Positions 1-64,000 of a DNA stretch of 64,000 nt are shown here, piece after piece (the first letter of the stretch is position 1; every line of letters begins with the position of its first letter). Source of the stretch: Cystobacter ferrugineus (GTDB lineage: Bacteria; Myxococcota; Myxococcia; Myxococcales; Myxococcaceae); the NCBI RefSeq assembly GCF_001887355.1, contig NZ_MPIN01000008.1, forward strand, positions 51,935-115,934, in the 5' to 3' direction. Both the position numbers and the translations under genes were made by a program. The notes beneath the pieces are model-generated. The model worked only from the letters and a program-made list of their open reading frames with translations, ran no database searches and was not told the DNA's origin.

Positions 1-80
1 GGGTTCTTCTCAGGAAGCCATCTGGAGGGCTGAAGGCGGTGGGGGGGAACCTCCTTCGACCAGCTCCGACGTGCTCCGAG
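1..80 (-). ncRNA. pxr: Pxr-like small RNA, left copy (3' end outside window)
   Basis: Second copy of the RNA gene at 279-403, cut by the window edge. Read on the minus strand, a -24/-12 promoter at 90-106 predicts a start near 80. The RNA then carries a hairpin whose loop is the same as in the other copy (a run of seven C followed by ACC), flanked by GAAGG/CCTTC arms. It ends at position 1 in the same GAAGAACCC that directly precedes the terminator of the other copy, so its own terminator should lie just outside. Start-to-terminator distance is 80 against 81 bases. Known from memory: Pxr of Myxococcus xanthus blocks fruiting-body development while nutrients last. The name is inferred from location, promoter type and shape. 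Confidence 0.68.
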
Positions 81-89
81 TCTATGCTT

Positions 90-106
90 TAGCACTCCCC
101 ATGCCA
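90..106 (-). promoter_or_regulatory. sigma-54 promoter of left Pxr-like RNA
   Basis: Minus strand reads TGGCATG-N4-GTGCT, close to the sigma-54 consensus TGGCACG-N4-TTGCW, with the invariant GG and GC in place. The same element with identical spacing stands before the other copy (413-429). Predicted start near 80. Confidence 0.75.
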
Positions 107-180
107 CTCCTTCCCTCCACCCAAACCCCAAGGATTCCGGGCACTTGGGCGTCTGGACAGAAGGACTGGAGCCGAGCCGC

Positions 181-226
181 TTTCAGCTCTGCAATGCAGC
201 CCTGCAATCGCCTTTCACATGTGAAA
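181..226. promoter_or_regulatory. candidate activator sites upstream of left Pxr-like RNA
   Basis: Holds TTTCAGC-N-CTGCAA (181-194), a TGCA-N4-TGCA palindrome (195-206), and a perfect 14-bp palindrome centred on CACATGTG (213-226). They lie about 100 to 145 bases upstream of the predicted start, the usual place for an enhancer-binding protein. The first two motifs recur upstream of the right copy. Confidence 0.4.
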
Positions 227-278
227 AGCCCCCAGCCCTTCTCTCCCGGGAGGCGGGGCTCGATCATCTCCTGGGCCC

Positions 279-322
279 AAAAAGAAGGCGGCCCGGAACC
301 CTCGAAGAGGGTACCGGGCCGC
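279..322 (-). terminator. Rho-independent terminator of right Pxr-like RNA
   Basis: Arms 288-303 and 307-322 pair over 15 of 16 positions with a GAA loop (one A/A mismatch), followed on the minus strand by CTTCTTTTT (287-279). One of the clearest intrinsic terminators in the window. Confidence 0.92.
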
Positions 323-403
323 GGGTTCTTCTAAAGGAAACACACCGGAGACACTGAAGCGGTGGGGGGGAACCTCTTCAGCGCCACATCAGCGCGTTCC
401 GAC
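279..403 (-). ncRNA. pxr: Pxr-like small RNA, right copy (about 125 nt)
   Basis: Complete small RNA gene on the minus strand, about 125 bases from the predicted start (403) to the end of the U tract (279). The 5' part folds as CTGAAG/CTTCAG, with an inner GGU/ACC pair closing a C-rich loop. The left copy keeps the loop exactly, while its arms differ in a way that still pairs, which is the mark of selection on structure. A strong terminator follows. The gene lies directly beyond the stop of a sigma-54 response regulator, as Pxr lies beside nla19 in M. xanthus (recalled). I could not compare it with the real Pxr sequence. Confidence 0.75.
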
Positions 404-412
404 TCCAACCTT

Positions 413-429
413 TAGCACGCTGCATGCCA
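413..429 (-). promoter_or_regulatory. sigma-54 promoter of right Pxr-like RNA
   Basis: Minus strand reads TGGCATG-CAGC-GTGCT. The -24 GG and -12 GC are present with the correct 14-base step, and the predicted start is 403. The element and the bases just after it match the promoter at 90-106. Confidence 0.78.
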
Positions 430-504
430 GCCCCTCCGCCGTCTCAAAACCCCGTCATTTCAAGGACTTGAGCGGCGTTCCTTCCCCGAGGGGCACCTTC
501 CGGC

Positions 505-541
505 ATTGCACGGCTGCAATCCGTTTTCAGCGCTGCAAATC
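505..541. promoter_or_regulatory. candidate activator sites upstream of right Pxr-like RNA
   Basis: A perfect palindrome ATTGCA-N4-TGCAAT at 505-520, about 110 bases upstream of the predicted RNA start, is followed by TTTTCAGCGCTGCAAA at 523-538. Both motif types recur upstream of the left copy. Likely the binding site of a sigma-54 activator; the regulator encoded at 600-2033 is the obvious but untested candidate. Confidence 0.42.
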
Positions 542-599
542 CGCTGTCATCCCGGGGGGTTCCAGTTTTCATGATTGAACGCCCCTTGCAGCTCCGCTG

Positions 600-2033
600 T
601 CACTCCCGATGTTCGCCTCCAGGTGGACGGAGGTTGAGGCGCTTCATCTTCCGCCACAGCGTGGTGGAGGAGATGGCCAGTTCCTCGGCCACGCGGCCCA
701 GGTCCATCGCGTAGCGCTCCAAGGCCTGGGCGATCGCCCGCCGCTCGGCCTCCTCCACCGCCTCGGCCAGCGTGGGCACGCGGGAGCTGACGTCCGTGGT
801 GAGCGGCGCGGGCGGTGCATCCGGAGCCCCTCCCACCCGGGTGTGGGGACGCAGGGGAAAGTCCTCCGGAAGCAGCTCCTCGCCTTCGGACAGCGCCGCC
901 GCCTGCTCCACCAGGTTCTCCAACTCCCGGACGTTGCCCGGGAAGTTGTGGCCCATCAGGTGCTCCACCGCCGCCGCCGACAGGCGCTTGGGGTTGGGGC
1001 TGCGCGCATTGGCGCGCTTGAGGAAGTGCTCGGCCAGCGCGGGCACGTCCTCCAGGCGCTCGCGCAGCGGAGGCACCCGCAGGGTCACCACGTTGAGCCG
1101 GTAGTAGAGATCCTGCCGGAAGCGCTTCTCCTGCACCTCCAGCTCGATGTCCCGGTTGGTGGCGGCGACGATGCGCACGTCCACCTTCACCGCGGTGGAC
1201 TCGCCCACGCGCCGCACCTCGCCATCCTGCAGCGTGCGCAGCAGCTTGGACTGGAAGGCGGGCGTCGTCTCCGTCACCTCGTCGATGAAGAGCGTGCCCC
1301 CGTCCGCCTCCTCCACCAGGCCCCGGCGGGCCCGCACCGCCCCCGTGAAGGCCCCCTTGGCGTGGCCGAACAGCTCGCTCTCGAGCAGCGTCTCGGAGAT
1401 GGCGGCGCAGTTGACGGGCACGAAGGGCAGGGCCTTGCGCCGGCTGTGCGCGTGCACCGCGCGCGCGACGAGCTCCTTGCCCGTACCGCTCTCGCCCTGC
1501 ACCAGCACCGTGGCGTCACTCTGCGCCACGCGCACCAGCCGCGACGTCAGCTCGAGCATCGCCGGACTGCGGCCCACCAGCGCGCTCAAGCCGTGACGCT
1601 CGTTGAACTCGCCGGCCAGCATGTCCACCGTGGCCTGCAGCCGCGCCCGCTCCTGCGCCCGCTCCACCCGGTAGCGCAGCTCCCCTTCCTTGAAGGGCTT
1701 GGTGACGTAGTCGAACGCCCCCTGGCGCATGGCCTCCACGGCGCTCTCGATGGAGCCGAACGCCGTCATCATGATGACCTGCAGGCGAGGCGACACCTCC
1801 AGCGCCTTCTTGAGCAGGGTGAGCCCATCCATGGGCTCCATCTTGAGGTCGGTCAGCATCAGCTCCACGCGGCCGCTCGACAGGATCTGCAGTGCCTCCT
1901 CGCCCGTGGCGGCCTCGAGCACGAAGTAGCCCTCGGAGCGCAGGAGCAGCGCGGTGGTGGCGCGCATGTTGCGCTGGTCATCCACCACCAGGATGCGGCC
2001 ACGGGGAAGGGTAGTCGTCGATGGGTCGGTCAC
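600..2033 (-). CDS. nla19: sigma-54 response regulator, NtrC family (Nla19-like)
   Basis: 477 aa cytoplasmic transcription activator. The order is receiver domain (residues about 10-125, phospho-acceptor Asp in the TDLKM stretch), AAA+ sigma-54 interaction domain (about 150-385: Walker A GESGTGKE, sigma-54-contacting GAFTGA, Walker B GGTLFIDE), and a C-terminal Fis-type helix-turn-helix ending in the TTLWRKMKRL region. The GTG start overlaps the TGA of the upstream kinase gene (GTGA), so the pair is translationally coupled and almost certainly forms one two-component system. The longer ORF upstream of the GTG runs through kinase sequence and is not used. The name Nla19 rests on the Pxr-like RNAs next door (established link recalled from M. 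xanthus), not on a sequence comparison. Confidence 0.93.
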   Translation of the reverse strand: MTDPSTTTLPRGRILVVDDQRNMRATTALLLRSEGYFVLEAATGEEALQILSSGRVELMLTDLKMEPMDGLTLLKKALEVSPRLQVIMMTAFGSIESAVEAMRQGAFDYVTKPFKEGELRYRVERAQERARLQATVDMLAGEFNERHGLSALVGRSPAMLELTSRLVRVAQSDATVLVQGESGTGKELVARAVHAHSRRKALPFVPVNCAAISETLLESELFGHAKGAFTGAVRARRGLVEEADGGTLFIDEVTETTPAFQSKLLRTLQDGEVRRVGESTAVKVDVRIVAATNRDIELEVQEKRFRQDLYYRLNVVTLRVPPLRERLEDVPALAEHFLKRANARSPNPKRLSAAAVEHLMGHNFPGNVRELENLVEQAAALSEGEELLPEDFPLRPHTRVGGAPDAPPAPLTTDVSSRVPTLAEAVEEAERRAIAQALERYAMDLGRVAEELAISSTTLWRKMKRLNLRPPGGEHRE

Positions 2034-4528
2034 GGCGGACTCGTCGGCTGGTTGAGGGGGAGACGGATGGAGAAGGTCGTGCCACGGCCCGGAGAGCTCT
2101 CCAAGGAGAGCTCTCCGTGGTGCTCCTCGATGATGCGCTTGACCACCGCGAGCCCCAGTCCGGTGCCCTGGGCCTTGGTGGTGAAGAAGGGCTCGAAGAC
2201 GCGGTGGATGAGCTCGGTGGGAATGCCACACCCCTGATCCTCCACGTCGATGCGCAGGATTTCCCGGTTGTCATGCAGCTCGCGGCGGGCGAGCACCCGC
2301 ACCCCGCCGCCCTGGGGCATCGCCTGCATGGCGTTGACCAGCATGTTGATGAGCACCTGGCGGATGTGACGCCGATCCAACGGCACCCGGGGCAGCTCCG
2401 GCTCCACTTCGATGCTGGGGGTGATGTGGCTCGGGCTGCCCTGCTGCTTCCACGCCGCCTCCACCGCGTCCTGCAGCATGCGCGACACGTCCTCGAGCTG
2501 GCGGATGGGCTCGCGCGGCCGCGTGTAGTCGAGCAGATCGCTCACCATGCGATCCAACCGGTCACTCTCCTCCGCGAGGATGTCCAGGAGCATGGCCGTA
2601 TCGCCATCCGGCTTGAGCAGGTGGCGCAACGAGGCCACGGCGTTGAAGATGGCGCCCAGGGGATTGCGCACCTCGTGGGCCACGATGGCCGACAGCTCGC
2701 CCAGGGCCGCCAGGCGCTCGCGCTTGACCATCTCCGCGCGCGCCGCGGCCAGCTCCGCGTAGGACGCCCACAGCGACTCGTACAGACGCGCGTTGGTGAT
2801 GGCCAGGGCAATCTGCCCGCACGTGGCCTCGGCCAGTTCGATGAACGCCGTGGGGAAGAGCCGGGGCCGGCGCGTATCGTCCAGCAACACCACGCCGATG
2901 AGTTGATCACGCGAGGTGAGCGGCAGCCCCAGCATCGCCTTCTCCCCGAGCTGTTGCACGAGCGCGCGCCGCCCGATGCCCCGGGCCTTCGACAGGTCCG
3001 GCAGGGCGATGGACCGGCGATCGCGCGCCACGCGCGCCGCGATGCTGTCGGGGTCCTCCACCGGTATCACCAGGCCCCGGAAGAAGTCCCGATGGGTGGC
3101 GGAGGCCGCGGCCCCCCGCAGCACCCCCGCCTGCTCGTCATGCAGGAGGATGAAGCAGTTGGACACGTCCAGCAGCTTGACGAGGAAGTCCGAGGCCACG
3201 TCCAGGATGCTCGCCACCTCCAACGTGGCGGCGGTGGTGCGCGCCAGGTCCAACAGCAGGCGCGAGTCGGCGAGCTGGCGCGCGGACTCGGCCCGCAGGC
3301 GGCGCTGCTCCAGCAACATCATCAACAGCTCGGCCAGCGTGCCCAGCAGCCGCAGCTCCTCCGAGCTGAAGGGATGGTCCGCGCCGCGCAGCACCTGCAG
3401 GAGCCCCCCGGGATGGCCTCCTTGCAACAGCGGCACCGCCGCGCTCCGCACCAGACGGCCCGCGGACAGCGCACGCCACTCGCGCTCCTCCGCCTCGCTG
3501 GAGAGCACCACGCCCCGAGCCGACATCTCCGCCGACAGCCACTCTTCCCGCGGCATGGGGAGCGCCTGCGCCAGGGCCGGCTCCAGACCCACCTGCGCCA
3601 CGAGCCCCCAGGGCCCCTCCGGCGACTCCGACGCGTACAACAGCACGGCCTCCGCCCCCACCAGCAGGGACAGCCGCGCGAGGAAGTCCTGGGGCGAGGG
3701 GGGCTCGGGCAGCGCGACGAAGCGCGCCACCTCGGCCACTGACGACAGCTCCCAGCGGCTGCGCTCCACGTCCGCCAACAGCCGCGCATCCGTGAGCGCC
3801 GCCCCCACCACCTTGGCAAAGAGCTCCAGCACCGGACCATACGAGGGCCGCACATCCGAGCCCGCCACCCACAGCACCTCCGACGACGGGGTGCCCAACG
3901 CGAGGTAGACGGCCGTGGACTCGTTCTCGAAGGGGCCGAAGACGGGGCGTGCCTCGGACAGGGCCCGCTGGGCCATCGCCTCATCGAGGCCCTCGAAGGG
4001 GCTGAAGCGCTCTCCCTCCCGCACCAGGAAGCGCGCGGCGAGCCCCACCCGCTGGAAGCCCTCCAGGGCGATGCGCCGCACCGCCTCCTCGGAGCGCGCC
4101 GCCACGAGCTTCGCGGACGTCTCCACCAGGCGCTCGGCCATCTCCAGCTCGTTCGGACGATCGCCCAGCACCAGGTGGTTGCACAGCAGCGCGAAGCCAC
4201 TGCCCTCCAGCTCCACCTCCTGCACGTGCACCGCCAGCTCCCGCGGCCCCACGCCCGGACGCGCCGGGAGCACGTAGCGCCGGGGATCCCTCTCCGCCAG
4301 CGCTCCCTGCTCCCGCAGGCGGTAGCGCATCCGCAGCCTCGCCAGATCCTCCGGGTGGAGGAAGTCGAAGAAGGAGCGGCCCTCGACCTGCTCGCGCGGC
4401 AACCCGTGCATCTCCAGGTAGGCGTCGTTGGCCATCCGGATCCGACCATCCTGGACCACGGAGATGGGATTGGTGAAATTGCCGATGAGGCTGCGCAGGG
4501 TCGCCTCGTTGTAGAGATTCCTCGTCAT
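2030..4528 (-). CDS. sensor histidine kinase with PAS and GAF domains
   Basis: 832 aa soluble sensor kinase, partner of the response regulator that follows with a 4-base overlap. An N-terminal PAS domain (about residues 10-115) is followed by GAF-like regions, the last clear one around 430-570. The phospho-acceptor His lies in the HEVRNPLG box (about 615-625), and the ATPase domain has a GTGLGLAV G2 box near the C-terminus. There is no membrane segment, so the signal is intracellular. Its ATG overlaps the selB stop (ATGA), which puts it in one operon with selB and the phosphoribosyltransferase gene. The ligand is unknown. Confidence 0.93.
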   Translation of the reverse strand: MTRNLYNEATLRSLIGNFTNPISVVQDGRIRMANDAYLEMHGLPREQVEGRSFFDFLHPEDLARLRMRYRLREQGALAERDPRRYVLPARPGVGPRELAVHVQEVELEGSGFALLCNHLVLGDRPNELEMAERLVETSAKLVAARSEEAVRRIALEGFQRVGLAARFLVREGERFSPFEGLDEAMAQRALSEARPVFGPFENESTAVYLALGTPSSEVLWVAGSDVRPSYGPVLELFAKVVGAALTDARLLADVERSRWELSSVAEVARFVALPEPPSPQDFLARLSLLVGAEAVLLYASESPEGPWGLVAQVGLEPALAQALPMPREEWLSAEMSARGVVLSSEAEEREWRALSAGRLVRSAAVPLLQGGHPGGLLQVLRGADHPFSSEELRLLGTLAELLMMLLEQRRLRAESARQLADSRLLLDLARTTAATLEVASILDVASDFLVKLLDVSNCFILLHDEQAGVLRGAAASATHRDFFRGLVIPVEDPDSIAARVARDRRSIALPDLSKARGIGRRALVQQLGEKAMLGLPLTSRDQLIGVVLLDDTRRPRLFPTAFIELAEATCGQIALAITNARLYESLWASYAELAAARAEMVKRERLAALGELSAIVAHEVRNPLGAIFNAVASLRHLLKPDGDTAMLLDILAEESDRLDRMVSDLLDYTRPREPIRQLEDVSRMLQDAVEAAWKQQGSPSHITPSIEVEPELPRVPLDRRHIRQVLINMLVNAMQAMPQGGGVRVLARRELHDNREILRIDVEDQGCGIPTELIHRVFEPFFTTKAQGTGLGLAVVKRIIEEHHGELSLESSPGRGTTFSIRLPLNQPTSPP

Positions 4529-6441
4529 GCGCGCCGCAGCACCCGTTTCTCTCCGACACGAAGCGTGACCTTCTCGCGGTCGAAGTACTCCGAGAGGGGA
4601 ATGACGAACTTCCGGCTCTGCCCCACCAACTCCTTGAACGCCTGGGTGGAAATCTCGCTCTTGTCGCGCAGGTAGGCAACGAGCCTCTCCTTGAGACCGG
4701 CCAGCGCGCCCGCATCGAAGTAGAGCTCCTCACCCACCCCCACCACCCTGCCCTCCGCCACCGCCACCCGGAGCAGCTCCCTCACCCGGGGCACGGGCAG
4801 GCGCAGCCGCTCGGCCAGCTCGCCGAGCGTGGGCGGAGCGAGCCCCGCCGCCCCCAGGTCCGCCACCAGCCGCGTGCGCGCCGCGTCCTCATCCAAGGAC
4901 AACGTGCGACCCCGCCCCACCCGCCTCACCGTCTCGCGCTCCACCTCCACCTTGCCCGCCTCCATCAACGTCTGCACCAACCGGGAAAACACCCGGGCCT
5001 CCAGCTCACCCGACAGGCGCTGGCGCAGCTCCTCCCTCGACAACCCCTCACGCAAGGGCTCGCGCTCATGGAAGGCATCGAGCAGCGCCAGGGCCCGCGC
5101 CCTCATGCCCTCGAACACCTCGCCCGAAAAGTAGAGCCGCCGCTCCTTGTCCACCAGCAGCACCGCGCCCCGCGCGCCGAGCGTCTCCAGCGCCCGGGAG
5201 AGCACCCGGGACGCCAGGGCGGAGCGGGCGAAGAGCTCCTTCCAGGTGAGGCCCCGGTAGCCCGCCTGTCTCAGGAGCCACGCCACCTGGGTGGACGGGT
5301 CCGCCTCCAGCAGGGGCGCCACCACCCCGGCCCCGCCCTTGCGCCGGCGCGGAGGAGAAATGGACAGCACCCGCCCCCCGGCCAGCGTGGCGCCCCGGCC
5401 CGGCAGCGCGCGCGAGCCCCGGAGGATGAAGCGCTGGCCGGGCAGCGCCGCCACGGGCGCCGCCAGCCGCAACTGCGCGAGCCCCGTCTCGCCCGGCTCC
5501 AATCGCTCCAGGTCCAACAACGCCACCGTGGCCTCCGCTTGCGCCGTGCCCAGGTGCAGGAGGAGCTTGCGGCGCCGGGGCAGCGCCTCGGGCGCCGCGG
5601 CCAACAGGCTCAGCTCCACATCCAACATGGACGTCTCGGACACCTCGCCCGCGTGCACCAACACCGCGCCCCGCGCGATGGCCTCGGCCTCCACGCCCAC
5701 GAGGTTCACCGCCGCGCGCTGCCCGGCCACCACCCGCGGCACGCCCTCGCCATGCCGCTGCACCCCGCGCACACGCCAGGGTCCCGCGAGGCCCGGCAGC
5801 AGGGACACCGAGTCCTCCGCCGCGAAGGCCCCCGACAGCAGCGTGCCCGTCACCACCGTGCCAAAACCCTTCAAGCTGAAGGCCCGGTCCACCGGCAGGA
5901 AGGCCGGGCCGTCCACGCCGCGCACAGGCACGTCCCTCGCGGCCTCGGCGAGCGCGGCCCTCAATGCGTCGAGCCCCTCGCCCGTGCGCGACGAGACGGG
6001 CACCACGGGACGGCCCTCGAGGAAGGTGCCCGCCACCAGCGTGGCCACGTCCGCGTCCACGAGCGCGCGCCACTCCGCGCCCAGCCCCGGGAGCAGGTCC
6101 GCCTTGGTGAGCGCCACCACCCCGGCCCTCACGCCGAGCAGCCGGCAGATGTCCAGGTGCTCGCGCGTCTGGGGCATCACCCCCTCGTCCGCCGCCACCA
6201 CCAGCACCGCCAGGTCCACCCCGCCGGCCCCCGCCGCCATCGCCTTCACGAAGCGCTCGTGGCCGGGCACGTCCACCACGCCCGCCACCTGCCCCTCGCC
6301 CAGCGTCAGGTGCGCGAAGCCCAGCTCCAGGGTGATGCCCCGGCGCTTCTCCTCCTTCAGCCGATCCGTGTCTACCCCAGTGAGCGCCTTGACCAGGGAC
6401 GTCTTGCCGTGATCGATGTGCCCCGCGGTGCCGATGATCAT
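4525..6441 (-). CDS. selB: selenocysteine-specific elongation factor SelB
   Basis: 638 aa GTPase that brings selenocysteyl-tRNA to the ribosome at UGA codons marked by a SECIS element. The start at 6441 puts G1 (GHIDHGKTS) at residue 7. G2 (RGITLELGF), G3 (DVPGHE) and G4 (TKAD) follow, then two beta-barrel domains and a C-terminal run of winged-helix domains that read the mRNA hairpin. The length is normal for the family. It follows the phosphoribosyltransferase gene by 25 bases and overlaps the kinase gene by 4. No selA, selC or obvious selenoprotein gene is seen in the window, so the rest of the machinery must be elsewhere. Confidence 0.95.
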
Positions 6442-6466
6442 CGCGCTCCGCGCCCCCCCGCGGCCC

Positions 6467-7108
6467 TCACGCCCCCGCCTTGTCCGGGTCCACGTCGAAG
6501 CGCCCGTCCTCGGCGACGGCCTCGTAGTCCCACGGAAAGACGACCAGGGCGTCGGTGGACAACGCGTAGAAGTCCGGCTCGTAGCCATCCGGCCGGGACA
6601 GCAGCGCCGCGGTGTGCACCTCGCGGGCTCCCGCCTTGCGCGCCAGCGCCACGGCCAGCTCCAGCGTGTCGCCGCTGGCCACCACGTCGTCCACGATGAG
6701 CACCCGCTTGCCCTTGAGCTCGCGCGGCATCTCCCCGCTCAGCTTCGGCTTGACCTGGCCCTTGTCCCGGCTGCGGCGGCTGATGCGCACCGGGAAGAAC
6801 TCGGCGCCCAGCGCGCTCGACAGTGCTCCGCCCACGAACACGCCCCCGTGCGCCACGCCCACCACGGCTCCGGGCGAGTACGACTGACGGATGGCGAGCG
6901 CGAGCGTCTGCACCGCGCGATCGAACTGGGCCCACGTCAGCTCCTGCACCTGGGTCCTGGCCCGCGACTGGTCGCGTCCGGTGGCATGACGAGGGGCTTC
7001 CACCTGGGGCGCGAGCACCACGTCGGGTGGAATGGAGACGAGTTTCTCCACCTGTTTCTGGGAAGGCTTGCCCTTGGTGACCTTGGGTGTTGCCCGCTTG
7101 GTGGCCAC
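6467..7108 (-). CDS. phosphoribosyltransferase-domain protein
   Basis: 213 aa protein of the type I phosphoribosyltransferase fold. The PRPP-binding motif VLIVDDVVASGDTL is clear at about residues 140-155, with hydrophobic strands and an SRRSR stretch before it. The first 60 or so residues are a Lys/Pro/Gln-rich extension not needed for the fold. A GTG start at 7108 is chosen because sequence further upstream looks non-coding; it is not certain. The C-terminus reads like xanthine-guanine or hypoxanthine transferases, but the substrate cannot be read from sequence alone. First gene of the selB-kinase-regulator operon. Confidence 0.85.
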   Translation of the reverse strand: MATKRATPKVTKGKPSQKQVEKLVSIPPDVVLAPQVEAPRHATGRDQSRARTQVQELTWAQFDRAVQTLALAIRQSYSPGAVVGVAHGGVFVGGALSSALGAEFFPVRISRRSRDKGQVKPKLSGEMPRELKGKRVLIVDDVVASGDTLELAVALARKAGAREVHTAALLSRPDGYEPDFYALSTDALVVFPWDYEAVAEDGRFDVDPDKAGA

Positions 7109-7202
7109 GGCGCGGACTCCGGTGTGAGAGGCGGGGTCCGCGTCATACCCCGGGCCGTGCGCTGCCGCCACTCCCAGCAACAACCCCCGCCCGCCTCCTC
7201 GC

Positions 7203-8102
7203 TCAGCCCGTGGAAGCCTCCATCTCTCCCAGCAGACCGCGAATCTCCTCCCCGGTGATGACGTAGTGCATCGTGCAGAAGTGGCAGTCGGCCTCGGCCT
7301 TGCCATCCGTGGCGAGGATGTCCTCCAGCTCCGCCCGGCCCAGGGTCATCAGCGCGCGCTTGACCCGCTCCTTGCTGCAACTGCACGTGAAGGACACCGG
7401 GTAGCGCGACATCACCTCCAGGTCCGGCTGGGCCACCAGCGCCTTGAGCAGCGCGCTCGCGCCCTGGGAGGCGTGCGCCCGCACCGCGGGCTCGAAGTCC
7501 TGGGCGAGCCGGGCCCCCAACGTCCGGAAGGCCTCCATGTCCCCCTGCGGCAGCGGCTGCAGGAGCATGCCGGCCACGAGCCCCAACGGCTCGGCCTGCT
7601 CGCCCTGGGACTGCGGCTGCACGGAGAGGTAGACGCGCGTGGGGAGCTGATCCGAGATGGCGAAGTAGCGCTCCAGATCCCTCCCCAGGTCGAAGCTCTC
7701 CAGCTCCACCGCCGAGCGGTACTGCTCACCGCCCCCCAGGTCGCGCAGCACGGACAGGAAGCCCTTGTTCCCGAGCGCCGGGCGCCAGTGGTACTCGCCC
7801 TCGGCGCCCACGTGCGACACGAGGGGATTCTTGGCATAGCCCCGCACCACCCCCGCCCCATCCCCATCCACGAAGAGGCCGCGCAGGGGGCCATCGCACT
7901 CCACCTGGAGGTTGATGCGCGAGTCGTTCTTCTGCAGCGAGCCGAGCAGGGCCCCGGCGGTGAGGGCCTGCGCCATCAGCGAGGCCGAGGCCGAGGCCGA
8001 GCGGTGCAGCTCACGCGCCCGGCGGGCCAGGTCGCTCGCGGTGACGAGCACCACGCGCAGGTCGGTCTCCTTCAACAAGCCACTGACGAGTTCATCGGCC
8101 AT
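7203..8102 (-). CDS. hslO: Hsp33 redox-activated chaperonin
   Basis: 299 aa cytosolic chaperone that holds unfolded proteins during oxidative stress. The C-terminal redox switch is intact: a CxC pair (CSCSK) and a CxxC pair (CHFC), which bind zinc when reduced and form disulfides when oxidised. The N-terminal half matches the family start (MADELVSGLL, then a region of small residues). It is transcribed away from sdhC; the 258 bp between them must hold both promoters. Confidence 0.95.
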   Translation of the reverse strand: MADELVSGLLKETDLRVVLVTASDLARRARELHRSASASASLMAQALTAGALLGSLQKNDSRINLQVECDGPLRGLFVDGDGAGVVRGYAKNPLVSHVGAEGEYHWRPALGNKGFLSVLRDLGGGEQYRSAVELESFDLGRDLERYFAISDQLPTRVYLSVQPQSQGEQAEPLGLVAGMLLQPLPQGDMEAFRTLGARLAQDFEPAVRAHASQGASALLKALVAQPDLEVMSRYPVSFTCSCSKERVKRALMTLGRAELEDILATDGKAEADCHFCTMHYVITGEEIRGLLGEMEASTG

Positions 8103-8360
8103 GAGAGGCAATAGCCTGCCGCCCCCCGAGGCGCTCGCCAATGACAATACGCACCCGGGCGCTCCCCCGCTGGCTCTCCCGCCAGGGTCGCGGACAGCGG
8201 GGCCGGGCCCAGTCATCACCCCGGCTGATACCTCCCTGTGCCCCGGAGACGTCTTCCCATGGCGGAAAATCCTACCTCGGCCCCGGGACGGGCTATAACG
8301 CCCCGTCCGACTGACTTCCTGGCGCTGCCCTGCCCGGGCCGCGCGACGTCCGGAGTTCCG

Positions 8361-9074
8361 ATGAGCACCCAAGCTGCTACCGCCGACGCCCCTTCCCAGA
8401 AGACGCCCTTCATCCAGTCCCGTCTGGGCTCGTTCCTCGCCGTGGTGCCGCTGAGCATCTGGGTGGTGAACCACCTGTGGGACAACCTCGCCGCCTTCCA
8501 GGGCGCCCAGGCCTGGCAGTCCGCGGTGACCGAGTACAAGCACCCGTACGCGCAGATCTTCACCTTCATCATCGTGCTGCTGCCCCTGCTCATCCACACC
8601 GTGTGGGGCGTGGCGCGGCTGTTCAGCTTCCGGCCGAACCTGGGCGCCTACCCCAACTACGGCAACCTCAAGTACATCCTCCAGCGCGCCGCGGCCGTGG
8701 GCGTGCTCGGCTTCCTCGGGGCCCACATCTGGCTGGCCTTCCTCCAGCCGCGGCTGGTGTTCGGCGCGGCCGAGCCCTTCGCCGCCATCGCCTACGAGAT
8801 GCACTGGCACACGCCCACCCTCATCGTCTACGTGCTGGGCATCCTCGGCACCGCGTACCACCTGGCCAACGGCCTCCAGGGCTTCGCCATGGGCTGGGGC
8901 ATCCTGGCCAGTGAACGCTCCATGCGCCGCTTCGAGCCGTGGTCCATCGGCATCTTCCTCGTGCTGCTCGCCCTTGGCTGGGGCGCGCTCTTCGCCATGT
9001 ACAAGGCCGGTGGCACCGACGCCGTCGTCCAGGAGCGCAACGCCATCCTCAAGACGAGGGGCGACATGCACTGA
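8361..9074 (+). CDS. sdhC: succinate dehydrogenase cytochrome b558 subunit (SdhC)
   Basis: 237 aa inner-membrane protein with five hydrophobic segments and conserved His residues suitable for two hemes (VNHLWDN, LLIHTVWG, GAHIWLAF, MHWHTPT, YHLANG). This is the Bacillus-type di-heme anchor that passes electrons between succinate dehydrogenase and quinone. In most genomes it is followed by sdhA and sdhB. Here a hairpin and then the oppositely oriented ssb gene follow, so the catalytic subunits are encoded elsewhere. The ATG at 8361 is preferred over upstream starts because the family begins with this short polar tail. Confidence 0.92.
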   Translation: MSTQAATADAPSQKTPFIQSRLGSFLAVVPLSIWVVNHLWDNLAAFQGAQAWQSAVTEYKHPYAQIFTFIIVLLPLLIHTVWGVARLFSFRPNLGAYPNYGNLKYILQRAAAVGVLGFLGAHIWLAFLQPRLVFGAAEPFAAIAYEMHWHTPTLIVYVLGILGTAYHLANGLQGFAMGWGILASERSMRRFEPWSIGIFLVLLALGWGALFAMYKAGGTDAVVQERNAILKTRGDMH

Positions 9075-9114
9075 GTGGGTTGGGGCGCTCCCCCCTCTCG
9101 AGCGCCCGCAACGA

Positions 9115-9156
9115 CAACGGCCGCCCCGGTCTCCCGGGAGCGGCCGTTGGTGTTTC
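9115..9156 (+). terminator. hairpin between sdhC and ssb
   Basis: Perfect 10-bp arms 9115-9124 and 9140-9149 (CAACGGCCGC and its complement) with a GC-rich loop, followed on the plus strand by GTGTTTC. Probable terminator for sdhC; with both genes converging here it may serve both. The T tract is weak. Confidence 0.6.
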
Positions 9157-9167
9157 AGGGGCAGGCC

Positions 9168-9689
<522 letters not shown>

Positions 9690-9870
9690 GATGCCGTCCT
9701 TTCTCGAGCACCGGCCCACCACGGGCCGGTTACCTACATCCAAGAGCGGGAATGCCGCTCGCGCCACTTCCCTACCATAAGGGGCTGACAAGCACCTGAA
9801 CAGGGCTTCAGCCCCCTCGCTTCCCGGACGCTCGGAGGAAGGGAGGGAGGGAAGGCGAGCGGGCGGGCCC

Positions 9871-12096
9871 TCACCCGCCGGGACGGGTCTCCGAGAGGCC
9901 ACTGCCGATGACGGGCGGCGAGGCCAGCACGGGGGAGCCCAGGGGCGGCTCGGCCCGGGGCGCCTTGGCCTCGGCGACCTTGCGCGACATCAGGCCCTCG
10001 AGCGAGCGGGAGAACTCCGCCACCTTGGGATCCGACGCGCCCAGGCTCTTGCGCAGCGCCTTCCAGAAGGGGTGGTCCGCCTCTCCGGCCCGCACGAGGC
10101 CGCGCGCGAGCAGCGTGGTGGCCGCCTCGCGATCCTTGTCGCTCGCGGCACGCAGCGCCAGCACCAGATCCTCGGGCGCCGAGCGGGCGATGGCGCCCAG
10201 GCCCTCGGCCATCTCCCCCTCGGCGAGGTTGTCACCCGCGGAGGCCCCGGCCAGCTCGGCGACGCGCGAGAGCGCCTCGGCATTGCCGCTCGCGGCCAGC
10301 TCCACGAGGCTGCCCAGCCCCGGCACCTCCACCGACAACTCCCGCGCCACGGTGCGCAACCGGCCGTACACCTCCGCGCCCGCCGAGTAGCTGTCCAGGA
10401 GCGTGCGCACCCCGAGGTAGTCCTGGGGGTTGGACTGGTAGAGGCCCTCGGCCACCACCGCGCGCACCGCCGGGTCCTTCTCGCTGCGCCACGCGGTGCG
10501 CAGGAAGCCGATGTTGCGCGGGTCATGCTGGCTGCTCAGGGCGAGGTACGTCTTCACCCGGCTGCTCATCTCGCCCATGGGGCTGCTGGACTTCTCGCCG
10601 CTGGCGAGCTCGGCCACCGCGCGCCCGGGGCCCATCGTCGAGCCCACCGAGGCCACCGCCGTGCCCAGCGCGTCCAGGCCGCGCACCACCGGCCCCGAGC
10701 GGCCCGGATAGTCGTTCACCATCATGGAGAAGATGAACTTCTCGCCGCCCGCCGCCTGCACGTAGCCGCTGAGCGCCGACACGTTCTCCAGCGTGCCCGT
10801 CTTGGCGCGCAGCCGGCCCACCGCCTCGGTGCCGTCGAAGCGGTACCTGAGCGTGCCGTCCTTGCCGGCGATGCCCAGCGAGGACAGGTACTCGGGCGCG
10901 AGCGGGAAGCGCTCGTACATGTAGCGGAGGATCCGGTCGAGCTGCGTGGCGGAGAAGCGGTTGGCGTCGTTGAGCCCGCTGCCGTTCTTCATCACGTAGG
11001 TGCCGCGGGGGATGCCCACCTCGCGCGCGAGGAAGTCCTCCACCACGTCCAGCCCCTTGGCGAACGAGCCCGGAGCGCCGCGTGCCTCCGCGCCCATCGT
11101 CTTGAGGAGCGTCTCGGCGATGAAGTTGCTCGACAGCTTGTTGAGCCGCTTGAGGACGACGTCGAAGGTGTCCGAGTGCGCCACGAACACGAGCCTGGCG
11201 CGCTGCGGCGTCAGCCCCGCCTTCACCTTGCCCTTCACCTTGACGCCCCGCGCCACCAGCATCTGCTTGAGCGTCTGGCCGAAGTAGAGCGGCGGGTTGT
11301 CGATCTTCTTGTACACGGTCATGGCGCCGCCGGCCTCGGGCACCTGGCCGCGCACGATGATCTTCTGCTGCGCGCCCGCCGCGTCCGACGACACCGAGAA
11401 GCGGCGCGCCCGCCGGTCTCCCGTGGTGAGCGCGTTCTCCACCACGAAGTAGTCGCTGGGCGGCTCGACCTCCACCACCCCCTTGGCGCCCAAGCGCTCA
11501 CCGGGACGCAGGAAGACACCCACCGCGTTCCAGTTCAGGCTCAGGGCCCCCGTGGGGGCCATGTAGGCCCGATCCGAGTCCTCCTGGTCATACCCCGGAG
11601 GGGTGCGCTCGTCGTCGAACCACGCCTCGTCCACGACGATGTCCTGCACCTCGCGCAGGCCCGTGTGGAACAGGTCGCCCACCATGCCGTACAGGCGCTC
11701 GGTGGTGATGGAGGGGTCTCCCTTGCCCCGCACGTAGAGCGTCTTGGCCTTGAGGCCATCGGACTCCGCCTCCACGAGGAACTCGGTCTCGAAGCGGAAC
11801 TCGGGCCCGAGCGTGGAGAGCGCCGCCGCGGACGTGACGAGCTTCACGTTGGAGGCGGGGTTGAGCAGCTCGTCCGCGTTGTGGCTGAACACCACCGCGC
11901 CGTCGTCGAGGCTCATCATGTGGACGCCCACACGGCTGGCATTGAGTGGGTCGCGCTGCAGCACCTGCAACAACGACGCCTTGAGGGCCTCGCGCTCGGC
12001 GCGCTTCTTGTCATCCGCGGCGGCACTCACGCGCGGATGGGCGACGAAAATGGCAATCGTCACGGCCAAGAGGGTTCTGGCTCGGGGGACCTGCAC
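9871..12096 (-). CDS. dacB: D-alanyl-D-alanine carboxypeptidase/endopeptidase, PBP4 family
   Basis: 741 aa periplasmic peptidase S13 that trims and cuts peptidoglycan cross-links. The catalytic motifs are SNVK (SxxK), SSNF (SxN) and KTG (in AKTGTLEN). A GTG start at 12096 is preferred because GGAG lies five bases before it and it gives a clean signal peptide (basic RAR, hydrophobic core, cut after VSA). An ATG at 12123 is the alternative and has no ribosome site. After the KTG box the protein carries an extra C-terminal region of about 200 residues of Ala/Leu-rich helices resembling HEAT repeats, not part of standard PBP4. Confidence 0.9.
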
Positions 12097-12281
12097 ACAC
12101 TCTCCAGGGAAGGTGATGGGCATTATGAAAGGGGGAGTCTGGGGCGGCAAGGGAGACACTTCCGAGCACCCCGACTCTGGGGTGCCCGGCCTTCCACCAG
12201 GCGGCAAAGCATGCTCGCGCGGGGCCGGGAATTGATCGCTGGCCAACGCGAGGAGCCGGCGGCGGAAGGAGAAGGAATCGG

Positions 12282-13073
12282 CTACCAGGCAACGGGCTGG
12301 CGATCCCGGAAGAACCCTCCAGTGGGGCCATCCGGAGGGAGGAGCGCCGCCCACACGAGGGTGTCGGCCCCCTGCTCCACATCGCGCAGGGCCCGGGGTC
12401 CACCCATGCGCGTGCGCACCCAGCCCGGACAGACGGCGTTGATGAGGACGCGCCGGGGTCTCAACTCCTCGGCGAGCAACCGGGTAAGCGCGTTGAGGCC
12501 CAGCTTCGAGACGCGGTAGGCCGAGCCCGGCCAGCCCTTCTGCTCATACTGACCGGCGCGCACGTCCCGGGCGAATTCGTCCACCCAGGCGACCAGCGCG
12601 TCCTTCGAGGTGGGAGGATCGATGCGCTGGCGCAGGGCGGGCGTCAGGCCCTCCAACACGCCCATCCCACTGGACACCATGACGATGCGGCCGTGTTCCC
12701 GCATGAGCGGCAGCAGGTGTTCGGTGACGCGCAACGCGCCCGTGAAGTTGACGGCGAGCGTGCGCTCGACGACATCCGCGTTGAAGCCCTCCAGGGCGAT
12801 GCCCGCGTTGTTGACGAGCGCCGCGAGCCGCAGCTCCTGACGCCCGAGTCGATCGGCCAACTGGGCGATGCTCTCCGGGGAGGTGACGTCCAGGGGCTCG
12901 AAGGTCACGTCGAGGCCCTCTTCACGCAACGCGGCGGTGGCCCTGGCCCCCTCGGCGATGTCCCGGGCCGAGAGCAACACCCGCAGGCCCCGCTGACCGA
13001 GCTGCCGGCAGACCTCGAACCCCAGTCCCCGATTGCCGCCCGTCACGAGCGCCACTCCCGTCGCCTTGTCCAT
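12282..13073 (-). CDS. short-chain dehydrogenase/reductase, carbonyl-reductase type
   Basis: 263 aa NAD(P)-dependent oxidoreductase. The Rossmann motif GGNRGLG is at residue 12, NNAG follows, and the catalytic Ser-Tyr-Lys set is read as VSSGMG and YRVSK. The insert between Ser and Tyr and the tail resemble eukaryotic-type carbonyl reductases (CBR1-like). GAGGAG before the ATG supports the start. The substrate is unknown. Stands alone, divergent from the transporter remnant. Confidence 0.88.
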   Translation of the reverse strand: MDKATGVALVTGGNRGLGFEVCRQLGQRGLRVLLSARDIAEGARATAALREEGLDVTFEPLDVTSPESIAQLADRLGRQELRLAALVNNAGIALEGFNADVVERTLAVNFTGALRVTEHLLPLMREHGRIVMVSSGMGVLEGLTPALRQRIDPPTSKDALVAWVDEFARDVRAGQYEQKGWPGSAYRVSKLGLNALTRLLAEELRPRRVLINAVCPGWVRTRMGGPRALRDVEQGADTLVWAALLPPDGPTGGFFRDRQPVAW

Positions 13074-13169
13074 GGACCCACTCCTCTGGTGAGAAGGGAA
13101 GAGTAATGATGGACGGAAGCACGGGTAGGGGCACGCGCGCGGCGTGTTCTGTGTCACAACGCTCCTTCC

Positions 13170-14389
13170 ATGCTCCCGCCACTCCGATCCGCCCACCTGG
13201 GGCTCGTCATGGCGCGCGTCATGGCGCTCGTCGTCGCGCTCGGGAGCGGCTGCCGCGCCGAGCCACCCCCCGAGGGCATCACCGTGCTCAGCGAGGCGCC
13301 GCCCGACACAGCCTCGACAGCCGGCTCGCGCTCACGGCGATGGGCCAGCGGCTGTCCCAGTTGCTCACCCCCGGCCTCGTCACCGTCGATGACAGCGGCC
13401 GGCCCGTGCCCGACCTCGCCGAGTCCTTCCGGGAGCTGAGCCCCACGCTCGTGGAGTTCACCCTGCGACCGGGACTCACCTTCCACGACGGCGGTCCCCT
13501 CACCGCCTGGGACGTGAAGGCCACCTACGACAGTGTGCGAGAGCCCGCGCTCGCGAGCCCCCGGGCCGAGCGCTACTCGGCGGTCGAGTGGGTGGAGGTG
13601 AAGAACGCGCGCACGGTGCGCTTCCACCTGCGCCAACCCTTCGCGCCCCTGCTGGCGGACCTGTCGCTGGGCATCCTCCCGGCCCGGCGTGCGTCGGCCG
13701 CCTTCAAGCAGGCCCAGGACGAGGCCCCCGTGGGCGCGGGCCCCTTCCGCTTCCCCGGGCCCAGGGGCTCAGCGCGCGGCGCGTGCTCTGGCGCCACGCC
13801 CTGCGCAATGCCCTCCTGCCGCTGCTCACCGTGCTGGGGCTCGAGTTCGGTGCCCTGCTGGGCGGGGCCATCGTCACCGAGAAGGTCTTCGCCTGGCCCG
13901 GCATGGGTACCCTGCTGCTGTCCGCCATCGAGCGGCGCGACTACAACACCGTGCGCGCCACCGTGCTCGTCTTCACCGGCCTTGAGCCTCACCGGGTGGA
14001 CCGGCTACGCCCGGCTGGCGCGCGCCCAGATGCTCACCCTGCGCGAGCGCGACTACGTGCGGGCCGCGCGTGCGCTCGGGGCCAGCGACGCGCACATCCT
14101 CTGGTACCACGTGCTGCCCAATGCCGCGGGGCCACTGATCATCCAGGCCACCTCCGCCCTGCCGGGCACCCTCCTCGCCGGGTCCTCGCTCAGCTTCCTC
14201 GGGCTCGGCGCGCCCCCCGGGGACGCCGTCCTGGGGAGCACTGGTGGATCAGGGCACCCAGTACCTCCTCGTGGCGCCCCATGTCGCGCTCTTTCCCGGA
14301 CTGGTCCTGGCGCTCGCGGTGCTCGGCTTTCACCTGCTCGGCGACGCGGTGCGCGATACGTTAGATCCCGGCATGCGGAACGCCGATGA
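13170..14389 (+). pseudogene. decayed oligopeptide/dipeptide ABC transporter genes (DppA-DppB-DppC fragments)
   Basis: Pieces of three transporter proteins lie end to end in all three forward frames. About 13170-13305: lipoprotein signal and first residues of a family 5 solute-binding protein. From about 13310 in another frame: more of the same protein (FHDGGPLTAWDVKATYD, then VGAGPFRF). Near 13775 it breaks off and a DppB-type permease tail follows in a third frame (RHALRNALLPLLTVLGLEFG, then EKVFAWPG). From about 13985 a DppC-type permease tail appears (GYARLARAQ, RDYVRAARALGA, HVLPNAAGP). A last frame change near 14225 leads to FHLLGDAVRDTLDP. Large internal deletions and at least three frameshifts rule out a working transporter. 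It ends ten bases before the next gene. Confidence 0.88.
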
Positions 14390-14399
14390 CAGGAGAGCC

Positions 14400-14852
14400 A
14401 TGCTGACGTGGAAGTGGAAGACGTTCGCGGAGCTGACACCCGACGAGCTGTACCTGGCGCTCGAGCTGCGCCAGCAGGTGTTCGTGGTGGAGCAGCGCAG
14501 CATCTATCTGGACGCGGATGGCTATGATCGAAGCGCCTACCACCTGCTCGGGATGGAGGACCAACCGGAGGCGCCCTGGCTCGCGGCCTACCTGCGCGTG
14601 CTGCCCCCCAAGACGAAGTACCCGCAGGCGAGCCTGGGCCGGGTGGTGGTCGCCCCCGAGGCGCGGCGTCACGGCCATGGACGGGTGCTGGTGCAGAAGG
14701 GCATCGACTTCATCGAGGCGCGCTACCCGCGCGTGCCCATCCGCATCGGTGCCCAGAACCACCTGCGCGCCTTCTACGAGGACTTCGGTTTCCGGGTGAT
14801 GGGCGACGTCTACGACGAGGACGGCATCCCCCATGTCGACATGGTGCGCTGA
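14400..14852 (+). CDS. GNAT acetyltransferase, ElaA family
   Basis: 150 aa acetyl-CoA-dependent acyltransferase. The acetyl-CoA loop is readable in VVVAPEARRHGHGR (about residues 80-94). The N-terminal LYLALELRQQVFVVEQ stretch is typical of the ElaA group. AGGAG five bases before the ATG at 14400 sets the start; the same frame upstream is the dead permease. The substrate is unknown. Followed by dtd after 30 bases, so probably co-transcribed. Confidence 0.9.
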   Translation: MLTWKWKTFAELTPDELYLALELRQQVFVVEQRSIYLDADGYDRSAYHLLGMEDQPEAPWLAAYLRVLPPKTKYPQASLGRVVVAPEARRHGHGRVLVQKGIDFIEARYPRVPIRIGAQNHLRAFYEDFGFRVMGDVYDEDGIPHVDMVR

Positions 14853-14882
14853 GCCGCGCCGCGCGAGGGAAGGAGAGGCACG

Positions 14883-15350
14883 ATGAAGGCAGTGGTGCAG
14901 CGGGTACTCGAGGCCTCCGTCACGGTGGCGGGCGAGCGCGTGAGTCAGATGGGGCCGGGGCTGCTGGTGCTGCTCGGCGTGGGCCAGGGCGACACCGAGG
15001 CGGACGTGGCATGGATGGCGGACAAGCTCGCCACCCTGCGCATCTTCGAGGACGCCGCGGGCAAGATGAACCTGTCGCTGGAGGACACCTCGCGACAGCT
15101 CATCGTCGTCAGCCAGTTCACCCTCTACGGAGACACGCGCAAGGGCCGCCGGCCCAGCTTCATCGAGGCCATGGAGCCGGTGGGGGCCAAGGCGCTCTAT
15201 GAGCGCGTGTGCGAGGTGCTGCGCGCCCGCGGCCTCACCGTGGGTACCGGCGTCTTCGCCGCGGACATGAAGGTGGCGCTCGTCAACGACGGCCCCGTCA
15301 CGCTCCTGCTGGAGACTCCCCCGAAGGCGCCTGCTCCGGCTCCTCGTTGA
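14883..15350 (+). CDS. dtd: D-aminoacyl-tRNA deacylase
   Basis: 155 aa proofreading enzyme that removes D-amino acids (and glycine from tRNA-Ala) from tRNA. Signature segments are [17 protein letters not shown] (about residues 77-93) and [10 protein letters not shown] near the end, which carry the active-site Thr and the cross-subunit Gly-Pro. Usual family length. Its last 53 bases overlap the end of the convergent gene 15298-16176. Confidence 0.96.
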
Positions 15351-16176
15351 GCGGGCGAATCACGTGCGCCACCAGGCCCGCTTCCTCCCGGGCCGCCTCG
15401 CGCACGAGCGCCGCCAGCAAGCCGATGCGCTCGGCCCACGCGCCGCCCTGGGGCCCCGCCAGCGGCTCCGACAGCGCCGGACACTCGGTGGACTGGCCCA
15501 GCAACCAGGCCCGCACCGCCTCCCACTCCGCGGGAGGCTCCGCCGCCTCGAGCCGCTCGCGCTCGCGCTCCAGCAACCGCTCCAGCTTGGACTCGAGCTG
15601 CGCGCTCCATTGCGCCACCGTGCTCGCCGGCCGCCACGCCCAGTCCGCGAAGGCATACTGCTGGCGCGACGCGTACTCGCCCCGCCCCAGGGTGGAGAAG
15701 ACGCGATCCGGCGGGAAGGACGGGAAGGGCTCCCACTGGCCGCCAATCAGCGACGCGAGCCCCAGGTCCGCCACCGGGTAGCGCCGGAAGCCCTCGCGCC
15801 GGCCATGCGAGGCACGCGCCTGCGCGTACGGGTAGGAGGGATCCTCCAGCATCAGCGCCAGGTGCAGGGCCTCGTCCCAGTCGCCCACGTAGCCCGGGCG
15901 CTCGCCCAGCACCCGCCAGCCCGAGGGGCCAGGCCCCCAGTGCAACCGCGTGAGCCTGTCCACCAGCGCCACCCAGGACGTCTGCTCCACGCCCCCGAGC
16001 CCACCGCCGATATGTGACGCGAGCAGCTTGCCGGCCAAGAGGCTCGTCTCGTCGTCGTCGAGCTGCCCCAGTAGGGATTGCAACGCGCTGGCCGAGTCAC
16101 TCATCGCGAGCGACAGGAAGGACAGCACCTGCTCATGGAAGAAGCGGTCGTTGACCGGCCGAAGGACCAGATCCAT
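15298..16176 (-). CDS. unknown protein, 292 aa
   Basis: No family recognised. Soluble, Trp-rich, with an N-terminal [20 protein letters not shown] stretch, a mid-region [10 protein letters not shown] and a helix-forming Glu/Arg run (about residues 205-235) that may be a short coiled coil. Codon use is like the neighbours and the start is upstream of a conserved-looking N-terminus, so it is a real gene. It overlaps dtd tail to tail by 53 bases and lies 23 bases downstream of ptsN on the other flank. Confidence 0.75.
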
Positions 16177-16199
16177 CCCCGCCAGCCTACCACGGCCCC

Positions 16200-16661
16200 T
16201 CAGGGCCGAGCGTCTTCCTGGACGATGAGGGCGTGAATGGCCTCGACGGTGGACGCTTCGAGGATGGAAGCGCGGAAGCGTGGATTTTTGAAGAGACGCG
16301 AGATCCGCGCGAGCGCCTTGAGGTGCACGCCCGCGCTGTTCTCCGGGGCCACCAGGGCGAAGAAGAGGTGCGTGGACTTGCCGTCGATGGCCTCGAAGTC
16401 GACGCCCTGACGCGACACGCCGAAGGCGGCCACGAGCTGACCGAGCCCCGGCAGCTTGCCGTGGGGAATGGCCACGCCCTCGCCGATGCCGGTGGAGCCA
16501 AGCTTCTCGCGCTCGCGAAGCACCTCCACCAGCCGCTCGGCCTTCAATGTCGGATGGGCACGGGCGAGTGCCGCGCTCAATTCGCGCAACACCTCTTGCT
16601 TGTCCCGGGCCTTCAGGTCCGAGACGATGGCTGGTGGGCTGAGGAACTCGGAGATTCGCAA
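16200..16661 (-). CDS. ptsN: nitrogen PTS enzyme IIA (PtsN)
   Basis: 153 aa phosphoprotein of the nitrogen phosphotransferase system. The phosphorylated His is in GVAIPHGKL (about residue 66). In other bacteria it links carbon/nitrogen state and potassium transport to sigma-54 regulation, and sits downstream of rpoN and hpf, as it does here at a distance. A TTG start at 16661 is chosen: it gives the family N-terminus (RISEFLSP) and has GGGAG seven bases upstream. An ORF extends further upstream but codes Arg-rich nonsense. Confidence 0.92.
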   Translation of the reverse strand: MRISEFLSPPAIVSDLKARDKQEVLRELSAALARAHPTLKAERLVEVLREREKLGSTGIGEGVAIPHGKLPGLGQLVAAFGVSRQGVDFEAIDGKSTHLFFALVAPENSAGVHLKALARISRLFKNPRFRASILEASTVEAIHALIVQEDARP

Positions 16662-16852
16662 GCTGCGCTCCCGGCGGTGGCGCTCCCTGCGCGGGCAATT
16701 ACTCCTGGCCCTGCATTCGCGCAAGGGTCGCCTGCCCTCCTTCGCGACTCCTTGTCCGTTTGTCCGTCTTCGCGTGCTCCACGCTTCTTCGGTGCCCGGA
16801 AGTGGCCGGAAGATGGAGGGGGTGGAAGGGCTCGTCTAGTCTCCATGGCAAC

Positions 16853-18619
16853 GTGTCCCTCCGGCCCCCGCACGCCCTCGCGCTCCCCCTCGCCCTGCTG
16901 CTGGGGGCGTGTACCCTGGCGCCGGCTCCGCGCCCGGCCCCCTCCTCCCCACCACCGCTCCCCGCGCTCCCCCTCGTCGTCCCCGTCCCGGTGGACGCGC
17001 TCGCCGAGGAGGTGGAGCGGCTGCTCTCCGGCCTCTCCCTCGAGGACAAGGTGGGACAACTGATGATGGTGGGCATCGGGGGGCGCGCGGTGGATGGCAC
17101 CGTGGAGGCCCTGGTGCGCGGCCACCGGGTGGGGGGCATCTGCCTCTTCAAACACAACATCTCCGACGGCCAGCAGGTGGCCCGGCTCAACCAGGACCTG
17201 CGCGGGCTGCTCGCCGACGGCATCCCCCCCTTCCTCGCGCTGGACCAGGAGGGGGGCAACGTCGTGCGGGTGAAGGACGGCGTGGTGGTGTTGCCGGGCA
17301 ACATGGCCCTGGGGGCCACGCGCTCGGCGGAGCTCGCCTACGCGGCGGGACATGCCCAGGCGGAGGACCTGCGGAGGCTGGGCTTCAACATGAACCTGGC
17401 GCCGGTGCTGGACGTCAACCTCAACCCGCGCAACCCCGTCATCGGCAGCCGCTCCTATGGTGACTCGATTCCCCTCGTGTCCGAGCTGGGGCGCGCCTTC
17501 GTGCGCGGCCAGCAGGACGCGGGGCTCGTCACCGTGGCCAAGCACTTCCCCGGCCATGGCGCCACGGACGCCGACAGCCACCGCGCGCTGCCCGTCATGC
17601 TCGAGTCGCGCGAGGAGGTGCTCGCCCAGATGGAGCCCTTCCGGGCCGTCATCCGCGAGGGGCTGGACGGGTTGATGACCGCGCACGTCGCCGTGCCCGC
17701 CCTGACGGGAGACGACGTGCCCGCCACCGTCCACCCCCGGGTGCTGCGCGGCCTGCTCCGCGAGCGGCTCGACTTCCAGGGTCTGGTCCTCACCGACGAG
17801 CTGGAGATGGAGCCCATCGCCCAACGCTACGGCGTGGGTCAGGCCGCCGTGCTGGCGGTGAACGCCGGCGCGGACATGGTGCTCGTGCCCTGGCACTCGG
17901 AGAAGAAGCGCGAGGTGCACGCGGCGCTCCTGTCCGCGGTGCGCAGTGGCGAGCTGTCCGCCTCCCGCCTGGATGAAGCGGTACGTCACATCCTCGCCAC
18001 CAAGGTGCGCCGGGGACTGTTCGCCCCGCCCCTCCCCATGGAGGAGCGTCTGGCCACCCCGCGTTCGGCCGAGCACGAGGAAGTGGCCCATCGCATCGCC
18101 CGCGCCGCCGTCACCCTGCTGCGCACCGACGGCGAGCACTTCCCCCTGCCCTCCGGCGTGCGCCTGGGCGTCATCACCGCCGAGGACTCGCTCGGTGAGG
18201 CCATCCGCGAGCGGGTGCCCGGGGCCCGGGTGCTGGACGTGCCCGCCTGGCCCTCGCGTGCCCAGCGCGCGCGCATGCGGCAGCGGGCCCGCGCCCTCGC
18301 GCTTCAGTCCGACGTGGTGGTGGTGGGGATGATCAACTCGCGCCAGTTGGAGCTCGTCACCCTGGCCGCCTCGCTCGGGCGCCCCGTGGTGCTCGTGTCC
18401 ATGGGCCTGCCCTACCTGGCCGAGCGAGCCACCGCGGCCCGGGCGGTGCTCGCCGTCTACTCGTACCAACCCACCGCCACCGAGGCCGCCGCGGCCGCGC
18501 TCTTCGGGGAGATTGGCACGCCGGGCCGGCTGCCCGTGGGCTTGAGCCGGCTCACCTTCGGGTACGGCCTGGAGGTGCCGCGCCGTCAACAGGCCACCGC
18601 CCCACCCGCCCCTCGGTGA
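16853..18619 (+). CDS. glycoside hydrolase family 3 lipoprotein (beta-N-acetylhexosaminidase-like)
   Basis: 588 aa. A GTG start gives a lipoprotein signal with lipobox LLLGAC, so the enzyme is membrane-anchored outside the cytoplasm. The catalytic barrel (about residues 60-400) has KHFPGHG, the mark of NagZ-type hexosaminidases, and the nucleophile Asp in TDELEM. A second alpha/beta domain of about 180 residues follows, longer than E. coli NagZ and like the two-domain enzymes of Gram-positives. Likely role is peptidoglycan or chitin fragment turnover. Transcribed divergently from ptsN; the 190 bp between them hold the promoters. An ATG at 16845 is in a different frame. Confidence 0.9.
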   Translation: MSLRPPHALALPLALLLGACTLAPAPRPAPSSPPPLPALPLVVPVPVDALAEEVERLLSGLSLEDKVGQLMMVGIGGRAVDGTVEALVRGHRVGGICLFKHNISDGQQVARLNQDLRGLLADGIPPFLALDQEGGNVVRVKDGVVVLPGNMALGATRSAELAYAAGHAQAEDLRRLGFNMNLAPVLDVNLNPRNPVIGSRSYGDSIPLVSELGRAFVRGQQDAGLVTVAKHFPGHGATDADSHRALPVMLESREEVLAQMEPFRAVIREGLDGLMTAHVAVPALTGDDVPATVHPRVLRGLLRERLDFQGLVLTDELEMEPIAQRYGVGQAAVLAVNAGADMVLVPWHSEKKREVHAALLSAVRSGELSASRLDEAVRHILATKVRRGLFAPPLPMEERLATPRSAEHEEVAHRIARAAVTLLRTDGEHFPLPSGVRLGVITAEDSLGEAIRERVPGARVLDVPAWPSRAQRARMRQRARALALQSDVVVVGMINSRQLELVTLAASLGRPVVLVSMGLPYLAERATAARAVLAVYSYQPTATEAAAAALFGEIGTPGRLPVGLSRLTFGYGLEVPRRQQATAPPAPR

Positions 18620-18649
18620 AGAGGCGGGCGGCGCGGCACGCCTCGAGCG

Positions 18650-19300
18650 CTAGCCCGCGTTGGGCGGCGCGTGCACGCCGATGAGGCCGAACTGCCCGTC
18701 ATCCTTGCGCCGGTACACCACGCACACCTCATGCGTGGCCGCGTGCTGGAAGACGTAGAAGTCCTGGTTGAGCAGGTTCATCTGCATCACCGCCTCATCC
18801 ACCGACATGGGCTTCACGGTGATCTCCGAGGTGCGCACGATGCGCTGCGCGGGGGCCTCGGCGGCCGGGGCGGCCTCGGGCGTGGCCGAGCGCAGGGCCT
18901 CGGCGGAGTCCGCGGCCTGATCGAGCACCTCCTCCTCGGGCAGCTCGAACACCTTGTGGCGCACCTTGAGGTTGTTCACCAGCCCCTGCCGGTGATGCAC
19001 GCGCTCGCGCCCGTGGTGGTTCTTGATCTTCTCCTTGTACTTGCGCAGCTGCGCCTCGATCTTGTCCATCGCGCTGTCGATGGACGCGTACATGTCCTCG
19101 CTCTTCTCCCTGCCGCGCAGCACCCACGCGCCCGAGTGGATGGTGATGTCCGCGTGGTGCAGGTGCCGCTCGAGCGACAACACCACGTGGGCTTCTCCGG
19201 CGCGATCCAGGTACTTGTTCACCCGCTCGACCTTCTCCTTCGCGTACTCCTTGAGGGAATCGGACGAACCGAACTGGCGGAAGGTGATGTTGAGCTGCAT
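18650..19300 (-). CDS. hpf: ribosome hibernation promoting factor, long form
   Basis: 216 aa. The N-terminal ribosome-binding domain (residues 1-105, MQLNITFRQF at the start) and the C-terminal dimerisation domain (about 155-210, TVKPMSVDEAVMQMNLL) are both present, with a Pro/Ala linker. This long type ties 70S ribosomes into inactive 100S dimers in resting cells. AAGGAGG before the ATG is near ideal. In many proteobacteria hpf follows rpoN directly; here six genes intervene. The 220 bp upstream hold no promoter I can name. Confidence 0.95.
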   Translation of the reverse strand: MQLNITFRQFGSSDSLKEYAKEKVERVNKYLDRAGEAHVVLSLERHLHHADITIHSGAWVLRGREKSEDMYASIDSAMDKIEAQLRKYKEKIKNHHGRERVHHRQGLVNNLKVRHKVFELPEEEVLDQAADSAEALRSATPEAAPAAEAPAQRIVRTSEITVKPMSVDEAVMQMNLLNQDFYVFQHAATHEVCVVYRRKDDGQFGLIGVHAPPNAG

Positions 19301-19521
19301 GCGTTTCTGCCTCCTTGTTGGGGCCGAAGAGGAACAACGGGACCGCACCCCGATCAGAAACGCTCCACCGCTTCGAATGCAACCCACCCACTTCACAGGA
19401 TGGTTGCTCGTACACCACTCGGCAGGCAGTGTCGTCTCGACTTTCCAATTGGGCTGGATTTCCAACACGCGGTGTGTGTGGGCGAGGCCACCGCGCGTCG
19501 GAGCCAGGGAGACGCGAGGGA

Positions 19522-21132
19522 TTAGAGAGGCAGCTCGACGACGAAAGCCGCGCCTCGTCCACCGGGTCCGGGCTCCACGAACACGCGGCCCTGGTGGCCC
19601 TCGACGCACTGGCGCACGATGAAGAGTCCCAGGCCGAGTCCTCCCGCGCGCGACTCGCCCTGCACCTGCTCGAAGCGCGCGAAGATGCGCTCGCGATCCG
19701 CTTCCGGCACACCGGGCCCCTCGTCGCGCACCACCAGCCGCGCGCCTCCGGCGTAGCGCTCCAGCACGACTTCCACCGGGTGTCCCCCGCCGTGGCGCAG
19801 GGCATTGAACAGCAGGTTGACGAGCACCTGCTCCACCCGCAGCCGATCGAAGCGTCCCACCACGCGCGGCTCGATGAAACCGACGAGCGACACGCCGGCC
19901 GTGCGCGCCTCGTCCTCCATGCGCGCCACCACCTCGGACACCAGCGCCGACAGGTCTCCGGTGGAGAAGATGAAGTCGAGCTGGCCGTGGCGGATGCGGC
20001 TGACGTCCAACAGGTTGTCGCCCAGCGTCCCCAGACGCCGCAGGCCCCGGTCAATGGCATCCAGGCGTGCCTGCACCCGGGGCGCCATCAGCGGGGTGGT
20101 GACGTCCTCCTCGCCCAGCCGCCGCAACATCTGCACCTGCAGGGTCAGACCCGTCAGGGGCGTCTTGAGCTCATGGCCCGCGAGCGACAGGAAGTCCTCG
20201 CGCACGCGCACCGACTCCTGCAACGCCAGCTCCGTCTCCTTCAACTGGGTGATGTCGAGGATGGCACCGCGCACCACCACGGGCCGGCCGTCCCCATCGC
20301 GCAGCACCCGGGCCCGGCTGGTGAGCCAGCGCCACGAGCCCTCCACGCCCCGGACGCGGAAGGTGGAGGTATAGGCCTTCACGTCCTGGGTGAAGACGGT
20401 GGCGACCTGCGCCTCCACCTCGGGCCGGTCCTCGGGATGCAGCGCCTCCAGGAAGCGCTCGTGCGTCCACGTGGGCAGGGGCTCGGGGTAGCCGTAGAGC
20501 CGATCATGCCCCTCGGAGCGGAAGACCTGACCGGTGGCGAGGTTCGTCTCCCAGACGGCCATCTGCGCGGAGTCGAGCGCCACCTGGAAGCGCTCGCCCA
20601 GCAGCCGGAAGCGCTTCTCCGTCTGCTCCACCAGCGCCTGGGCCTCCTCGCGCTGGGTGATGTCGGTGGAGAGCACCCACAACTCCTCGCCCACCGGCAC
20701 CACCGACACCTCCAACCAGGTGCGCGGGGGCAGCGAGGCGAGGAAGCGCGAGGGCTGGCGCGACTCCAGGGCCGCCAGGAGCCGCTCGTGCAACGTGCGG
20801 CCCATCAGCCCGGGCGCCGCCGTCCACGGCTCCTGACCCCGGAGCCGCTCGGCCTCCACGCCCAGCAGGGCCGCCGCGCGCGTGTTGCACCGCAGCACCC
20901 GGCCCCGCTCGTCCAGGGACAGGAAGGCCTCGGCCATGTGCTCGAGCAACAGCTCGAAGCGCTCGTCCGGCGGAGGACGCGGGGTGTCGGAAGGGGAGCC
21001 AGGCGCCGGATGCGAACCGGGCACGGGTGAAGCAAGGGGCGCGCTCACCCCATCACGGTCGCTGGAGCGCCTGTTGCCGTCAAGCACCGCGACGGGTCGG
21101 GTAGCGAAGAAGACGCCGCGGGTGAGCCGCAC
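19522..21132 (-). CDS. PAS-PAS sensor histidine kinase
   Basis: Up to 536 aa, soluble. Two PAS domains (about residues 58-160 and 170-300, the second with the WRWLTSRARV pattern of a PAS/PAC region), then the H-box SLAGHELKTPL (about 318) and an ATPase domain with GGLGLGLFIV. No receiver or membrane segment and no adjacent response regulator, so it is an orphan kinase. The start is unsure: the GTG at 21132 lies inside a perfect hairpin and has no ribosome site; a GTG at 21048, just before the Pro-rich stretch, is also possible. Confidence 0.85.
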   Translation of the reverse strand: MRLTRGVFFATRPVAVLDGNRRSSDRDGVSAPLASPVPGSHPAPGSPSDTPRPPPDERFELLLEHMAEAFLSLDERGRVLRCNTRAAALLGVEAERLRGQEPWTAAPGLMGRTLHERLLAALESRQPSRFLASLPPRTWLEVSVVPVGEELWVLSTDITQREEAQALVEQTEKRFRLLGERFQVALDSAQMAVWETNLATGQVFRSEGHDRLYGYPEPLPTWTHERFLEALHPEDRPEVEAQVATVFTQDVKAYTSTFRVRGVEGSWRWLTSRARVLRDGDGRPVVVRGAILDITQLKETELALQESVRVREDFLSLAGHELKTPLTGLTLQVQMLRRLGEEDVTTPLMAPRVQARLDAIDRGLRRLGTLGDNLLDVSRIRHGQLDFIFSTGDLSALVSEVVARMEDEARTAGVSLVGFIEPRVVGRFDRLRVEQVLVNLLFNALRHGGGHPVEVVLERYAGGARLVVRDEGPGVPEADRERIFARFEQVQGESRAGGLGLGLFIVRQCVEGHQGRVFVEPGPGGRGAAFVVELPL

Positions 21133-21157
21133 CGTCTGGATTCAACAGACGGTGCGG
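21127..21157. terminator. perfect 12-bp inverted repeat, possible terminator of glsB-type gene
   Basis: Arms 21127-21138 and 21146-21157 pair without mismatch around a 7-base loop. It lies 62 bases past the stop of the gene at 21219-21488, where a terminator would be expected, but no T tract follows on either strand. If it is a terminator, the kinase must start downstream of 21132. Confidence 0.45.
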
Positions 21158-21218
21158 CCAGCCCGGGGCGTGGCACTCCGCCCGCCCCGGGTGCTGGGTG
21201 CGCGAGGCACCCGGTGCC

Positions 21219-21488
21219 TCAGACCCGCCGGTACGTCGTCCGATGGATGGCGCGCAGAATCAATAGCAGGACGACGGCGCCAACGAAGGCCACGATGATG
21301 GACGAGACGATGCCGCTGCCCGGAGCGCCCACGCCCATGGCGCGGAAGAGCCATCCGCCCAGGAACGCGCCCACGATGCCCACGACGATGTCGCCCACGA
21401 TGCCATAGCCCCCGCCCACGACCGCCGAGGCCAGCCAACCCGCGATGAGACCGATGAACAGCCAGAGCACCAGTGTTTCGAGACCCAT
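21219..21488 (-). CDS. GlsB/YeaQ/YmgE-family small membrane protein
   Basis: 89 aa, three hydrophobic helices separated by Gly-rich turns (GGGYGIVGDIVVGIVGAF), the pattern of the family often called transglycosylase-associated protein. Usually general-stress inducible; molecular role unsettled. GGAGG stands before the ATG. Monocistronic by spacing. Confidence 0.9.
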   Translation of the reverse strand: MGLETLVLWLFIGLIAGWLASAVVGGGYGIVGDIVVGIVGAFLGGWLFRAMGVGAPGSGIVSSIIVAFVGAVVLLLILRAIHRTTYRRV

Positions 21489-21582
21489 GTGTGACCCCTC
21501 CAAGTGATGACCACCCAAGAGGTAAGCACCCCGGAGACCGGAGGGAGGGGCGGCCGGGCGGACGAGCCCCTCTCCGGACCTT

Positions 21583-22302
21583 TCATCCAGGACGACGAAC
21601 TTCCACGCCCCGGGAACCGGCCACGATGAGCTCCGACGTCAGCCCGAGGAACAGGCCATGCTCCACGATGCCCGCCCGGGCCTGGAGCCGCGCGGCCAGC
21701 GCTTCCGGGTGCTCCAGGGCGCCCCAGGCGCAGTCGAGGATGAAGTGGCCCTGATCCGTCACGAAGGGTGAGCCCTCGGGGCCCAGGCGCTGGGTGACCC
21801 GGGCGCCCAGTCCTTCCAGGTAGAGCGCCTGCGAGCGCCAGCCAAACGGCAGCACCTCCACCGGCACCGCCCAGCGCGTGCCCAGCCGGGGGGACAACTT
21901 GCCCTCGTCCACCACGATGATCACCCGGCGGCTCGCCTGGGCGACGATCTTCTCGCGCAACAGCGCGCCGCCCCCGCCCTTGATGAGCCGCAGCTCCGGG
22001 TCCACCTCGTCCGCGCCGTCGATGCAGACATCCAACACGGGGTGCGCCTCCAACGTGGTGAGGGGGATGCCGAGCGACTCCGCCAGGACCGCCGTCCGCC
22101 GCGACGTCGGCACCCCCTTCACGTCCAGCAGCTTCCCCTCGCCGCGCAGCGCGGCCAGCCGGTGCACCACGAAGGCCGCGGTGCTTCCCGTGCCCAGCCC
22201 CACCACCATGCCCGGCTGGATGGACTCCACCGCGCGCTCGGCGGCCTCGCGCTTGTGCCGGTCGATGTCGTTGGCGGCACCCTTCTCGGGGGATGGGCTC
22301 AT
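21583..22302 (-). CDS. rpiA: ribose-5-phosphate isomerase A
   Basis: 239 aa pentose phosphate enzyme interconverting ribose 5-phosphate and ribulose 5-phosphate. Family motifs are GLGTGSTA (residues 35-42), DGADEVD (with the catalytic acid) and KGGGGALLREK. The start MSPSPEK has GGAG upstream. A candidate terminator/attenuator hairpin and a sigma-54 site lie 90-270 bases upstream (22388-22569), so its expression may depend on that element. Confidence 0.96.
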   Translation of the reverse strand: MSPSPEKGAANDIDRHKREAAERAVESIQPGMVVGLGTGSTAAFVVHRLAALRGEGKLLDVKGVPTSRRTAVLAESLGIPLTTLEAHPVLDVCIDGADEVDPELRLIKGGGGALLREKIVAQASRRVIIVVDEGKLSPRLGTRWAVPVEVLPFGWRSQALYLEGLGARVTQRLGPEGSPFVTDQGHFILDCAWGALEHPEALAARLQARAGIVEHGLFLGLTSELIVAGSRGVEVRRPG

Positions 22303-22387
22303 GGCGGGGCTCCTCGTGTTCGCGGCGCGGGGGGGGAAGTCTTTCGGACAAGGCGCAGCCTGGCCCGAGCCTCGCGCCCGGGCCCGC

Positions 22388-22430
22388 AAAAGATTTGGGG
22401 AGGAGCCGCCCCCCAGCGACTCCTCCCCAA
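22388..22430 (-). terminator. Rho-independent terminator of candidate RNA
   Basis: Perfect 11-bp arms 22395-22405 and 22420-22430 (TTGGGGAGGAG and its complement) around a 14-base loop, followed on the minus strand by ATCTTTTG. Confidence 0.72.
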
Positions 22431-22543
22431 CGAACAACCCCCACTACCGCCCCTGACAGGGCACTCCCCTCCAACAACGCTTCGACCCCCCACCCCCGAC
22501 CTGCCCGCCCCCGACCTGCCCACCCTTCCCCGTCACTGCGTGA
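22388..22543 (-). ncRNA. candidate sigma-54-dependent small RNA or rpiA leader
   Basis: Unannotated transcript predicted from signals alone. A near-consensus -24/-12 promoter at 22554-22569 gives a start near 22543, and an intrinsic terminator ends at about 22388, for some 156 bases. The RNA is G-rich, with a repeated GGGCAGGTCGGGGG motif (about 22490-22518), and no convincing peptide. It may be a free small RNA like the pair at 1-403, or a leader that ends before rpiA unless read through. No homologue known to me. Confidence 0.5.
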
Positions 22544-22553
22544 GCGGACATAG

Positions 22554-22569
22554 AGCATCGCGCGTGCCA
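22554..22569 (-). promoter_or_regulatory. sigma-54 promoter upstream of candidate RNA
   Basis: Minus strand reads TGGCACG-CGCG-ATGCT: the -24 half is a perfect match and the -12 half differs from TTGCT at one base. A palindrome CAGGAG-N4-CTCCTG (22579-22594) lies just upstream and may bind a regulator. Confidence 0.65.
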
Positions 22570-22631
22570 ACGGGTCCACAGGAGGAAACTCCTGGGATTT
22601 CGAGCCCTTGGGTTTCAGAGGAGGAACGGCC

Positions 22632-22670
22632 CGTCCCCGAGCCGGTAAGACTTACACGGAACCGGGGACG
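22632..22670. terminator. hairpin after the SDR gene
   Basis: CGTCCCCG (22632-22639) pairs with CGGGGACG (22663-22670), with further partial pairing inside. It lies 26 bases beyond the stop of the minus-strand SDR gene. No T tract, so it may be a weak or factor-assisted terminator. Confidence 0.35.
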
Positions 22671-22695
22671 GTGAGGGCACCGAAGTGGAGGGCAC

Positions 22696-23574
22696 TCAGG
22701 CGAGCAGCTTGCCGCCGGTGACGCCGAGCACCTCGCCGTTGACGTAGGTGGACTCGTCCGAGGCGAGGAACACGTAGGAGGGCGCCAGCTCGACGGGCTG
22801 ACCGGCGCGGCCGGTGGGGTTGTCCTCGCCGAAGGACTTCACCTTCTCCGCGTCGAAGGAGGCGGGGATGATGGGCGTCCACACGGGGCCGGGCGCCACG
22901 CAGTTGACGCGGATGCCGCGCTCGATGAGCTCCTGGGCCAGGCCCTTGGTGAAGGTGACGATGGCGCCCTTGGTGCACGCGTAGTCGAGGATGTTGGGCG
23001 AGGGCTGATAGGCCTGGATGGAGGCCGTGTTGATGATGGTGGAGCCCTTCTTCATGTGCGGCAGCGCGTAGCGCACCAGGTGGAACATCGCGAGGATGTT
23101 GGTGCGGAAGGTGCGCTCGAGCCGCTCGGAGGAGATCTCCTCGAACTTCTCCACCGCCTTGCCCTGGTAGGCGGCGTTGTTGACGAGGATGTCGATGCGG
23201 CCGAAGCGCTTCACCGTGTCCTCGACGAGGCGGCGGCACACGGCCTCATCCGTGAGATCTCCCCGGAAGGACACCACCTGGTGGCCGGACTCCTCGACGG
23301 CGCGCCGGGTCACCTCGGCGTCCTGGTCCTCGTTGAGGTAGCCGAAGGCCACGTCGGCGCCCTCGCGGGCGAACGCGAGGCACACCGCGCGGCCGATGCC
23401 ACTGTCGCCGCCGGTGACGAGCGCCACCCGGCCCTTCAGCCGGCCGAGCCCCTTGTACGAGGTCAGCCCGTAGTCGGGCTCGGGCGTCATCTTGGCCTCG
23501 AGGGCCGGCGCCGACTGCTCCTGAGGAGGCTGCGGGGGCTGGTTGCCAGCGGAACGCGGATCTTTCTGAGCCAT
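22696..23574 (-). CDS. SDR-family oxidoreductase, general-stress YhdF type
   Basis: 292 aa. A Pro/Gln-rich N-terminal extension (about 45 residues) precedes the Rossmann domain: GGDSGIG cofactor motif, NNAAYQ, catalytic Ser in NTASIQAYQ, and Tyr-Lys in YACTKGA. This long-N-terminus type is common among stress-induced aldehyde/alcohol reductases; the substrate is unknown. The fourth catalytic motif and the PGPVWTPIIP stretch are typical. Stands alone, 102 bases from the rimJ-like gene. Confidence 0.9.
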   Translation of the reverse strand: MAQKDPRSAGNQPPQPPQEQSAPALEAKMTPEPDYGLTSYKGLGRLKGRVALVTGGDSGIGRAVCLAFAREGADVAFGYLNEDQDAEVTRRAVEESGHQVVSFRGDLTDEAVCRRLVEDTVKRFGRIDILVNNAAYQGKAVEKFEEISSERLERTFRTNILAMFHLVRYALPHMKKGSTIINTASIQAYQPSPNILDYACTKGAIVTFTKGLAQELIERGIRVNCVAPGPVWTPIIPASFDAEKVKSFGEDNPTGRAGQPVELAPSYVFLASDESTYVNGEVLGVTGGKLLA

Positions 23575-23676
23575 GTCTGGAAGTCCTCGGGTTGGGTCTA
23601 CCCAGCCCACGGTGGGGAGGCCGGGAGTGACTGGCAACCACCGCGCGAGGACCCCACGCCCGGGAGGCGGGCGGGC

Positions 23677-24333
23677 TCAGCGACCGGTGACGTCCAGCTT
23701 GCGCGCGAGGCCCGCCTTCACCTCGGGCCACTCGGTATCGACGATGCTGTAGTAGGCCGAGTCGCGCACCTGACCGCCGCGCACCAGCATGTGGTGGCGC
23801 AGGATGCCCTCGAAGCGCGCGCCGAGCCGCTCGATGGCCGTGCGCGAGCGGGTGTTGCGCCGGTCGGTCTTGAGTTGCACGCGCATCACCCCGAGCGACT
23901 CGAAGGCATGCCGCAGCAGGAGGAACTTGCACTCGGTGTTCACCCGCGAGCGCCAGACGCGCCGGGCCAGCCACGTGCTGCCAATCTCCAGCGTGCGGTG
24001 CGTGCGTTGGATGTCCAGGTAGCGCGTGGTGCCCACCGGCGTGCCCGTCTCCCGCTCGAGGATGACGAAGGGCCGCTCCACCCCCGCCTCCGCGGCCTTC
24101 AGCGCGGCGGCGACGTAGGCCTCCACGTCCGCGGGCGTGCGCAGCACCGAGTTGAAGTGCTCGAAGATCTCCGGTTCGAGCAGCGCCGCGAGCCCGGGGA
24201 CATGCGCGAGGGCGAGCGGCTCGAGGCGCACGCTCCCGCCCTCCAGGGACACCGGAGGGACGACGAGTGGCGTGAGTTCACGCGTGGGGACGGGGCCGGA
24301 CTCGGGGCTCATGGCGGACATGGGACGCATCAT
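23677..24333 (-). CDS. GNAT acetyltransferase, RimJ/RimL type
   Basis: 218 aa acetyltransferase, Acetyltransf_3 fold. Core signatures are LEIGSTWLARRVWRSRVNTE (acetyl-CoA site region, about residues 112-131) and NTRSRTAIERLGA near the C-terminus, as in protein N-terminal or alanine acetylases. Four ATG codons compete; the first (24333) has GGAGG five bases upstream and is chosen. It lies 47 bases after rpoN on the same strand and may be read from the same transcript. Confidence 0.88.
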   Translation of the reverse strand: MMRPMSAMSPESGPVPTRELTPLVVPPVSLEGGSVRLEPLALAHVPGLAALLEPEIFEHFNSVLRTPADVEAYVAAALKAAEAGVERPFVILERETGTPVGTTRYLDIQRTHRTLEIGSTWLARRVWRSRVNTECKFLLLRHAFESLGVMRVQLKTDRRNTRSRTAIERLGARFEGILRHHMLVRGGQVRDSAYYSIVDTEWPEVKAGLARKLDVTGR

Positions 24334-24380
24334 GAACCCCTCCGGCTCTTCCGGACAGGCTTCCGCGGGAAGGCGCGAGG

Positions 24381-25892
24381 CTAGAAGTAGCGCTTGCGCT
24401 TGCTGCTCGGGAGGATGTTGAGCACCTCCCGGTACTTGGCCACGGTGCGCCGGGCGATCTCCGTGCCCTGGGCCTTGAGCAGCTCGACGATCTTCTGATC
24501 CGAGTAGGGGTTGCGCGGATCTTCCTGGCTGACGAGCTGCTTGATGTGGTGCTTGACGGCCTCGCTCGCGGTGTCGTCGCCGGACACGCGGGCGATGGAC
24601 GAGTTGAAGAAGTACTTCAGCTCGAAGATGCCCTGGGGCGTGTGCACGTACTTGTTCGTCGTCACGCGCGACACGGTGGACTCGTGCATGCCGATGTCCT
24701 CGGCCACGTCGCGCAGGATGAGCGGCTTGAGGTGCGCGATGCCCTGGTCGAGGAACTCGCGCTGGAACTTCACGATGCTCTCGGTGACCTTGTAGATGGT
24801 GCGCTGGCGCTGGTGGATGGAGCGGATGAGCCACTGGGCGCTTCGCAGCTTCTCCTGGATGAACTCCTTGGTCTGCCCGGGGCCCACCCCGCCCGCCTTG
24901 AGCGCGTTGCGGTACATGCCGGAGATGCGCAGCTTGGACAGGCCGTCGTCGTTGAGCACCACCGTGTAGTCGTCCTCCATCTTGTAGACGAACACGTCCG
25001 GGGTGATGAACTGCGCGTCGTCGCCGCTGAAGTTGCGGCCCGGCTTGGGATCCAGGCGCGGCAGGAGCTTGGAGGCCTCCACCACCTCGTCCAGCGGCAC
25101 CTTGAGATCCTTGGCGATCGCCGGGAGGTTCTTGCTCTCCAGGTACTTCATGTGGCGCTTGATGATGAGGCCGAGCAGCGGCGCGTGCTTGTCCTTGAGC
25201 GCGGCCACCTGGATGAGCAGGCACTCCTGCAAGTCCCGGGCGGCGCAGCCCTTGGGCTCCAGGTTCTGGATGCGGCGCAGGGTGCGCTCGGCCACGCTCA
25301 TGGGCACGTCCGCCTCGTTGGCCAGGCGGATGAGGGGGTCTCCCTCCACCTCCTCCAGCTTGAGGTAGCCGTCGTGATCCAGGTTGCCGAGGATGAGCAT
25401 GCCCACGCGGCGCTCGGCCTCGTTGAGCCGCAGCGTGCCGAGCTGCTCCTGCAAGTGGTCGACCAGGTCCTCCTTCTCCACCATGTTGGCTTCGAAGGAG
25501 GGCATGTCGTCCGTGGCCACGTTGCCCTTGTTGGACGCCGTGGTCGGCTCGTTGAACTGGTAGCTGTTGAGGTACGCCTCCCAGTCGATCTCCGGCGGAC
25601 CGTCCTTGTCCGCCTTGAACTCCGTCGCCGTGTCCGGGGTGCGCGCCTCGAAATCCCGGGGAATCTCGGTATTCGCCGCCTCCATGGAGGCCTCGCCCGG
25701 CTCCTTGTCCGTCAAGTCGCCGAAGGGCGCCTCGTCCGGCTGCTCCAGGAGCGGGTTCTGGTCCATCTCCTCCCGGACCTGCTCCAACAACTCCATGCGC
25801 GAGAGTTGCAGCAGCTTGATGGCCTGCTGCAGCTGGGGCGTCATCACCAGCTGCTGCGAAAGCTTCAGGCTCTGCTTGAGTTCCATCGCCAT
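24381..25892 (-). CDS. rpoN: RNA polymerase sigma-54 factor
   Basis: 503 aa. Region I at the N-terminus is Gln/Leu-rich (LKQSLKLSQQLVMTPQLQQA) and holds the polymerase closed until an AAA+ activator acts. An acidic region II follows (about 50-130), then the core-binding domain and the C-terminal DNA-binding part with the helix-turn-helix (HESTVSRVTTNKY) and the RpoN box ARRTVAKYRE that reads the -24 element. Complete in length. Lies downstream of lptB after a 262-bp gap that contains a sigma-54-like site, so self-regulation is possible. Confidence 0.97.
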   Translation of the reverse strand: MAMELKQSLKLSQQLVMTPQLQQAIKLLQLSRMELLEQVREEMDQNPLLEQPDEAPFGDLTDKEPGEASMEAANTEIPRDFEARTPDTATEFKADKDGPPEIDWEAYLNSYQFNEPTTASNKGNVATDDMPSFEANMVEKEDLVDHLQEQLGTLRLNEAERRVGMLILGNLDHDGYLKLEEVEGDPLIRLANEADVPMSVAERTLRRIQNLEPKGCAARDLQECLLIQVAALKDKHAPLLGLIIKRHMKYLESKNLPAIAKDLKVPLDEVVEASKLLPRLDPKPGRNFSGDDAQFITPDVFVYKMEDDYTVVLNDDGLSKLRISGMYRNALKAGGVGPGQTKEFIQEKLRSAQWLIRSIHQRQRTIYKVTESIVKFQREFLDQGIAHLKPLILRDVAEDIGMHESTVSRVTTNKYVHTPQGIFELKYFFNSSIARVSGDDTASEAVKHHIKQLVSQEDPRNPYSDQKIVELLKAQGTEIARRTVAKYREVLNILPSSKRKRYF

Positions 25893-25941
25893 TTCTGGGG
25901 TCTCCCGCCCTTTTCAATGCTCGACTTGACGGCGACCCGCC

Positions 25942-25957
25942 ATCAAGGACCGTGCCA
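25942..25957 (-). promoter_or_regulatory. sigma-54-like site upstream of rpoN
   Basis: Minus strand reads TGGCACG-GTCC-TTGAT, 50 bases before the rpoN start codon. The -24 half is perfect, but the -12 half lacks the C of the usually invariant GC, so activity is doubtful. Confidence 0.38.
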
Positions 25958-26154
25958 AGCTAACAAGCCCCCCCGACTTCGTCCAGTGCCCCTGGGTCCG
26001 GCGCACCCCTTGCAGGCAGTGAATTTCTCCTTTTATTCCGCGAACTTAGCAAACCTCGCGGATGACGGAGACGTTCAGGAATGGACGTGCGGACACCAGG
26101 CGACGAGGCAGGCGCGAGCGGGGCGACGTCCGCCCGGGGGCGGACGATCGGCCC

Positions 26155-26892
26155 TCACCCGGACTGCAAACGGAAACGCTCGCCGAGGTACACCGCTCGC
26201 GCCCGGGGTGAAGCGACGAGCTGCTCGGGCGTGCCCTCTTCGAGGATCTGCCCCTGTGCGATGATGTAGGCCCGATCACAGATGCCCAGGGTCTCCTGGA
26301 CGTTGTGGTCGGTGATGAGCACGCCCAGGCCACGGGACTTGAGCAGGGCGATCTGCGCCTGGATGTCGCCCACGTTGATGGGGTCCACGCCGGCGAAGGG
26401 CTCGTCGAAGAGGATGAAGCGCGGCTCGGGGATGAGCGAGCGGGCGATCTCCGTGCGGCGGCGCTCGCCCCCGGAGAGCACCTCGCCGGGGGCCTCGGCC
26501 ACGTGGCGCAGGTCGAACTCCTCCAGCAACTGCTCGGCCCGGCGCTCGCGGGCGGCGCGGTCCAGGCCCTTCTGCAGCTCGAGCACGGACAGGAAGTTCT
26601 GCCGCACGGTGAGCTTGCGGAAGATGGAGGACTCCTGGGGGAGGTAGCCCAGGCCGTGGACGGTGCGCCGGTGCATGGGCAGCGAGGTGAGATCCGCGCC
26701 CTCCATGCGCACCCGGCCGGCGTCGGGCCGCACCAGGCCCACCACCATGTTGAAGCTCGTCGTCTTGCCGGCGCCATTGGGGCCCAACAGGCCCACCACC
26801 TCCCCCTGCGCGACCTGGAAGGACACGCCCCGCACCACCTGACGCTTGTTGAAGGTCTTCTGCAGACCCTCCGCGAACAACCGGCCACTCAT
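26155..26892 (-). CDS. lptB: LPS export ABC transporter ATPase LptB
   Basis: 245 aa cytoplasmic ATPase that powers lipopolysaccharide extraction from the inner membrane. Walker [10 protein letters not shown] (residue 37 on), Q-loop YLPQESSIF, signature LSGGERRR, Walker B FILFDEP, and switch His in ITDHNV are all intact. Its ATG overlaps the lptA stop by 4 bases. The order lptC-lptA-lptB-rpoN matches that of E. coli. Confidence 0.96.
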
Positions 26893-27863
26893 GGTTGCCT
26901 GGTACTCCCCGTCTGCGAGTTGTCAGGCGACTTGCCTGGAGACCCCTTGCCCGCCCCCTTGCCCCGGGGCGCGGACGGCGCGGACTCGACGGTCACAACG
27001 GCGTCCTTCACCTCGAAATTCGCGTCGCCAATCGTCATCCGCACCTCCGAGCCGCGCAGGTGGGTGGTGGCATCCCTCGCCTCGGGGTTGCCCGTCAGCC
27101 ACAGCACCCCGGTGGGGACATGGAGCTCCGCCCGCTCGCCCCGCGCCTGCCGCACCCCGTCCTGGGCGCGCACGTGCCCCACGCACTCCGCCCGGCTCAC
27201 CTCCCGCGTCGCGCTGAAGTAGGTGATCATCTTGTCGCACCGCAGATCCAACGTCCGGTGCTTCACCACCACGTCTCCCGTGAAGACGGCCTGGGTGGAC
27301 GAGCCGACGACCCGGCGGGCGGTGATCTCCGCGGGAAACCGCTGCGCGCCGCCCTCCTTCCCCCCACCCTTGCGCGGCGTGCGCAGCGGCGCCGCCTCGA
27401 GCGTGACGACGGCCTCGTCCACCTCGTACTCCATGCCCCGCGCGCCCATGAGCAGGCGCACCTCGGAGCCGCGCAGGTGGGTGGTGGCGTCCCTCGCCTC
27501 GGGGTTGCCCGTCACCACGAGCCTGCCGCTGGGCACGTCGAGCACGGCGCGCTCGCCCTGGGCGGTGCGCCCCTCGTCCACCAGGCGCATGTTCCCCACG
27601 CACTCCACGCGCGTCACCTCGCGCGGGCCCGTGTAGGAGGCGGTCATCTCGTCACAGCGCAAGTCCATGGTGCGCTGCTTGACCACCACGTCGCCGGAGA
27701 AGATGGCCTGATCGCGCGAGCCCCGCACCCGCTTGGAGGTGATCTCCACCGGATCTCGCAGCCGCGGCTCCTCCTTGCGGGGCGCGGACGAGGCGCCCGG
27801 GGCGGCGGTGGCCACCGGCACGGGCTGGGCCACGAAGAAGGCCGTCAGGAGGTACTCAATCAT
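26889..27863 (-). CDS. lptA: LptA-type protein with two OstA domains
   Basis: 324 aa periplasmic protein of the LPS bridge. A short hydrophobic N-terminus (about 20 residues) is followed by two similar beta-jellyroll repeats, roughly residues 38-160 and 172-300. Each begins with EIT(S/A)(K/R)RV and holds FSGDVVVK or FTGDVVVK and the same [17 protein letters not shown] stretch. Usual LptA has one such domain of about 160 residues, so this is an internal duplication. The C-terminus is a Lys/Gly/Ser tail. Overlaps lptC by 8 bases and lptB by 4. Confidence 0.9.
27041..27097. repeat. 57-bp repeat inside lptA, copy in second domain
   Basis: Matches 27458-27514 at 55 of 57 bases; both code for the [17 protein letters not shown] segment. 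The repeat distance is 417 bp (139 codons). Confidence 0.9.
27458..27514. repeat. 57-bp repeat inside lptA, copy in first domain
   Basis: Partner of 27041-27097. Sequence around it has drifted far more, so this patch looks recently copied or under tight constraint. Confidence 0.9.
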
Positions 27864-28377
27864 CCGCGGCCTCCAGCACGGTGTGCACCGAGCCCTCGAA
27901 GGTGAATTGCCCGTCGGGCAGGGAAATCAGGAACGTCTCGGCGCTCAGGCGGTAGTCGGGGCCCTGGACCTGGACCCCCTCGGAGCCGCGCGCCGTTTGT
28001 TGGACCGCGTCATAGGCGACCCGGGGGGTGCGCGCCACCATGCCGGAGGGGTTGCGCACCACCACGTCCCCGGTGGCCACGAGCTGCCGCGTGCCCAGGT
28101 GGCCCTCCATCTCCCGCGCGGTCACCACGGTGACGTCCCCGGGCGTCTTGCCGGGCACCCGGATGGTCGCCTCGGAGGCGGTGAGCTCGCCGCTGCGCTC
28201 GTAGGTGGCGCTGCGCGCCCGACCCTCCAGCGATGGGGTGTCTCCCTCGAACGAGCGCAACCGCACCCCGTGCATCACCACCGCGGGTGGCGCGGAGGTG
28301 TCCGCCTGGCCCTGGGGGGGAGTACAAGCTGACCCAAGGGCGAGGACATAACCTAGGAACATGACGATACGTGTCAC
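27856..28377 (-). CDS. lptC: LptC-like lipoprotein
   Basis: 173 aa. A GTG at 28377 with GAGGGG upstream gives a signal peptide ending in a lipobox (LALGSAC), so it is predicted to be a lipoprotein rather than the membrane-anchored LptC of E. coli. The rest is a beta-rich LptC/OstA-like domain with VATGDVVVRNPSG and FEGSVHTV strands. First gene of lptC-lptA-lptB. An ATG at 28362 would also keep the lipobox. Confidence 0.85.
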   Translation of the reverse strand: MTRIVMFLGYVLALGSACTPPQGQADTSAPPAVVMHGVRLRSFEGDTPSLEGRARSATYERSGELTASEATIRVPGKTPGDVTVVTAREMEGHLGTRQLVATGDVVVRNPSGMVARTPRVAYDAVQQTARGSEGVQVQGPDYRLSAETFLISLPDGQFTFEGSVHTVLEAADD

Positions 28378-28588
28378 GCCCCTCTCTCTATCACCCCATG
28401 AGAAAAGGTTGTGGCATCCGAGGGCCTGTCTGGTGGTCCGCTCCAGGGTTGATCTCCGAGGGGCGAACGAACTCCCTGGACATTTGGCTGTCGCGTCCAT
28501 CACATCTCGGCGCGCTCTCCGACCGCGGCCGGCCCCCCGTCCGCACCTCCGGTCGGGAGCTCCTGGGCCGGTCTTCCCTCTGGATCTT

Positions 28589-29884
28589 ATGAAACGCATC
28601 CTGCTCGCCACCATGCCCGTTGGAGGAGGCCACACCGCACTCCGCGACTCACTGCGGACGACGTTGGCCTCCTTGGATCCCGGAAACCGCGACTACGAGC
28701 TCCTCAGCTTCGACAGCCAGGACACCCGGGTCAGCGGCTTCTATGACTTCTGCATCCACCGCGCGCCCTGGTTGCAGGCGCTCCTGTTCAGCCTGGGCCA
28801 TTCCCGGGGTGCCCTGACCCCCACGGTGTTGCTCAATCCGCAGCTGGAGGCCGAGACCCGGCAGGCCCTGGTGAAACACCGGCCGGATCTCGTGATCTCC
28901 ACGCACTTCCTCCAGTCGGCGATGTTCGTGCGCGCCCGGCGCCAGCTCGGGCTGGACGTGCCCATCGTCAGCGCCATCCCGGACTATGGCGAGCCAACGG
29001 AGATCTTCGCGCCCTCGCAGGAGGCCTACCGGCTCGATGCCCTCATCGTGATGGTGCCCCAGGTGCGCGAGCGGCTCCGGGTGCGCGGCCACTATCCGCT
29101 CTCGCGCGTGCACCTGTCCGGGTTCATCCCCAAGGCGCCCTTCCTGGAGATGGGCCGGGAGATGGGCGCACGCAGCCGGCTGTCGGAGACGCGCCGCCGC
29201 GCGCTGCTGGAGACGCTGCGCGCCGAGCACCCCCAGCTCCAGGGCGTGGATCCCTCGCGCCCGACGCTGCTGTTCCTCGGGGGCTCCGCCTGGACGAGCA
29301 AGACGATGCCCGTGCTGGAGCGGCTGCTCAACACGCCCGCGCTGATGGAGCACCTCAACGTGCTGGTGGTGTGTGGCCGCAACGAGCGCTTCCACGACGC
29401 CTTGAAGGCCCGGGTCCAGGGCCAGCCGCGCGTGGCGCTCTTCGGCTTCGTCAACGCCTCGCTGATGGCGCGGCTGATGGCGCTGGCGGACCTGCCGGTG
29501 CTCGGCAGCCTGGCGCCCGCGTCCATGCATGAGCTGATGGAGACGCGCTGCGGCCCGCTCATGCTCTTCCACATCATCCCGGGCAGCGAGGACGCCCATC
29601 CCGCCTACATCCAGGAGCAGGAGATCGGCGTGTACGAGACGAACCCGGACGCCATGATCAACCTGCTGGCGCAGGCCACGGGCATCACCCCGGCGGGGCC
29701 CGCCATGGCCCGGCTGCTGCGCGTATGCCCCGAGCGCATGCGCACCCTGCGCGCCACCCACATGGAGCGTGCCTCACAACTGGGGACGTTCCTGGAGCGG
29801 CTGACGGGACGCGAGCCCCGGACGTCCCTGCTGCTCGAGCCGGCACGCGCCCGACGGCGCGCGCAGGCCGACAGCGCGTCCTGA
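28589..29884 (+). CDS. glycosyltransferase, MGDG synthase/GT28 type
   Basis: 431 aa, GT-B fold. The N-terminal GGGHTALRDSL motif is that of monogalactosyldiacylglycerol synthases and MurG-like enzymes, which add a sugar from a nucleotide donor to a lipid. The donor-binding half follows (LLFLGGSAWTSKTMP, then FGFVNASLMARLMALADL). No membrane segment. Likely makes a glycolipid of the envelope; donor and acceptor not known. Divergent from lptC, 211 bp apart. Confidence 0.85.
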   Translation: MKRILLATMPVGGGHTALRDSLRTTLASLDPGNRDYELLSFDSQDTRVSGFYDFCIHRAPWLQALLFSLGHSRGALTPTVLLNPQLEAETRQALVKHRPDLVISTHFLQSAMFVRARRQLGLDVPIVSAIPDYGEPTEIFAPSQEAYRLDALIVMVPQVRERLRVRGHYPLSRVHLSGFIPKAPFLEMGREMGARSRLSETRRRALLETLRAEHPQLQGVDPSRPTLLFLGGSAWTSKTMPVLERLLNTPALMEHLNVLVVCGRNERFHDALKARVQGQPRVALFGFVNASLMARLMALADLPVLGSLAPASMHELMETRCGPLMLFHIIPGSEDAHPAYIQEQEIGVYETNPDAMINLLAQATGITPAGPAMARLLRVCPERMRTLRATHMERASQLGTFLERLTGREPRTSLLLEPARARRRAQADSAS

Positions 29885-29904
29885 GCGCGGGCGGCCCGGC
29901 GGGC

Positions 29905-30348
29905 TCACGCGGCGCCGGAAGGTGCCCCGGGCCCGCCCGGCCCTTGCTCGTGGGGCTTGGACACGCGGAAGACGAGCCGCCACGCGGGGTAGCTGAAGCC
30001 CACGTAGATGACGAACGTCACGATGAGGTTGGCCAGCTCGATGGGCAGGTGCAGCGACCTGATCAGGAAGCGGAAGAGCAGCCAGTTGAGCGTGAGGGTG
30101 ACCGACTCGACGCAGCAGAACAGCAGGGCCTGGCGGCGCAGGCTACCGCCGGTGGCGTGGAAGGCGAACGTGCGGTTGCCGAAGAACTGGACCGACAGCC
30201 CTACCAGGAAGGAGAAGATCTTCGCGGTGGAGGGCTCGACGTGCAGCAGCCGCACGCAGATTTCCAGCACGGCGAAGTCGGCCACCGTGGCCATGATGCC
30301 GACGAAGCTGGAGCGCAGGAAGCGGAAGAAACGGGACAAGAACGACAT
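29905..30348 (-). CDS. GtrA-family membrane protein
   Basis: 147 aa with four predicted membrane helices and the family pattern RFFRFLRSSFVGIMATVADF at the start and GFSYPAWRLVFRV at the end. GtrA-type proteins are thought to flip or hand over polyprenyl-linked sugars for envelope glycosylation. Convergent with the glycosyltransferase gene (20 bases between stops), so not in one operon. A GTG three bases upstream (30351) is an alternative start. Confidence 0.88.
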   Translation of the reverse strand: MSFLSRFFRFLRSSFVGIMATVADFAVLEICVRLLHVEPSTAKIFSFLVGLSVQFFGNRTFAFHATGGSLRRQALLFCCVESVTLTLNWLLFRFLIRSLHLPIELANLIVTFVIYVGFSYPAWRLVFRVSKPHEQGPGGPGAPSGAA

Positions 30349-30381
30349 CACGCACCCGACCCTAACAGTGATCCACGCGGG

Positions 30382-32425
30382 TCACGGATGTGAAACAGGC
30401 GCCGGGCTCGACCAGGCAGCCGTTTCCGCCTCGGGTGTCGTGAAATCCCACGCACCGTCGTGCCAGAAGGACGTGGACAGCACGAGTTCCACCTCCGCGT
30501 CCTCGCGCCCGTCGTTCAAGGGCAGCCCCAGCGCCTCGGCGAAGGCCAGGTCATAGTCGAGGAAGAGGGCCTGGAGCGCGGGGGCCGTGCTCTTCGGATA
30601 GACGGAGAACGGCACCAGGGTGTCGTCATCGGAGATGGCGAGCAATTGCCGCGCGAGGACACTCCCCCGCGAGTCCCGGGCGTAGAGGACGCGCTTGTTG
30701 ACGTCGAGCGCCACGGCGGCCGCGGACTCCGCGTACATTCCATTGAGGCCGAAACAGCTCCCCACGTAGGTGCCCATGCGGAGCACCTCCAGCGCGTCGC
30801 GCTCCAGGGCCAGGGTGACGCGACCCCAGCCCGGCACCTCGCGGCACAGCACCGGACCGGTGAGCCAGGTCTCCGGCTTCACCCGGGGATGGCGCGCGAA
30901 CCAGGCCCGGGACGCGGGGTGGTGGACGATGAAGTCGCGCTCGCCCGCGAAGTAGTGGTTCAACAGCCTGCGCAGCCCCCGCCGGTTGCCGCCCTCCACG
31001 AGGCGAGCCATCTGCAGGGCATGCCGCACGCGCGTGTCGCCCACATCGGCCGCCAGGCTGCCTCGCAGGAAGGCGAGCACGCCGCGCGCCAACACCTGGA
31101 GCCGCAGCCGGGGCAGTTGCGTCGAGGCGAGGCGTAAGGCCCGCTCCGTCTGGGCCGGCGTCAGCGCCTCACCCGCCTCCCACGCGAGCCGGGCCTTCCT
31201 GGGCAGGGGGCTCTCCACCCCGTCCACGCAGTGCTCGCGCAGGCTGGCGGCGAGCACCCCGGGCGGCCACTGGAAGGGATCCTCGCGAACCCACGGGTGC
31301 CGGGCGAAGTCCTCGAGCAGCGCGGCCTGGGCCTCCTTGTGCGGCGTGCCCAACAGTTGCGCCGTGCGCACCAGCGTCTCGGGGCAGGCCTCCATGGCAT
31401 CGAGCACCAGCATCGCGTGGTGGGCGACCAGCGCAAGCATCCCCTCACCCACCAGGCCCATGAGGTCTCCGCGAGAGCAGCCCTCCTCGAGGCGCAGCAG
31501 ACTCCGCTCGGAGGCACGCACCAGCCGCCCACGCACCTCGGGCGAGGGGTGGAGCAACAGGGGCTGGAGCACGTAGACGAAGCGCCCGGCTGTCGCGAAC
31601 GGAGGCCCGCAGAGGCGTTCGACCAGACGGAACGTGGTGGACTCCAGCCAGTCTGGACCCGACCACTTCGCGCCCCGCCGCCCCAAGACATGGAACACCA
31701 TCTGGACGGCGCGCTGCTGGTGACTCGCCGGAATCCGCTCCAACAGCCGCAGCAGCCGCGGATGGAGGCGGCGGACGGCCCCCCACTCCCGAGAGCGCCC
31801 CTCACGCGAGTCCGAGAAAGAAGAGAGCCCATACGCCAGATGCCAGGCGGCCTCGGCACTCAAGGACCTCCACGGCGTGGCGGCGAGGAGCCCGGCGAAA
31901 CCCGGAAGCTCTCCACACAACTCCCACAAAGAAACCGGGATGTAGGCGCTGGACAACTCCGACCCCATGAAGTCGAAGAGGTCCAGGAGACATTCTTCCG
32001 GAACGGGACCGCTCGACATGGGAAGCGAGCGGAAAAGTCTCTCCCTGGACATGCCGAGGGTGTCCAACAGACGGAAGCCACTCAGCAGGAAGTCACTGGA
32101 GAGGCCCGACGCGAGCCCACGCAGATAGTCCATCCGCCAATCCGCGGAGAGGGACGCGAACGCCTCGAAGCGCGGGTCGTAACGGCTGGCATCGAAGGCG
32201 GACACCTTCGCCTGGAAGAGGGCCGTGAGCAGGGCCGTCTGGGACTCGGGCACGAGCGCCGCCGCGAGCTCCAACGGAAGCGAGCAGGGACGAGCGCTCC
32301 GTGGCCCCGGGTCCGGAGAGCTGCTCCAGCGGAACCCGGAGCAGACGGCTCGCGCCCTCCTTCTCGGGAAGCACGAGCCCCATGAGCCCCTCGGGCTCGC
32401 GCGAGACACAGACCAGGCGTGGCAT
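30382..32425 (-). pseudogene. HEAT-like repeat protein of unknown function, frameshifted near its 5' end
   Basis: About 680 aa if repaired. An ATG at 32425 with GGAGGAG upstream opens MPRLVCVSREPEGLMGLVLP and continues sensibly for about 45 residues; then coding sense jumps to another frame at about 32270-32300 (resuming LELAAALVPESQTALLTALF). A single extra base would explain it. The long frame can be extended upstream past the shift only as Arg/Ser-rich nonsense. The middle is Leu/Arg-rich helices like HEAT repeats; the C-terminal 150 residues look like a compact domain (GTYVGSCFGLNGMYAESAAAVALD). Function unknown. A sequencing error or a real lesion are both possible; the rest of the frame is intact over 1,880 bases. 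Confidence 0.72.
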
Positions 32426-32517
32426 GGGGTTCTCTCCTCCCCATCACCATAGAGCACGGCCAACACGCCAGCCATCCCGAGCCCGCCCGGGTGTGTCACG
32501 AAACAGCCCGGAGCGGG

Positions 32518-32994
32518 TCAGCCCGTCCTGGCCGCGTCCGCCTTCCAGTCGTAGCGCATGCGGAACTTGCTCAACTGGGCGGAGGCGACCTGGACCCGCT
32601 TGCCGTCCTCCACGAGCTTCCAGGCCTGGCTGTGCGTGAAGATGAGGTTGCGCCCGGAGCGAACGACCTCGGCTTCGAACAGCACCTCGGTGCCCAGCGG
32701 CGTGGCGGACATCATCATGCTGTTGAAGCTGTTGGTCAGTGCGTACTCGTCCGGTCCGAGCAACGGCAGCGTGGCCAACATGCTCACCACATCGAGCATG
32801 GAATACAGCACCCCGCCGTGCAGGGTATGGCTGAGATTGTCGATCGCCTCCGTCACCCGCAGCCGGCACTGGCAGAAGCCGGGACGCTGCTCGATCAGAC
32901 GCAGGCCGCAATAGCGCTGGTACGCATGCTCCAGCAGCGCCCGCGAGTGTGCCTGGGCGTGCTCACTGATGTTTGTCATGGTGTGACCCGTCAC
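32518..32994 (-). CDS. hot-dog fold thioesterase, PaaI type
   Basis: 158 aa. The catalytic segment HGGVLYSMLD (His-Gly-Gly with an Asp further on) is that of PaaI/4-hydroxybenzoyl-CoA thioesterases, which release acids from CoA or carrier protein. The GTG at 32994 overlaps the stop of the acyl-CoA dehydrogenase gene (GTGA) and has GGAAGG upstream; an ATG at 32979 is the alternative. Last gene of the four-gene operon that begins with asnB. Confidence 0.88.
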   Translation of the reverse strand: MTGHTMTNISEHAQAHSRALLEHAYQRYCGLRLIEQRPGFCQCRLRVTEAIDNLSHTLHGGVLYSMLDVVSMLATLPLLGPDEYALTNSFNSMMMSATPLGTEVLFEAEVVRSGRNLIFTHSQAWKLVEDGKRVQVASAQLSKFRMRYDWKADAARTG

Positions 32995-34067
32995 AAAGAC
33001 CTTCCGATGATTTCCAACATGACTTCCCGGGCGCCCCCACCGATGCCGAGCAGCCGCGCATCGCGGTAGATGCGCTCGACCACCGAGGGCTCCACGCAGC
33101 CGTGCGCGCCATGCACCTGCACGGCGTCGTGGGCGATGCGCTCGAGGGTGTCCACGGCCGTGTTCTTCGCGATGGCGGCCTGGGCCGCGGTCAGCTCGCC
33201 AGAGGCCTGCCAGCGCACCGCCTGCCCGACATACGAGCGCACCAGACTCAACTCCGAGTGCCGCTCCGCGAGCTTCTGGCGGATGACGGACTTGTCCAGC
33301 AACGCCTCCCCCCCCACCTGGCGCCCACGGCAGTGCTCGATGGCCGCGTGCAGGGCCATCTCCGCCGAGGCCATCGCCATCACCGCCAGGTTCAGCCGCT
33401 CCTGTTGCAGACATTGCTGCAAGAGCCGCCCCACCCCACGGCCCTGAGTCAGACGGCGCGCGACCGTCCGCTCGAAGCGCAGATGGGCCAGGGGCAGGCA
33501 GCGCCAGCCGAGGCAGGACTGACGCGTCCCGCGCAACCCCGCCGCATCCCCATCCACCAGGAACAGCTCCAGGTTGCCCTCGAGGATCGCGCCCACCAGG
33601 ATCCAATCCGCGCGAGCGCCATTGCAGATGAAGGCCTTGTCGCCCGTGAGCCGGTACTCGCCGTCGATGAAGTCCGCCCGGCACTGGAGCGCCCGGAGGT
33701 CCGAGCCCGCCTGGGGCTCGGTGAGGGCCAGGACGATGCTTCGCTCCCCCTTGAGCACGGCGGGAACCACACGGGCCGCCACCTGGGGCTCGCCGCTCTG
33801 CACCGCCTTCAGGCTGACGAAATGCGAGGCCAGCCCCATGGTGATGCCCTGCGAGCCCCCCAGGGTGAGTTGCTCCACCAGCACCGCCAGCGCCGAGGGA
33901 TCCTCCGCAAGCCGTTCCGGCGAATGGCCCAGCGCCAGCAGACCGGCCTCGCCGGCCCGCCGGTGCAGCTCCATCGGATAGGCCCCGTCGCGCTCCCATT
34001 CCGCCACCTGGGGCCGCACGAAATCATTGACGAAGGCGCGCACCGCGTCTCGAAGATGATCAGTCAT
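32991..34067 (-). CDS. acyl-CoA dehydrogenase family protein
   Basis: 358 aa FAD enzyme that removes two hydrogens from an acyl thioester. The FAD/substrate motif LTEPQAGSDLRAL is at about residue 113 and the C-terminal arginine-rich FAD region is YRDARLLGIGGGAREVM. The GGG at the place where many members have Glu-Gly-Thr means the catalytic Glu must come from another position, as in some subfamilies. Slightly short (380 is usual), mainly at the N-terminus. Lies 9 bases after the monooxygenase gene. In this setting it may act on a carrier-bound or amidated substrate. Confidence 0.92.
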   Translation of the reverse strand: MTDHLRDAVRAFVNDFVRPQVAEWERDGAYPMELHRRAGEAGLLALGHSPERLAEDPSALAVLVEQLTLGGSQGITMGLASHFVSLKAVQSGEPQVAARVVPAVLKGERSIVLALTEPQAGSDLRALQCRADFIDGEYRLTGDKAFICNGARADWILVGAILEGNLELFLVDGDAAGLRGTRQSCLGWRCLPLAHLRFERTVARRLTQGRGVGRLLQQCLQQERLNLAVMAMASAEMALHAAIEHCRGRQVGGEALLDKSVIRQKLAERHSELSLVRSYVGQAVRWQASGELTAAQAAIAKNTAVDTLERIAHDAVQVHGAHGCVEPSVVERIYRDARLLGIGGGAREVMLEIIGRSL

Positions 34068-34076
34068 GACCCTTGC

Positions 34077-35201
34077 CTAGAACACCGTGCTCTGCGCGAG
34101 GTGGTGGAAGCGCTGGACGATGGGGGAGAGCCGCGCCTTGCTGACCTCGCCTTCGCGCTCGAAGTAATACAGGTCCGTCATGTCCCGCATCACCTTCAAC
34201 ATGTCACGTGAGCGCTGCGCCGCGCGCAGCTCGTAGCGCCTCAGGGCGGACTCCAGGCTGTTGTCGCAGTGGCCGACCAGCGCCTGGGCCAGCATGAAGC
34301 CGTTCTCCAGTCCGAGCGTCAAGCCATAGCCCAGCGTCGGCAGCATCGCGTGGATGCTATCGCCGAGCAGCACGACCCGTCCCCGGAACCAGTGGCCCTC
34401 ACCCGTCAGGGCCTTGAGCTTGTGGGTGAGGATCTCCTTCTCCTCGGTCGCCCCGATCATCCGCAGCAGTTCCTCCGGCAGGGCGGCGAACAGCTCCAAC
34501 AGGCCCGCGCGGTCGAGCAGCGGCTGATTGCGATGCTGGTAGGCGGCGAACCAGTAGCGCAGCGAGGTGGCCTCGTTGAGCGGATAGGTGACCACCCGGG
34601 AGTACGTGGAGGTGAAGATCTGGCACCGGTCGGAATGCAGCAGCGGCGAGCGGAAGGCCACCACGCCCCGGCTCGCCACCAGCCCGGTGTCATAGGGGAC
34701 CATGCCCGGGTCGACGAAGCTCCGCACGGTGGAGGAGACGCCGTCGGCACCGATGACCAGATCGAAGTCCAACACCTCGCCGTTGCCGAAGGTGATCCGG
34801 ACCTGGTCGCCCAGGTCCTCCAGCCGCTCGCAGCCCATGCCGTAGCGGATGTCCCGAGCCTCCAGGCTGGCCGCCAGCAGCCGGAACAGCTCCGTGCGCA
34901 GGAACATCATCGCCGGCGCCGGAATGCCAAGTCCCTCCGGACGCACCGGCTGGCTGTGAATCAACCGGCCCTGCTTGTCATGGGTGTCCAGGAACTCGAT
35001 GGGCTGGCCGCGGCCGAGGAAATCCCGGGTCCTCAACACGAAGCGCAGGACCTGCATGGCCTGTGGCCAGACATAGATTCCCGTCCCCGAGTCGCGAGGC
35101 CCCTGCCCGCGCTCGAAGACGGTGCACTCCAGGCCGAAGCGCTTCAACATGATGGCGCAGGCCAGGCCATTGAGGCCCGCGCCAATGATGGCGATTCTCA
35201 T
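34077..35201 (-). CDS. FAD-dependent monooxygenase
   Basis: 374 aa class A flavin hydroxylase. FAD/NADH motifs are in order: GAGLNGLACA near the N-terminus, a DG motif GADGVSSTVR (about 156), and the GD motif GDSIHAMLPTLGYG (about 282). Such enzymes hydroxylate aromatic or polyketide-type rings, or oxidise amines. Its ATG overlaps the asnB stop by 4 bases, so the two are coupled. The substrate is not deducible. Confidence 0.92.
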   Translation of the reverse strand: MRIAIIGAGLNGLACAIMLKRFGLECTVFERGQGPRDSGTGIYVWPQAMQVLRFVLRTRDFLGRGQPIEFLDTHDKQGRLIHSQPVRPEGLGIPAPAMMFLRTELFRLLAASLEARDIRYGMGCERLEDLGDQVRITFGNGEVLDFDLVIGADGVSSTVRSFVDPGMVPYDTGLVASRGVVAFRSPLLHSDRCQIFTSTYSRVVTYPLNEATSLRYWFAAYQHRNQPLLDRAGLLELFAALPEELLRMIGATEEKEILTHKLKALTGEGHWFRGRVVLLGDSIHAMLPTLGYGLTLGLENGFMLAQALVGHCDNSLESALRRYELRAAQRSRDMLKVMRDMTDLYYFEREGEVSKARLSPIVQRFHHLAQSTVF

Positions 35202-37147
35202 GCCGCGACTCGCGAATTCCAGTGAGCGGAAGCTCCTGAAGTCCCCATGGCGAAGCGGCGCTGCAACAGGCAGAGGCTCGTCAGCTCCATCAACATCGGA
35301 TCCAGCAAGCCCTGCTCCTGGACCGATAGCTGCGGCAGCTTCTCCAGCAGCGAGCGGACCTTCGTCGGCTCGAAGAACGGCAGCGCGTCCAGCTCGCCGC
35401 CGCGGAGCACGTCCTGGACCAACTGATACAGCCGGCCCTTCTGCTGCAGGGTCGCGGGCGGAGCGCGGAAGTAGTGCTTCTTGCGCTTGTACAGGGCGTC
35501 CGGCAGGTACGGCCGCATCGCCTCACGGAACACGTACTTCTCCGTGGAGCCCCGCACCTTCATCCACACCGGCAGCTTGCAGGCCAGCTCCACCACGTGA
35601 TGGTCCAGCAACGGCACGCGACCCTCGATGCTGTTGGCCATCTCCATGCGGTCGCCGAGCGTGGTCAGCACGAAGTTGGGCAGATAGGACTTGGCCCACA
35701 GGTACATGGACTTGTGCACGGGATCCCGCCCCTCGAGGTTGCGGTGATCCAGCCGATCGAAGAACTGGCGGTAGGGGTCCACGCCCTGGAAACGGTCATG
35801 GAAGTCCGAGCGGTAGAGCGACTCCAGGGCCTTGAACCAGCCGGCCTGGTTGTCCAGCCAGGAAACGCCATGGCGAAGCTGCTGGATCATCCAGTGGATG
35901 TCCTGGGGCATGTCCGGCTGCACATAGCCCTGCTCGCTCTCGTGGATGCGCTGGCGCAGCTTGCTGACCACCTCCGGGTCCTGCTGCTCGGAGTTGTACA
36001 GCAACATGTCCCGGCGGAAGTGCGGGTAGCCGGCGAACACCTCGTCCGCGCCCTCGCCGGTGAGCACCACCTTCATCCCGGCCTCGCGCACCTGCTGGCT
36101 GAGGATGTACTTGGCCACGCCGTGCGCGTTGAAGAACGGCGTCTCGTTGTGCCACAGGGCCTGCTCGAAGAAATCGGCGAGGTTGTCCTGGGAGACGGCG
36201 ACGGTGTGGAAGCGCGCGCCGTTGTGCTCCGCGGCGAGCCGGGCGAACCGGTTCTCGTCGTAGTCATCCATGTCCGTGAAGGACAGGTTGAAGGCGTTCA
36301 GCGGCTGGCTGGACAGGTGCGTGGCCATGCCCAGCATGGCCGAGGAGTCGATGCCACCACTGAGATAGACACCCATGGGGACATCCGCCCGCAGGCGCAG
36401 GCGCACCGACTCCTCCACCGCCGCGCGCACGGCCTCGATCATTCCCTTCTCGTCGGCCGGATAGATGGCGTCCTGGCGGGCGAACTCCATGTCCCAATAG
36501 CGGCCGTTGTGCAGACCGCCGTTGTCGACCATCACCCAGCAGCCCGGCTGCACGCTGCGCACGCCCTTGAACAGGGTGTGATCGCGCAGATAGAAGGCAC
36601 GGCTCGCGTACGCGTCCTCATCCCACTCCGCGGGGATCCCGGCGGCCAGCAACGCCTTGATTTCCGACGCGAAATACCAGGCCCCCCCGTGCTGGGCATA
36701 GAACAACGGCTTGATGCCCATCCGGTCACGCACCGCCATCATCAGCCGCCGCCGCCGGTCGAACAACACGATGGCGAACTCGCCACGCAACTGCTTGAGC
36801 CCCGCCACACCCGAACGGCGATAGAGATGCAGCGCGATCTCGCTGTCCGAGGCGGTCTTGAAGACACACCCCTCGGCCTCCAGCTCCCGGCGGATCCGCT
36901 CGTGGTCATAGAACTCCCCATTGACCACCAGGGCCAGATCGCCCTGCTCCGCGACGATGGGCTGACTGCCATTGTTCAAACCGATGATACTCAAGCGGAC
37001 ATGCCCGAGCGCCGCACGACCCGCTGGGTCATGCCACACACTGCGCTCATCAGGTCCCCGGTGGCTGATGCTGCTCAAGGCATTGAGCAGGGAACGTTCA
37101 TCAATGACAGCAGGATTGCGTTGATAGACGCCAATGAAGCCGCACAT
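35198..37147 (-). CDS. asnB: asparagine synthetase B-type amidotransferase
   Basis: 649 aa. An N-terminal glutaminase domain with catalytic Cys2 (MCGFIGVY) releases ammonia from glutamine; a C-terminal ATP-pyrophosphatase domain with LSGGIDSSAM (about residue 275) activates a carboxylate, normally aspartate. Both active sites are present. It could make asparagine, but AsnB relatives also amidate natural-product precursors, and the three genes behind it (monooxygenase, acyl-CoA dehydrogenase, thioesterase) fit that better than primary metabolism. Starts after a long AT-richer leader with two palindromes (37205-37216, 37241-37266). Confidence 0.93.
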   Translation of the reverse strand: MCGFIGVYQRNPAVIDERSLLNALSSISHRGPDERSVWHDPAGRAALGHVRLSIIGLNNGSQPIVAEQGDLALVVNGEFYDHERIRRELEAEGCVFKTASDSEIALHLYRRSGVAGLKQLRGEFAIVLFDRRRRLMMAVRDRMGIKPLFYAQHGGAWYFASEIKALLAAGIPAEWDEDAYASRAFYLRDHTLFKGVRSVQPGCWVMVDNGGLHNGRYWDMEFARQDAIYPADEKGMIEAVRAAVEESVRLRLRADVPMGVYLSGGIDSSAMLGMATHLSSQPLNAFNLSFTDMDDYDENRFARLAAEHNGARFHTVAVSQDNLADFFEQALWHNETPFFNAHGVAKYILSQQVREAGMKVVLTGEGADEVFAGYPHFRRDMLLYNSEQQDPEVVSKLRQRIHESEQGYVQPDMPQDIHWMIQQLRHGVSWLDNQAGWFKALESLYRSDFHDRFQGVDPYRQFFDRLDHRNLEGRDPVHKSMYLWAKSYLPNFVLTTLGDRMEMANSIEGRVPLLDHHVVELACKLPVWMKVRGSTEKYVFREAMRPYLPDALYKRKKHYFRAPPATLQQKGRLYQLVQDVLRGGELDALPFFEPTKVRSLLEKLPQLSVQEQGLLDPMLMELTSLCLLQRRFAMGTSGASAHWNSRVAA

Positions 37148-37204
37148 AAGATGTCTCTTCCTCGCAGATGCAGATGTTCCATCGACGCCAGGGACGCGAG
37201 GCCA

Positions 37205-37266
37205 GTGAGCACTCACCGCCATGGCGCGACCATGTCGAAAGACCAGACAGGACAACCCATCTGGTC
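37205..37266. promoter_or_regulatory. two palindromes in the asnB leader
   Basis: GTGAG-CA-CTCAC at 37205-37216 and GACCAGA-N12-TCTGGTC at 37241-37266, 58 to 119 bases before the asnB start. Candidate operator sites for a dimeric regulator; no regulator gene lies next to them. Confidence 0.35.
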
Positions 37267-37523
37267 CACACTCTATTGGAATGATTGAATGTTCGAATCA
37301 GCCCCTGACGCGGACCCGCGCTCAGACGCTCATTCCACAGCAGCTGTTCTCAAGGCAGGACATCGTGGACCCCCAGACTTCCCAAAGGTGCCTCTTACAA
37401 CTCTCGTGGAACTCTGCTCGAGGGACACATACCGTGACGTGTCGCTCCCAATTGATTCGTGGCGTACATATCATTCTTCAGAACAACTTTAAAGCGTAAA
37501 AACTGTAACAGTCCCACCACGAT

Positions 37524-37754
37524 TCATTTCCGGCGATTGACACACCAAAAGAGCGGGAGCGCGGCAATGCCAGGTCCTGGCGGATGAAGTGGGCGCGCAC
37601 CTGTCCCGTGGGGGAAGGGACATGTCACGGCGGCGAGCACATGCATTGAGCCTGGAAAAGCCACATGCCTTGAACCAGCTTGTGGCATCGAGGTCCATGA
37701 TTCGTGGAGTCGCGTCCTCGGCTGCCTGGCATGAGTCAGGGCAATCACGTTCAT
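37524..37754 (-). CDS. possible small protein, 76 aa
   Basis: Doubtful gene. GGGAG stands seven bases before the ATG, which is good, and the frame runs for 76 codons (start MNVIALTHARQPRT). However, third positions show little G/C bias compared with true genes here, and I recognise no domain, signal or membrane segment. Could be a leader ORF of the asnB operon or chance. Confidence 0.22.
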   Translation of the reverse strand: MNVIALTHARQPRTRLHESWTSMPQAGSRHVAFPGSMHVLAAVTCPFPHGTGARPLHPPGPGIAALPLFWCVNRRK

Positions 37755-38102
37755 GGCGGTCTCCCGTCAACGAGCGATATCGTAGAGTTCACTGATTGCC
37801 TTGATTGAGGGGTTGCCCGCTTTCCTACAACCGCCAACCGCTTCCACCAGGACGCCAACCGATGGGGACCCTGCTGTCACACGTTGGGCGACGCGCAACC
37901 CCTCTCACCCACGACGCCATGGTCAGACCTCGTGGTGCCGCCAACCCGGGAGTCATACAGCTCATTCCCAAGCATGGCCGTGCCCTCCCGAGGCCGGGCG
38001 TCCCGTGGATGTGGATTCCGTCAAGGATTCAAGACATGTGCCGCCCAGGCGGAACACCGGCCGCGCTCCTCCGAGCGGGACGGGCGCGCGGGGGACGCGG
38101 AC

Positions 38103-38870
38103 TCAGAGCTGGGGCGACAGGGGGAGATCGAAGAACAGCACCTCGGTCACCTCTTCCGCCACGAGCTCCACGGAAGGTGTCTCCACCAGCTTCAGCGCAT
38201 CACCGGCGCGCAGGAGCAGTGGCTGCTCTCCCTCGGGACGAGCCACCAGCCGGCCCCGAGCCACGTGCAGATAGCCACCACGACCCGCCGCCAGCTCACG
38301 GGAGAGACGGATGCCGGGCTCCATGATTGCGGCGGAAATGCGCGCATCCTGATGCAGCTTGACCGAGCCGTCCTGACGGTCTGGAGACGCGATCAGACAG
38401 AAGCGATTGTGTTTGGCGGCGTCGTCGAAGCGCGCCTGCTCGACGCTGGGTGGCAGACCACGCACGGAGGGCAGGAGCCAGATCTGCAGGTGGTGATCCA
38501 GCTTGCTCTGCGATGCGTTCATCTGGCTGTGCGTGATGCCATGACCAGCCGTCATGCGCTGCACGTCGCCGGGGCGGACGAGGGCGTGGGTGCCCAGGCT
38601 GTCACGGTGCTCGATGACGCCGGACAGCGGATACAGCACGATTTCCATGTCGCTATGGCCATGAGGACCAAAGCCGGTGCCCGGAAGAATCACATCCTCG
38701 TTCAGCGCACGCAGGGGGCCGAAGTTCTCATGCGCCGGATCCTGGTACGAGGCGAACGAGAAGCTGAAGCGCGCGTCGAGCCAGCCAAAGTTGGCGTGTC
38801 CGCGGTCCTGTGCGCGCCGCAACATCACCCGCCGCGACTCCGGAGGAAGGGCAACAGCGGTGGCGCTCAT
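38103..38870 (-). CDS. pirin-family protein (YhhW type)
   Basis: 255 aa, two cupin barrels. Metal ligands are read in GTGFGPHGHSDMEIVLYP (about residues 58-75) and HSQMNASQ. Members include quercetinase-like enzymes and redox regulators; the actual activity is not known. Its ATG overlaps the stop of the small membrane ORF upstream (ATGA). GAAACAAT-type motifs at 39201-39230 lie in the shared upstream region. Confidence 0.9.
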   Translation of the reverse strand: MSATAVALPPESRRVMLRRAQDRGHANFGWLDARFSFSFASYQDPAHENFGPLRALNEDVILPGTGFGPHGHSDMEIVLYPLSGVIEHRDSLGTHALVRPGDVQRMTAGHGITHSQMNASQSKLDHHLQIWLLPSVRGLPPSVEQARFDDAAKHNRFCLIASPDRQDGSVKLHQDARISAAIMEPGIRLSRELAAGRGGYLHVARGRLVARPEGEQPLLLRAGDALKLVETPSVELVAEEVTEVLFFDLPLSPQL

Positions 38871-39136
38871 GTGCGTGCCTCGTGGGGTCTCAGCTGCAAG
38901 TGGAAATACACCAGAGAGCCGAGGCGCCCGAGCACCAGCGGCCCCGCAATGGCCAGGAACAGTCCACTCCCGAGCGCGGGACAGAACGCGAAAGCCAGCG
39001 GCGACCAGCCCGGGGCACGGGCCAGGCACGACATCGGCAGCAGGCTGCCGAGCAACACCTCCGTGACGAGCAGCAACAACAGCGGCGAATCGCCGAGCTG
39101 ACGCGGCCTCGGGCCTAGACGAAATCCGGATTTCAA
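38867..39136 (-). CDS. small membrane protein, 89 aa
   Basis: Unrecognised. A TTG start with GGGGGAG four bases upstream opens LKSGFRLG; two or three hydrophobic stretches follow (LLLLLVTEVLLGSLLP, then SGLFLAIAGPLVLGRLGSLV). The stop overlaps the pirin start by 4 bases, a sign of translational coupling. Could be a remnant of a larger membrane subunit. The start is uncertain; the frame is open to 39208. Confidence 0.45.
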   Translation of the reverse strand: MKSGFRLGPRPRQLGDSPLLLLLVTEVLLGSLLPMSCLARAPGWSPLAFAFCPALGSGLFLAIAGPLVLGRLGSLVYFHLQLRPHEART

Positions 39137-39200
39137 CGAACTCCCCCATCGTGCGGAAATCACTGTACCGGTTCTCGCAACCCAAAATTCGGCTGAAAAC

Positions 39201-39230
39201 GAAAACAATCAATTTCTAAAGAGAAACAAT
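39201..39230. promoter_or_regulatory. direct GAAACAAT-like repeats upstream of pirin and 39287 genes
   Basis: GAAAACAAT at 39201-39209 and GAGAAACAAT at 39221-39230, 20 bp apart (two helical turns). The same half-site forms an inverted repeat in front of the lysR gene at 42081-42113, which suggests one regulator acts at both places. Confidence 0.4.
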
Positions 39231-39286
39231 CCTCTCCTGACGGGGTGGAGCCAGGATGGAAGTTCCTCGGAAGAAACCTCCCACCC

Positions 39287-39754
39287 ATGAACTCATCGAC
39301 CCTCGCCCTCACCGCGGCGGTGCTCTGCCTCGTCATGTCCCCAGCGCGGGCGCAGCAGCCCGTGGCGCCGCGCCCACTTCACTCCGTGGTCGTCGAAACG
39401 TACGCCTTCTCCGGGTTGCTCAACGAGCAGCCCGTCACCGTGCTCACCCCGGCGCTCTTCGCCAACATCGTCCTGTCCGAGCGGGTCAGCCTCAACGCCG
39501 CCTGGATCTTCGCCTATGCCCCGGCCAGGAACGGCGTTCCCGGCACGTTCCTGGCGGGCAATCCCTCCATCGGACCCAGCGTCGTCTTGAAGGGCGGTGA
39601 TTTGAGGATCCGGGCGGGCGGCTCGCTCGTGCTGCCCTTCACCCTCCTGACGGATGCGGATGATCAGCAGGCCGCGCTCTTGAAGCGCGCCGCGACGCTG
39701 CGAGGCAATAGCGGGGTCAGCCTGATGGCGCCAGGCCTGTTGGGTCTCACCTGA
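39287..39754 (+). CDS. secreted or outer-membrane protein, probably truncated
   Basis: 155 aa with a clear signal peptide (MNSSTLALTAAVLCLVMSPARAQ). The rest is beta-rich (RVSLNAAWIFAYAP, IGPSVVLKGGDLRIRAGGSL) like the first strands of a barrel or an exported beta protein. It stops abruptly after SLMAPGLLGLT, which does not look like a barrel end, so the 3' part may be lost. Family not recognised. Confidence 0.6.
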   Translation: MNSSTLALTAAVLCLVMSPARAQQPVAPRPLHSVVVETYAFSGLLNEQPVTVLTPALFANIVLSERVSLNAAWIFAYAPARNGVPGTFLAGNPSIGPSVVLKGGDLRIRAGGSLVLPFTLLTDADDQQAALLKRAATLRGNSGVSLMAPGLLGLT

Positions 39755-39756
39755 CG

Positions 39757-39790
39757 AAAAAGAAGAAGGGGCCCGTCACCGGGCCCCTTC
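39757..39790 (-). terminator. Rho-independent terminator of the yceI operon
   Basis: Perfect 11-bp arms 39765-39775 and 39780-39790 (GAAGGGGCCCG and its complement), 4-base loop, then TTCTTTTT on the minus strand. It lies 29 bases past the yceI stop. Confidence 0.92.
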
Positions 39791-39818
39791 GACCAACGCA
39801 CGGTGCTCGCGCGGCGGA

Positions 39819-40439
39819 CTACTTGGTGTCAGTGGCCGTCTTGGCCGGCGCCTGCTTCTTCGCGAGCTGCAGGTCGATGGTGATGGAGACCTCCTCGCCC
39901 ACCGCCACGCCGCCCGTCTCCAGCACCTTGTTCCAGGTCAGGCCGAAGTCCTTGCGGTTGAGCTTCGTGGTGGCCGTGCCGCCGCGCTTGAAGTTGCCCC
40001 AGGGATCCTTCGACTCGGTGGTGAAGCCCTCCACGTCCAGCACCACCGGCTTGGTCACGCCGTGCATGGTGAGGTCGCCCGTCACCTTGAGGTTCTTGCC
40101 CGCCTTCTGCACCTTCGTCGACTTGAAGGTGATGGCGGGATACTTCGCGGTGTCGAAGAACTCCGGGCCGCGCATGTGCTCGTCACGGGCGGTATCGTTG
40201 GTGTTGAAGGTCGTGGCGTCGATGCTCGCCTCGATCGTGGACTTGGTGATGTCCTTCTCGTCGATGTTGGCGGTGCCCGTCACCTTCGAGAAGGAGCCGC
40301 GCACGTTGGACACCATCATGTGCTTCACGGCGAACTGGGCGCTCGAGTGGGCGGCGTCGATGTCGTACTCGGTGGCGAAGGCGAACGACGGGGCGGCGAG
40401 CACCAGGGCGGCGACGGCGGACTTCATGAACATCTTCAT
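39819..40439 (-). CDS. YceI-family periplasmic protein
   Basis: 206 aa with a signal peptide (cut after SFAFA). The lipocalin-like YceI domain starts EYDIDAAHSSAQFAVKHMM and includes FNTNDTARDEHM and the closing ITIDLQLAKK. Members bind polyisoprenoids or quinone-like lipids in the periplasm. GGAG precedes the ATG. Third gene of a likely operon (41384-42004, 40482-41357, this gene), ended by a strong terminator. Confidence 0.93.
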   Translation of the reverse strand: MKMFMKSAVAALVLAAPSFAFATEYDIDAAHSSAQFAVKHMMVSNVRGSFSKVTGTANIDEKDITKSTIEASIDATTFNTNDTARDEHMRGPEFFDTAKYPAITFKSTKVQKAGKNLKVTGDLTMHGVTKPVVLDVEGFTTESKDPWGNFKRGGTATTKLNRKDFGLTWNKVLETGGVAVGEEVSITIDLQLAKKQAPAKTATDTK

Positions 40440-40481
40440 GGGGTTTTTCTCCAAGTGGGAACGACGGGGAAGGAACGCGCT

Positions 40482-41357
40482 TCAGCGCCGGGCATAGGAG
40501 CCGCTGCGCAGCTCCTCGATGATGGTGGGTCCTCGCGGCGCCCAGCCCAGGGACTGCTCGGCCCGGCGGGCGGAGAACTTCTGGTCGAGCGCCAACGCAT
40601 CGGCGAACGCACCGAACTGCTTCCGGGCCTCCTCCAGGGGCCAGGCAACCGTCTTGCCTCCCGCCCCGGCGCCCTCGCTCGCCGCGGCGGCGATGTCCTT
40701 CACCTTGAAGGAGGGACCCTGGACGGCCAGGAGGATGGCACCCGCGGACGCCCGCTCGACGGCGCGCACGTACAGGTCCGCGAGGTCATCGACGAACACC
40801 ACCGGCCAGTGGTTCTCCCCAGTGCCCACGAAGCGCGCGGCGCCTCCCTCCCGCGCGGAAGAGCCCAGCATCCCAGGGATTCCACCCGCGCGCCCGTAGA
40901 CGATGCCGGGGCGGATGACGATGCCACGAATGCCCTGCGTGGCGAGCACCCGCTTCTCCACGGACGGACGCCAGGCGACGAGCTCCGCCGCGTTCAGCGG
41001 GCTGTCCTCATCCGCCACATCGCCACGCGTGCCACCATGCACCCAGACACCGCTCGTGTAGAGGAAGGTCTTGCCCGTGCCCGCCAGCTTGTCGAGCACC
41101 GCCGCGACCGCGGGCGCGTCCACGGCCTCGCTGTTCGAGGTGGCGGTCCAGACGACCGCGTCGAAGTCCTGCACGAGCGCGGACAGGCCCGCGGCATCCG
41201 TGAGATCACCCCGCACGGGCTGGATGGCCAGCGACTCGAGCTTGCGCTTCGCGTCGTCGGAGCGGGCGAGGCCCTTGACCTGATGACCGGCCTTGGCAAG
41301 AGCCCCCGCGACGGCCGAGCCGATGTAACCCGTTGCTCCAGTGACAAGAATCTTCAT
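40482..41357 (-). CDS. NAD(P)-dependent epimerase/reductase-like protein
   Basis: 291 aa extended/atypical SDR. The Rossmann motif GATGYIG is at residue 6, followed by TSGVWVHG in place of the catalytic Ser region and VFVDDLADLYVRAVE typical of NAD-dependent epimerases. The usual YxxxK is not obvious, so it may be a non-catalytic or isoflavone-reductase-like member. The second ATG (41357) has GAGG six bases upstream and is preferred over 41363. 42 bases before yceI. Confidence 0.88.
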   Translation of the reverse strand: MKILVTGATGYIGSAVAGALAKAGHQVKGLARSDDAKRKLESLAIQPVRGDLTDAAGLSALVQDFDAVVWTATSNSEAVDAPAVAAVLDKLAGTGKTFLYTSGVWVHGGTRGDVADEDSPLNAAELVAWRPSVEKRVLATQGIRGIVIRPGIVYGRAGGIPGMLGSSAREGGAARFVGTGENHWPVVFVDDLADLYVRAVERASAGAILLAVQGPSFKVKDIAAAASEGAGAGGKTVAWPLEEARKQFGAFADALALDQKFSARRAEQSLGWAPRGPTIIEELRSGSYARR

Positions 41358-41383
41358 GTTCATCCTCTTTCACGTCTGTTGAA

Positions 41384-42004
41384 TCAATCCACCTGGACGT
41401 CCACGGCCTGGCCATCATGGGCCCACGCGTAGGAGCGCAACAGCAACTGCCACACCACCTCGAGCTCGGCCGCGTCACGGGGCCCGAAGACCATGGGCGT
41501 CCCGGAGCGGGGGTGAGGCACGCCCCAACCTTGCTGGTACACCTTCTCCGCCAGGCCGGGAGGAAACTTCAGGTGAAGGCTTCCGTCGTGCGCCGGGTGG
41601 ATGTGGGCGAACTCGGTGCCCACCTGGAAGGCCGCGCGGGGTCCGCGGACCGACGCGGGCCGGAGCCAGAAGGCACGCGCGCCCGGGACCGAGATGCCGC
41701 TGGGTGCCACCACCACGTCCGCCAGGGCCGCGGCCCGGGCGAAGAGCGCCTCCTGCATGTCGACGGGGGACTGCTGGCTGAGCTGCCGGTGCGCGAGCGG
41801 CGTTCCTGGCGGCGCATCACTGACCTCGGGCGCCGGCCCCTGACGTCTGCCCAAGCGGAAGGAGCCCTCCACCAGAGCCCCCTGGGTGGCGGGCGCGGAG
41901 GGAGCCTCTTCCTTGGCGGGGGGCTCACGCGTGGCCGAGGTGCAGGCCACGAGCAGAAGGAGCTGAGCCGCGACGACCGCGAACACCAACCTCTTTGAGG
42001 TCAT
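41384..42004 (-). CDS. lipoprotein with luciferase-family domain
   Basis: 206 aa. Lipobox LLLLVAC, so anchored in the envelope. The domain from about residue 80 carries EFAHIHPAHDGSLHLKFP and GWGVPHPRSG, a pattern I associate with the small Luciferase domain family (PF17648); its chemistry is unknown, and it does not imply light emission. First gene of the operon leading to yceI, divergent from the LysR gene, which probably controls it. Confidence 0.82.
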   Translation of the reverse strand: MTSKRLVFAVVAAQLLLLVACTSATREPPAKEEAPSAPATQGALVEGSFRLGRRQGPAPEVSDAPPGTPLAHRQLSQQSPVDMQEALFARAAALADVVVAPSGISVPGARAFWLRPASVRGPRAAFQVGTEFAHIHPAHDGSLHLKFPPGLAEKVYQQGWGVPHPRSGTPMVFGPRDAAELEVVWQLLLRSYAWAHDGQAVDVQVD

Positions 42005-42080
42005 ATCTCCATCTCCGCCGCGCTTCGCGAGTGTCTGGGAGTTCACCTTTCCCAAGGCGTTTATGTGTTTCCTCGGGGTA

Positions 42081-42113
42081 GAAACAATGAGGGGAATGGA
42101 AAAGGATTGTTTC
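42081..42113. promoter_or_regulatory. LysR operator candidate
   Basis: GAAACAAT (42081-42088) and ATTGTTTC (42106-42113) form a perfect inverted repeat with a 17-base spacer, between the divergent lipoprotein operon and the lysR gene, 14 bases before the lysR start. Position and shape suit LysR auto-control. Confidence 0.6.
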
Positions 42114-42126
42114 CAGGAGAAGACCA

Positions 42127-43065
42127 ATGAAGGACGTGGGGTGTTACTTCACCTTCGCGGAGGTCGTGCGAACTGGAAGTTTCACAGCCGCCGCCCGAGC
42201 GCTTGGGGTCACCAAGGCAACGGTCAGCAAGCAGGTGATGCACCTGGAGAACACGCTGGGCATGCGGCTGCTGCACCGCACGACGCGCAAGCTGTCCCCG
42301 ACGACCGAGGGCGAGGCGCTGTACACGCGCTGCCGGCGCATGGCCGAGGAACTGGAGGCGGCGGAAGCCGAGGTCATGCAATTGCGGAGCAAGCCCCGCG
42401 GCCGGTTGCGCGTGAGTGTGCCCATGACGTTCGGGCTGCTGCATATCGTCCCGGCCGTACCGGAGTTCCTCAGCCGCCATCCGGAGATCGAGTTCGATCT
42501 CCAGCTCGATGATCGCGTGGTGGATCTCGTCGAGCAGGGCTTCGACATGTCGGTGCGGATCGCCGAACTGCCGGACTCGTCCCTCACCGCCAGGAAGCTC
42601 GCCACCAGCCGCCGCGTGGTGTGCGCGACGCCCGAGTACCTCAAGCGTCACGGCACGCCGCGCGCGCCCGAGGAATTGCGCCAGCACCAGTGCCTGCAAT
42701 ACACCTATCTCGCCTCGGGAACGACGTGGCGGATGAGCGGCCACGGACAGGAGTTCCTCGTCCCGGTCGGTGGGCCGCTGCAAGCCAACAGCAGCCTGGC
42801 CCTCAAGGCCGCGGTGCTCGCGAACATCGGGATTGGCCAGTTCCCCATGTTCGTGGTCTGCGAGGAGCTGCGCAGCGGCCGGCTGGTCCCCGTGCTCGAG
42901 GACTACCCGCTCCCGCGTCTGACCATCTGGGCCGTTCACGCCTCGGGACGCACCGTCACGCCGAAGGTGCGCGCGTGGGTGGATTTCCTCATCCGCCGCT
43001 TCGAGAAGGAGACGGGCTGGAGCGAGATGCCCGGCGGTTCAGCGCGCGAGCATCGCCATCCATGA
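42127..43065 (+). CDS. LysR-family transcription regulator
   Basis: 312 aa. N-terminal winged helix-turn-helix (TGSFTAAARALGVTKATVSKQ) and a substrate-binding domain. The closest type is the AaeR/PtrR-like group that acts on nearby oxidoreductase genes. Divergent from the lipoprotein-epimerase-yceI operon and next to an operator candidate. Its last 27 bases overlap the convergent kinase gene. Confidence 0.94.
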   Translation: MKDVGCYFTFAEVVRTGSFTAAARALGVTKATVSKQVMHLENTLGMRLLHRTTRKLSPTTEGEALYTRCRRMAEELEAAEAEVMQLRSKPRGRLRVSVPMTFGLLHIVPAVPEFLSRHPEIEFDLQLDDRVVDLVEQGFDMSVRIAELPDSSLTARKLATSRRVVCATPEYLKRHGTPRAPEELRQHQCLQYTYLASGTTWRMSGHGQEFLVPVGGPLQANSSLALKAAVLANIGIGQFPMFVVCEELRSGRLVPVLEDYPLPRLTIWAVHASGRTVTPKVRAWVDFLIRRFEKETGWSEMPGGSAREHRHP

Positions 43066-45696
43066 CTCCACCTCGGCGGCGCGCTGGAGACTGCCCGCCC
43101 GGGTGAAGCGCTCGAGGGCCCGGGCCGCCTCGAGCCGGGCCTCCTTGACGCGGCCGTCACGCCACAAGGCCTGGGCCAGGACGAAGCCCGTGTCGCCGAG
43201 GACCTTGTCGGGCACGTTCGCGAAGCTCCCGGCGCGCCGCAGGATGGCGATGGCCTCGCGCGTGTGGCCCAGGGCCAGCAGCGCCTGGCCGACCCGGTCA
43301 TAGGAGTACTGCAAATCGCTGTCCTCGGGCCGCAGGTGCTGGAGCTTGAGTCCGAGCGCCTCGCGGAAGACACGCAGGGCGTCCTCGTTGCGCCCCAGGG
43401 CCAGCAGGCACATGCCCTGCGAATCCAGGGCATGGGCCAGCGCCAGCGGGTCCACCGCGGAGGAGCGGTAGAGATCCGCGGCGAAACGCGCGTGCTCCAG
43501 GGCGCGCGACGGATCCTCGTTCTCGCGCAGCGCGCGCGACAGCTCTCCGTGAAACCACGCCAGTTCCAGGTGCCGCGGGCCCACCGCCGATTCCATCTGC
43601 CGCAGCGCTTCCTCCAACATCTCCACCGCCTGCCGCGTCTCGCCCAGGTCCAACAGCGCCCGCCCGAGGGTATACGTCACGCGGGCCCGCTTCGGATGCC
43701 CGGGCGGCAGCCCGCCCAGCAGCGCCAGCGACCGCTCCAACAAGACGCGCGCCTGCAGGGGTTTGTCCTGCCAGAGGGCCAGGTTGGCGCGGTTCATCAG
43801 CAGCTCGCTCTCCAGGAGCGAGTCCCCGCCGAGCCGCCGCACCATCGCCTCCCCCAGCCGGCCCCAGCGCTCCGCGTCCGCGTAGCGCTTCAACTGCCCC
43901 GTCACGAAGAGCAGCTTGTTGAGGATGGACACCTGCAGGCGGTCCGCCCGTCCCGCCGCGGCGTCATAGACGGCCTGCTCCAGGAGCGAGGCCCCCTCCT
44001 CCGTCCTGCCCATGAGCGCCAGGAGCCAGCCCTGATGAAAGCGCATCTCCGCCAGCAGGGGCAGATAGCCGCTGGCCACCACCCGTGGCGCGAGCGCCCC
44101 GGCCTCCTCGAGCGCCGCCGGGTAACGGCTCACGTCGAGCAGGGCCTTGAGCTCGGCCACCCGCGTTTCCAGGCGCTCCAGATCCGCGCGCCGCGAGGGA
44201 TCCACGGGCCGGGGCTGCTGCTCGGACAGCGTCCCCACGTTCGCGCAGTCCGCGGGAGAGGGCAGCGCGTACACCGCGTCCAGCGACTTCTCCACGCCCC
44301 GGATGTCCACCTCGCCCAGCACCTTCACGAGCGCGCGCAGGCTCTCGCGCCGCAGCTCCAGGCACACCACCTGCTGGGACAACAAGAGTTCCGTGCGCTC
44401 ACCGCGCAGGCGCGTGGCCTCACAGGCCTCGGTGCTCTGCCGGGACCACGCCACGGCGTACGCATCGAGCACCGCCGAGGCCCGGCGGAACATCTGCCCC
44501 GCCGCGGCGCCCCCGGCCTTCTGGAAGGCGGCCTCCACCCGTTGACGCTCCGGCGCCCCCCACACCTCCCCCATCTGCCGCTCGGCGCCCGTGCACAGCC
44601 GTGAGCGCCAGACGGCCGCGCTCCCCACCGCCGCGAGCGCCAGTCCCGCCAGGGCTCCCATCCCCAGCCAGCGCCGCCGCGCCAGCCGCCGCTCCTGGGA
44701 GAGCGCCCCCAGCAGCGCCTCCATGGAGGGGAAGCGCTCACCGGGCTCGAGCGACAGGCCCCGCATCACCGCGCGCCGCACCCAGACGGGCACCTTCCCC
44801 CCGCGCGGCGGCTCCTGGATGACGGACGGCGAGGTCCCACGGTGCGCCGCGGCCCGAGCCATCGCCTCGGGATCGAAGGGGCGCGTGGCGAACAGCGCCC
44901 GGTAGAGCGCGGCGCAGAAGCTGAACTGGTCCGAGCGCGCGTCCAGCGCGTCCCCCCGGAACTGCTCCGGCGACATGTAGTGCGGCGTCCCATGCACCAC
45001 GCCCACCTGGGTGAGCGATCGCCTCAACGCCGACGCCGGCCTCGGCAGCGGCAGCTCCTCCTGGGTCAGTCCCCGCGAGGGCGTGAACCGGGCGTCGCGC
45101 CGGGCCAGGCCGAAGTCGGTGACGTAGACGCGGCCGTTGTGGCCCACCAGGACGTTGGCGGGTTTGAAGTCGCGGTGGACCAGTCCCGCCGCGTGCGCGG
45201 CCGCCAGGCCCTTGCCCGCCGCGACGAACTTCTCCAACACCTCGCGCCAGGAGCGCGGCCGCTCGCGCAACCACTCGCGCAGCGTGCCCCCCTCCACCAG
45301 CTCCATGGCCACGAAGACCTGATTCTCCCAGGAGCCCACCTCGAAGACCGGGATGACATGGGGATGGGAGACACGGGCCATGGCCTGGGCCTCGCGCACC
45401 AGCCGCTCCCGGCCCTCCTCCAGGTTCGTGCCCTCGTCCTTCACGCGCCACAGCTTGAGGGCCACCTTGCGATCCAGGTCCGGATCATACGCCGCGTACA
45501 CCACGCTCATGCCGCCCTGCCCCAGGACCTCGAGCAGCAGGAAGCGGCCCACCTGTTGCCGCAACGGCGCGGGGAGCGGCTCTCGCGGTGCTTGCTCCGC
45601 GGAAGGAACCCCGGCGGAACCCGACATCGGCTCCGTCTCGGTCTTCTCCTCTCCGACAGGCGCGGGTGGGGGTGTGGCTTCGTCGCGATGGGACAT
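43039..45696 (-). CDS. Ser/Thr protein kinase with C-terminal TPR region
   Basis: 885 aa membrane kinase. Kinase domain at about residues 48-330: GQGGMSVVY P-loop, catalytic HRDFKPAN, DFGLARRD. The Phe in HRDFKPAN (Leu usual) is common in this myxobacterial group. A single membrane helix (about 357-375, GMGALAGLALAAVGSAAVW) puts the C-terminal part outside the cytoplasm. From about 520 on are Ala/Leu/Arg helical repeats of TPR type. GGAG five bases before the ATG fixes the start. Target and signal unknown. Tail-to-tail overlap of 27 bases with lysR. Confidence 0.94.
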   Translation of the reverse strand: MSHRDEATPPPAPVGEEKTETEPMSGSAGVPSAEQAPREPLPAPLRQQVGRFLLLEVLGQGGMSVVYAAYDPDLDRKVALKLWRVKDEGTNLEEGRERLVREAQAMARVSHPHVIPVFEVGSWENQVFVAMELVEGGTLREWLRERPRSWREVLEKFVAAGKGLAAAHAAGLVHRDFKPANVLVGHNGRVYVTDFGLARRDARFTPSRGLTQEELPLPRPASALRRSLTQVGVVHGTPHYMSPEQFRGDALDARSDQFSFCAALYRALFATRPFDPEAMARAAAHRGTSPSVIQEPPRGGKVPVWVRRAVMRGLSLEPGERFPSMEALLGALSQERRLARRRWLGMGALAGLALAAVGSAAVWRSRLCTGAERQMGEVWGAPERQRVEAAFQKAGGAAAGQMFRRASAVLDAYAVAWSRQSTEACEATRLRGERTELLLSQQVVCLELRRESLRALVKVLGEVDIRGVEKSLDAVYALPSPADCANVGTLSEQQPRPVDPSRRADLERLETRVAELKALLDVSRYPAALEEAGALAPRVVASGYLPLLAEMRFHQGWLLALMGRTEEGASLLEQAVYDAAAGRADRLQVSILNKLLFVTGQLKRYADAERWGRLGEAMVRRLGGDSLLESELLMNRANLALWQDKPLQARVLLERSLALLGGLPPGHPKRARVTYTLGRALLDLGETRQAVEMLEEALRQMESAVGPRHLELAWFHGELSRALRENEDPSRALEHARFAADLYRSSAVDPLALAHALDSQGMCLLALGRNEDALRVFREALGLKLQHLRPEDSDLQYSYDRVGQALLALGHTREAIAILRRAGSFANVPDKVLGDTGFVLAQALWRDGRVKEARLEAARALERFTRAGSLQRAAEVESWMAMLAR

Positions 45697-45795
45697 GGAG
45701 GCTCCCCCGCATCCTAACGACTTCTCCACCCCTCCACGCCAGGGGCCGCAACTCCACGCGGGCGCCTTCCGATAATGGGAAAAGCCTCGGCGACC

Positions 45796-46248
45796 TCACC
45801 CCGGCTTCGAGGGCGTCTGGGGGAAGCGCAGGTCCGTTCCGGTGACGCGGCGCCCGCATGCGCGGCATGTCAGCACCGCGTGCAGCGGCTCCCCACAGTC
45901 ATGCACGAATGTCCCCTGCGTGGCGGGCGCCTCCGACGTCCACCGCCGTCCCCACTGCAACAGGCAGAGCAGCGTGGGCGCCAGGTCCAGCCCCGCCTCG
46001 GTGAGGTGGTACTCGCTTCTCACGGGCCGCTCCGAGTACTGCACCCGGCGCAGCACGCCCGCCTCCGACAGCTTGCGCAGCCGCGCGGTGAGCACGTCCC
46101 GCGGCGCTCCGGTGTTCTGCGCGATGCCCTCGAAGCGCCGCACGCCATAGAACACCTCGCGCACCACCAGCAGCGACCACTTCTCTCCCACCACTTCCAG
46201 CGCATCGGCCATCGAGCACACCCGAGGACCGGCCTCCTTCTTCGGCAT
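45796..46248 (-). CDS. HxlR-family transcription regulator
   Basis: 150 aa winged-helix protein. The family core EVVGEKWSLLVVREVFYGVRRFEGI is at about residues 18-42. The C-terminal extension holds CGEPLHAVLTCRACGRRV, whose Cys residues may bind zinc or sense redox or aldehyde stress. Divergent from the DUF1304 gene, with paired operator-like repeats in between. An ATG nine bases upstream is possible. Confidence 0.92.
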   Translation of the reverse strand: MPKKEAGPRVCSMADALEVVGEKWSLLVVREVFYGVRRFEGIAQNTGAPRDVLTARLRKLSEAGVLRRVQYSERPVRSEYHLTEAGLDLAPTLLCLLQWGRRWTSEAPATQGTFVHDCGEPLHAVLTCRACGRRVTGTDLRFPQTPSKPG

Positions 46249-46267
46249 GCCCACCATCCTAACGAAT

Positions 46268-46322
46268 CAGTTGGAAATCCCAACCGACGTGATACGGTGT
46301 ACCCAGTTGGAAAATCAAACTG
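46268..46322. promoter_or_regulatory. HxlR operator candidates
   Basis: CAGTTGGAAA occurs twice (46268-46277 and 46304-46313), 36 bp apart. Each copy is part of a palindrome: GTTGG-N5-CCAAC (46270-46284) and CAGTT-N9-AACTG (46304-46322). They lie between the divergent hxlR and DUF1304 genes. Confidence 0.6.
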
Positions 46323-46371
46323 ACTCCGGGAAGCGTCCGAGAACGCACTGGAGCCGCTCGAGGAAAGCCGA

Positions 46372-46737
46372 ATGAGTCTGCTCGCCGTGCTGTTCGTGGG
46401 ACTGGTCGCCGCCATCCATGTCTACATCGTGGTGCTGGAGATGTTTCTCTGGACGAAGCCCCTGGGGATGAAGGTGTTCAAGACGGAGCCGGCCTTCGCC
46501 GCGCAGTCGGCGACGCTCGCCGCCAATCAGGGGCTGTACAACGGCTTCCTCGCCGCGGGCCTCGTCTGGGGCCTGGTGGCCGCGGAGCCCGTGGCGTTCC
46601 AGGCCAAGGTCTTCTTCCTGGCGTGCGTGATGATCGCGGGCCTGTACGGAGCGGCCACGGTGAGCCGGCGCATCCTCTTCGTGCAGACGGTGCCCGCGGC
46701 CATCGCGCTGGCGCTGGTGGTGCTCTCGCGCGCGTGA
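46372..46737 (+). CDS. DUF1304 membrane protein
   Basis: 121 aa with four membrane helices and the family pattern HVYIVVLEMFLWTKP and AANQGLYNGFLAAGL. Function unknown; frequently paired with HxlR or TetR regulators, as here. Ends one base before the stop of the convergent acyltransferase gene. Confidence 0.92.
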   Translation: MSLLAVLFVGLVAAIHVYIVVLEMFLWTKPLGMKVFKTEPAFAAQSATLAANQGLYNGFLAAGLVWGLVAAEPVAFQAKVFFLACVMIAGLYGAATVSRRILFVQTVPAAIALALVVLSRA

Positions 46738-46738
46738 G

Positions 46739-47665
46739 TCAGGAGGCCGGGGGAGGCCGGGTCTTCCAGCGCTGGTGCATCCACACCCATTGCTCGGGGG
46801 CACGGCGGATGGCGGCCTCGATGCGCTCGGAGAGCGCCGCGGTGAGCGCCAGGGCGTCCGCCTCGCGGTCCGACCCCGCCCGCCACGCCACCTCCTCCAT
46901 CCACAAGCGGTAGCCCTCGCCCTCGCGCTGGCAGAAGCCCACCACCACCGCCGCGCCCGTGCGCAGCGCCAGGTCCGCCGCCGCCCGGGGCGTGGCCGCC
47001 AGCTCCCCGAAGAAGGGCACGAAGAGCGACTGCACCCGGGTGTCCTGGTCGATGAGCAGCCCGAGAATCTCCCCCGCCTTGAGCGCGCGCAGCATGGCGC
47101 GCGCCGCGCCCTCCTGGCCACGCCAGATGCTGCGCACCCCGCCCTGCTCCCGGAAGCGCCCGACGAGCGCGGTGAGGCGCGGGTCCGTCGTCTCCTTGGC
47201 GATGCTCTGGCTCGGGTAGCCCGCGCGCGACACCCGCCGCGCCAGCAGTTCCCAGTTGCCCACGTGCCCCGAGACGAAGACGACCCCCTTGCCCCGGGCG
47301 AGCGCCGCGTCGAGCACGCGCCGGTCCACGTCCTCCCAGCGCACCAGCCGCTCCAACTGTCGATCCATGGACGAAGTGGCGCCCACCTCGAAGGCGGCCA
47401 TGCCCAGGTGGCGGAAGGAGGCGCGGGCGAGCGCATGACGCTCCGCGTCGGACCTCTCCGGGAAGGCGCGGGCGAGGGACTTCAAGGCCTTGCGCCGCTC
47501 CCCCCCGGCCACGGCGAAGGCGAGGCGGCCGAAGCCCGCGCCCAGCCACCGGGCGAAACCGAGCGGCAGGGCCCCCACCAGGGCGAGGGCGGCACGCACG
47601 AGGAGGTAGCGGAGGAAGCGCTTGAGGCGCTTTGTTAGGGGAGGACGCTCCACGAGCGTGTCCAT
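46739..47665 (-). CDS. lysophospholipid/lipid A acyltransferase, LpxL/HtrB family
   Basis: 308 aa. An N-terminal membrane segment (LLVRAALALVGALPLG), then the catalytic motif HVGNWE (HX4E, about residue 134). Members add a secondary acyl chain to lipid A at the inner membrane. The exact acceptor (Kdo-lipid A or another glycolipid) is not fixed by sequence. Its ATG lies only five bases from the ATG of the divergent astB gene. Confidence 0.92.
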   Translation of the reverse strand: MDTLVERPPLTKRLKRFLRYLLVRAALALVGALPLGFARWLGAGFGRLAFAVAGGERRKALKSLARAFPERSDAERHALARASFRHLGMAAFEVGATSSMDRQLERLVRWEDVDRRVLDAALARGKGVVFVSGHVGNWELLARRVSRAGYPSQSIAKETTDPRLTALVGRFREQGGVRSIWRGQEGAARAMLRALKAGEILGLLIDQDTRVQSLFVPFFGELAATPRAAADLALRTGAAVVVGFCQREGEGYRLWMEEVAWRAGSDREADALALTAALSERIEAAIRRAPEQWVWMHQRWKTRPPPAS

Positions 47666-47670
47666 ACCTC

Positions 47671-48996
47671 ATGCGCGAATACAACTTCGACGGCCTCGTC
47701 GGTCCCACGCACAATTACGGCGGTCTCTCGCCCGGCAATCTCGCCTCGGCCCAGCATGGCGGCACGGTGAGCCATCCCCGCGCGGCGGCGCTACAGGGGT
47801 TGGAGAAGATGCGCTTCGTGGCGGGCCTGGGTGTCGGCCAGGCGGTGTTGCCCCCCCACCCCCGGCCCTCGCTCAAGACGCTGCGCGCGCTGGGCTTCAC
47901 CGGCACGGACGAGGAGCTCATCACCCGGGCGGCGCGCGAGGCGGAGCACCTCTTGCGGCTCACCTCCAGCAGCGCCGCCATGTGGACGGCGAACGCGGCC
48001 ACGGGGGCGCCGAGCGAGGACACCGCGGACGGGCGCATGCACCTGACGGTGGCCAACCTCCAGCAGATGTTCCACCGGGCCCTGGAGGCGGAGACGACAT
48101 ACGCGGTGCTGCGCGCCATCTTCGCGGACGAGCGCCACTTCGCCATCCACGCGCCGCTGCCCGGGGGCGGGCACTTCGCGGACGAGGGCGCGGCCAACCA
48201 CACCCGGCTCGTCACGCCCGGCCACCGCGCCGTGCACCTGCTCGCGTGGGGCCGCAGCGCGTGGCGCGGCGATGTGCGCCACCCCACCCGCTTTCCCGCC
48301 CGGCAGACGCTGGAGGCCAGTGAGGCGCTGGCGCGGTTGAACCAGCTCGACCCCGCCCAGGTGCTCCTGCCCCAGCAGGCGCCCGAGGGCATCGACGCGG
48401 GGGCCTTCCACACGGACGTGCTGGCGGTGGGCAGCGGGGGCTTCCTCATGCTGCACGAGCTGGCCTTCGTGGACGCCCCCGGGCTGCTGCGCACGCTGGG
48501 CGAGCGGCTCGGCGAGGGCTTCACGTACGTGCTCGCCACCGAGGACGAGCTGCCCGTGCGCGACGCGGTGAAGGCCTACCCGTTCAACTCCCAGGTGCTC
48601 GCGCTGCCGGACGGCTCGCTCGCCATCGTGGCTCCCCAGGAGAGCCGGGAGACACCCACCACGCGGCGCTTCCTCGAGCGCGTGGTGGCCGGGGACAACC
48701 CGGTGAAGGCGGTGCACTACCTGGACGTGCGCCAGTCGATGAACAACGGAGGGGGCCCCGCGTGCCTGCGCCAGCGCGTGTGGCTCACCGACGCCGAGCG
48801 CGCCGCGGTCACGGCCAACGTCTTCTACACGCCGGAGCTGCACGCCTCGCTCGCCGGCTGGGTGACGCGGCACTACCGCGAGGAGCTGCGCGCGGAGGAC
48901 TTGAGGGATCCCCGGCTCGCGCGCGAGACGATGACGGCGCTCGACGAGCTGACGCGGCTGTTGCACCTGGGCCCGGTCTACGACTTCCAGAAGTAG
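47671..48996 (+). CDS. astB: N-succinylarginine dihydrolase
   Basis: 441 aa second enzyme of the arginine succinyltransferase pathway (succinylarginine to succinylornithine, CO2 and ammonia). The family opening EYNFDGLVGPTHNYGGLSPGN and the guanidine-handling regions (GAANHTRL, HTDVLAVG, QSMNNGGGPACLR with the nucleophile Cys) are intact. No other ast gene lies in the window. Confidence 0.96.
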   Translation: MREYNFDGLVGPTHNYGGLSPGNLASAQHGGTVSHPRAAALQGLEKMRFVAGLGVGQAVLPPHPRPSLKTLRALGFTGTDEELITRAAREAEHLLRLTSSSAAMWTANAATGAPSEDTADGRMHLTVANLQQMFHRALEAETTYAVLRAIFADERHFAIHAPLPGGGHFADEGAANHTRLVTPGHRAVHLLAWGRSAWRGDVRHPTRFPARQTLEASEALARLNQLDPAQVLLPQQAPEGIDAGAFHTDVLAVGSGGFLMLHELAFVDAPGLLRTLGERLGEGFTYVLATEDELPVRDAVKAYPFNSQVLALPDGSLAIVAPQESRETPTTRRFLERVVAGDNPVKAVHYLDVRQSMNNGGGPACLRQRVWLTDAERAAVTANVFYTPELHASLAGWVTRHYREELRAEDLRDPRLARETMTALDELTRLLHLGPVYDFQK

Positions 48997-49071
48997 CCCA
49001 CGCACGCTCCCCCCGCGCCCAGGTGGCCGCCGCTTGCATCCGGGGCTCCATCTGGCATCTTCGGCCCCCTC

Positions 49072-49365
49072 ATGCGCCGATCCGCCGTCCTCTGCCTGAG
49101 CTTCTCCGTTCTGCTCGCCCTCGCCGGTTGCAAGAATCCGTGCCGGGAGTTGTCGGAGCGCTACTGCGACTGCCTCGATGAGTATCAGCGCGCCGACTGC
49201 GTCATCGCGGTGGCCGATCGCGAGCGCAACGTCGAGCCGACCGACGCGGATCTCGCGGCCTGCGAGCAGCGGCTGGAGACCTGCACCATCAAGGCGGACG
49301 ATCGCACGAGCTGCGACATCCTCCAGACGGACGAAGGCAAGCTGGCCTGTGGTCTGTCCCGCTAG
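49072..49365 (+). CDS. Cys-rich small lipoprotein
   Basis: 97 aa. Signal peptide with lipobox LALAGC; the mature part has eight further Cys (e.g. CRELSERYCDC, CEQRLETC, CDIL, ACGL), enough for four disulfides, so it should be a compact envelope protein. No family recognised. Stands alone 75 bases after astB. Confidence 0.8.
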   Translation: MRRSAVLCLSFSVLLALAGCKNPCRELSERYCDCLDEYQRADCVIAVADRERNVEPTDADLAACEQRLETCTIKADDRTSCDILQTDEGKLACGLSR

Positions 49366-49498
49366 TCTGGGGGAATGAAGGCCACTCGACGCGAGGACAT
49401 ACGGCCGGCCCTTCCCGCCCGCGGACGAGGCCGCCTACGCATCCTGGCGGGGAGGCGCCCTGGAGATCGCCTTCCCCGACTGGCCGCTCGAGTGACGG

Positions 49499-50797
49499 CT
49501 ACCGGCGGCCGAGGCCCATGTACGTGAAGCCCAGCTCGCGCATGCGCTCCGGGTCGTAGATGTTGCGCCCGTCGAGGATGACGGGCGTCTTCATCAGCTT
49601 CTTCATGCGCTCGAAGTCCGGGTGGCGGAACTCGTTCCACTCGGTGACGACGAAGAGCGCGTCCACGCCCTCCAGGGCCTCGTAGGGCAGTTGGGTGTAG
49701 CGGATGCGCTCGCCGAAGACGCGGCGCGCGGTGCGCTCGGCCACCGGATCATGCGCCGCCACCTTGGCGCCCTTGGCGAGCAGCCCCTCGATGACCTCGA
49801 TGGAGGGCGCCTCGCGCATGTCGTCCGTCTTGGGCTTGAAGGCCAGGCCCCACACCGCGAAGGTGCGCCCGTCGAGCGAGCCGAAGTGCTTGAGCGCCTT
49901 CTGCACGAGCGTGCGCTTCTGCCGCTCGTTGGTGCGCTCCACCGCGCGGAGCAGATCCAGCTCCATCCCCAGCTCGCGGCCCTTGGCCACCAGCGCCTTC
50001 ACGTCCTTGGGAAAGCAGCTACCGCCATAGCCCACGCCAGGAAAGAGGAACGGGTAGCCGATGCGCTTGTCGGCGCCCATGCCCTTGCGCACGAAGTCCA
50101 CGTCCGCGCCCACCTTCTCGCAGAGCGCGGCCATGTCGTTCATGAAGGAGATGCGCGTGGCGAGCATGGCGTTGGCGGCGTACTTGGTGAGCTCCGCCGA
50201 GCGCGTGTCCATGTGGAGGATGGGGTTTTCGGTGCGCACGAACGGCGCGTAGAGCTGGCCCATCACCTTGCGCGCCCGCTCGGACTCGGTGCCGATGACC
50301 ACCCGGTCCGGCTTGAGGAAGTCCTCCAGCGCCGCGCCCTCCTTGAGGAACTCGGGGTTGGAGACGACGTCGAACTCCACCTGGGTCACCCGGGCGATGG
50401 TCTCGCGCACCTTGTCGGCGGTGCCCACCGGCACGGTGCTCTTGTCCACCACCACCGTGTACTGCTGCATGGCCCGGCCGATCTGCTCCGCCGCGGACAG
50501 GACGTACTGGAGGTCCGCCTCGCCGCTCTCGCCCTCGGGCGTGCCCACGGCGATGAACACCACCTGCGAGCGCGCCACCGCCGTGGCCAGCTCCGTGGTG
50601 AAGGACAGGCGCCGCTCCCGCGTGTTCTTGCGGATGAGCTCCTCCAGGCCCGGCTCGTAGATGGGAATCTCGCCCCGCTGGAGCTGGGCGATCTTCTCCG
50701 CGTTGATGTCCACGCAGATGACGTCGTTGCCCGAGTCGGCGAAGCACGTCCCCGCGACGAGTCCCACGTAGCCTGAACCAATGATGGCGATATGCAT
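49499..50797 (-). CDS. ugd: UDP-glucose 6-dehydrogenase
   Basis: 432 aa enzyme making UDP-glucuronate for polysaccharides. N-terminal NAD site GSGYVGLVAGTCFAD, catalytic Cys in GYGGSCFPKD (about residue 260), and C-terminal UDP-binding domain with WGLAFKPKTDDMREAPS. Full length. Heads a stretch of envelope sugar genes. Confidence 0.96.
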   Translation of the reverse strand: MHIAIIGSGYVGLVAGTCFADSGNDVICVDINAEKIAQLQRGEIPIYEPGLEELIRKNTRERRLSFTTELATAVARSQVVFIAVGTPEGESGEADLQYVLSAAEQIGRAMQQYTVVVDKSTVPVGTADKVRETIARVTQVEFDVVSNPEFLKEGAALEDFLKPDRVVIGTESERARKVMGQLYAPFVRTENPILHMDTRSAELTKYAANAMLATRISFMNDMAALCEKVGADVDFVRKGMGADKRIGYPFLFPGVGYGGSCFPKDVKALVAKGRELGMELDLLRAVERTNERQKRTLVQKALKHFGSLDGRTFAVWGLAFKPKTDDMREAPSIEVIEGLLAKGAKVAAHDPVAERTARRVFGERIRYTQLPYEALEGVDALFVVTEWNEFRHPDFERMKKLMKTPVILDGRNIYDPERMRELGFTYMGLGRR

Positions 50798-50870
50798 GAG
50801 CGTCCTGGTGGGCGGAAGGTCCGCTCCCGCTCTTACGCTGACCGGCGCTCCGAGGGAAGGGGGAGCCCCC

Positions 50871-51842
50871 TCACTGGCCGGTCAGAAGTCGACGCAGGCG
50901 GTCCGATCCCCGCGGATGGCTCATCTTTCCGGGCTCACTGGAGGGAAGGACGACGAGCCGCTCGAGCAGCTCCCGGGTCGCCCGGCGCAGGGGCGGGAGA
51001 GCGGGCGCGACGAGGGCGGCCGTCTCGGGGAAGAGCCGCGCGACAATGGACAATGAGGTATAGAGGGCGCGCTCCAGCCGCCACGCGCGGGCCCGCTCCA
51101 GCAGGGCCGCGACGTCCAGGGGACGCGAATAGACGCCGCCCATCGACGGCGCCCCCAGCACCAGCTCGCGCAGGTCCACGAAGGACAACCACGGCACCTG
51201 ATAGCCCTCGCGCGCGTGCTCCAGACACACGAGCAGCAGCGCGTCCTCCAGGTCCGGGCGGAACATCGACGGGCCATACATCTTCACGGGCTGGGCGCGC
51301 TCGAAGATGCCCCGCAGCTCGGCCTGACGCTGGGGGCCCAGCACGTCGGCGTAGAGGAAGACGGGGGTGCGGGTATCCGACAGCACCTTCTGGGCGCCGT
51401 GGAGCGGCTCATCGGGCTCGGGGCGGAACTCGTGCTGGGCGAGGTAGCCGCTGAAGCCCTCCACGTCCATGCGCCGCAGCAGCACCTGGATCTCCAGCAC
51501 GGGGCGGAAGCCCACGTGGGGGTAGAGCGAGTCGGCGAAGGACGCGGCGCCGATCAACAGGAGCTGACGGCCCTCGAGCTCGTCCACGCACTGCTTGAAG
51601 TTGACGAGCTTCATGACGTTGTCGTTGACCGAGCCCGAGTAGATGCTCAGCAGCCGATCCCTCGCCCACTCTGGAGCCCCCGAGCCGGGCAGGCGGTACT
51701 CCAGGTTGTAGGACGCCAGCGGCGCCAGTCCCTGGGCGATGGCCCAGTCGACGTATTGCTCCCAGGGCGCCCCGCGCAGCGAGCCCCGGGGCGGGTCGAA
51801 TGACGAGAGGACGCGGAAGGTGTCGAGGAGGCTGATGGCCAT
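50871..51842 (-). CDS. nucleotidyltransferase-family protein (NTP_transf_5 type)
   Basis: 323 aa. Layout fits the PF14907 family: helical N-terminus, then LLLIGAASFADSLYPHVGFRPVLEIQVLL in place of the usual Gly-Ala-Ala-Leu nucleotide motif with paired acidic residues, and a C-terminal HAREGYQVPWLSFVDL. The expected Asp-x-Asp pair after GFRPV reads as LEI, so catalytic activity is questionable. Often found with capsule or exopolysaccharide genes. Separate from ugd by 73 bases. Confidence 0.72.
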   Translation of the reverse strand: MAISLLDTFRVLSSFDPPRGSLRGAPWEQYVDWAIAQGLAPLASYNLEYRLPGSGAPEWARDRLLSIYSGSVNDNVMKLVNFKQCVDELEGRQLLLIGAASFADSLYPHVGFRPVLEIQVLLRRMDVEGFSGYLAQHEFRPEPDEPLHGAQKVLSDTRTPVFLYADVLGPQRQAELRGIFERAQPVKMYGPSMFRPDLEDALLLVCLEHAREGYQVPWLSFVDLRELVLGAPSMGGVYSRPLDVAALLERARAWRLERALYTSLSIVARLFPETAALVAPALPPLRRATRELLERLVVLPSSEPGKMSHPRGSDRLRRLLTGQ

Positions 51843-51930
51843 GGGAGCGCTTTAGCGACTCCCACGCATGGGACGCAATCGGAAGACCACGGTCCCCGCC
51901 ATCCTCCGAACGGTATAGAAACAGGGGGCC

Positions 51931-53229
51931 ATGAGCCCTCCCCCCAGCCCTGCCCCCGCGGACGAGGCCCGGCCCATCGACACCGGCGAGCGGCTCGTCC
52001 TGCTGGACGTGCTGCGCGGCTTCGCGCTGGGGGGCGTCTTCGTGTCCAACGTCTTCACGTGGTTCACCGGCCGCGCCTTCCTGCCGCGTGCACAGACCCA
52101 GGCCGCCCTGGAGACGGGGCCGTGGTGGGACAGGCTCGCGGTCCAGGGCGTCGCGGCCCTGGTCACCGGCCGGTTCATCACCCTGTTCTCGTTCCTCTTC
52201 GGACTGGGCTTCTCCGTGCAGTTGCTCCGGGCCGAGGCGCGCGGGGCCTCCATCGTCCCGCTCTACACGCGGCGGCTGGGTGTGCTGTTCCTCATCGGCG
52301 CCGTGCACCTGCTGGGAGTCTGGTACGGCGACATCCTCACCACCTACGCCTCCGTGGGCTTGCTGCTGCTGCTGTTCCGAGGACGCTCGGACAAGGAGTT
52401 GCTCGTCTGGGCCGCCCTGCTCATCCTCGTGATTCCCATCGGGGTGACCACCGGCATGCAGTGGCTGTCCGGACCGGAACCCGCGGCGGGAACGGAGGCG
52501 GCCCGGGTGCTGAAGGAACAGTCCGCTGCGAACCAGGCCCAGCGGCTGGACACCTTCCAGCACGGCTCCTACCCCGACGTGGTGCGCGCCCACGCCCGGT
52601 TCTTCTTCGGTGAGTTCGTCGGGCGGCTTCCACCCATGTTGTGTGCTCTCTTCGGCCGGTTCCTGCTGGGCTTCCTCGCCGGGCGGCGGCGCCTCTTCCA
52701 CGAGGTGTCCCGGCACCTGCCGTTCTTCCGCTCGCTGTTGCGCTGGAGCCTCGTCGTGGGCGCGCTCGGCACCATCGCCACGCTCTGGGCGCAGTATCTG
52801 ATTCGCCAGAAGCTGCTGGATTCGCAGGGGCTGTCCCAGTACTACCTGCGCCCGGTGCGCCAGCTCGGCGAGCTGGGACTCGCCGCCTTCTATGCCTCGG
52901 GCGTCGTGCTCCTCTTCCAGCGCGAGGCATGGCAGCGGCGGCTGCGGGTGCTCGCCCCGGTGGGCCGAATGGCGCTGACGAACTACCTCTGCCAGAGCGT
53001 GCTCGGCCTGCTGATGTATTACGGCTTCGGACTGGGACTCATGGGCCGGGTGGGCCCCGTGGCGAGCATCGCGCTCACCCTGGCCGTCTTCGCGGTGCAG
53101 GTGGCCCTCAGCCATGCATGGCTCGCCCGCTTCCGCTTCGGTCCGGCCGAGTGGCTGTGGCGCTCGCTGACGTACGGCAAGGCCCAACCCTTCCGCCAGG
53201 ACAAGGGCGTGGTGGCGCCCAGCCCCTGA
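51931..53229 (+). CDS. DUF418-domain membrane protein
   Basis: 432 aa with about ten membrane helices. N-terminal LDVLRGFALGGVFVSNVF and C-terminal MALTNYLCQSVLGLLMYYGFGLGL are typical of the YeiB/DUF418 group, thought to be acyltransferase-like membrane proteins. Role unknown. Confidence 0.92.
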   Translation: MSPPPSPAPADEARPIDTGERLVLLDVLRGFALGGVFVSNVFTWFTGRAFLPRAQTQAALETGPWWDRLAVQGVAALVTGRFITLFSFLFGLGFSVQLLRAEARGASIVPLYTRRLGVLFLIGAVHLLGVWYGDILTTYASVGLLLLLFRGRSDKELLVWAALLILVIPIGVTTGMQWLSGPEPAAGTEAARVLKEQSAANQAQRLDTFQHGSYPDVVRAHARFFFGEFVGRLPPMLCALFGRFLLGFLAGRRRLFHEVSRHLPFFRSLLRWSLVVGALGTIATLWAQYLIRQKLLDSQGLSQYYLRPVRQLGELGLAAFYASGVVLLFQREAWQRRLRVLAPVGRMALTNYLCQSVLGLLMYYGFGLGLMGRVGPVASIALTLAVFAVQVALSHAWLARFRFGPAEWLWRSLTYGKAQPFRQDKGVVAPSP

Positions 53230-53645
53230 GTCAGTCCACGGGAACCGCCGCGGGCAGGGTCCACTCGAAGTCCCGGGCCTGGAAGTTCACCCACGGGCGC
53301 GCCCCCGCGATGCCGAGCGAGGCCAGGGGGCTGTCCTGGGGAATGTTCCACTCGGCCCCCCCGGAGCAGCCGGGGCGAGAACCGGAAGATCGTGCCGGGA
53401 AACCTGGAGGCGCTGGGCGGGCACCCATCAGAGAGAGGCATACATCTGTCCGCGCAGCCGCCAGGGGGCGGGCGGAAAGTCATTCGACACCGGGTCCACC
53501 TTTGGTTCGAAGGGGGAAGGCCGCAACCTACCGCCCCGCCCTCGCGGGACAAGACCCGCCGTGAGACCAGGCGGCCTTGGATGTCGCTTTTCCGAAGAGT
53601 GCGCACCCACCACGTGGAAGCCCGGGGTGTGATAGGCACGGAGCC
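53230..53645. other. 416-bp intergenic region with a gene-tail fragment
   Basis: Between DUF418 and the GT2 gene. Minus-strand frame 53231-53428 reads like the C-terminal end of a lost gene (see that entry). The part 53430-53640 shows no gene, no clear promoter and no strong hairpin. Confidence 0.55.
53231..53428 (-). pseudogene. possible gene-end remnant
   Basis: About 40 residues (WNIPQDSPLASLGIAGARPW and on to WTLPAAVPVD) have the composition of a real protein C-terminus, but there is no start with a ribosome site and upstream sense is lost. Family not recognised. Could be chance. Confidence 0.25.
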
Positions 53646-56928
<3,283 letters not shown>

Positions 56929-57104
56929 CCCTCCGTGAAAGCCCCGCCCCGGGGGAGCGGGGAAGCCTCCCCCCGGCCGGCATGCCGCCTCCTTGGCCAC
57001 CCGGGGAAACCCGGGAAAAGGGTGGGTTTCTCCCTGGCCATCTCTGGCCCAATGAGTTGACATCAAGACATCGCGCCGGGCTGACGCCCGACTGGAGGTC
57101 CGAC

Positions 57105-57431
57105 ATGAAGTTCCGGTTCGCCCTGTTGCTGCTCTCCCTCGCGGCCACCGCCGCCCAGGCCCAAGAAGACACCGTCGCCGAGACGTGGACGGCCAAGTGC
57201 AAGTCCTGCCATGGCCCGGACGGCAAGGCACAGACCCAGATGGGCAAGAAGGAGGCCATCCAGGACCTGTCGCTGCCCTCCTGGCAGAAGTCCAGGACGG
57301 ACGCGCAGATCCGCGAGGTCATCGCCGAGGGCGCTCGCGACAACAAGAAGATGAAGGCCTACAAGGACAAGCTCACCCCTCAACAGATCGACGCCCTCGT
57401 GGCGTACGTCCGCGCGTTCCAGAAGGGCTGA
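57105..57431 (+). CDS. small secreted c-type cytochrome
   Basis: 108 aa. Signal peptide (cut after AAQA), one heme motif CKSCH (about residue 38), and axial Met candidates in the second half (KKMKAYKDKLTPQQIDALVAYVR). Class I cytochrome c of about 9 kDa, a periplasmic electron carrier. TGGAGG precedes the ATG. Confidence 0.94.
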   Translation: MKFRFALLLLSLAATAAQAQEDTVAETWTAKCKSCHGPDGKAQTQMGKKEAIQDLSLPSWQKSRTDAQIREVIAEGARDNKKMKAYKDKLTPQQIDALVAYVRAFQKG

Positions 57432-57492
57432 TCCGCCCGGGGCTGAATATCCCCTTGGAGCCCGGCGTCCCCGCCGACCAGGAGGCACTCTC

Positions 57493-57696
57493 ATGCGCAC
57501 CTTGACCTTTGCCCTCGTCTCCCTGCTTGCTCTGACCTTCGCCTCGCGGCTGTCTGACCGCCCGACGGCCCACCCGGACCCGGTGGACGCCCAGCCCACG
57601 GACTCCTCGCTGTCCAAGGGGGGCGGTAGTGGCGGAAAGGACGGGGGCAGCGGGGGCGACGACGACGACGAGGATTTCCAGGTGGTACACGCGTAG
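57493..57696 (+). CDS. small exported Gly/Asp-rich protein
   Basis: 67 aa. A hydrophobic start (MRTLTFALVSLLALTFA) looks like a signal; the rest is polar with GGGSGGKDGGSGGDDDD, perhaps metal-binding or a disordered tail. GGAGG seven bases before the ATG supports it. Family not recognised. 61 bases after the cytochrome gene and possibly co-transcribed with it. Confidence 0.65.
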   Translation: MRTLTFALVSLLALTFASRLSDRPTAHPDPVDAQPTDSSLSKGGGSGGKDGGSGGDDDDEDFQVVHA

Positions 57697-57754
57697 TCAA
57701 CCGGACGCCTGGAGGCCTGGGTGACCTCCACCCGTCGCTTCCCACGCTCTTCCG

Positions 57755-57783
57755 TTGACCCCCTGGAGTCTGGCTCCTAATTA
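57755..57783 (+). promoter_or_regulatory. sigma-70-type promoter of mfd
   Basis: TTGACC (57755-57760), 17-base spacer, TAATTA (57778-57783), 28 bases before the mfd start codon. The best housekeeping promoter I see in the window; leader of only about 20 bases. Confidence 0.7.
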
Positions 57784-57810
57784 CCGGAAGGCGTCTCGTG
57801 GCGCCTCCGG

Positions 57811-60800
57811 ATGGACACTCCTTTTACCCAGAAGCTCGATGCGGAGGGCCTCCGTGCACCTCCAGTGGCCGGTGACCCCGTGGCGCGCGTCGTGGAGCTG
57901 CTGCGCCCCGGCCAGCGCGTCCGCACCCAGGGACTGCAGGGGGCGGCCCGCGGCCATGCGCTCGCCCGGCTGCTGGGCACCCTCAAGGCACCCCTGGTGT
58001 GCATCGCCCCCGATGAGGAGGCCGCGGACGCCCTCGCCCACGATCTCGCCTTCTTCCTGGGAGGCCCGGGCACGCCCCGCGAGCCCCGCGTCCTGCGGCT
58101 CCCCGCGGACGAGATCCTCCCCTATGACGAGCTGTCCCCGGACGCGGACGTCGTCGCGGACCGGCTCGGCGCGCTCTTCCACCTGAGCCAGGGCACGCGC
58201 TTTCCCGCGCTCGTGCTGTCCCTGCGCGGACTGTTGCGCAAGGTGCTGCCCCCGAAGGTGATGAAGGAGCTGTCCGCTCGGCTGAGCGTGGGCCAGGACT
58301 TCGATCGCGACGAGCTGGCGCGCAAGCTCGCCAACATGGGCTACCAGTCCAGCCCCCTCGTCGAGGACCTGGGCACCTTCTCCGTGCGCGGCGGCCTCGT
58401 CGACATCTTCGGCCCGCTCCACGACAAGCCCGTCCGCATCGAGTTCTTCGGTGACACCATCGAGTCCATCCGCGTCTTCGATCCGGAGACCCAGCGCACG
58501 GTGGACTCACTCAAGGAGATCATCCTCCTGCCCGCGCGCGAGGTCATCTTCTCCGAGCAGACGCGAGTGCACGCCGAGGCGGCCGCGCGCGCCGTGGCCG
58601 ATCGCATCAACCTGCCCACCACGAAGCTGCGCGAGCAGCTCGATGCCCTCCACGAGGGGCTGCCCGGCTTCGGGCTCGAGGGGCTCCTGCCCGGCTTCTT
58701 CCCGGGGGGACTTGGCACCGTCTTCGACTACCTGGAGCTGTGGAACGCCGAGCCGCTCTTCTACCTGGATGATCCGCTGAGCCTGGAGCGCGCCGCCGAG
58801 GACCTGTGGGCCGACCTCGCGCGCGCGTCCCAGTCCGCCAACGAGCGCCAGGAGCTCACCCTGCCCCCCGAGGATCACTTCCTCACCCAGGCCCAGGCCG
58901 AGCAGCGGCTGCGGGCCTTCCGGGTGATGGAGGGCGGAGGCCTGTCGCTCTCCCAGGGCGAGCCCCCCGTGCACTTCCCCTACGGCACGACGCAGGACGT
59001 GCGCGAGGCCATCCTCGCCCACCACGGAGAGGAAGGCGCGCTCACCCCGCTCATCGAGCGGCTCCAGCGCTGGCGCGACAACCACATCCCCTGCGCCGTG
59101 GCGTGCGGCACCCTGAGCCAGGCGGACCGGCTCAAGCGCCTGTTGCTCGACCGCAACGTCATGGTGCGTGTGCACCCCGAGCCGCTCGCGGACCCCGCCA
59201 AACTCTACGATCCCGCCATCTCCGCTCACCTCTTCACGCTCGAGGTGAGCCACGGCTTCGTGGACCCGAGCCCCGGGGGCCTCGCGCTGCTGTCGGACGA
59301 GGAGATTTTCGGTGCCCGCTCGCGCCGCCGGGCGCGGCGCTCCAAGAGCCTGGACGCCTTCGCCGCGGGCTTCAAGGATCTCAAGGAAGGCGATCTCATC
59401 GTCCACACCGACTTCGGCATTGGCCGCTACCAGGGCCTGACGAAGATGCAGGTGAACAATGTGCCCGGGGACTTCCTCGTCCTCGAGTACGCGGGCAAGG
59501 ACAAGATCTACCTGCCCGTGGGGCGCATGCGGCTCATCCAGAAGTTCACCGGAGGAGACCCCTCCCAGGTGACGCTGGACAAGCTGGGCACGACGTCCTG
59601 GGAGAAGACGAAGAAGAAGGTCAAGGAGCAGCTGCTCAAGATGGCGGCGGAGCTGCTCAACATCGCGGCGGCGCGCCGCGCGCACCCGGGCCACGCCTTC
59701 TCGGCGCCGGACCGCTACTTCGCCCAGTTCGAGGCGGACTTCGAGTTCGAGGAGACACCCGACCAGGCCAAGGCCATCGAGGACGTGCTCGCGGACATGC
59801 AGAAGAGCGAGCCGATGGACCGGCTCGTCTGCGGCGACGTGGGCTACGGCAAGACGGAGGTGGCCATGCGCGCCGCCTTCAAGGCCACGTTGGATCGCAA
59901 GCAGGTGGCGGTGCTCGTGCCCACCACGGTGCTCGCCCAGCAGCACTACCTGTCGTTCAAGAAGCGCTTCAAGGACTACCCCGTCACGGTGGAGGTCATC
60001 TCCGGCCTGAAGAAGCCGCCCGAGGTGCGTGAGCTGCTCAAGCGCGCCAAGGAGGGCAAGGTGGACGTCCTCATCGGCACGCACAAGCTCTTGGGCGGCG
60101 ACGTGGCGTTCAAGGACCTGGGGCTCTTGGTGGTGGACGAGGAGCAGCGCTTCGGGGTGAAGCACAAGGAGCAGATCAAGCGGCTGCGCTCGCAGGTGGA
60201 CGTGCTCACGCTGTCGGCCACGCCCATTCCGCGCACGCTACACATGGCGATGTCTGGGGTGCGCGAGATGAGCATCATCGCCACGCCGCCGCAGGACCGG
60301 CGTGCCATCCGCACCTTCGTGATGAAGTACGACCCGGCCACCATCAAGGAGGCCATCGAGCGGGAGCTGGCCCGCGGCGGTCAGGTCTTCTTCGTGCACA
60401 ACCGGGTGGAGTCGCTGCCCGCCACGGAGACGCGGCTGCGCGAGCTGATGCCCCAGCTCACCATCGGCGTGGCGCACGGCCAGATGGGCGAGGGGCAGCT
60501 GGAGAAGGTGATGCTCGACTTCACCGAGAAGCGCTACCAGGTGCTCCTGTGCACGAGCATCATCGAGAGCGGCATCGACATCTCCAACGCCAACACGATG
60601 ATCGTCGATCGGGCGGACACCTTCGGCCTCGCGCAGCTCTACCAGTTGCGCGGACGCGTGGGTCGCTCGCGCGAGCGCGCGTATGCGTACCTGCTGGTGC
60701 CCTCGCGCCGGACGGTGAGCAAGGACGCGCAGCGGCGGCTGGAGGTACTGCAGCGCTTCACCGAGCTGGGAGCGGGCTTCTCCATCGCCAGCCATGATCT

Positions 60801-61392
60801 GGAGATCCGCGGCGCGGGCAACCTGCTGGGAGCGGCGCAGTCGGGCTCCATCTCCGCCATCGGCTTCGACATGTACGCGCAGCTGCTCGAGGAGGCGGTG
60901 TCCGAGGTGCGGGGCGAGCCGCCCCAGGTGCGCATCGAGCCCGAGGTGACGCTGCCCATGGCGGCGCTCATCCCGGACGACTACGTGCCGGACGTGCACC
61001 AGCGGCTGGTGTTCTACAAGCGCTTCAGCCAGGCGGGCACGCCGGACGAGGTGCAGGACCTGCGCTCGGAGTTGGTGGACCGCTTCGGCGAGGCGCCGGA
61101 CGAGGTGGACAACCTCTGCGAACAGGCCCTGGTGAAGATCGACATGCGCGAGCTGCGCTTGCGCGGGTTGGAGGGTGGACCGGGTCGGCTGTCGGTGATT
61201 CTGGGCGGGGACGCGCTGCTGGATGGCGCGAAGCTCCTGGCGCTGGTGCAGCGCTCCAAGGGCTACTACCGGCTCACGCCGGACATGAAGCTGCTGGTGA
61301 AGCTCGGACCCGAGGTGAAGGGCCCCGCGCTCATCGCCGAGGCCAAGAAGGTGATGCGCGACCTCTTCACATGCGCCCAGCCCCAGCACTAG
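57811..61392 (+). CDS. mfd: transcription-repair coupling factor Mfd
   Basis: 1193 aa ATPase that removes RNA polymerase stalled at DNA damage and calls in UvrA. Order: UvrB-like N-terminal domains, polymerase-interaction domain (about 530-600, YAGKDKIYLPV), RecG-like translocase with Walker A GDVGYGKTEVA (about 675), the DEEQRFGVKHK box, TRG motif region, and a C-terminal autoinhibitory domain. Normal length and complete. A sigma-70-type promoter stands directly upstream. Confidence 0.97.
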   Translation: MDTPFTQKLDAEGLRAPPVAGDPVARVVELLRPGQRVRTQGLQGAARGHALARLLGTLKAPLVCIAPDEEAADALAHDLAFFLGGPGTPREPRVLRLPADEILPYDELSPDADVVADRLGALFHLSQGTRFPALVLSLRGLLRKVLPPKVMKELSARLSVGQDFDRDELARKLANMGYQSSPLVEDLGTFSVRGGLVDIFGPLHDKPVRIEFFGDTIESIRVFDPETQRTVDSLKEIILLPAREVIFSEQTRVHAEAAARAVADRINLPTTKLREQLDALHEGLPGFGLEGLLPGFFPGGLGTVFDYLELWNAEPLFYLDDPLSLERAAEDLWADLARASQSANERQELTLPPEDHFLTQAQAEQRLRAFRVMEGGGLSLSQGEPPVHFPYGTTQDVREAILAHHGEEGALTPLIERLQRWRDNHIPCAVACGTLSQADRLKRLLLDRNVMVRVHPEPLADPAKLYDPAISAHLFTLEVSHGFVDPSPGGLALLSDEEIFGARSRRRARRSKSLDAFAAGFKDLKEGDLIVHTDFGIGRYQGLTKMQVNNVPGDFLVLEYAGKDKIYLPVGRMRLIQKFTGGDPSQVTLDKLGTTSWEKTKKKVKEQLLKMAAELLNIAAARRAHPGHAFSAPDRYFAQFEADFEFEETPDQAKAIEDVLADMQKSEPMDRLVCGDVGYGKTEVAMRAAFKATLDRKQVAVLVPTTVLAQQHYLSFKKRFKDYPVTVEVISGLKKPPEVRELLKRAKEGKVDVLIGTHKLLGGDVAFKDLGLLVVDEEQRFGVKHKEQIKRLRSQVDVLTLSATPIPRTLHMAMSGVREMSIIATPPQDRRAIRTFVMKYDPATIKEAIERELARGGQVFFVHNRVESLPATETRLRELMPQLTIGVAHGQMGEGQLEKVMLDFTEKRYQVLLCTSIIESGIDISNANTMIVDRADTFGLAQLYQLRGRVGRSRERAYAYLLVPSRRTVSKDAQRRLEVLQRFTELGAGFSIASHDLEIRGAGNLLGAAQSGSISAIGFDMYAQLLEEAVSEVRGEPPQVRIEPEVTLPMAALIPDDYVPDVHQRLVFYKRFSQAGTPDEVQDLRSELVDRFGEAPDEVDNLCEQALVKIDMRELRLRGLEGGPGRLSVILGGDALLDGAKLLALVQRSKGYYRLTPDMKLLVKLGPEVKGPALIAEAKKVMRDLFTCAQPQH

Positions 61393-61575
61393 AGCCATGC
61401 GCACGGATGAGCCTGCTGCGTTTGAGTGACTTTCCTGCGTTGTGTGAACCCTGTACTCGTTCGACTGGCTTCACGATGAAATGTGGGAGAGCAACCAACA
61501 CAGGAGAGCCGAGGTGAAAGCGGCGGGAAGTTGAAGCCGCCGCCAGAGGCCGCCGCGAGGTAACCCGCTAGGCGA

Positions 61576-64000
61576 TTAGTCATCAAGGTCCTCTCGAAGT
61601 TCCGAGTCCCTGTCATGGACAAGGGCCCATCCTTTGTGGCGCTCGGCAGCCCTGCGGAGCATGGCGGCGGTCCTCGGCCATCTGCTGGCCATTGCCTTCG
61701 CGGCGCCAAGATACTCTTCAGCGCGTTTCCTCTCGCGTTCGCCCCCTCCGTAACGGTCCATCCATTCGAATCCGCGGCTGCTATACCTCCCTTCGTTCAC
61801 TCCTTCCTCCAAGTCTGGTGATGCGGCCGCTTCGATGATGTCCCGGACTGCCGGATGCGGCCACACGCCGTCTACTCCCGCTGGCGCCCCGCTGAGGAGC
61901 GCACCGAGGTGGCGATCGCCCCGACTGCTCAAATCACGGGTCCGAAGTAGCTCGCGGGCTCTGTGCACCCACTCCGCGAGAGCATTCCCATCAACTTCGT
62001 TTTCATCGACACTGGTTCCGGGAACGGTGCGCCACGAGGTAAGGAAACGGGACGCATGATTTGTGCGTTCTTGTTCTTCCGGACTGGGATCCCTTCGTTG
62101 CTCATTCTCGCTGCGGTACACAAATCCGATGATTTCGACGAATAGCTCTGGGTTCTTCGTGAGTTCGCGTTGTAGTGCCCTGGGGAAGCGGTCTTGGTAG
62201 TTTTCACAGACGCCCAAGTATGCCCATTCAAGGCGTGCAACCCGAGTGCTTTCGGCGGACGTAGATTCGTCAAGAACCGCCAACAGCTTGGAGACGCGAT
62301 AACCGAAGGAGTTCGTCGGCGGGTCGTTGGAGAACGGTGCGACCAGTGCAGCTTCGAGCGCATCCACCAAGACACCATGGGAAAGCGCCGAGCCCTTTTT
62401 GTCGATTGCGTGCGAAAGGAGCGCAACGGCCGCATGCGGCCTCGCATGCTTCAAGAACTTCCGTGCAACGTCTTCCGCGTACGCGACGTCCCTGGGAGCC
62501 CAAACGGAGAGCAATCCCCAATAATATCTCTCGACCTCCTCACCCAGTGTCGTAGCAACTGCCCACGTGTCCGGAACACAGGGAAGGCACAGGAGGAACT
62601 CACCCGCCTGCGCCGGGCTCCAGCGTGCTCGAGAGCGCCTCAGCTTCTCATGGCCCCACTCCACCCCCCTCGTGGCGCACCTTGCCTCCACGAAGCCCCG
62701 TGCGAACTGCGCGACGGCGGCGTCTTCCGCTGCGAGTGAGACAGTCATGAGTTCATCCTCCTGCTCCTCGAAGAACTCGCTGTCACCGACAGCCACACCG
62801 ACGAATTGCGGATCTTCGACGGACTTCGCGAACGCGATGAGTGCCCTCAAGCCATCCAGCGCAGCGACTGCCCTCACTGCATCATGGCGAGTTCTCGCCA
62901 GCATAGCCGCTCGCGCCTCAAGATCGTGTTCGAGTCCTTCTAGAAGAACAGGGCGGCAGGTGAAGAGCGAACGGTACCGAAGCGCCGGGTCGTTTGGCGC
63001 CAGTCGATGAAGAATTGAGGAGAGTAGGGCAACCTGTTCTTGGGAGAGGGCCCATGCGGCATCTCGGAATGAGTTATGCCGAGAGATGATACGTCGACAC
63101 TCATCCGCCAGCACAGCTCGGAGGTCAGGGGGTAATGCCTCCACGTTAATTGAGCCAAGAGCCTGCACGGCCGTGTCGAAGAGACGTGGAGGAAGGCTCT
63201 CCACCTCGCCAAGGAATTCCTTCCATCGCAGTGGCTCTTTTGCCGTCTCCTCCAAAGCCAAGTCGAATAGCGCTTTGGCCACGCGGGCGAGTTCTCCGTA
63301 TGTTAACTGCGGTTCCTCCTCGGGCACCCAGTTCCGCCATCGCGGCTTGGCCGTATTTTGGGTTGTTCTGTGCCTCTCGGACAGTAGCTCGCAGATGAGG
63401 TTCCAGGCCACCTCCGGCTCACGCTCACGCAGCAGCTTGATCACCTCAGTGCGCTGGTCGATGTCGGCACCTGTCTGCGGACGCCAGGGCAGGAAAATCC
63501 CAGTCAGAGAGTCACCAGGGCGATTACCGGAACGAATGGCAGGCAGCAGACGCGCAAGTTTGCCAAGCAGCAAGACAGCACGCCCCAAGTACATCGGGCT
63601 CCACGCGAGTACCTCCAGGGCGGAGACCAACCCAACGTGGAGGGGCGTACCCCAGGTGAACCCCATATCACCAGAAAACAACGGGAGAAGGACTTGCTTC
63701 TCACCTTCAAGTGCGTGCTCCACCGCATCGAGAAAGGCGTCCGGGGCGGCCTCCGCCAACAGGGGGAGCACTCTACCCAGAGAGCCCCATAGACGCCAGT
63801 CTGAGGCACCCTTCTCCAGCACGTTGCGGACGACCCGGGCTGCGATCACCGCGCCGACGCCCTCAGCGCCATTGCTCTCCTCGTCCCGAGTTCCGATCAG
63901 CGCAAGCGTTACCGCAAGCCCCTTATGTAGGAAACTAGAGAAGGGAAGACCCTTACCGTGGACGGCTCCGGCCCAGCGCAGGTCCTCGGGAAGCTCTAGC
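61576..64000 (-). CDS. large alpha-helical repeat protein, 5' end outside window (STAND-type defence protein suspected)
   Basis: At least 808 codons, open through position 64000, so the start lies outside. No catalytic motif in the visible part. It is Leu/Ala-rich helices with Trp, including WGTPLHVGLVSALEVLAWSP, a GNRPGDSLTGIFLPWRPQT motif, KPRWRNWVPE, and RHNSFRDAAWALSQEQ followed by RLAPNDP. I remember this motif chain from the C-terminal halves of very large bacterial proteins with an N-terminal P-loop NTPase, some in defence islands; that is recollection, not a search. GC is clearly lower than in the flanking genes and codon choice is more mixed, which suggests horizontal transfer. Tail-to-tail with mfd, 183 bp apart. 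Confidence 0.7.
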   Translation of the reverse strand, partial: LELPEDLRWAGAVHGKGLPFSSFLHKGLAVTLALIGTRDEESNGAEGVGAVIAARVVRNVLEKGASDWRLWGSLGRVLPLLAEAAPDAFLDAVEHALEGEKQVLLPLFSGDMGFTWGTPLHVGLVSALEVLAWSPMYLGRAVLLLGKLARLLPAIRSGNRPGDSLTGIFLPWRPQTGADIDQRTEVIKLLREREPEVAWNLICELLSERHRTTQNTAKPRWRNWVPEEEPQLTYGELARVAKALFDLALEETAKEPLRWKEFLGEVESLPPRLFDTAVQALGSINVEALPPDLRAVLADECRRIISRHNSFRDAAWALSQEQVALLSSILHRLAPNDPALRYRSLFTCRPVLLEGLEHDLEARAAMLARTRHDAVRAVAALDGLRALIAFAKSVEDPQFVGVAVGDSEFFEEQEDELMTVSLAAEDAAVAQFARGFVEARCATRGVEWGHEKLRRSRARWSPAQAGEFLLCLPCVPDTWAVATTLGEEVERYYWGLLSVWAPRDVAYAEDVARKFLKHARPHAAVALLSHAIDKKGSALSHGVLVDALEAALVAPFSNDPPTNSFGYRVSKLLAVLDESTSAESTRVARLEWAYLGVCENYQDRFPRALQRELTKNPELFVEIIGFVYRSENEQRRDPSPEEQERTNHASRFLTSWRTVPGTSVDENEVDGNALAEWVHRARELLRTRDLSSRGDRHLGALLSGAPAGVDGVWPHPAVRDIIEAAASPDLEEGVNEGRYSSRGFEWMDRYGGGERERKRAEEYLGAAKAMASRWPRTAAMLRRAAERHKGWALVHDRDSELREDLDD

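Follow-up and report, generated by a model that had tools for sequence, protein, structure and literature searches.

The window analyzed here is a 64,000-nucleotide stretch of contig C8 (NZ_MPIN01000008.1) of Cystobacter ferrugineus, with window position 1 corresponding to C8:51935. At its left end, the Rfam Pxr covariance model (RF01812) matched positions 280 to 389 on the minus strand with 84.9 bits (E value, 2.8e−13), above the gathering cutoff of 80 bits. This match, copy 1 (C8:52214-52323), is a complete 110-nt pxr gene with an intrinsic terminator, as identified by the model together with folding. The 5′ 66 nt of a second copy occupy window positions 1 to 66, also on the minus strand (59.4 bits), and the full copy (C8:51891-52000) extends to the left of the window. 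The two RNA genes in a row described in the original prediction are therefore this complete copy and the 5′ part of the next. A third copy had been suspected to the left; one is present, but the number was too low, as an RF01812 search of the genome placed two further full copies there, copy 3 at C8:51566-51675 and copy 4 at C8:51241-51350. All four lie head to tail on the minus strand of C8 and recur every 323 to 325 bp. Copies 2 to 4 scored 57 to 60 bits, below the gathering cutoff of 80 (E values in the genome, 1e−8 to 3e−9), and stand in tandem with copy 1; they are paralogs of copy 1 filed outside the curated RF01812 membership. The count of four comes from a draft assembly; among complete genomes, those of this genus and of the next one have four to five copies. 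An assembly N was seen at C8:51934, inside copy 2 and one base left of the window, where the repeats may have resisted resolution.

Folding of copy 1 recovered the C7 loop, the paired arms, and the strong terminator that had been noted from the letters. Both SL1, with its C-rich loop, and the SL3 terminator stem are present, and SL2 is weak or different in all copies and clearly formed in none; SL2 is also absent from some published pxr paralogs (PMC5568312). The C-loop is identical across all four copies, and the promoter, upstream dyads, and terminator are intact in each. An equal start-to-terminator distance had been claimed for the two copies; as the terminator of copy 2 lies outside the window, the comparison was made in the genome, where both cores are 110 nt. 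The array sits between pxrR and nuoN, with pxrK-pxrR upstream and nuoN convergent downstream. As stated for M. xanthus in the original prediction, pxr lies beside nla19 (pxrR adjoins copy 1), and it precedes an NADH dehydrogenase gene. The covariance-model score, which had been proposed as a check, the synteny, and the promoter motif support the identification of the predicted RNA as Pxr.

Putative σ54 promoters of the −24/−12 type were identified on the minus strand at 414 to 429 for copy 1 (TGGCATGCAGCGTGCT; predicted start near 403) and at 91 to 106 for copy 2 (TGGCATGGGGAGTGCT), coinciding with the elements first placed at 413 to 429 and 90 to 106. Both are 24 nt ahead of the Rfam start. 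A σ54 motif stands before all four copies and before almost all other members of the family, and by motif each pxr gene would have its own σ54 promoter. Adjoining copy 1 is pxrR (also nla19 or spdR; 600 to 2033, minus strand), which encodes an NtrC-type response regulator of 477 amino acids and was assigned from orthologs with conserved synteny. Its partner, the sensor histidine kinase gene pxrK (spdS), lies at 2030 to 4528 on the same strand, upstream of it. The names pxrK and pxrR denote spdS and spdR, and in M. xanthus pxrR is essential for Pxr synthesis and RNase D takes part in Pxr processing (PMC10217877). PxrR is proposed as the candidate activator of every pxr copy. The single match to a σ54 gene (rpoN) in the genome is also located inside the window, with its DNA-binding domain (PF04552; E value, 1.9e−65) at 24390 to 24866 on the minus strand (converted from C8:76324-76800).

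Alignment of the DNA upstream of the promoters identified a dyad, TTKCA-N4-TGMAA, that occurs twice, mostly 19 bp apart from start to start. In copy 1, the dyad near the promoter lies at 506 to 519 (TTGCAGCCGTGCAA) and the far dyad at 525 to 538 (TTGCAGCGCTGAAA). In copy 2, the far dyad is at 213 to 226 (TTTCACATGTGAAA), a middle dyad one letter off the consensus is at 194 to 207 (TTGCAGGGCTGCAT; positioned by its offset from the far dyad), and a third is at 181 to 194 (TTGCAGAGCTGAAA). Upstream sequence was long enough for scoring in 99 pxr genes; 92 of them were preceded by the paired dyad, in each case with a score not attained in any of 200 shuffles. The seven genes lacking the pair are those of G143 to G145, G140, and G141, together with two copies of G072; single dyads are apparent by eye in the upstream DNA of both of these G072 copies. 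The strict form of the pair occurs at only four places in the 12.05-Mb genome of the window, one ahead of each pxr copy. Across 14 further genomes, every strict-pair match lay upstream of a pxr gene or of a mini-pxr gene (see below), and a reversed-pattern control gave zero matches in all 14. No strict-pair match was found in G140 and G144, both without PxrR. The strict pair was also absent from G031 (family f3), which has PxrR, because its second dyad is degenerate.

The distribution of the pair follows that of the regulator. The five genomes with pxr and without a PxrR ortholog, either beside pxr or genome-wide (G143 to G145, G140, and G141; best identity, 41 to 48%), are also without the paired dyad, and three genomes of the window's family, f1, that lack pxr (G067, G104, and G152) likewise lack a PxrR ortholog. 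Since the dyads are absent where PxrR is absent and are specific to pxr, and since PxrR is required for Pxr synthesis (PMC10217877), the paired dyad is very probably the predicted PxrR binding site, with pxr genes very probably the main targets of that predicted site. The accessible text of an earlier study mentions a predicted enhancer region for pxr and does not give its motif (PMC5684412). The paired enhancer and its specificity for pxr appear to be new, as neither was found in the open-access literature or in Rfam. A further conserved block, CAAGTGCYTGARAANACTGG, was seen in f1 between the dyads and the promoter, ∼60 to 80 bp ahead of the RNA (about 450 to 472 of the window for copy 1), and could serve as the binding site of a bending protein or of a second regulator.

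Of the 195 genomes of the phylum, 93 gave an RF01812 match, and all 93 belong to f1. Most of these carry one pxr gene. Genus g1, that of the window's genome, has two to five; another genus, g3, which we take to be Archangium, has four to five where the assembly is whole; and g4 has at most two. Arrays of four to five copies occur in several genomes. In a tree built from 56 copies and the DNA upstream of each, the head copies of g1 and g3 grouped with single-copy genes and the tail copies grouped by lineage, some of them identical, with the deeper forks weakly supported. In the array described here, tail copies 2 to 4 differ from one another at 0 to 1 of 109 to 110 core positions. Their upstream DNA differs at 27 of 215 positions for copies 2 and 3 and at 31 of 215 for copies 2 and 4 (Fisher test against the core, 1e−4 and 3e−6, respectively); copies 3 and 4 differ upstream at 10 of 215, a contrast with the core that is not significant. 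Between head and tail, about 28 of 108 core sites differ, or about a quarter, and the tail unit has a third dyad and a dyad-to-promoter distance unlike that of the head. From the tree grouping and the core versus upstream differences, the head copy is read as the old gene and the ortholog of the single-copy gene, and the tail copies as amplified within each lineage, where selection, gene conversion, or both then maintained their similarity.

Several unusual loci were recorded in the same searches. Extra pxr-like copies with σ54 motifs were seen on contigs without pxrR in G139 (L053 and L054), G110 (L064), and G105 (L080); dyads are also present in G139 and G110. At L050, L071, and L062 (G072, G068, and G147), pxr is on the strand opposite to pxrR, unlike elsewhere, which corresponds to a local inversion. 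The reduced genomes G145, G144, and G143 (L065, L066, and L067; 2.1 to 2.7 Mb) carry pxr beside nuoN without a PxrR ortholog or dyads. The σ54 factor is present in G143 and G144, and when σ70 was considered for these three genomes, the possible −35/−10 spacing fitted poorly. A Pxr-like RNA without a PxrR ortholog, dyads, or a clear σ54 motif was seen in G141 and G140 (L076 and L077). A typical Myxococcaceae pxr locus in an entry named Comamonas sp. KCTC 72670 (L111; BNCN01000002.1) probably reflects a wrong name or sample. RF01812 matches of 35 to 38 bits in G093 (C1:1410810) and G073 (C46:107489), which have neither a C-loop nor a promoter, were rejected as chance. The same was concluded for two hits of a Pxr DNA pattern in 84,980 genomes, an Actinomycetota metagenome-assembled genome (L118) and a Lachnospiraceae contig (L128), with no surrounding Pxr features.

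A characteristic of Pxr is the processing of its transcript into Pxr-L and Pxr-S. In M. xanthus, Pxr blocks fruiting for as long as nutrients are available; one C-to-A substitution in the first loop is enough to remove the block, and accumulation of the RNA requires SL3 (PMC5684412, PMC5568312). Extra pxr dose leads to less sporulation (PMC11928866). The RNA described here shares with M. xanthus Pxr a head copy above the curated RF01812 cutoff, the C7 loop, a conserved SL3 segment, the σ54 promoter, and the place after pxrR, but differs in having four tandem copies instead of one, a weak or absent SL2, and tail copies below the Rfam cutoff. Cystobacter minor is very probably Archangium minus; Cystobacter violaceus is now Archangium violaceum (taxonomy record). 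Tandem pxr paralogs, each with a σ54 promoter, have been published for both under the name Cystobacter, in agreement with the original prediction, and two of four pxr alleles from these strains either did not accumulate or had no activity in M. xanthus (PMC5568312). Tandem pxr arrays are thus already published, and the one here adds another case. The Archangium paralogs resemble it in being tandem, in the same place, under their own σ54 promoters, and diverged; they differ in number (three there, four here) and genus (g3 there, g1 here), and the tail copies here are nearly identical to each other. Vibrio Qrr offers a further comparison, with several σ54-driven small RNA (sRNA) copies under one NtrC-type response regulator, although Qrr is not homologous to Pxr and its genes are mostly scattered and Hfq-dependent. 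The multiple Qrr copies are described in PMC5568312, as is the lack of any Hfq found in myxobacteria.

PxrR orthologs (≥56% identity) were identified in 130 of the 195 genomes of the phylum, far beyond the range of RF01812. In family f3, dyads, a σ54 promoter, and a hairpin of ∼70 nt, here called mini-Pxr, lie downstream of pxrR. The upper part of the hairpin resembles Pxr SL1 (TTGAAG.AGGTCCCCCCCCGCCACTTCA), and the long stem below it serves as the terminator. In G031, which we take to be probably Anaeromyxobacter, mini-Pxr lies between pxrR and nuoN. RF01812 gave no match to eight mini-Pxr loci up to an E value of 1, and mini-Pxr is therefore treated as related to Pxr and outside the Rfam family as built. 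Ten mini-Pxr sequences share 24 pairs, 8 with compensatory changes, and a wider set of 22 sequences shares 15 pairs, 12 of them compensatory. A model built from f3 and f6 only (R1), without Myxococcaceae and containing no promoter, found pxr again at its known places across f1, including all four copies here. It also matched in f2, f4, f5, f7, and f8 and in G188, the last of which is outside the order.

All 24 nontraining matches (16 strong R1; the rest weaker R1 or R2) have a σ54 motif ending 11 to 17 nt before the hairpin (−26 to −32), where 0.61 were expected; 21 of the 24 have its strict form (0.02 expected), and a large majority carry at least one near-perfect dyad. The matches considered exclude weak R1 and R2 hits of less than about 30 bits (for example, in G002, G003, G055, and G159). 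In G188, pxrK, pxrR, dyads, promoter, and hairpin are contiguous. G059 has three tandem copies beside pxrR, the second and third without dyads, and G156 and G157 have tandem mini-Pxr pairs away from pxrR; the mini-Pxr found in f2, f5, f7, and f8 does not adjoin pxrR. A second type of hairpin in f3, with the loop GGGGACCCCCCCGCACCTC (L241, L249, L243, L239, and L242, from G040, G041, G042, G049, and G048, respectively), has dyads and a TGGC-type promoter and lies away from pxrR, as a paralogous RNA. The mini-Pxr family and its reach appear to be new, with nothing found in the open-access literature or Rfam. Given mini-Pxr in other families and outside the order, the compensatory changes, and the σ54 motif in 24 of 24 matches, Pxr looks ancient, not recent. 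The enhancer pair and this wider family, both overlooked in the original prediction, also fit its reading of the RNA as Pxr and so lend it support.

It could be argued that only the head copy works as Pxr and that the tail copies have little effect, having arisen by unequal recombination and since diverged or begun to decay, given the scores of 57 to 60 bits, the homogenized state of the tail repeats, and the failure of two Archangium paralogs in M. xanthus (PMC5568312). We consider this rather unlikely. In pairs 2-3 and 2-4, conservation is far higher in the RNA core than in the DNA upstream of it; every copy retains an intact promoter, dyads, C7 loop, and terminator; arrays of four to five copies persist in several genomes; and among the copies of the Archangium strains it was a middle one, not the head, that functioned in M. 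xanthus (PMC5568312). A better case, though one we do not favor, can be made for copies that diverged toward different targets or conditions, as in Qrr, and act as distinct regulators rather than as a dosage device. The quarter of core sites separating head from tail, the third dyad and altered spacing of the tail, and the functional divergence of published paralogs (PMC5568312) are in keeping with it. However, the C-loop, presumed to be the part that pairs with targets, is identical in all copies, and the identity or near identity of the tail copies suggests dosage.

The link to PxrR and the kinship of the two RNA types can be questioned in the same way. Assigning the dyads to a regulator other than PxrR is improbable when the pair is missing where PxrR is missing and specific to pxr, and when Pxr synthesis requires PxrR (PMC10217877). 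Still more doubtful is the notion that mini-Pxr and Pxr are not homologous and that C-loop hairpins controlled by PxrR arose more than once. Nothing aligns outside the SL1-like core, and mini-Pxr has no SL2 and no separate SL3, as such an origin would have it; yet the G031 mini-Pxr occupies the same place between pxrR and nuoN, the dyads, promoter, and GG-C(7-8)-CC stem-loop are common to both, and a model made from mini-Pxr only finds pxr genome-wide.

The locus is thus very likely a four-copy tandem pxr array controlled by PxrK and PxrR, in which each repeat is a complete unit and PxrR-Pxr is an old pair elaborated by fruiting myxobacteria. The 325-bp repeat unit comprises a putative PxrR-type dyad pair ∼19 bp apart, a σ54 promoter, and a terminated 110-nt RNA in which the C7 loop does not vary. 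Judging from sequence and M. xanthus genetics, PxrK would control PxrR, and PxrR would drive σ54 RNA polymerase at the promoter of each copy. Phosphorylated PxrR may bind both dyads, about 90 to 110 bp before the −24 element, of every unit. Processing would then yield the active RNA, whose C-rich loop could pair with G-rich target sites. If every unit is driven by PxrR at its own promoter, copy number would add to the Pxr dose; several copies could raise Pxr output or let it persist, with additive dosage in this species, and head-tail divergence may give the copies separate functions in addition. Some copies could be inactive, given that two of the four paralogs from Archangium did not function in M. 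xanthus (PMC5568312). The pair is considered old because the unit, mostly as mini-Pxr, is found in other families and in one genome outside the order. It is likely, on the sequences compared, that the Myxococcota have an ancient regulatory pair, PxrR and a C-loop hairpin RNA, which extends to lineages thought not to fruit and in which pxr genes are the sole or main targets of PxrR, and that the Pxr of fruiting types is a derived, three-stem form that was repeatedly amplified in tandem.

Pxr has served as a leading example of a young sRNA controlling multicellular development (Chen et al. 2014, as cited in PMC5568312 and PMC8538405). An ancient PxrR-Pxr pair would contradict the published recent origin of Pxr in Cystobacterineae. 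If regulator, enhancer, promoter, and loop are indeed common to lineages thought not to fruit, the RNA would have had an older job, one open to study in those lineages. The conserved loop would then narrow the search for Pxr targets. The dyad gives PxrR a candidate binding site. In M. xanthus, sporulation is limited by the dose of Pxr, for which the arrays supply naturally occurring variants in copy number.

Follow-up and report, generated by a model that had tools for sequence, protein, structure and literature searches.

The region between an SDR oxidoreductase gene and rpiA in Cystobacter ferrugineus, within the 64,000-nucleotide stretch of DNA analysed here (the window), contains a small transcription unit predicted on the minus strand, with the following features:

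22696..23637, minus strand: SDR oxidoreductase gene (Pfam PF13561), the upstream neighbour
22644..22656, minus strand: enhancer-like palindrome TGTAAGTCTTACC, core GTAAGTCTTAC at 22655-22645, first base 87 bp 5' of the promoter T
22596..22603, minus strand: copy of the TGAAATC box, TCGAAATC, 32-33 bp 5' of the promoter T
22554..22569, minus strand: sigma-54 promoter, -24/-12 element TGGCACGCGCGATGCT, TGGCA and TGC invariant in 49/49 units
22388..22543, minus strand: predicted noncoding RNA of ~156 nt, 5' end predicted, 3' end at the end of the U-tract
22436..22531, minus strand: G-rich body, G runs with linkers of 1-2 nt, length differing among members
22451..22461, minus strand: small inverted repeat CCCTGTCAGGG, kept in 3/4 own-genus copies of the SDR-rpiA locus
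22388..22435, minus strand: conserved intrinsic terminator with long hairpin, GGGGG loop and U-tract (match to covariance model R2, E 2.4e-14)
21583..22302, minus strand: rpiA, ribose 5-phosphate isomerase A (Pfam PF06026), the downstream neighbour, ~86 nt past the unit

The sequence-only reading had proposed a sigma-54-dependent small RNA at this place. Its -24/-12 promoter is confirmed as TGGCACGCGCGATGCT on the minus strand at 22569-22554, with a start predicted at 22543, 12 bases from the C of the -12 element, and its distance of 112 nt from start to stem agrees with the roughly 112 nt that we measured. The hairpin and U-rich tail it described are present, but a stem of 11 bp understates the structure, the arms TTGGGGAGGAGTCGC and GCGGCTCCTCCCCAA forming 16 pairs including G-U (stem 22430-22395), followed by the tail ATCTTTT, which ends at 22388. 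Terminator-like sites numbered 4 against 0.6 expected, and all four correspond to the 22430-22395 hairpin. The window holds three TGGCA-N7-TGC sites, two of them promoters of Pxr copies and the third the unit upstream of rpiA, the only site with a palindrome. Exact matches to the promoter motif alone are as frequent genome-wide as in a backward control (23 vs 23), so the weight of the motif comes from its context. The gene for sigma-54 itself, rpoN (24381-25892, minus strand), lies on the same strand as the unit about 1.8 kb upstream.

Two features of that context, the palindrome (22655-22645) and the GAAATC box (near 22602-22596), were absent from the sequence-only reading. Sigma-54 promoters require an enhancer-binding protein (bEBP), and activator sites are expected at about -80 to -200 in this promoter class. 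Across the 49 units compared, the -24 GG and -12 GC stand at the spacing of the class with TGGCA...TGC invariant, and the palindrome, a putative activator site with the family consensus GGTAAGNCTTACC, is centred near -108 from the start. Its offset from the promoter T is -85 to -89 in every unit and -88/-87 in 39 of the 49, and the best match has 0-2 mismatches to the consensus in 35/49. The exact form GTAAGNCTTAC occurs at four sites in the window's own genome, all four inside units, whereas the backward control has none. The remaining exact sites of the own genus proved to be further units, and a role for the palindrome as the control site of a protein gene was rejected on this account. Two genomes, G017 and G031, have one palindrome site each without a promoter. 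Because the module of palindrome and promoter drives nothing else detectable, the palindrome looks like an enhancer dedicated to the RNAs of these units.

The TGAAATC box, found at -33/-32 in 42/49 units, has a wider distribution, as a TGAAAT box also precedes Pxr and other sigma-54 promoters. Among 16 myxobacterial genomes, TGAAAT-N17-42-TGGCA-N7-TGC occurs at 37 sites vs 2 in the backward control; this excess, and the clustering of spacings at an interval of one helical turn, support these as real sigma-54 promoters. Outside the family, at loci such as L054, L058, L064 and L066, the box precedes TGGCA-N7-TGC by 27-28 or 37-38 bp, both for Pxr and for mRNA genes. Several of the mRNA genes carry GTGGTGAC...GTCACC-like repeats upstream, and the sites perhaps constitute a second sigma-54 regulon with a box-binding factor. 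An IHF site at the TGAAATC box was rejected, the consensus being found within one mismatch in just 1/49 units.

A BLASTN search with a 281-bp query recovered the unit between the SDR gene and rpiA in each of the other three genomes of the genus, together with paralogues elsewhere in them and in another genus. Covariance model R2 describes the terminator and model R1 the control region from sequence alone, both built from the first copies. With a cut-off of E<=1e-7, R2 gave 52 matches among the 147 genomes searched within the class, and these fall in exactly 14 genomes (4/4 of the own genus, 6/6 of Archangium and 4/7 of the third, a Stigmatella-like genus), with no matches outside those three genera. 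The window's own genome has five copies and genomes across the family 2-10. The sequence-only reading was thus right about the unit and wrong in treating it as a single new small RNA gene, since the family has at least 52 members with a common enhancer-like palindrome. High-scoring full-length R1 matches, of which the own genome has five, are confined to units and are separated by a gap from weaker, mostly partial matches at other sigma-54 promoters, including those of Pxr, so two independent models recover the same units. When the 23 fetched R2 matches held out of model building were examined, the promoter and a palindrome at -84 to -88 were present in 22. In the fetched loci as a whole, a hairpin follows 47/50 of the TGGCA-N7-TGC sites with a palindrome vs 4/54 of those without (104 distinct sites), a contrast enriched by selection because the loci were fetched by searching for these very features; for this reason the held-out set and R1 are the cleaner tests and carry more weight. 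Two of the three palindrome sites without a following hairpin are cut short where the fetched stretch ends. Reversing the sequence of the fetched loci yielded 21 promoter-like sites, none with a palindrome.

The units share one anatomy, consisting of palindrome, TGAAATC box, -24/-12 element, G-rich body and terminator. On sequence grounds they very probably form a sigma-54 noncoding RNA family, and the explanation set out below is likely as far as the family and its sigma-54 control are concerned. A gathering-level Rfam scan of the window and 14 unit loci gave no match for the unit, and the open-licence literature held no paper on such a family or palindrome. We regard the family as previously undescribed, belonging to the known kind of multi-copy sigma-54 small RNAs but with an unusual body of G runs and a seemingly reserved control module. 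Draft assemblies break in or beside several members (G000:C12:58-195, L188 in G017:C3, L017 and L009), and copy numbers from draft genomes are therefore probably too low. Some units occur in pairs with one gene between them, in the own genome (L091/L026 on C1, around an epoxide-hydrolase-like gene of the own genus) and, around other genes, in Archangium (L130, L139), which suggests local duplication.

Among orthologues from three species, identity is 94-100% in the -24/-12 element, 89-100% in the palindrome and 93-100% in the terminator, against just 58-96% in the spacer between box and promoter, while the bodies differ by indels. The terminator covaries, with compensatory changes in 8/17 pairs, for example GGAGC/GCTCC to GGATC/GATCC. 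No common reading frame is seen among orthologous bodies, which speaks against a small protein and bears out the earlier claim that the unit has no coding role. Across members the body spans about 50 to about 1000 nt, and up to the hairpin region it measures 119 nt in the window unit vs 150 in two congeners. About a third of copies add another hairpin, CACTTC(GGGG)GAAGTG, in which the stem sequence changes while remaining paired and the GGGG loop is constant. Very long members, of about 1050 and 820 nt, occur in the third genus (L145 and L147, from G082 and G083) and have a diverged palindrome GTAACTTTTGCC and large arrays of GGGGCAGGACGGGCGG.

The bodies are 57% G, 16% C and 15% A, with G runs mainly of 3-4 bases and linkers mostly of 1-2 nt. 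Runs of at least three Gs are in excess over shuffled sequences (996 vs 710±14) and runs of at least five are depleted (131 vs 224±10). Strict G3 quadruplex motifs are present in 44/47 units and doubled in number (2.70 vs 1.32 per unit in shuffles), but G-quadruplex folding energy shows no gain over composition-matched shuffles, which leaves the G-run pattern no more than suggestive; selection for quadruplexes by energy was rejected.

Comparison of 50 units resolved 24 genomic contexts, of which 12 are common to several species, indicating that copies are stably inherited. Their neighbours are diverse (methyltransferase, M20 peptidase, aconitase, adenosine deaminase, AhpC and others) with no function in common. 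These observations bear on three other explanations of the unit. It could be a leader or attenuator of the gene downstream, here rpiA, with sigma-54 transcripts stopping at the hairpin and occasionally reading through, an option the sequence-only reading had left open. In its favour, unit and rpiA share a strand with about 86 nt between terminator and gene, and this arrangement is kept in 4/4 own-genus genomes. The unit also lies 3' of the SDR gene in those four genomes and in one Archangium, but in that Archangium, where the SDR gene is 83% identical, the gene after the unit is a different one, encoding DUF1826. Upstream of rpiA no unit was found in Archangium, in Myxococcus- and Corallococcus-like genomes, or in the single third-genus genome that yielded an rpiA. 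The orientation of the downstream gene also varies among copies, being convergent in about 17/49, where its end often lies within 0-40 nt of the terminator. An rpiA attenuator is most unlikely, because rpiA occurs elsewhere without the unit and the Archangium unit precedes the DUF1826 gene, and an RNA acting in trans would be the simplest reading.

Many dispersed copies, several of them at contig ends, with homology limited to the stretch from palindrome to terminator, would also suit a non-autonomous mobile repeat (MITE- or REP-like) carrying promoter and terminator by chance. Such an origin is very unlikely given positions that are stable across species within genera (the 12 multi-species synteny groups), the lack of any match in the viral contigs searched, and a palindrome-promoter distance held to 5 bp with both sites conserved amid drift, as in a working promoter. 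Alternatively the function could reside in the DNA, the G-rich non-template strand forming R-loops or G-quadruplexes that mark a site of recombination or chromosome organisation, with the RNA as a by-product; the Neisseria pilE G4 with its small transcript offers a comparison. The G runs of 3-4 with short linkers, the near-universal strict G3 motifs and the tandem unit pairs around a gene in two genera would fit a DNA element, but the terminator is among the best-conserved parts and covaries, which suggests that the RNA ends at a defined point, quadruplex energy does not exceed that of shuffles, and the neighbouring genes have no common function. We judge this explanation unlikely.

For a noncoding RNA family acting in trans, we propose that a bEBP binds the palindrome about 108 bp upstream of the start and contacts sigma-54 RNA polymerase at the -24/-12 element, so that all copies would be turned on together. 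Each copy would then give a short untranslated G-rich RNA ended by the conserved intrinsic terminator, and the G-run body may be a trans-acting, multivalent binding platform that soaks up, as a sponge, either an RNA-binding protein or C-rich RNA, with the dose set by copy number and array length. Transcription of the units, like the activator driving it, is here predicted from sequence features. A dedicated bEBP probably acts at the palindrome. A sponge function of the G-rich body is a tentative suggestion. The broadest proposition, that a bEBP has a detectable regulon of dispersed noncoding RNA genes only and that RNAs with G-run arrays of variable length act as a dose-tunable sponge, possibly through G-quadruplexes, making them a new class of regulatory RNA, must be considered doubtful. 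A scan for GAFTGA found no bEBP gene beside any unit, such genes adjoining Pxr loci only, and proximity thus failed to locate the activator. As sponge targets, CsrA (PF02599) was rejected because it is absent in 8/8 genomes with positive controls, and Pxr because duplex energies are no better than those of dinucleotide shuffles (mean z +0.37, 0/47 below -1.6).

Sigma-54 activators govern much of myxobacterial development, in which Pxr, likewise expressed through sigma-54, acts as a gatekeeper; this makes a second, larger family of sigma-54 RNAs a concrete lead. If our reading is correct, one branch of the fruiting-body myxobacteria has a hidden set of noncoding RNAs under coordinated control, overlooked by gene callers, and a regulatory-sponge role of G-run RNAs in bacteria becomes testable.

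The unit resembles known sigma-54 small RNAs in several respects. The dispersed paralogous genes Qrr1-5 of Vibrio are driven by LuxO-P and sigma-54 (PMC8043402), and a single common activator is likewise proposed here, but the position of the Qrr activator site varies by copy whereas the family palindrome is fixed within 5 bp, and the bodies are unrelated by Rfam, none of the 14 unit loci matching a known family model. No pairing region like that of Qrr was identified. CrcZ/CrcY, RpoN-dependent RNAs under CbrB whose repeated A-rich motifs sequester Hfq-Crc (PMC6292655), serve as our model of a sigma-54 sponge RNA built of repeats, and the sponge reading of the family is drawn by this analogy. 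Their repeats are A-rich in contrast to the G runs of the family body, in which A-rich Hfq/Crc repeats were not found, and Rfam gave no relation between the two.

Pxr (RF01812) is alike in layout, being a myxobacterial small RNA with a sigma-54 promoter, a TGAAAT box and an intrinsic terminator, and the sequence-only reading correctly likened the unit to Pxr-like genes of different sequence. Membership in Pxr was rejected, with no Rfam match and no Pxr match even at E<=10 on 22300-22700. Unlike Pxr, the family is dispersed, G-rich and length-variable; the Pxr upstream region in the window lacks the GTAAGNCTTAC palindrome that family units have, and Myxococcus-like genomes, in which Pxr is present, yielded no family member. 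Pxr adjoins the sigma-54 response regulator nla19 (PMC5568312), a neighbour that the GAFTGA scan did not reveal at the units. In the window, tandem Pxr copies occupy 1-430 (minus strand) with sigma-54 promoters at 429-414 and 106-91, promoter-model matches mark a further copy just outside the window, and the sigma-54 regulator beside them (GAFTGA at about 1355) fits nla19. Five tandem sigma-54 promoter-model matches at a spacing of about 328 bp in another genome (G001, contig C1, 8811711-8813072, minus strand) are perhaps an expanded Pxr-like array.
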